A DNA stretch of 20,455 nt from a virus: positions 1 to 20,455 of IMG/VR virus record IMGVR_UViG_3300031999_000241, one strand, 5' to 3'. The notes below the pieces were generated by a model, which saw only the letters and a program-made list of their open reading frames with translations, searched no databases and was not told where the DNA came from. Shown in pieces: positions 1 to 20,455 of this stretch. Numbering within the stretch: position 1 is the first letter of the stretch; each line of letters opens with the position of its first letter. Position numbers and translations under genes: made by a program.

Positions 1-810
1 GTGCACGACAAGGTGCTCTTCTACTCGGTGGTCGCCTGGCAGGAGAACTTTACGGGGTTTGTGGTCGATTACGGCACATTCCCCAACCAGAAACGACCTT
101 GGTTTACGCTCGATAACGCCACACGCACTCTCGGCCGTGCATTCCCCGGCACGGGGACCGACGCCGCTATTCAGGCGGGCCTCGAGCGGCTGGTCGGCGA
201 GTATCTTGGGCGCGAGTGGCCGCGCACGGGCGGCGGCGTCCTTCGGATCGAGAAGTGCCTCGTGGACATGGGGTACAAGCCCGGCCTCGTGGCGGCGGTC
301 AAGCACAAGGTCGGCGGTGCGGCGATGGTGCTCTCGAAGGGCGTGGGCATCCGGGCGGGGGCCCGGCCCATATCGACCTACCGCCGGCATCCGGGGGAAG
401 TGTACGGTCACAACTGGTATCTGCCGAACGTGAGGGGCACGCAGGAGTTCCCGCACGTCGCGGTGGACGTCAACTGGTGGAAGACGTTCGTGCACGCGCG
501 GCTCTCGATCGCCCCGGGCGACCCGAGTGCCCTGACACTCTTCGGGAAGTCGGCCGACGAGCATCGCTTGTTCGCCGAACACGTCGCCGGCTCGGAGACC
601 TGGACACTGACGCACGGCCACGGGCGCGACGTCCAGGAATGGAAACTGAGGCCCACCCGCCCCGACAACCACTGGCTGGACTGCCTCGTGGGCTGCGCTG
701 TGGGGGCGTCGATGTGCGGCGTGGCGCTGGAAGGCATGGACAAGAAGGTGGTCCGGGAGCGGGGGCGCGAGCGGCTGCGTCTATCGGACCTCCAAAGGAA
801 CCGGCGCTGA
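1..810 (+). CDS. Phage terminase large subunit, C-terminal part (GpA-like nuclease domain)
   Basis: This is the DNA-packaging motor subunit that cuts concatemeric phage DNA and feeds it into the prohead. Only the C-terminal nuclease part (269 residues) is present; the reading frame is open at the left edge, so the GTG at position 1 is probably an internal valine codon and the ATPase domain lies outside. The expected acidic metal-binding positions of a GpA/RNase H-like nuclease are visible: D24 in VDYG, D89 in VDMGY, and D222/D227 in the closing RPDNHWLDC motif, which matches the family's usual NH-x-LD-C ending. The following gene starts inside its stop codon (ATGA), and a portal gene lies just downstream, as expected for a packaging module. 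The assignment rests on motifs and context; the exact subfamily is inferred. Confidence 0.85.
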   Translation: MHDKVLFYSVVAWQENFTGFVVDYGTFPNQKRPWFTLDNATRTLGRAFPGTGTDAAIQAGLERLVGEYLGREWPRTGGGVLRIEKCLVDMGYKPGLVAAVKHKVGGAAMVLSKGVGIRAGARPISTYRRHPGEVYGHNWYLPNVRGTQEFPHVAVDVNWWKTFVHARLSIAPGDPSALTLFGKSADEHRLFAEHVAGSETWTLTHGHGRDVQEWKLRPTRPDNHWLDCLVGCAVGASMCGVALEGMDKKVVRERGRERLRLSDLQRNRR

Positions 811-1031
811 TGACACCTATGCCAGGAACCACGGACGGTGCCCCGCTTCGTCTCTCGCAGCTCCAGCATCGAGACGACGGGGGCATGGTCTGCCGCGCGT
901 GCGGGTGTAGGCACTTTCGCGTGCTTTACACGCGGCCCGACCCGCGCGGGGGCCTGCGTCGTAGGCGCGAGTGCCGCCACTGCGGCAGGCGCATCACGAC
1001 CTGGGAGAAGGAAATATCCTTCTACCCGTAG
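810..1031 (+). CDS. Small NrdR-like zinc-ribbon protein
   Basis: A 73-residue protein whose ATG overlaps the terminase stop (ATGA), with AGGA about 12 bases upstream, so it is translationally coupled. It holds two Cys pairs, CRAC (about residues 29-32) and CRHC (about 56-59), separated by an Arg-rich segment (RPDPRGGLRRRREC), and then RRITTWEKE. This order closely resembles the N-terminal zinc ribbon of the ribonucleotide-reductase repressor NrdR (CPxC...RRRRECxxCxxRFTTYE). The ATP-cone domain that completes NrdR is absent: the protein stops a few residues after the ribbon. A DNA- or RNA-binding role, possibly in regulation or packaging, is inferred. It could equally be an unrelated treble-clef or ribbon protein of the phage. 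Confidence 0.7.
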   Translation: MTPMPGTTDGAPLRLSQLQHRDDGGMVCRACGCRHFRVLYTRPDPRGGLRRRRECRHCGRRITTWEKEISFYP

Positions 1032-1097
1032 AACCCTTCCCTGCAACATCCCAGCTTTTCGACAAGAAGCAGCCCGTCTCGTGTAGGTACATGGCGC

Positions 1098-1325
1098 ATG
1101 GGATACGACCTTCCTCCAACCCGCGAATGCGACCGCCTGCGGAAGGAACTGCGTCTGGTGCCGGCCGAACTGAAGGCCGACGCCGTGCAGGAGGCGTGGC
1201 TCGCGCACCTTCAGGGCGAGTGCCCGGTTCAGGCGGTCAAGACCTACGCCCAACGGGAACGGCGCCGGCAACAGAAAGAGCGGGCGGCGGCAAAGGTGGA
1301 GGTTGCAGCGCTCTGTCTCGCATAG
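1098..1325 (+). CDS. Small hypothetical phage protein between terminase and portal
   Basis: A 75-residue charged, helical protein of unknown function. Third codon positions are strongly G/C, unlike the competing frame that starts at 1091, so this frame is the coding one. The middle (DAVQEAWLAHLQGECPVQAV) and the Lys/Arg/Gln-rich stretch that follows look like two amphipathic helices, and the RERRRQQKERAA segment could bind nucleic acid. No good Shine-Dalgarno sequence is visible next to the ATG at 1098. It lies 66 bases after the zinc-ribbon gene and 9 bases before the next small gene, in the space where many phages keep small head-assembly or terminase-accessory genes. I do not recognise the family. 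Confidence 0.6.
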   Translation: MGYDLPPTRECDRLRKELRLVPAELKADAVQEAWLAHLQGECPVQAVKTYAQRERRRQQKERAAAKVEVAALCLA

Positions 1326-1334
1326 GGGCCGCAA

Positions 1335-1532
1335 GTGGCTGACGAACTGGACAACGCGATTCGGACGAACGCCGAGGGGCCGAAGTCGGCGTCGGGAGAT
1401 TCGGGGAGCATGCAGCAGCACTCGATCCCCGACCAGATCGCGGCGGACAGGTATCTGGCGTCGAAGAAGGCCGCGCGGTCGAAGGGCCTAGGGATTCGCC
1501 TCACGAAAGTAGTTCCGCCGGGAGCAGCGTGA
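1335..1532 (+). CDS. Small hypothetical head protein in the gpW position
   Basis: A 65-residue protein starting at GTG and ending in TGA that overlaps the portal ATG (TGATG at 1530-1534). It has a flexible Ser/Gly-rich N-terminal half and a basic C-terminal half (QIAADRYLASKKAARSKGLG, then IRLTKVVPPGAA). In lambda-like phages the small head-tail joining protein gpW is encoded exactly here, between terminase and portal, so a virion-completion role is plausible from position and size. Sequence similarity to gpW is not obvious by eye, so the call is positional. Confidence 0.6.
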   Translation: MADELDNAIRTNAEGPKSASGDSGSMQQHSIPDQIAADRYLASKKAARSKGLGIRLTKVVPPGAA

Positions 1533-3001
1533 TGTTCGACTGGCTCAAACGCATACGTGCTGTCGCCGGACCCGCAGGTGGCGGGCTCCGGATGGCGGTG
1601 CGCTTCGTGCGGGGCCGATATGATGCCGCACAGACGACCGATGGCAACCGCAAGCACTGGGCGGGGGCCGACGGCCTGTCGGCCGATGCCGCTGCAAGCG
1701 CCGAGGTCCGGCGCATCCTGCGGAACAGGGCCCGGTACGAGGTGGCAAACAACTCCTATGTCCGGGGAATCGTCCTGACGCTCGCAAACGACGTGGTCGG
1801 CACAGGGCCGCGGCTCCAGATGCTCACCGCCGGCGCCGAGGCCAATCGCGCGATCGAGCAGGAATTCATGCGCTGGGCCACGCGGGTGGGCCTCGCCGCC
1901 AAACTGCGCACCATGCGGATGGCCCGGGCGCAGGACGGCGAGGCGTTTGCCCTCCTCATCTCCAACGAAAACCTCAATTCCCCGGTGACGCTGGACCTCA
2001 GGCTCATTGAGGCCGACCAGGTCGCCACCCCGGACTTCTCCCAGACCACGTTTGCCGACCCCCGCGCGGTCGACGGCATCTCCTTCGACCCCTTCGGCAA
2101 CCCGGTGGCCTACTACGTCTTGAAGACACATCCGGGCGCCAAGGTGTCCTTGAGCCTTGACTACGACCGCGTGCCGGCGGAGTGGGTGATTCACTGGTTC
2201 CGGGCCGACAGGCCGGGCCAGCATCGGGGCATTCCCGACATTACGCCCGCCCTGCCGATCTTCGCGCAGCTCCGGCGCTTCACGTCGGCCGTCCTGGATG
2301 CCGCCGAGACGGCGGCCAACATCTCTGGCACGGTCGAGACCGACGCCCCGCCCAACGGCGAGGCGGAGCCCATCGACCCGATGGACACCATCGAACTCGA
2401 GCGGAACATGCTGCTGACGCTCCCCGGCGGCTGGAAGATGAGCCAGGTGCGGCCCGAGCAGCCGGCGACGACCTACGTCGAGTTTGTGCGTGAGAAGTTG
2501 AACGAGGCCGCCCGGTGCCTGAACATGCCGCGCAACATCGCCCTGTGCGATTCGTCGGCCTACAACTACGCCTCGGGGCGGCTCGACCACCAGACGTACT
2601 TCAAGTCTATCCGCGTGGAGCAGGCCCACCTGGAAGACATGGTGCTTGACCGCATGCTGGACGCCTGGCTGCGGGAGGCGGTGCGGGTGCCCGGCCTCCT
2701 GCCGGCGTCGGCGCGGGCGCTCCTCAATCACCCCCACCAGTGGTTCTGGGACGGGATGGAGCACGTGGACCCCGCCAAAGAGGCCAACGCCCAGGCCACG
2801 CGCCTGGCCAGTCACACGACGACCCTTGCCAGCGAGTATGCGAAAGAGGGCAAGGACTGGGAGACGGAACTGCGGCAGCGGGCGAAAGAAGTCGCGCTGA
2901 TGAAGGAACTCGGCCTCTCAATGGCCGAGGCCCAGCCAAAGCCTGCTCAGCCGCAGGTAGATGAGGAAACGGACAGTGAAGACCAGCGACGCGCCGCGTG
3001 A
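1532..3001 (+). CDS. Phage portal protein, lambda gpB family
   Basis: The portal forms the dodecameric ring at one capsid vertex through which DNA enters and leaves. The protein is about 489 residues, a usual length for the lambda portal family. Diagnostic segments are the N-terminal RYEVANNSYVRGIVLTLAND helix, the VGTGPRLQ motif just after it, the central RPGQHRGIPDITPAL segment followed by the ETAANISG stem region, and the C-terminal PRNIALCDSSAYNYASGRLD motif, which matches the family's nYSSaR-type signature. I chose the ATG at 1532 because it overlaps the preceding stop as TGATG; a GTG lies one codon upstream at 1529. The last 41 bases overlap the capsid gene. The C-terminal tail is acidic and Gln/Pro-rich. 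Confidence 0.9.
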   Translation: MFDWLKRIRAVAGPAGGGLRMAVRFVRGRYDAAQTTDGNRKHWAGADGLSADAAASAEVRRILRNRARYEVANNSYVRGIVLTLANDVVGTGPRLQMLTAGAEANRAIEQEFMRWATRVGLAAKLRTMRMARAQDGEAFALLISNENLNSPVTLDLRLIEADQVATPDFSQTTFADPRAVDGISFDPFGNPVAYYVLKTHPGAKVSLSLDYDRVPAEWVIHWFRADRPGQHRGIPDITPALPIFAQLRRFTSAVLDAAETAANISGTVETDAPPNGEAEPIDPMDTIELERNMLLTLPGGWKMSQVRPEQPATTYVEFVREKLNEAARCLNMPRNIALCDSSAYNYASGRLDHQTYFKSIRVEQAHLEDMVLDRMLDAWLREAVRVPGLLPASARALLNHPHQWFWDGMEHVDPAKEANAQATRLASHTTTLASEYAKEGKDWETELRQRAKEVALMKELGLSMAEAQPKPAQPQVDEETDSEDQRRAA

Positions 3002-4964
3002 ACTCAAGTTCATCGCGGCCATCAACATGGAGGCGGCGGCCGGCCCCGATGCCCAAGCCGCGCGGCCACGCCGGTTCCACATGGACGCCTACAGCGGCGG
3101 CACCCTGGCGATTGCCGGGTGGCGGTTCCCGGTCGTCGTGGACCTGAACGGCCTGACCGTGCGCGGCGGCGCCAAGGTCTACCTCGACCACGATCGGGCT
3201 GCTCGCGTGGGGCACATCGACGGCATACAGGTTGAGCACGGGGGGCTTCGGGTGTCGGGTGTGATCTCGTCCACCACGCAAGCGGCCCGCGAGGTCGTGG
3301 CCGACGCCGACAACGGGTATCCGTGGCAGGCGAGCATCGGGGCCTCGGTGCGCGAGGTCGAGTTCGTGGGCGAGGGCAAGATGGTGACCGTAAACGGGCG
3401 CGAGTTCGCCGGGCCTTTGAATGTGGCGCGGCGTGCGTCGCTTCAGGAAGTGAGTTTCGTGGGCAACGGCGCGGACGATGCGACGTCCGCCAGCATCGCG
3501 GCGGGAATCGCCGGGGAGAGACTACAGATGGACGGCACCGACAAGACTGTGGAGACGCAGGAGAAGCAGGACACGCCGGAGGCGGGCGCTCAGGTGCAGG
3601 CCCAGGCCCTGGCAGGGGCGGATGACGCCGTGGTGGTCGCCGCCGACCCGGTGGCCGAGATGCGGGCGAAGGCCGCGGCGGAAGAGGAGCGGATCACCGT
3701 CGTGCGGAAGGTCTGCGGGGGCGACCACGCGGACATCGCGGCCCGCGCGATCAAGGAGGGCTGGGACACCACGAAGACGGAACTGGAGGTCCTGCGGGCC
3801 TCGCGGCCCAAGGCCCCCGCGGCCCACGTCGTGGACCAGACGGTCAACGGCACGGTCCTGGAGGCCGCCTGCCTGCTTACCGCAGGCCTTGCCGGCGCCG
3901 AGAAGCAGTATGAGGAGAAAACGCTCGACGCGGCCAGCAAGCGGTTCCGCGGCGGCATCGGCCTCCAGGAGTTGCTCCTGGAGGCCGCGTGGGCCAATGG
4001 CTACGCCGGCCGCAACTTCCGCAACTCGCGCGAGGTTCTCAGGTTCGCCTTCGCGCGGGACATCCAGGCGGGCTTCTCGACCATCGACATCGGCGGCATC
4101 CTCTCGAACGTCGCCAACAAGTTCTTGCTCGATGGCTTCTTCAGCGTCGAGCGCACGTGGCGGAATATCTGCGCCGTGCGGAACGTCGGCGACTTTAAGA
4201 CCGTCACGTCCTACCGCCTCATCGGCGCCGACCAGTACCAGCCGGTAGCCCCTGGCGGGGAACTGAAGCACGGGACCCTGGGCGAGGAGCAGTACACGAA
4301 CAAGGCCGACACGTTCGGCCTCCTGCTGTCCATCGACCGGCGTGACATGATCAACGACGACCTGGGGGCGATCACGCTCGTGCCCCGCAAACTCGGGCGC
4401 GGGTCGGGTCTCAAGATCCATGACGTGTTCTGGACCATCTTCCTGGCCAACTCGTCGTTCTTCACCAGCGGCAACAAGAACTACCTCACGGGCGCCGACA
4501 CGGCCCTGACCATCGACGGCCTCACGAAGGCCGAGGTGATGTTCCTGGACCAGGTGGACTCGGACGGGAAGCCCATCGGCATCATGCCGGCGATCCTCCT
4601 GGTGCCCACGGCGCTGAGCGCGATGGGCACGCAGCTCTTTAAGTCGCTGGAGATCCGTGACACGACCGCCAGCACCAAGTACCCCATCGCCAACCCGCAC
4701 CAGGGCAAGTTCCGCGCCGAGGTCAGCCGGTACCTGGCGAACACGAAGTACACCGGCGCGAGCGCGAAGGCGTGGTATCTCCTGGCCGATCCGGCGGACC
4801 TGCCGGTGATCGAGGTGGCGTTCCTGAACGGCCAGGAGTCGCCGACCATCGAGACGGCCGACGCAGACTTCAACGTCCTCGGCATCCAGATGCGCGGCTA
4901 CCACGACTTCGGCGTGGCCCTCCAGGATCCGCGGGGCGGGCTGAAGGCCAAAGGGGAGGCGTAG
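2961..4964 (+). CDS. Prohead protease - major capsid protein fusion (Mu gpT-like capsid domain)
   Basis: A 667-residue fusion. Residues about 40-185 look like an HK97/S78-type prohead protease: H77 in YLDHDR, S125 in WQASIGASV and E163 in LQEVSF are the likely catalytic triad, in the order and spacing of that family. Residues about 190-300 are Ala/Glu/Gln-rich and scaffold-like. Residues about 330-667 resemble the Mu gpT-like major head protein (FFSVERTWRNICAVRNVGDF, the QPVAPGGELKHG segment, DRRDMINDD, and a C-terminal GYHDFGVALQDPRGG). The start is uncertain: ATG 2961 overlaps the portal by 41 bases, while GTG 2976 has a better-placed GAGGAAA. An in-frame ATG at 3528, codon 190, sits 7 bases after GGGGAGAG and may start a separate scaffold-capsid product. 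Confidence 0.85.
   Translation: MRKRTVKTSDAPRELKFIAAINMEAAAGPDAQAARPRRFHMDAYSGGTLAIAGWRFPVVVDLNGLTVRGGAKVYLDHDRAARVGHIDGIQVEHGGLRVSGVISSTTQAAREVVADADNGYPWQASIGASVREVEFVGEGKMVTVNGREFAGPLNVARRASLQEVSFVGNGADDATSASIAAGIAGERLQMDGTDKTVETQEKQDTPEAGAQVQAQALAGADDAVVVAADPVAEMRAKAAAEEERITVVRKVCGGDHADIAARAIKEGWDTTKTELEVLRASRPKAPAAHVVDQTVNGTVLEAACLLTAGLAGAEKQYEEKTLDAASKRFRGGIGLQELLLEAAWANGYAGRNFRNSREVLRFAFARDIQAGFSTIDIGGILSNVANKFLLDGFFSVERTWRNICAVRNVGDFKTVTSYRLIGADQYQPVAPGGELKHGTLGEEQYTNKADTFGLLLSIDRRDMINDDLGAITLVPRKLGRGSGLKIHDVFWTIFLANSSFFTSGNKNYLTGADTALTIDGLTKAEVMFLDQVDSDGKPIGIMPAILLVPTALSAMGTQLFKSLEIRDTTASTKYPIANPHQGKFRAEVSRYLANTKYTGASAKAWYLLADPADLPVIEVAFLNGQESPTIETADADFNVLGIQMRGYHDFGVALQDPRGGLKAKGEA
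3514..3530 (+). promoter_or_regulatory. Candidate internal ribosome-binding site and start inside the protease-capsid gene
   Basis: GGGGAGAG is followed 7 bases later by an in-frame ATG at 3528-3530 (codon 190). It falls exactly at the boundary between the protease-like domain and the Ala/Glu-rich scaffold-like segment. Lambda uses a similar nested in-frame start (Nu3 inside C) to make scaffold without protease. Use of this start is inferred from the sequence only. Confidence 0.4.
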
Positions 4965-5062
4965 CGGCAGGCCGCGGCCTTGAGCCCGGAGACCTGAGCA
5001 GGCCCGGCAAGAACAGGGAGTCGCCCCCGCAGACGCGGGCGGCCTGACAAGGAGACCTGGCA

Positions 5063-5878
5063 ATGCAGGCAACGTTCGTGCAGGAAGGCCGGCGGATCGA
5101 CTACACCCCGACCGGGGATGTGGACGCCGGCGATGTGGTCGTCCTCGGGGCGCTGGTCGCCATCGCGACCTCGCCCATCGAGGCCGACGAGGCGGGCTCT
5201 CTGGCCATCGACGGCATCTTCGACGTGGTCCAGGGCCAGGCGGATTTCGCGGTCGGCGAAGCCGTGTACTGGGACGCCGACGGCGACCCGGTCGGCGGCA
5301 CGCCCGGCACCGGCTGCGCGATCGACTCCGCGGCGGGCAACACCTTCATGGGGTTCGCCCTGGAGGTGACCACCCACAGTTCCGAGACGGTCCGCGTGGC
5401 CCTGCGCAGCATCGAGGCCAGCGCCGCCGAGACCCTGTCGCTTGACGACCTCTCGGACGTCTCCGCCCACGGCACGGCCGGCCACGTCCTCGTCGCCGAC
5501 GGCACCGACTGGCACGCCATCCCGGTCTCCGGGCCACTGACCCTCAGCGGCGCCGGCGTCGTCGCCGTGGCCTCGGCCACGGTTGCCGCCACGGGGTCCA
5601 GCCAGTCGGACGCGGCTGCGGTCGCCGAGGGGTTCACCCTCGTCACGGCCGCCAACGGGACGAAGGGCGTCAAACTCCCGGCCGCGGCGGCCGGCGCCCT
5701 GTGCATCGTCAAGAACGACGACGCGGCGAACGCGGTCCTGAAGGTCTATCCGGACACCGACGACGCGATCAACGCCATCGCGGCGAACAGCGCCTTGTCG
5801 ATGGCCGCTAAGACCGCCGCCCTGTTCGTCGCCTATGACGCGACGACCTGGTACACGGTCCCGCTGCTGCCAAGTTAA
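5063..5878 (+). CDS. DUF2190-type capsid decoration protein with extra C-terminal domain
   Basis: A 271-residue protein with a strong AAGGAGA ribosome site upstream of ATG 5063. Residues 1 to about 113 look like the DUF2190 family (QATFVQEGRRIDYTPTGDVDAGDVV, later GEAVYWDADG and GFALE), found next to capsid genes and thought to decorate or stabilise the shell. Residues about 118-271 add a second Ala/Thr/Val-rich domain with a LDDLSDV...GHVLVADGTDWHAIPV motif of the kind seen in phage fibre and appendage proteins, ending in a compact beta-rich segment. Most DUF2190 proteins lack such an extension, so this may display a surface domain on the head. The position directly behind the capsid gene supports the first domain; the role of the second is inference. 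Confidence 0.75.
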   Translation: MQATFVQEGRRIDYTPTGDVDAGDVVVLGALVAIATSPIEADEAGSLAIDGIFDVVQGQADFAVGEAVYWDADGDPVGGTPGTGCAIDSAAGNTFMGFALEVTTHSSETVRVALRSIEASAAETLSLDDLSDVSAHGTAGHVLVADGTDWHAIPVSGPLTLSGAGVVAVASATVAATGSSQSDAAAVAEGFTLVTAANGTKGVKLPAAAAGALCIVKNDDAANAVLKVYPDTDDAINAIAANSALSMAAKTAALFVAYDATTWYTVPLLPS

Positions 5879-5917
5879 CGGTGGGCGGCAGGTCCTGAAG
5901 CGGAGCGGAGGCAGGCC

Positions 5918-6301
5918 GTGGCTGACATGCTTCAGACGGGGAGCGCGTGGCTTGAGGGCATGCGGCATAAGTTCGCCTCCCGGCCGGTCACGTACTGCCG
6001 GGGAGCGGCGAGCGTGGCCCTCCAGGCCACGGTCGGCCGGTCGCTCGTTCAGATGCTCAATGCTGACGGCCTGGTCGAGACGGTCGAGAGGCGGGATTAC
6101 CTGATTCGGGCCTGCGACCTGGTCCTGAACGGCGACGCCGGCGAACCGCAGGTCGGCGACCGCATCCGCGAGACGATCGGTGGCAAGGTCCAGGTGTACG
6201 AGGTGATAGGCGCGGGCCAGGAGAAGCACTTTCGCAAGTCGGACCCCGACGGCCTGACGCTGCGGGTCCACACGGTGCACGTAGACACGGAGACGGGATG
6301 A
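5918..6301 (+). CDS. Putative head-completion (head-tail connector) protein
   Basis: A 127-residue protein with the GTG at 5918 as likely start (GGAGG about 11 bases upstream) and an alternative ATG three codons later. A helical N-terminus (MLQTGSAWLEGMRHKFAS) precedes a beta-rich body (VTYCRGAASVALQATVGRS, then DYLIRACDLVLNG and GDRIRETIGGKVQVYEVIG). The DxI motif followed by a V-YEV strand fits small head-completion or stopper proteins that close the connector after packaging. It sits between the decoration gene and a tail-terminator-like gene, the usual place for such a protein. The family assignment is by layout and fold impression, not by a decisive motif. Its stop overlaps the next start. 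Confidence 0.55.
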   Translation: MADMLQTGSAWLEGMRHKFASRPVTYCRGAASVALQATVGRSLVQMLNADGLVETVERRDYLIRACDLVLNGDAGEPQVGDRIRETIGGKVQVYEVIGAGQEKHFRKSDPDGLTLRVHTVHVDTETG

Positions 6302-6471
6302 TGGCCGATCCGACCGATCACGACCTCCTGATTCGCATCGACGAGCGGGTCCAGAAACTCGACCGGTGCATGGCCAACCACCTCGCGCACCACTGGACCG
6401 TCTCGGTGGCGGTCCTGGGCGCCATCCTGACGGCCCTGGCCTCGTTGGCCATTGCCCTGGGGGTGAAATGA
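6301..6471 (+). CDS. Small single-pass membrane protein, XhlA-like
   Basis: A 56-residue protein. The ATG at 6301 directly follows another in-frame ATG at 6298, and both overlap the preceding TGA. The first half is a charged helix (LLIRIDERVQKLDRCMANHL); the second half, after HHW, is one hydrophobic transmembrane segment (VSVAVLGAILTALASLAIAL) ending GVK. A short coiled-coil-like helix followed by one C-terminal membrane helix is the architecture of the XhlA hemolysin/holin-accessory family. Its place among connector genes is unusual for a lysis gene, so it may have another membrane-linked role. The next gene begins two bases after its stop. Confidence 0.6.
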   Translation: MADPTDHDLLIRIDERVQKLDRCMANHLAHHWTVSVAVLGAILTALASLAIALGVK

Positions 6472-6472
6472 C

Positions 6473-6913
6473 ATGGCGCTCGCGGCCGACATCGCGGAGG
6501 CCGTCGTGGCCGAACTGAACGGCCACGCCTTCAGCCTGCCCTTCACGGCCGTCCGGTCCTACAGGCCCGTCTACGGGCGCGAGGAGATGAAGGCCTTGCA
6601 CGTGACGGTGGTGGCCGGCGGTTTCACGATGGAGCCCGCAGGGCGCGGCCTGACCCAGGAAGACTACGTGGTCGAGATCGGCCTTCAGCAGGCGGCCGAC
6701 CCGCAAGACATGGGGGCGATGGACGCCCTCCTGGGCCTCGTCGAGGAAATCGTGGCGTTCTTCCGGTGGCGGCGCCCGGCGGCCTGCCCGGCGGCCATCT
6801 GCATCCGGGCGGTCCTCGGGGCCGGGAGCGACCGTGGCTACGCCGAGGAGCACGTGATGGAACTCCAGCAGTTCACGAGCATCCTCAGGCTGACGTTCCG
6901 CGTGGTGAGGTGA
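6473..6913 (+). CDS. Putative tail terminator / minor tail protein
   Basis: A 146-residue protein. MALAADIAEAVVAELNGHAF begins with an amphipathic helix typical of gpU-like or neck proteins, followed by alternating strands (ALHVTVVAGGFTMEP, EDYVVEIGLQQ), a helix (MDALLGLVEEIVAFFRW) and a final strand (SILRLTFRVVR). This alpha-beta order and the size match tail-terminator proteins that cap the tail tube at the head side. It lies between the head-completion candidate and the tail genes, as expected. The hallmark is fold order rather than a conserved motif, so the call is moderate. Confidence 0.6.
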   Translation: MALAADIAEAVVAELNGHAFSLPFTAVRSYRPVYGREEMKALHVTVVAGGFTMEPAGRGLTQEDYVVEIGLQQAADPQDMGAMDALLGLVEEIVAFFRWRRPAACPAAICIRAVLGAGSDRGYAEEHVMELQQFTSILRLTFRVVR

Positions 6914-6919
6914 GAGGCC

Positions 6920-7174
6920 ATGAACAATGTCCTGATGCGGAAGGTGAACGTCACCGCCGGTTACCAGCCGCTCGCCTCGGCGGAGACGGTGGTCACGGTG
7001 ACCATCTCCTGCCCGCCCACGAACGCGGCGGTGGTGTACTTGAAGGGCGACGACGGCGCTGACGTTCCTTGCGTGCCTGGCGAATGGCACACGCTGGTCG
7101 GCGTCAACCTGGCCGACATCCAGGTCAAGGGCACGGTGGGCGACTACGTTACGGTCGTCGGGGGATCGTGGTGA
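6920..7174 (+). CDS. Small beta-rich hypothetical virion protein
   Basis: An 84-residue protein starting at ATG 6920, with GAGAGG just upstream, and ending in TGA that overlaps the next ATG (TGATG). It has no clear helix, Cys at two positions, and alternating hydrophobic residues (ETVVTVTISCP, AAVVYLKGDDG, WHTLVGVNLADIQVKG), suggesting a single immunoglobulin-like or beta-sandwich domain. It is co-translated with the collar fibre gene and may be a small fibre-attachment or decoration protein. I do not recognise the family. Confidence 0.55.
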   Translation: MNNVLMRKVNVTAGYQPLASAETVVTVTISCPPTNAAVVYLKGDDGADVPCVPGEWHTLVGVNLADIQVKGTVGDYVTVVGGSW

Positions 7175-7791
7175 TGCCTTACGGAATGTGGAACGCGCCA
7201 GGGAGCATCACGGCGGCCCACCTGGCCGCCGGCGCCGCCGCGGCGAACCTCGCGGACGGCAGCGTTGCCGCGGCGAAACTGGCCGCAGGGGCAGCCTTGG
7301 CGAACCTGGCCGAGGCGTCCGTCCCGCTCGCGAAGCTTAAGGAACTGTATCCGGTCGGCTCCGTCGTGGAGTGGGTCGGCACGTTCGACGCCAGCCACAA
7401 ACCGGATGCCGGCGAGTGGAAGGAGTGCGACGGCTCGGTCCTCGACAAGACGGTCTACCCGGACCTCTACGCCCTCTTCGGCGCCAACAGGTGGGCCAAG
7501 GACTCCGGCAACTACTTCCTCATCCCCAACTTCAAACGCAAGGTTGCGGTCGGTCGGGACGTGGGCGGAGTCTGTACCATGATCGAAGTCGGGGGGCACC
7601 TGGACGGCTGCGGCAACTGGTGCGGCTACGCCGGCGCCGGCGGGGCCGAGACGTCGACCGTGGCCGGCGTCGTCCTTGGCCAGTCCAATTCCTGCGGCAC
7701 CTATTACCTGACCTACGGCAGTCAGTCCGTCTCAATCCTTCAGCCTTACGTCACCGTCTACAAACTCCTCAAGGTGAAAGCGGCGGCCTGA
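7174..7791 (+). CDS. Phage tail collar-domain fibre protein
   Basis: A 205-residue protein. The first 45 residues carry repeats of the GS(I/V)xAAxLAxG type (HLAAG, NLADGSV, KLAAG, NLAEASV), which form a thin fibre shaft. Residues about 50-110 match the tail collar domain: LYPVGSVVEWVGTF, then GEWKECDGSVLDKTVYPDLYALFG and NYFLIPNFKRKVAVG. The C-terminal part is Gly/Cys-rich (GGHLDGCGNWCGYAG) and ends in QPYVTVYKLLKV, the typical collar-protein ending. Such proteins tip short fibres that bind receptors. I chose ATG 7174 because it overlaps the preceding stop; GTG codons at 7168 and 7171 are alternatives. The next gene, a likely glycosyltransferase, starts in its stop codon. Confidence 0.85.
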   Translation: MPYGMWNAPGSITAAHLAAGAAAANLADGSVAAAKLAAGAALANLAEASVPLAKLKELYPVGSVVEWVGTFDASHKPDAGEWKECDGSVLDKTVYPDLYALFGANRWAKDSGNYFLIPNFKRKVAVGRDVGGVCTMIEVGGHLDGCGNWCGYAGAGGAETSTVAGVVLGQSNSCGTYYLTYGSQSVSILQPYVTVYKLLKVKAAA

Positions 7792-8318
7792 TGGAGACCA
7801 TAGAAATCTCGGTGCGCTTCGAGCAGACCCGGCTCCTCGTCCTGGCCTGGCCGGACGCCGCCTACACTCACGAGATTGCCATGTGGTCGAGGAACTTCCC
7901 GCCGGCGAACGTGCTGCCGGTCGTGCGGAAAGACGTCTGCGCCGCCCGCCACTGGGCCGTCGCCGAACTCTGCAAGAAGGCCCCGGCCGACATCCAGCAC
8001 TTCATCTTCATCGACCGGGACATGCGGCCGATGCCGGAGCCCCTGGTTCCGTTCCTCGCGGCGGACGCGGACCTGGTGGGCTGCGCCTACGACGACGGCA
8101 ACCTGTCGTCGTGGGCGGAACCGGACGCGGTGCACGGCGGCCTGTTCCGGGTGACCCGCAGGCTGGTGGATGCGCTTCCGCTTCCGTGGTGGCAGTACGA
8201 GTATTCGCCGGACGGGACGACCTTCCGGTGCGAGTGCGGCTCGCTGGAGCGCAAGGTCAAGGCCGCAGGCTTCTCGGTGGCGAGGGCCGGCTGGTGCGGC
8301 CACAGGGACAGGAGATAG
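7791..8318 (+). CDS. Putative small GT-A-like glycosyltransferase
   Basis: A 175-residue protein coupled to the collar fibre gene by an overlapping ATGA-type junction (TGATG). Visible features fit a compact GT-A fold: a motif FIFIDRDMRPMP with D75-R-D77 as a possible DxD metal/nucleotide-sugar site, preceded by an ARHWAVAEL helix as in family 2 enzymes, then HGGLFRVTRRLVDALPLPWW as an acceptor-loop segment, and a C-terminal helix with KVKAAGFSVARAGWCGH whose last His (H171) corresponds to the late conserved His of many family 2 enzymes. It is much shorter than typical family 2 enzymes and would have to be a minimal version. Sugar donor and acceptor are unknown; glycosylating the neighbouring fibre or a capsid protein is an inference from position. 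Confidence 0.6.
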   Translation: METIEISVRFEQTRLLVLAWPDAAYTHEIAMWSRNFPPANVLPVVRKDVCAARHWAVAELCKKAPADIQHFIFIDRDMRPMPEPLVPFLAADADLVGCAYDDGNLSSWAEPDAVHGGLFRVTRRLVDALPLPWWQYEYSPDGTTFRCECGSLERKVKAAGFSVARAGWCGHRDRR

Positions 8319-8320
8319 CC

Positions 8321-8575
8321 GTGGCGCTTTCAGCGAACCCGAGCACGGACGTGACGGCGGCGGCGGCCGCCCTGCGGCAGCGGTTCACGGGCCTGGTGGG
8401 CCTCGCGCAGGCGGAACTGGGCGTGATGCGAGGCCTGGTGTCCGGCCGCAGGGCCGCCATCGCCGCGGCCCTCGGCGCTTCCGACGCCGCCGAGATGGTG
8501 ACGCTCTACGGCAAACTCAAGGACTTCGTGGACGCGGCCACGGGCGGGAGCGAGCCGGGCATCCCGGCGGCGTAA
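8321..8575 (+). CDS. Small helical hypothetical phage protein
   Basis: An 84-residue, Ala-rich and almost wholly helical protein. The start is GTG 8321 with AGGAGA 7 bases upstream. It has two long amphipathic helices (TAAAAALRQRFTGLVGLAQA, then LGVMRGLVSGRRAAIAAALG) and a third (AEMVTLYGKLKDFVDAAT). There is no signal peptide or membrane segment. It is the last gene before the inverted-repeat element and the tail tube gene. Function unknown; a small assembly or packing protein is possible. Confidence 0.55.
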   Translation: MALSANPSTDVTAAAAALRQRFTGLVGLAQAELGVMRGLVSGRRAAIAAALGASDAAEMVTLYGKLKDFVDAATGGSEPGIPAA

Positions 8576-8579
8576 ACGC

Positions 8580-8666
8580 ATTGCGAATTGAGAATGGCGG
8601 ATTGAACGAACAGGAGGCACAGCCGCGGACGTGCCAATCCACAATCCGCAATCCACAATCCGCAAT
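8580..8666. repeat. Imperfect 25-bp inverted repeat with tandem AATCCRC units
   Basis: The left arm (8580-8604) and the right arm (8642-8666) are inverted repeats matching at 21 of 25 positions by my count, around a 37-base loop. The right side contains four tandem 7-base units, AATCCAC, AATCCGC, AATCCAC, AATCCGC (8636-8663), ending in AAT. The region is more AT-rich than its neighbours and lies between two tail genes, with the tail tube start 18 bases beyond. It resembles dispersed REP-like palindromes that move into intergenic sites of many bacterial genomes. The transcript could fold as a long hairpin. Confidence 0.7.
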
Positions 8667-8683
8667 TAAGAAAGGGCATCGTC

Positions 8684-9121
8684 ATGGCGAAGATCGGCGC
8701 GGAACTGAAACTGTACTACTGCGTCGCCGGCATCGGCGGCACGCCCTCCTGGACCGAGGCGACCAAGGCCCGCGACGTGACGTTGGACTTGAATCGCGGC
8801 GAGGCCGACGGCACCACGCGCGGCAGCGGCGGCTGGAAGCAGAGCATCCCGACGTTGAAAGAGGCGAGCGTCGAGTTCGAGTGCGTGTGGGACACCAGCG
8901 ACCCGGCCTACGTCGCCCTGCGCGACGCTTGGCTGAACGGCACAGTTCTCGGCATGGCCGTGATGGACGGTGATATCGAGGAGGCCGGCGTCGAGAGCCT
9001 GTGGGCCGACATGGCGGTCCTGAAGTTCCAGCGCAAGGAACCGCTGGACGGCCTGGTGACGGCCGCGATCACCGTCAAGCCGGGCATGTCGGCCAATCCG
9101 CCGACCTGGAAAACCATCTAG
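8684..9121 (+). CDS. Major tail tube protein
   Basis: A 145-residue protein that polymerises into the tail tube. It begins MAKIGAELKLYY, has the motif KARDVTLDLNRGEADGTTRG near residue 35, then SIPTLKEASVEFECVWD and ALRDAWLNGTVLGMAVMDGD, and ends with a strand-rich part (LDGLVTAAITVKPG). This order (N-terminal strand, D-V-T-L-D-L-N-R motif, helix before a strand pair) fits TP901-1-like and related tail tube proteins. GGG of AAAGGG lies about 10 bases before ATG 8684. The gene precedes another structural gene and the tail chaperones, as in siphoviruses. Confidence 0.8.
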   Translation: MAKIGAELKLYYCVAGIGGTPSWTEATKARDVTLDLNRGEADGTTRGSGGWKQSIPTLKEASVEFECVWDTSDPAYVALRDAWLNGTVLGMAVMDGDIEEAGVESLWADMAVLKFQRKEPLDGLVTAAITVKPGMSANPPTWKTI

Positions 9122-9143
9122 CCCCAGCCCATAGGAGAGGCCC

Positions 9144-9638
9144 ATGAGCGTTTCGCTGAACTACGCAACGAAGTTGACCGTCGTGGAAACCCTGGAAGCC
9201 AACGTGCCGGGCGCCGCGGAAGTCAACCGGCGCGTCACCCACGACCAGTTCAACGCCAATCTCGCCTTGTCGGCCGGCACGACGCCGCCCGTCACCAAGG
9301 TCGCGGTGTTCCAGAAGGCGTTGGCGGCGGGGGTCGGCACCATCGACCTGACGGCCCTGACGGGCACGAACGGGGCGGCGGTGGACCTGACGGGCCTGAA
9401 GGTCCAGGCCGCGAAGTTCCGAAACCCCGCGACCAACGCCAACGCCATCACGGTTACCTTCGGATCGGCCAACGGGTATCTGCTGGGCGGCTCGGCCTGG
9501 AAGTTCATCCTTGAGCCGGGCATGGAACTGGTGGTGTTCGGCAACGACAAGACGCCCGACGTGGACGGCACGCACAAGACCATCGACCTGGCCGGCACGC
9601 TGACGCAGGCCCTCGACGTTGAGATCGTCGCCGGCTGA
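9144..9638 (+). CDS. Hypothetical tail-associated structural protein
   Basis: A 164-residue protein of unknown family. The start is ATG 9144 with AGGAGAGG about 5 bases upstream. It is rich in Ala, Thr, Val and Gly, with regularly spaced strand-like segments (TKVAVFQKALAAGVGTIDL, KVQAAKFRNPATNANAITV, KFILEPGMELVVFGND) and no membrane segment, suggesting a beta-sandwich virion component such as a tail decoration or a second tube-like protein. It lies between the tube gene and the tail chaperones. I see no diagnostic motif. Confidence 0.55.
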   Translation: MSVSLNYATKLTVVETLEANVPGAAEVNRRVTHDQFNANLALSAGTTPPVTKVAVFQKALAAGVGTIDLTALTGTNGAAVDLTGLKVQAAKFRNPATNANAITVTFGSANGYLLGGSAWKFILEPGMELVVFGNDKTPDVDGTHKTIDLAGTLTQALDVEIVAG

Positions 9639-9661
9639 CCGCCGCCGACGAGTGCCCCTGG

Positions 9662-9679
9662 CACGGCAGGCGTGCCGTG
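9662..9679 (+). other. Small intergenic hairpin (7-bp stem)
   Basis: CACGGCA, loop GGCG, TGCCGTG forms a perfect 7-bp stem in the spacer between the structural gene ending at 9638 and the chaperone gene. No T-run follows, so a classical terminator is unlikely; it may tune expression or stabilise the mRNA. Confidence 0.4.
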
Positions 9680-9716
9680 GCCTGACGGCTGAGCGCCTGA
9701 GTAAAGGAGCGTTGAC

Positions 9717-10199
9717 GTGGGCAAGTTCAAAGACAACGTGGGCCGCGAGTGGGCCATCACCATCGCCGTCACCGACATGAAGCGCGTGCGGGCGCTGGCC
9801 CGGGTGGACCTCGTGGAGTGCGTCACCGGGGACCTCTGGCGCCGGATCGTCAACGACCCAGTGCTCCTCGCCGACGTGACCTTCGCCCTGGTGAAACCCC
9901 AGGCCGACGCCGCCAAGGTCAGCGACGAGGATTTCGGCCGCTCCATGTGGGGCGGCCCGCTGGCCGACGCCCTGGAGGCGTTGCAGGACGCCTTGACGGA
10001 TTTTTTCCCGAGCCATCAGCACCCGACGCTGATGGCCAGATACCTGGAGGCGGCCGAGGAGGTCCTGGCCAGGATCGGCGAGGCAAGGAAGGTGATGGGC
10101 CTGGAATCACGGCCGCCGGTCTCTGGCGATGGGCCTGGCGGACCGCCGGAATCGTCGGCGTCGACCCCGGCCCCCTCACCTTCCGCGAACTCGACTTGA
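9717..10199 (+). CDS. Tail assembly chaperone, first reading frame (gpG-like)
   Basis: A 160-residue protein, about the size of lambda gpG. The start is GTG 9717 with AAAGGAG about 8 bases upstream. It begins GKFKDNVGREWAITIAVTDM and has helices around residues 65-130 (FGRSMWGGPLADALEALQDA, ARYLEAAEEVLARIGEARKV). The codon pattern is strongly G/C-ending up to about codon 129 and then weakens into a Pro/Ser-rich tail just before the stop at 10197-10199. Position after the tube gene and upstream of the tape measure fits a chaperone that coats the tape measure during tail assembly. A T-TTT-TTC heptamer (10001-10007) lies in this frame, and a second coding frame follows at -1 (see separate entries). 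Confidence 0.65.
   Translation: MGKFKDNVGREWAITIAVTDMKRVRALARVDLVECVTGDLWRRIVNDPVLLADVTFALVKPQADAAKVSDEDFGRSMWGGPLADALEALQDALTDFFPSHQHPTLMARYLEAAEEVLARIGEARKVMGLESRPPVSGDGPGGPPESSASTPAPSPSANST
10001..10007 (+). promoter_or_regulatory. Candidate -1 frameshift slippery heptamer T-TTT-TTC
   Basis: In the chaperone frame, the codons GAT TTT TTC give the canonical X-XXY-YYZ arrangement. A shift of -1 here leads into the frame that encodes the gpT-like segment below. A run of six T is unusual in this gene, where GAC and TTC are the preferred codons. The open question is that the codon pattern stays that of the first frame for about 100 more bases, so the true slip may lie nearer 10,100. Confidence 0.4.
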
Positions 10200-10408
10200 T
10201 GCGCGACGGGCGCCTGCGGGCCTGGTGGCGAATGGCCGCCGAGCACATGGCGCTTCTGGCGAACTGCCATCGGGCGAGCAAGCGGGCGCACTGGTGGGTG
10301 CCGGCAGACTTCAATCCGTATGAGCGGAAGCCCCGCACGGGCATCCCCATCACGGCTGAGAATATCGAGATACTGAAAACGGTTTTCGTCAACGGAAAGG
10401 AGCCTTGA
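10106..10408 (+). CDS. Tail assembly chaperone, second reading frame (gpT-like), probably reached by -1 frameshift
   Basis: This frame lies at -1 relative to the first chaperone gene. From about 10106 its codon pattern looks coding and reads LWRWAWRTAGIVGVDPGPLT, then FRELDLMRDGRLRAWWRM, HMALLANCHRASKR and VPADFNPYERKP. The conserved-looking part starts upstream of any ATG, GTG or TTG in this frame, so a translational frameshift is the simplest way to express it, as in lambda gpGT. An alternative is a separate 69-residue product from ATG 10199, which overlaps the first frame's stop as TGATG. The listed start is where coding signal appears, not a start codon. The stop at 10406-10408 is one base before the next gene's ATG. 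Confidence 0.6.
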   Translation: MTAAGLWRWAWRTAGIVGVDPGPLTFRELDLMRDGRLRAWWRMAAEHMALLANCHRASKRAHWWVPADFNPYERKPRTGIPITAENIEILKTVFVNGKEP

Positions 10409-10409
10409 C

Positions 10410-11183
10410 ATGGACTGGCTGACGCAGAACTGGCAGGCGCTCGTGGCCCTCGTGGGCGCCGTGGTCATGGTGGCCCGGATCATTGTGAAACTCACGCCCA
10501 CGCCCCGCGACGACGCTTGGCTCGCCAAGGTCGTCGACGCCCTGAAACACGTGGGACTGCACCTGGGCGACGAGGGCGGCGGCGGCCCCCCGACGGCGGC
10601 CCTGCTGGTTCTCGGCCTCCTCGTGCCGCTCGCGGCCGGCTGCCAGGCCCCCCTGGCCGTCCGCCAGGCCGACGCCTTCGCCGACCAGACCCTGGCGGCC
10701 TACGTCCGCAACACCCAGCGGATCCATGATGTCGCGCTGGCGGCCTACAAGACGGCCCGCGACAAGGACGTGGAATACACGACCGCCAAGGTGATCGAGA
10801 AGGCCAAGGCCGCCGCCGGGCCCGATGGGAAACTCCCTGCCGCCGACCTCGAGGCCGTCGTGAAAATGGTGATCGAGGAACGTGACAAGGCCAACGCCCA
10901 GACGGCGGCCGTCCAGTCGAAGATACGGGACCTGGTGGCCGTTAACAACTCCGAACTCAAAAAGGCCCTGCGTGTGCGAGGCGCGATTACCGAATGGCTC
11001 GACGCGGGCATCGACGAGTCCGCGATCCCCGGCATGATTCAGGAGGTCGCGGGCATCGTGGGTGACTTCAGGGGCGTCAAGGTTCCCGCCTTGCCTTCCG
11101 GCGCCCCAGCGGCGACGACTGCGGCGGCCCCCGTGCTGGCGAAACCGACCGCGGCCCCGGCCCCGACGCCTGCGCCGAAGTGA
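10410..11183 (+). CDS. Membrane protein with internal lipobox (holin/spanin-like fusion)
   Basis: A 257-residue protein with AAAGGAG upstream of ATG 10410. Residues about 9-28 form a first membrane helix (ALVALVGAVVMVARIIV). A short polar segment and a Gly/Pro linker follow, then a second hydrophobic stretch (AALLVLGLLVPLAAGC) ending in a lipobox-like LAAGC with C78. The remainder (80-230) is helical and charged, with a coiled-coil-like region, and the end is a low-complexity Ala/Pro tail (TAAAPVLAKPTAAPAPTPAPK). It looks like a small holin-like membrane peptide joined to a periplasmic lipoprotein, which would suit membrane disruption at lysis. An internal start just before the second hydrophobic segment cannot be excluded. 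Function is inferred. Confidence 0.6.
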   Translation: MDWLTQNWQALVALVGAVVMVARIIVKLTPTPRDDAWLAKVVDALKHVGLHLGDEGGGGPPTAALLVLGLLVPLAAGCQAPLAVRQADAFADQTLAAYVRNTQRIHDVALAAYKTARDKDVEYTTAKVIEKAKAAAGPDGKLPAADLEAVVKMVIEERDKANAQTAAVQSKIRDLVAVNNSELKKALRVRGAITEWLDAGIDESAIPGMIQEVAGIVGDFRGVKVPALPSGAPAATTAAAPVLAKPTAAPAPTPAPK

Positions 11184-11282
11184 CCGATCGTGGAGTGCCT
11201 GACGGCCCCGTGGCGGGCGCCGCCGTAGCCTCCGGGCGCCCCGGCAGCAAACAAGGACAAGCAAGACTCGAAAGGAGTTCCT

Positions 11283-11528
11283 ATGGGACTCGCCGACGAA
11301 CTGAGAAACGAATTCGCGCACCTCGCGGAGGGCACCGACGAGGTCCAGGCCCAGGTCGACCAGGTGGCAGCCGCCCTGGAGACCGCCGACCCCGCCCAGG
11401 TCGAGGCGTTCTGCCAGGCCGTAGGCGTCGAGACGCGCGACAAGCGGTCCGCCGCCCGCGCCATCGCCATCGCCCAGCAAATCTGGACGGCCGCCAAGAC
11501 GGCGTTTCCGCTCCTGGCGGGGCTCTAA
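11283..11528 (+). CDS. Small helical hypothetical phage protein
   Basis: An 81-residue protein with a clear AAAGGAG about 7 bases before ATG 11283. It is acidic in the first half (GLADELRNEFAHLAEGTDEV, QVDQVAAALETADPAQVEAF), with a basic patch (VETRDKRSAARAIAIAQQIW) and a hydrophobic end (FPLLAGL). There is no signal peptide or membrane helix. It sits among membrane and lipoprotein genes between the chaperones and the tape measure. The family is not recognised. Confidence 0.6.
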   Translation: MGLADELRNEFAHLAEGTDEVQAQVDQVAAALETADPAQVEAFCQAVGVETRDKRSAARAIAIAQQIWTAAKTAFPLLAGL

Positions 11529-11573
11529 CGCCAGGTGACGGACTGACGAAGTGACGGAGCAAAGGGACACAGG

Positions 11574-11738
11574 ATGACGATCCGCATTCCGTCGCGGTGC
11601 CTGCGCACCGAGCCCTGCCCGCGCCGCGGATATATAGGGGTTCGTCTGACGGGGCCGGGGCACTGGTACGTCTTCGCGGTCTGGGCGGTCGTGATTCTCT
11701 GGGAGCGGCTGTTGTGGGCCCTCAAGAAGGAACGCTGA
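11574..11738 (+). CDS. Small basic single-pass membrane protein
   Basis: A 54-residue protein. A basic, Cys- and Arg-containing N-terminus (MTIRIPSRCLRTEPCPRRGY) is followed by a Trp-rich membrane helix (WYVFAVWAVVILWERLLWAL) and a KKER end. GGGACACAGG is upstream of ATG 11574. It is followed three bases later by a small lipoprotein gene, an arrangement reminiscent of an inner-membrane/outer-membrane spanin pair, but this protein lacks the long periplasmic coiled coil of Rz. Confidence 0.5.
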   Translation: MTIRIPSRCLRTEPCPRRGYIGVRLTGPGHWYVFAVWAVVILWERLLWALKKER

Positions 11739-11740
11739 CC

Positions 11741-11878
11741 ATGATCGCGCGGATGCTCCTAACCCTCCTTGTGCTGGCGGTGCTGCTGTTCGTGGCCCTC
11801 GCGTTTGCCCCAGGCTGTGCCGATCCTTGCCGAACGCACCGGCCCGACTACTACGACGTTCATCAACAGCCCACGTGA
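11741..11878 (+). CDS. Small lipoprotein (Rz1-like candidate)
   Basis: A 45-residue protein. The N-terminus (MIARMLLTLLVLAVLLFVAL) is a signal sequence ending in AFAPGC, a lipobox-like site; the mature part is only about 20 residues (CADPCRTHRPDYYDVHQQPT), Cys- and Pro-containing. Very short mature lipoproteins of this kind are typical of outer-membrane spanins such as Rz1, but the lipobox is imperfect (Pro before Gly), and no partner is certain. It starts three bases after the previous gene's stop, so it belongs to the same coupled group. Confidence 0.55.
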   Translation: MIARMLLTLLVLAVLLFVALAFAPGCADPCRTHRPDYYDVHQQPT

Positions 11879-11929
11879 GGGCTTCTCGAATGGGCGCGGG
11901 GCGCGCCTGAGTGAACGGTAGGGGAGGCC

Positions 11930-12652
11930 ATGCCCGTTTCATCCCTGGCGCTGGGCGCTGAATACGACGCCCGCGGCATCTCGCTGTCCATCACGACGAG
12001 CATGTTCTTCGACAGGCCCGCCATCGAACGCCTGATGGACATGCAGACCTCGAAGGCCCTCGGCACGGCCGGGGCCGTGATTCGGACGTTCGCCCGGCGG
12101 TCGATGCGCTACGTCACGGCGCCCCGCGAGGTCTACCGCCAGATCGTCACGGGCAAGCGCCAGCGGTGGAAGGAACCGGACCTTGCGCCCTCGGCGCCGG
12201 GGACGCCGCCCCACGCCATCAGGCCCCACCCCTGGCTCCGCGGCGGCAGCGGGTCGTTCCTTGGGATCTTCTACGGGTTCGACGCCGGCCGACGGACCGT
12301 GGTGATCGGGCCGAACCGGGCACCGGGGGCGAGCGGGAACGTCCCGGCCCTCCATGAGTTTGGCGGCGTGGGCCGCATCCGAAACAAGCGGCGCCGTACC
12401 CGCAAGGTCGGCGGGGCCGGCGAGATTGATGTGCGGGGCGGCGAGGTCGTCTATGCCCCCCTGACCAGCCCCCGCCAGGCGGCCCGGGCGAACCGCCTGA
12501 ACGAGGAACTCTACGGGCCGCTGTGGCGAATCGCCAATTACCCGGCCCGCCCGTATATGCGCCCGGCCCTGATGGCCGTCCAGGACAAACTGCCGCGACT
12601 CTGGGCCCAGTCCGTCGGGGGCGAAGCGCCGGGCATCGCCGACGTGGCGTAG
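11930..12652 (+). CDS. Putative tail completion / virion morphogenesis protein
   Basis: A 240-residue protein with TAGGGGAGG before ATG 11930. It begins with strands, then a helix (IERLMDMQTSKALGTAGAVI), a basic central part (FARRSMRY, TGKRQRWKEPD), a Gly-rich beta segment (FLGIFYGFDAGRRTVVIGPN), the motif PALHEFGGVGRIRNKR, and a C-terminal RPYMRPALMAVQDKLPRLW. The sequence H-EFGG followed later by ARP(Y/F)MRPAL is characteristic of HK97 gp10-like and Mu-type virion morphogenesis proteins that join head and tail. It is unusual that it lies next to the tape measure rather than with the connector genes. Confidence 0.6.
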   Translation: MPVSSLALGAEYDARGISLSITTSMFFDRPAIERLMDMQTSKALGTAGAVIRTFARRSMRYVTAPREVYRQIVTGKRQRWKEPDLAPSAPGTPPHAIRPHPWLRGGSGSFLGIFYGFDAGRRTVVIGPNRAPGASGNVPALHEFGGVGRIRNKRRRTRKVGGAGEIDVRGGEVVYAPLTSPRQAARANRLNEELYGPLWRIANYPARPYMRPALMAVQDKLPRLWAQSVGGEAPGIADVA

Positions 12653-12661
12653 GAGTCAAAG

Positions 12662-14008
12662 ATGGTCAGTGCCGGCGACATCCGGGCGGGCGGCGCTTAC
12701 GTCGAACTCGGTATCAAGGATTCCGCGTTCGACGAGCGCCTCGCCCGCAGCCAGGCCCGCCTCAAACAGTGGGTCGCCGAGAACGCCCGGGCCGCCGCCG
12801 CTCCCATCACCCGTGCCAACGAGGGGGCGCTGGCCGGCGCGGGTGCCGCGGGCGGGCCGGGCGGCTTCTTTCGGGGCAGTTTCCGAAGCGCCGAACTCTT
12901 CGAGGGGGGCATCCGGTTCGTGGCGGCCATCCAGGCGGCCAGGGTCGCCATCAAGGACGTGCAGATTTTCAGCGCCTTGGTGCGGGGCGACTTCGACGGG
13001 ATGCGCAAGGCCGCCGAGGCACTCCCCTTCGGCTTGGGCGAGGTCGTCAAGCAACTCTCGGGGCCGGTCGACGAATGGTGCAAGGGCATCGCCCTGCGGC
13101 TGACGGGCCTGGCGGACTTCACGTATGACAAGGGGGCCGCCCAGAAAGCCGCCCAGGACCGCAAGGCCGAAGTCGAGCAATACAATCGCTTCCTGCAAGC
13201 CTACGACGCCGCCGAGAAGGCCGTGCAGAAAGCCACCCTGTCGGCCCGCGAGTACGCCCGGTGGGAAGTCGAGGGCATGAAGTTGACCGAGCAGCAGGCG
13301 GGCAAGGTCCTGGCGCTCAAGTACAAGCAGATCGAGGCCGACGAGAACAAGCAGGCGGATCGCCAGCGGGCGGAGGCCGCCAAGCATTACAGCGATGAAC
13401 TCGCGAAGGCGATGGACGAGGTCGCCAAACTCAGGCTCGGTGAGGAAGGGTACATCGAGTATCAGGTCCGGGCCATGAACCTGACGGCCGAGGCCGCCCA
13501 GTCGCTCATCGGCTGGAAGAAGGAGGCCCTGCGGCTCGAAAAGGAACACAAGAAGGCCGAGGAAGATGCCCGCAAGGCCCGCCAGGCCGCCGAGGAGGCG
13601 GCGCGCGAGGAGCAGCGGTCGCGCCTCGAGGAGTTCGATGAGGCCGAACGCAACTTCAAGCGGTACGAGGAGGAGGCCGCCCGCCTCAAAGAAAGCCTGA
13701 TGTCGCCGAAAGAAAAGTTCGAGCGCCAGCGCGAACTCCTGACGGAACTCCGCGACGCCGAGATGATCACCCAGGACGAGTGGACCCGCGGCATCTACCA
13801 GGCGATGGAAGAGGCGGCCAAGGACATGCCTGACGAGGTAGAGCGCACCATCGGCGTCCGCGGCACGTTCAACGCCCTCCAGGCCGAGGCCCTGGGTGCG
13901 GGCGACGCCTCCGATGCCATCGCCCACAACACCGACAAGACTGCCAAGGCCGCCGAGAAGGTCGCCCGATTGATCGAAGAGTGGGGCGTCGCTCTGGAAT
14001 ACGGCTAG
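12662..14008 (+). CDS. Tape-measure-like coiled-coil protein
   Basis: A 448-residue protein starting at ATG 12662, nine bases after the previous stop. The N-terminus (IRAGGAYVELGIKDSAFDER) is the start seen in many planctomycete-type tail tape measures. A hydrophobic segment (FEGGIRFVAAIQAARVAIKD) follows, then about 250 residues of Lys/Glu/Ala-rich coiled coil, including EKEHKKAEEDARKARQ, and a C-terminus RGTFNALQAEALGAGDASDA with AHNTDKTAKAAEKVARLIEE, the typical tape-measure ending. It is short for the family; at about 1.5 angstroms per residue it would suggest a tail near 65-70 nm. The order chaperones, small genes, completion protein, tape measure supports the call. Confidence 0.7.
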   Translation: MVSAGDIRAGGAYVELGIKDSAFDERLARSQARLKQWVAENARAAAAPITRANEGALAGAGAAGGPGGFFRGSFRSAELFEGGIRFVAAIQAARVAIKDVQIFSALVRGDFDGMRKAAEALPFGLGEVVKQLSGPVDEWCKGIALRLTGLADFTYDKGAAQKAAQDRKAEVEQYNRFLQAYDAAEKAVQKATLSAREYARWEVEGMKLTEQQAGKVLALKYKQIEADENKQADRQRAEAAKHYSDELAKAMDEVAKLRLGEEGYIEYQVRAMNLTAEAAQSLIGWKKEALRLEKEHKKAEEDARKARQAAEEAAREEQRSRLEEFDEAERNFKRYEEEAARLKESLMSPKEKFERQRELLTELRDAEMITQDEWTRGIYQAMEEAAKDMPDEVERTIGVRGTFNALQAEALGAGDASDAIAHNTDKTAKAAEKVARLIEEWGVALEYG

Positions 14009-14016
14009 GAGCCGCC

Positions 14017-14865
14017 ATGCCTGTCACCGTGACCGAGAAGGCCGACAGCCGGCCCGCCGCCGACGGGGACTCGCCGTCGCGCGAACTCAAGTACGTCATC
14101 CGGGGCACCGACTCCGAGACCGTCGCCCTCACGTCCCTGGCGGCCGCGGCCCCCGCCGCCTATGAGGGCCTCACCCGCAAGACTTGGAAGGTCGACCCCG
14201 TTGGCGACCCGACCGACAGCCAGACCTGGGACGGCGTGGTGACGTATGGCCTGGTGTCTCTCAAGCCCAAGGAGACCGGCGACTGGACGTTCTCATTCGA
14301 CACCTCCGGCGGGACGCAGCACATCACCCAGTCCATCCGTAACATCGCCAACCATTCCCTGCCCGGCACGGTCCCGCCCGACTTCAAGGGCGCCATCGGC
14401 GTCACCCAGGACAGCGTGGAAGGCGTGGACATCGACGCGGCCGGCCCGTTCAACTTCACCATCACGGCCTATCTGGCAGCCGGGTCGATGACGGGCCAGT
14501 GGCTCGCCCAAGTCTACGCCCTGCGGGCCAAGACGCCTGTAAACGACGACACCTTCTCGCTCAACGTGGACGGCGTGCAGATTTCCTTCGCGGCCGGCGA
14601 GGTCCGGTTCATTGACTTCTCCGGCTCGAAGCGCCGCGTCGGCGATTGGGAACTCCAGTTCAAGTTCTCGGCCTTGCCCAACCGGCGCGGGTTCTCCGTC
14701 GGCGACATCACGAACATCGACAAGGAGGGCTGGCAGTACATGTGGGTGCGGTATCAGGACAAGGACGATTCGAGCGCCAAGCAGATCGTCAAGCGGCCCA
14801 CCAGCGTCCACATTGAAGAAGTCTATCCCAAGGGTGATTTCTCCATTTTCGGAATCCCCGGATGA
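14017..14865 (+). CDS. Distal tail / virion structural protein of unknown family
   Basis: A 282-residue protein starting at ATG 14017 with TAGGAG upstream (TAG is the previous stop). It is beta-rich throughout: KYVIRGTDSETVALTSLAAA, DGVVTYGLVSLKPKETGDW, WTFSFDTSGGTQHITQSI, FNFTITAYLAAGSMTGQWLA, QISFAAGEVRFIDFSGSKRR and GWQYMWVRYQDKDD. There are no helices or membrane segments. The position directly after the tape measure fits a distal tail or tail-tip component, but I see no motif that names the family. The ATG of the next gene lies in its stop (ATGA at 14862-14865). Confidence 0.55.
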   Translation: MPVTVTEKADSRPAADGDSPSRELKYVIRGTDSETVALTSLAAAAPAAYEGLTRKTWKVDPVGDPTDSQTWDGVVTYGLVSLKPKETGDWTFSFDTSGGTQHITQSIRNIANHSLPGTVPPDFKGAIGVTQDSVEGVDIDAAGPFNFTITAYLAAGSMTGQWLAQVYALRAKTPVNDDTFSLNVDGVQISFAAGEVRFIDFSGSKRRVGDWELQFKFSALPNRRGFSVGDITNIDKEGWQYMWVRYQDKDDSSAKQIVKRPTSVHIEEVYPKGDFSIFGIPG

Positions 14866-15674
14866 ACCTTCCCGCCAAGGTCAGACAGGGCGAGCCGATA
14901 CGGGTCACGGCCGACTTCTTCAATGCCGTGATCGACGTGGTGCGCTGGTGGCTGGGCGAGGACACCGGCCCGGGCGCCCTGGCCGACCGCCGCGACCGCG
15001 CGACCGTGCTCGTCAAGAACGCCAGCGGCGCCGACGTGGATCGCTTCGGCGTCCTTGGTATCGACGACATCCTCCATGTGCCCGACGACAACCTCGACGG
15101 GTTCAAGAACCGCCCGTGTCTCGTCGGGGTGACGCCCGACGCCGAGGACCACCAGGGCAAATTCGTGGTGATGCTCGATGCCGTGCCCGACGGCGCCATC
15201 GGCCGCGGCCTGATCCAGGGCGTGGTGTGCGTCAAGGTCAACGTGGTCTCGAACGGCGACCCGGCGGCCGACATCGCCGATGGCGACGCGACGCGCCTCC
15301 AATCCGGCGCGGCAGGCCGCGCCCAGATTCTCTGGAAGGAAGATGGCACTGACGAGAAGTGGGCGCTGGTGCAACTCGCCATGCCGGTCAAGCCGCTTCC
15401 CAACTTCATCGCCCAGGTCACGTCGTTTGCGGGGCCGGATGCCGGCGGCCGGTGGACGGTCGAAGTCGTCGAGGTCTACAAGGCGGGTCCGCAATGGACG
15501 GATTGGGACACGACGCCCGGCGGCCGGTCCGGCACCGCCTACTGTTACCAGATGGTCCGTGACGTGACCCCCGGCCAGTACGGCCACCCGGCGGTCGGCG
15601 ACATCCTCGAAATCGGGCAGGTGCCGGTGGCCGATGGCACCGTCCAGTATTGGTACAACTGGACCGGCGGCTAG
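14862..15674 (+). CDS. Virion structural protein with C-terminal GHPAVGD module
   Basis: A 270-residue protein coupled to the previous gene by ATGA. An N-terminal helical start (VTADFFNAVIDVVRWWLGED) leads into a beta-rich body (RATVLVKNASGADVDRFGVL, KFVVMLDAVPDGAIGRGLI, QGVVCVKVNVVSNGD). The last 30 residues (GHPAVGDILEIGQVPVADGT then VQYWYNWTGG) form a module that recurs at the end of the next gene. It is probably a tail-tip or fibre-base protein, judged by position and beta content; the family is unknown. Confidence 0.6.
   Translation: MNLPAKVRQGEPIRVTADFFNAVIDVVRWWLGEDTGPGALADRRDRATVLVKNASGADVDRFGVLGIDDILHVPDDNLDGFKNRPCLVGVTPDAEDHQGKFVVMLDAVPDGAIGRGLIQGVVCVKVNVVSNGDPAADIADGDATRLQSGAAGRAQILWKEDGTDEKWALVQLAMPVKPLPNFIAQVTSFAGPDAGGRWTVEVVEVYKAGPQWTDWDTTPGGRSGTAYCYQMVRDVTPGQYGHPAVGDILEIGQVPVADGTVQYWYNWTGG
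15582..15674 (+). repeat. First copy of a duplicated C-terminal coding module
   Basis: These 93 bases encode GHPAVGD...YNWTGG and the stop codon. The second copy at 15934-16026 has the same length without gaps and encodes 20 of 30 identical residues by my count. The similarity continues into the stop and the next codon (TAGGCG). Confidence 0.75.
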
Positions 15675-15699
15675 GCGCTGCCGGCGTGCAGGTGCTCTG

Positions 15700-16026
15700 A
15701 TGCGCCCATGTGTGCACCAAGTGATCCGCTCCGGGCCGTGGGAGCCCCCGCCCGGCTGGGGCGATTGCCGTGCGTGCACCGCCGACGAGGCGAACCGCCT
15801 CTGCCCGGGCTACCACGCCCTGCCTGCGCCCGGGGGCGCCACGAAGGAACCCGTCCAGGTCAGCGTCACCGGCCGCCGCACCGAACTCGTGCTCATCCCC
15901 GCCTTCGCGGAGGCTTCAGCGGGCAAGCCCTCCGGCCACCCGGCCGTCGGCGACATCATCGAGGTCCAGCAGATACCCCTGTCCGAGGGCACCGTGGCGT
16001 ATCGGTACAACTGGGCGGGCGGCTAG
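15700..16026 (+). CDS. Small Cys-rich virion protein ending in the same GHPAVGD module
   Basis: A 108-residue protein starting at ATG 15700. The first part is Cys-containing (CVHQ, then GWGDCRACTADEANRLCPGY), with four Cys that could form a small metal site or disulfides. A short beta region (VQVSVTGRRTELVLIP) precedes an insert-like AFAEASAGKPS, and the last 30 residues (GHPAVGDIIEVQQIPLSEGT then VAYRYNWAGG) match the end of the previous gene. It looks like a partial duplicate of that gene's C-terminus joined to a new N-terminus. Possible small tail-fibre or tip component; function unknown. Confidence 0.55.
   Translation: MRPCVHQVIRSGPWEPPPGWGDCRACTADEANRLCPGYHALPAPGGATKEPVQVSVTGRRTELVLIPAFAEASAGKPSGHPAVGDIIEVQQIPLSEGTVAYRYNWAGG
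15934..16026 (+). repeat. Second copy of the duplicated C-terminal module
   Basis: These 93 bases are collinear with 15582-15674, including the stop codon. The upstream sequence is not collinear, so the copy is confined to the gene's end. Confidence 0.75.
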
Positions 16027-16056
16027 GCGGCTGGCGTCTTCCACAAACGGCGGAAG

Positions 16057-16104
16057 ATGCCGAATCGCCTGGTGCCGTACTACAAGACCCAGCAGGGCCT
16101 GTGA
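16057..16104 (+). CDS. Possible mini-ORF at the end of the tail operon
   Basis: A 15-residue frame, MPNRLVPYYKTQQGL. It is in frame with the previous gene across its TAG stop (16024-16026), and the bridge between them is open, so read-through would add 25 residues. Its TGA overlaps a GTG start. Codon usage looks coding, but the product is too short for confidence. Confidence 0.2.
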   Translation: MPNRLVPYYKTQQGL

Positions 16105-16214
16105 GGCGTTCGCCTCCCGTGCTCATCGTCGGCTCGGTCACGCGCCTCTGGCCAGTGACCCGTGCGGACGCCACGGTCGAGTGCTGGCCGGAGTCGGCCG
16201 TGTGGATATCCTAG
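16101..16214 (+). CDS. Possible small hypothetical protein ending the tail operon
   Basis: A 37-residue frame from GTG 16101, which overlaps the preceding TGA (GTGA), to TAG 16214. The product starts VRRSPPVLIVGSVTRLWPVT and ends CWPESAVWIS, strand-like and plausible for a tiny head or tail protein. Codon bias matches the phage genes. No domain is recognised; it may be the last phage gene. Confidence 0.3.
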   Translation: MRRSPPVLIVGSVTRLWPVTRADATVECWPESAVWIS

Positions 16215-16319
16215 ACGGCAGGCGCATGGCCAAACCGCCCTGCGTCGCCCGGCGCAGCACCGTCTGCAATGCCTCCTGCCCTCCTGATCGCCAATGTGAG
16301 GTTCTCAACAGGCGCCAAA

Positions 16320-16371
16320 GCGTGAAAACACAAGCGTGAAAAACAATCGTGAAGAACTGCGTGAAAAACAC
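16320..16371 (+). repeat. Four iteron-like direct repeats (consensus CGTGAAAAAC)
   Basis: Units begin at 16320 (GCGTGAAAACACAA), 16334 (GCGTGAAAAACAAT), 16348 (CGTGAAGAACT) and 16359 (GCGTGAAAAACAC). Spacing is 11-14 bases, close to one helical turn or slightly more, so repeated binding by one protein on nearly the same DNA face is possible. They end two bases before a promoter-like -35. Confidence 0.6.
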
Positions 16372-16373
16372 GC

Positions 16374-16402
16374 TTGCTGTCCTGCGGGCAACGCGATACA
16401 CT
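16374..16402 (+). promoter_or_regulatory. Candidate sigma-70-type promoter
   Basis: TTGCTG (16374-16379) and TACACT (16397-16402) are separated by exactly 17 bases, with three and four matches to the -35 and -10 consensus. It lies immediately downstream of the four direct repeats and reads toward the Rhs gene, about 450 bases away. It is a weak consensus match, supported mainly by context. Confidence 0.3.
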
Positions 16403-16696
16403 GTGGTGGCGGTAATGGCAGCGGCGGCGTTATTGTGCCGGAGCATTGGGGGGACTGGGATGGGTTACCTTCCATCGCGTGAGTTCGAGTGGCCGGCGGC
16501 CCTTCTCTGGTTGGGTTACCCCCTTTCATCATGGCTTCTAGGAGTAGTGTCTCCCTGTCGAGCCCGAGCAGGCAAGGCCCTTGCCCATGGCCTCATGGGG
16601 ACTGCCAATCCATGACCACGGCCCCAAGTCAAGTCCACGATTCTGCGGAGCCCAAGGCTGCCTCGCCCCGAAGGCTGGAAGAAGTCACGCTGAGGG

Positions 16697-16755
16697 GCGG
16701 AGGGCATCCGGCTGGTTAAGACAAGTGCCGGACGTATCCTGTCCGTGCCCTCCGC
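16697..16755. other. Long two-stage hairpin upstream of the Rhs gene
   Basis: A perfect 10-bp outer stem, GCGGAGGGCA (16697-16706) with TGCCCTCCGC (16746-16755), encloses a directly adjoining 6-bp inner stem, TCCGGC (16707-16712) with GCCGGA (16727-16732). The loop is 14 bases, and there is a 13-base one-sided bulge on the 3' side. No T-run follows, so it is not a classical terminator. It could be a structured leader, a repeat-element remnant or a protein site. Confidence 0.55.
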
Positions 16756-16858
16756 TCGGTAGGTGGCGGGTGGAAGCAGATCCAAGGCGGGGTCAATCAC
16801 TGTCACGCTGTGGGTGAAGCGCAGGCATAGGGTCGGGAACTTTTTGGGGGGCTGAGCG

Positions 16859-17911
16859 ATGGCGTACTACAAGGTGGAGTATCTGTCGTTGGTGATGGGG
16901 CTTACGACGTGCGGGGACACCAAGGGCTCCATGAGCGGCGTCAGCGTCGCCACGACGACGCCGGGCGGGGGTCCGGGCGGGACGGTGCTGAGTTCGGGCC
17001 AGTATGTATGGACCTTGCCGTTGTTATCGGCGAACGGTCCCGGGGTGGGGGGATGGGAGTTTGGGATTCAGTACCTGCGGTACAACGGGATCGACGGGGT
17101 GCTGGGGCCGAACTGGAACTATACGCAGAACATTCACCTAGAGGAAGATGTGGCCGGGTCGGTGGTGCTGGTGACGGGGGAGAACTTCCGGGAGCCGTTT
17201 GAGCCGGACCCGCATGACCCCTACCGGTACTTGTCGGATCAGAACAACACGGCGGCGGTGTTGACGCGGTCGCGGTACGGGCAGGACGAGTTCACGTTGA
17301 CGTCGTCGAAGGGGAACGTGACGAAGTTTTACGGCTTCAACACCGCGCTGCCGGGTCGGATCAAGAGCATCACGGACCGGTACGGCAATACGCAGACGTT
17401 CGTCTGGACGCGGACGGGGGCGGTGGACCAGTTGCTGAGCGTGACGGACGGGTACGGGCGGACGATGGAGTATCGGTATTACGGTTCGGAGGGGAAGCAC
17501 CGGCTGCGGGAGATCGAGGACTTTCTGGGCCGGAAGTTGAACTTCCAGTACGATGGCGAGGGGCGTCTGGCGGCGGTGGTGCTGCCGTCGATTGCGAAGG
17601 GGGCCGAGGGGAACACGTTCCCGGGCGGTACGGCCTATGTATTCGAGTACGACACGGCGAATCCTCGCGGGGACCGCAGGGACGACCTGATTCGGGTCTG
17701 GTTTCCGAACCAGGCGGCGCCCTACGTGGACGCGAACCGTGGACAGGAGTCGGGTGTACTCGGAAGCGAAGCCTCGCTACGAGGTGGCCTACGGCCAGAC
17801 CCCGGGGGAGGACTACGGGCGGGTCATTCGGGAGACGCGGGGAGACCCGAACGGGGGTCCGGGCGGGACGTACCGGATAGATTATCTGACGGGCGAGTTG
17901 CCGGCGAATGA
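16859..17911 (+). CDS. Rhs/YD-repeat protein, 5' part before a frame change
   Basis: The start is ATG 16859; an in-frame stop six bases upstream rules out an earlier start. Residues about 25-295 look like the N-terminal part of a planctomycete-type Rhs protein: a Gly-rich start (SVATTTPGGGPGG), QYVWTLPLLSANGPGVGGWE, FGIQYLRYN, WNYTQNIHLEEDVAGSVVL, RIKSITDRYGNTQTFVWTRT and the first YD-like units (DGYGRTMEYRYYG, FLGRKLNFQYDGEGRL). From about 17,735 this frame becomes out-of-frame (Gly/Arg/Pro-rich) until its stop at 17911, and the real protein continues one base over. There is no signal peptide. Third positions favour G over C, unlike the phage genes, suggesting a different origin. Confidence 0.7.
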   Translation: MAYYKVEYLSLVMGLTTCGDTKGSMSGVSVATTTPGGGPGGTVLSSGQYVWTLPLLSANGPGVGGWEFGIQYLRYNGIDGVLGPNWNYTQNIHLEEDVAGSVVLVTGENFREPFEPDPHDPYRYLSDQNNTAAVLTRSRYGQDEFTLTSSKGNVTKFYGFNTALPGRIKSITDRYGNTQTFVWTRTGAVDQLLSVTDGYGRTMEYRYYGSEGKHRLREIEDFLGRKLNFQYDGEGRLAAVVLPSIAKGAEGNTFPGGTAYVFEYDTANPRGDRRDDLIRVWFPNQAAPYVDANRGQESGVLGSEASLRGGLRPDPGGGLRAGHSGDAGRPERGSGRDVPDRLSDGRVAGE

Positions 17912-20455
17912 GATCGACCCGTACGATCCGATTGTGCTGCGGACGCTGGTGACGGACCCGAACGACAACCAGACGATCTACGACTTCAACGCCAACGGCA
18001 TGCCGGTGCGGGTGGAGGTATTCGCCAACCGTTCGAAGTTGGCGGTGGAGGGGCACGCCCTGCCGGGCAGTTACGTCACGTGGACGAAGTACAGCGCGCA
18101 CAACCAGAAGGTGGAGGTGATCTACCCGGAAGGCAACAGCGTCGAGTACGAGTACGACGACGGGCGGGTGTACGGGCTGGAGGGCGTGTACGTGAAGCGG
18201 CTGGGGCTTCTGGTGCGGGAGACGCGTCGGCCGGGCAACGCGCTGGGGCTCAACGGTCCGTACTTCCGGCCCGGGAGCAACGGCCAGGAGGAGCTGACGC
18301 GGCGGCATTTTTACGATCCGCTGTTCAACCTGGAGTGTGCGGTGATCGAGCGGCGGGGCAACCCGGTCGGTCACGACGGGCACGGCCACGGGGTTTACTT
18401 TGATCCGCAGAACGGGGGGAAGACGCCGAACGACGAGGACCGGAGCCGGTACGCGACGCTCACCTTCTTTGACTATCAAAAGGACACGGCGGAGGCGGTG
18501 ACGACTGATCCGAACCTGCAGGATCTTCTGGGCCTTGACGAGGTGGAGATTCAGGCGTTGATCGACCACGTGGACCGTCAGATGAGGGAGGGAGGCCTGC
18601 CGGCGGGGTTTGCGATGGGTCTGGGGGACGTCAACGGCGATGGGACGGGGAGCGGGACGGGTTGGGCGGCGCCGCACCTGGGGAACGTGGTGAAGATCCA
18701 TCATCCGCGTGTTCGTCAGTTGGCGGCGGTATACGGGGGGTGGCGGTGGAAGGAGCAAGAGCGGGTGGAGTTGTTTACGTACAACGCCCGTGGTCAGATG
18801 ACGACGCGAACCTGCCCGGAAGGGAACGTGACGGTCCAAGTCCGCTATCCGTACAACGATCCGGACGGCGACGGGCAGTTCCTGGCCGGCGCGACGACGA
18901 CCAAGCAGTATGGCCAGGTGAGGGAGGTCCACGCGGACGCCGATCCCCGCCAGGTGATGAGCCTGGTGGGCGACGATGGCGACCTGGTGGACTTTAAGAC
19001 GACCGTCTATCCGCGGAGTGCCCGGACCAACACGCCGGGGCAGTACCTGGACCTCGTGACCCGCTATCAGGGCCTGCCCGCCGGGTGCGGGGGCGGCTGC
19101 GGCGGGGGTTACGACGCCCTGGGGAACGAGGTCTCGGTGACGGACGCCCGCGGGTTCACGACGACCTACGAACGCAACGAGATGGGCCGGGCGTATCGGG
19201 TCACGTCGGCGGGCCCGTATTTTTACCGCACGGAGATTTATTACGACGCCAACGGCAACGTGATCCGCGAGGACATCGAGGACAGGGTTGTGGCGTTGGG
19301 TTCAGACGATCCGACGGCCGAGGATTACGCCAAGTACGTGCCGAGCGGGAGCGGGACGACGGCCGACGTGCCGACGAAGGCCGGTCCGGGCGGGACGATC
19401 CGGCCGGGGTGGTTCACCAACCGCTACAAGTATGACCTGCTGGACAACCGGATCGAGGAGGACCTGGACGCCACCGGCTCGACGCCGGACCGGATGGTGA
19501 CGAGGTACGATCACGACCCGAACCAGAACCTCGTCAAGGTGACCAAACCGGAAGGCAACACCGAGGAGTACGATTACGACGAGCGGAACCTGCGGAGCGC
19601 GACGCGGGTAGGGTATGTGCCGGCCGACCCGGCGACGGGCGGGGCGGAGGTGGCGGGGGCGGTGACGGTCTGGGTCTATGACGCCAACGGGAACCTGCTT
19701 TACCAGGTGGGACCGGCGGACCGGCTGGCGGCGCATGAGCCGCCCGTTGTGGCCGGGGCCACGACGCTGACGGTGGAACTGGGGGACCCTTTCCGGTCCG
19801 CGGCCACGGCGGGGGACGGCCTGCCGCCCCTGGAGCTCCTGAGGCACACGGGAACGTGGGACCTGGAGAACGTGTACGACGGCTTCGACCGGGTCATGGA
19901 GGCCTGGGACGCCGTGGGGGACGTCGTGTTCTATGATTACGATCCCGAGGGGCGGGTGGTCCGGACGTCGCGGGAAGGCGTGGCGCGGGGCGCCAGCCCC
20001 ACAGACCGGGGCGGGGCCAATGACGTTCCGCTGGCGGAGACGGTGGTCCGGTTCGACGAGGCGGGGCGGGCGTACGAGAACGAACAGACCGTGTTCCTGA
20101 ATACCGACCAGTACGGTCATACCCCGCAGCACACGCTCCCGTCGGGTCGGACGGTGACGCACACGGGGGGCGGCCTGGCGGCGAACTCTGAGACGGACGA
20201 CCACGACGAGATGGCCACCCTGACCGCCGGCTACGCCAGTTACGTCCTGACGCGGAGCGTGTACGACCGGGCCGGCCGGATGGTCCTGACGGCCCAGGAC
20301 AACACCGCGCGGACCCAGTACGAGTACGACGGGAAGGGACGCCAGATCAAGGCCGCCGACGCCCTGGGGAACACGGTGGAGACGGCGTACGACGCCAACG
20401 GCAACGTGGTCCGGGTCAGGCGGATCGAGGTGGCGAGCCTGGCGGCCCCCCCGGC
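17739..20455 (+). CDS. Rhs/YD-repeat protein, 3' part after the frame change (continues beyond window)
   Basis: An open frame running without a stop to the right edge (over 900 residues). It continues the preceding gene: VYSEAKPRYEVAYGQTPGED, then FGR-like GRVIRETRGDPNGGPGGTY, and many YD units (EYEYDDGRVYGLEG, TYNARGQMTTR, YYDANGNVIRED, EYDYDERNLRSATRVGY, VYDANGNLLYQVGP, EYDGKGRQIKAADALGNT, AYDANGNVVRVRR). A calcium-loop-like DVNGDGTGSG and a Cys/Gly motif (PAGCGGGCGGGYD) are also present. Such repeats build a shell around a C-terminal toxin or effector, which would lie outside the window. The listed start is a GTG shortly after the frame change; it may instead be one gene broken by an indel. 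Confidence 0.75.
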   Translation, partial: MDRSRVYSEAKPRYEVAYGQTPGEDYGRVIRETRGDPNGGPGGTYRIDYLTGELPANEIDPYDPIVLRTLVTDPNDNQTIYDFNANGMPVRVEVFANRSKLAVEGHALPGSYVTWTKYSAHNQKVEVIYPEGNSVEYEYDDGRVYGLEGVYVKRLGLLVRETRRPGNALGLNGPYFRPGSNGQEELTRRHFYDPLFNLECAVIERRGNPVGHDGHGHGVYFDPQNGGKTPNDEDRSRYATLTFFDYQKDTAEAVTTDPNLQDLLGLDEVEIQALIDHVDRQMREGGLPAGFAMGLGDVNGDGTGSGTGWAAPHLGNVVKIHHPRVRQLAAVYGGWRWKEQERVELFTYNARGQMTTRTCPEGNVTVQVRYPYNDPDGDGQFLAGATTTKQYGQVREVHADADPRQVMSLVGDDGDLVDFKTTVYPRSARTNTPGQYLDLVTRYQGLPAGCGGGCGGGYDALGNEVSVTDARGFTTTYERNEMGRAYRVTSAGPYFYRTEIYYDANGNVIREDIEDRVVALGSDDPTAEDYAKYVPSGSGTTADVPTKAGPGGTIRPGWFTNRYKYDLLDNRIEEDLDATGSTPDRMVTRYDHDPNQNLVKVTKPEGNTEEYDYDERNLRSATRVGYVPADPATGGAEVAGAVTVWVYDANGNLLYQVGPADRLAAHEPPVVAGATTLTVELGDPFRSAATAGDGLPPLELLRHTGTWDLENVYDGFDRVMEAWDAVGDVVFYDYDPEGRVVRTSREGVARGASPTDRGGANDVPLAETVVRFDEAGRAYENEQTVFLNTDQYGHTPQHTLPSGRTVTHTGGGLAANSETDDHDEMATLTAGYASYVLTRSVYDRAGRMVLTAQDNTARTQYEYDGKGRQIKAADALGNTVETAYDANGNVVRVRRIEVASLAAPP

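Follow-up and report, generated by a model that had tools for sequence, protein, structure and literature searches.

How is a reading frame expressed when it overlaps another frame and has no start codon in reach? This question is raised by positions 9717–10408 of the virus record IMGVR_UViG_3300031999_000241, classed in IMG/VR, which we analyzed over its whole stretch of 20,455 bases (67.5% G+C; hereafter, the window). A frame-0 ORF with a GTG start (9717–10199, plus strand; 160 aa), denoted G, overlaps a −1-frame ORF that stays open to 10408 and carries the domain denoted T (10112–10408, plus strand; stop codon TGA at 10406–10408). The original prediction was that the two form a tail chaperone pair expressed by a −1 frameshift, following the lambda gpG/gpGT logic. 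The analysis supports this view: T is in the −1 frame relative to G in 98 of the 98 loci with T, counting viral contigs, MAGs and the window. Judging from sequence comparison, the region very probably codes for a pair of lambda-type tail assembly chaperones made through a −1 slip on the heptamer T_TTT_TTC.

Gene layout and relatives

The window encodes a terminase, a lambda-type portal, a protease-capsid fusion, a head decoration protein, the major tail protein and further tail genes. The major tail protein gene (8684–9121, plus strand; phrog_1407, E = 1.8e-14; PF06199) is clear upstream of G and T. Downstream, a probable tape measure protein (12662–14008, plus strand) is weakly assigned from its size, composition and position, with a phrog_167 match of E = 0.64 only. 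The head maturation protease and the major capsid protein are fused in one ORF (2961–4964; phrog_4523, PF25209), and a tail-fibre-like protein with a collar domain is encoded at 7102–7791, upstream of the major tail protein. At the contig end (16859–17911 and 17739–20453), an RHS-repeat protein (PF05593, five repeats) is split across two frames near 17,720–17,740, reflecting either a broken gene or a sequencing error.

Using a G profile as bait, and never the slippery DNA, we collected 80 viral loci and 18 MAG loci, the latter mostly from Planctomycetota, with one from Fimbriimonadales and two from other uncultured bacteria. The lineage appears to infect Planctomycetota, for which few phages have been studied. 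T is present in the window and in 97 of the 98 related loci, the exception being L014, in which the sequence stops short of T; T alone, used as the query in viral contigs, recovered no relative. Because the loci are related by descent, their counts do not represent independent events, and a non-redundant set of 42 representative loci lessens this kinship but does not remove it.

For ~150 nt upstream of the T domain, the −1 frame of the window contains no ATG, GTG or TTG, and most related loci likewise have none within 150 nt. The original prediction of −1 coding-like sequence lacking a start codon therefore stands, among homologs as well as in the window, but this sequence sets in at about 10,110 (AAGLWRW), little upstream of GIVGVDPGPLTFREL.

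The candidate slip site and its surroundings

The heptamer T_TTT_TTC lies in codon register at 10001–10007 (plus strand), exactly where it was originally placed, and TTTTTTC occurs nowhere else in the window. A second in-register heptamer, T_TTC_CCG (10004–10010, plus strand), overlaps it, and the two are among only six in-register X_XXZ_ZZN heptamers in the ~3,780 codons of the window genes, where only 10 of the 114 Phe codons are TTT. No in-register heptamer follows later in the G gene of the window. The codon choice at this position is uniform among relatives: each of the 31 distinct loci that have Phe-Phe at the slip position encodes the pair by TTT-TTC, compared with 82 TTC and 19 TTT codons (19/101) for Phe elsewhere in the genes of these loci, and has a preceding codon that ends in T (31/31). 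Across representatives outside the Tyr clade, the codon preceding Phe ends in T in 37 of 37, against a background of 7.0%.

The distribution of stop codons in the −1 frame changes at the same position. Upstream of the site, 71 stops were found in 3818 codons (~89 expected from synonymous shuffling), and between the site and T, a single stop in 2003 codons (41.7 expected; the minimum among 1000 shuffles was 26). The +1 frame shows no comparable loss, with 72 stops downstream of the site. Furthermore, L071 and L072 carry a −1 stop immediately upstream of the site, so that an earlier slip is excluded in these two loci.

RNA folding also peaks here. The lowest folding z of the gene, relative to synonymous shuffles, was obtained for the 42-nt segment directly 3′ of the site (mean −1.18 across the 42 representatives), reaching −2.2 in the TTC-TGC clade. 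In the window, a putative stimulatory hairpin, GCCATCAGC/GCTGATGGC (10012–10036, plus strand; 9 bp, 7-nt loop), starts 4 nt past the heptamer, compared with a published spacing of 5–8 nt (PMC4066793), and the 68-nt stretch containing it has a z of −2.78 against dinucleotide shuffles. No single RNA structure is common to all clades and, because the hairpins differ in sequence among clades, the folding evidence is one of position, not of covariation.

Many relatives have GGAGGAA ~8 nt 5′ of the heptamer, and a Shine-Dalgarno-like GAG-GAA is located ~8 nt upstream of the site in 15 of the 22 loci with Glu-Glu, more often than predicted by codon usage (294 GAG, 124 GAA). The window does not have this internal GAGGAA; a weak AGGA (9985–9988, plus strand), 12 nt 5′ of the heptamer, is a tentative counterpart.

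Taken together, codon choice, the stop boundary, RNA folding and, in relatives, the Shine-Dalgarno-like element make the heptamer at 10001–10007 the best-supported candidate for the slip site. The slippage itself, its efficiency and the roles of the products we infer as follows. Most ribosomes would stay in frame 0 and produce G, and a minority would stall at the 10012–10036 hairpin and slip one base back on T_TTT_TTC, with tRNA-Phe re-pairing from UUU UUC to UUU UUU. These ribosomes would then translate, in the −1 frame, a linker of ~35 residues (10007–10111, plus strand), which is stop-free, rich in Gly, Pro, Asp and Arg and, from this composition, probably disordered, and continue into T, yielding a 230-aa GT fusion with the predicted junction peptide DALTDFFPEPSAPDADGQ. 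By analogy with lambda, from which the tail-assembly function is taken (reviewed in PMC5009743), G would coat the tape measure and T would recruit the major tail protein.

One stretch probably read in two frames

In the AlphaFold model of G, which is confident for residues 1–126, a helix (80–96) is followed by a turn at Phe-Phe-Pro, a further helix (99–126) and a low-confidence tail, so that the slip would coincide with this turn, which separates the final two helices. The last helix (10011–10094, plus strand) is predicted by the model and accompanied by an excess of frame-0 wobble changes in relatives. Among 88 pairs of relatives, substitution rates from the site to T were 0.095, 0.072 and 0.215 at positions 1–3, highest at the frame-0 wobble position, and from the T start 0.075, 0.216 and 0.125, with the −1 wobble dominant, also past the G stop. 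Thus, frame 0 is the selected frame up to the T start, in agreement with the frame-0 codon bias originally noted to about 10,105. This bias is accounted for if these bases encode a helix of G in one frame and a linker of the fusion in the other. Since the proposed slip lies far inside G, 189 nt before the G stop in the window (family median 195 nt, range 141–327), GT would be made without the last helix of G, which makes it possible to test if the two forms depend on the same part of the chaperone.

Three alternatives were judged unlikely. The first, which the original prediction also suggested in the form of a later and less obvious site, is a −1 slip near 10,085–10,110, just before the T domain, the heptamer being coincidental. 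It would fit the selection on frame 0, which persists as far as the T start, as well as the habit of known tail chaperones, in which the slip lies close to the zero-frame stop, on average 26 and 36 nt away in two phage sets (PMC10885494), 15 nt in lambda and 20 nt in P2. However, one −1 stop against 42 expected between the heptamer and T, the TTT-TTC choice in 31 of 31 loci, the folding peak at the heptamer and the lack of a later in-register heptamer in the window's G all contradict it, and we regard a later slip as improbable.

A change of frame by transcriptional slippage on the run of six Ts that T_TTT_TTC provides within a G+C-rich gene we rate marginally lower still. Six Ts are a short run for polymerase slippage, and relatives with TCT TTC TGC have the same −1 arrangement with a T3 run only; moreover, the 3′ hairpin, the codon register and the Shine-Dalgarno-like element point to the ribosome. 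Least probable of all is independent initiation of T without a frameshift, possibly at a rare ATC or ATT codon. An ATC at 10106 at the T start of the window and ATT or ATC just inside T in one clade could be cited for it, but the position of such codons is not conserved, they are absent from many loci, and the exclusion of −1 stops reaches far upstream of T.

Relation to known tail chaperones

Profile matches link T remotely to lambda T: 36 of 41 members matched PF06223 (Phage_tail_T, the lambda T family) at E ≤ 0.1, with a best E of 3.6e-5, although the best score seen, 24.6 bits, is under the curated Pfam cut-off of 25.9, and the window's own T has no PF06223 match. For G, no match to PF06894 (Phage_TAC_2, lambda G) was found among 41 members, nor to any TAC family in Pfam or PHROGs. 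Direct comparison of the window's G or T with Pfam, PHROGs and named phages gave no meaningful match, and profile comparison with lambda G and lambda T gave no signal (probability 0.4% for lambda G). A scan of 50,697 phage records returned no match to either protein; as far as tested, the original description of an unstudied phage group therefore holds.

In a Foldseek search of the G model against BFVD, ranks 2 and 3, the best named viral matches, were phage tail assembly chaperones with a probability of 1.00, the matches being modest (E = 0.008 and 0.029; TM 0.43–0.53). The PDB fold search gave no clear match, with Z of only 2.7 to ORF12 of lactococcal phage p2. For T, the fold search returned weak matches only, although the first nine include N15 GT and two proteins labeled “Minor tail T domain”. 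A tail chaperone pair is the probable identity, given the family matches of T and the model matches of G together with the position and the frameshift itself.

The pair resembles lambda G/GT (slippery sequence GGGAAAG) in that a −1 frameshift would fuse a chaperone to a T domain of the same Pfam family (a weak match), in genes following the major tail protein and, if its weak assignment holds here, preceding the tape measure. It differs from lambda in the heptamer, in the far greater distance to the stop (189 versus 15 nt), in the predicted loss of the last helix of G from GT, and in a G protein without detectable sequence similarity to lambda G. P2 E/E+E′ likewise involves a −1 slip in the gene preceding the tape measure, 20 nt before the E stop as opposed to 189 nt; its sequence relation was examined by the phage-record scan only, with no match. 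A slip near the 3′ end is usual but not strictly defining, and because the slip is not located there in G, we call the pair a variant and not a plain lambda-type member. We infer that −1 frameshifting in the manner of lambda G/GT is programmed and well conserved here, at a site that lies, unusually, in mid-gene; this would extend G/GT frameshifting to phages of Planctomycetota and imply that the slip need not sit at the end of G. Prediction tools with a preference for slips close to the zero-frame stop, PRFect among them, would probably overlook a mid-gene slip.

Conservation of the heptamer among homologs is partial: T_TTT_TTC is present in 26 of the 42 representatives, and the rest have other motifs at the same position, namely T_TTC_TGC (7), T_TTT_TCC (3), CGT_TTC_TCC (1) and TAT/TAC_TTC_CCG (5). 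Some clades thus appear to substitute U_UUC, U_UUU or C_CCG tetramers for the heptamer at the homologous position. In E. coli, U_UUU_UUC is among the efficient heptamers, and of the tetramers U_UUC is second best, U_UUU third best and C_CCG weak (PMC4066793). The motif types, the stimulatory hairpin and the upstream Shine-Dalgarno-like element are shared with the bacterial Z_ZZN and X_XXZ_ZZN −1 motifs described in that work; the difference is that several of these motifs are found here at a single homologous position within a gene family, which offers a natural series in which the trade-off between motif and hairpin could be measured.

The large TAC_TTC_CCG clade (L023–L081) has no heptamer and carries a strong hairpin, CCGTCTTC/GGAAGGCGG, just 3′ of the homologous position. 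Its only slippery motif is the weak C_CCG tetramer, and a shift of this clade at the homologous position is the least certain step. A further reading, which we hold with moderate confidence, is that of a frameshift that acts as a domain swap, one stretch being read twice as the helix of G and the linker of GT, on a slippery motif that changes between clades, including the C_CCG clade with its strong hairpin. A case that speaks against the frameshift is a MAG contig (L097, 3744–4076), in which G has the heptamer and an insertion carrying a −1 stop precedes T, the sole such case among the related loci.
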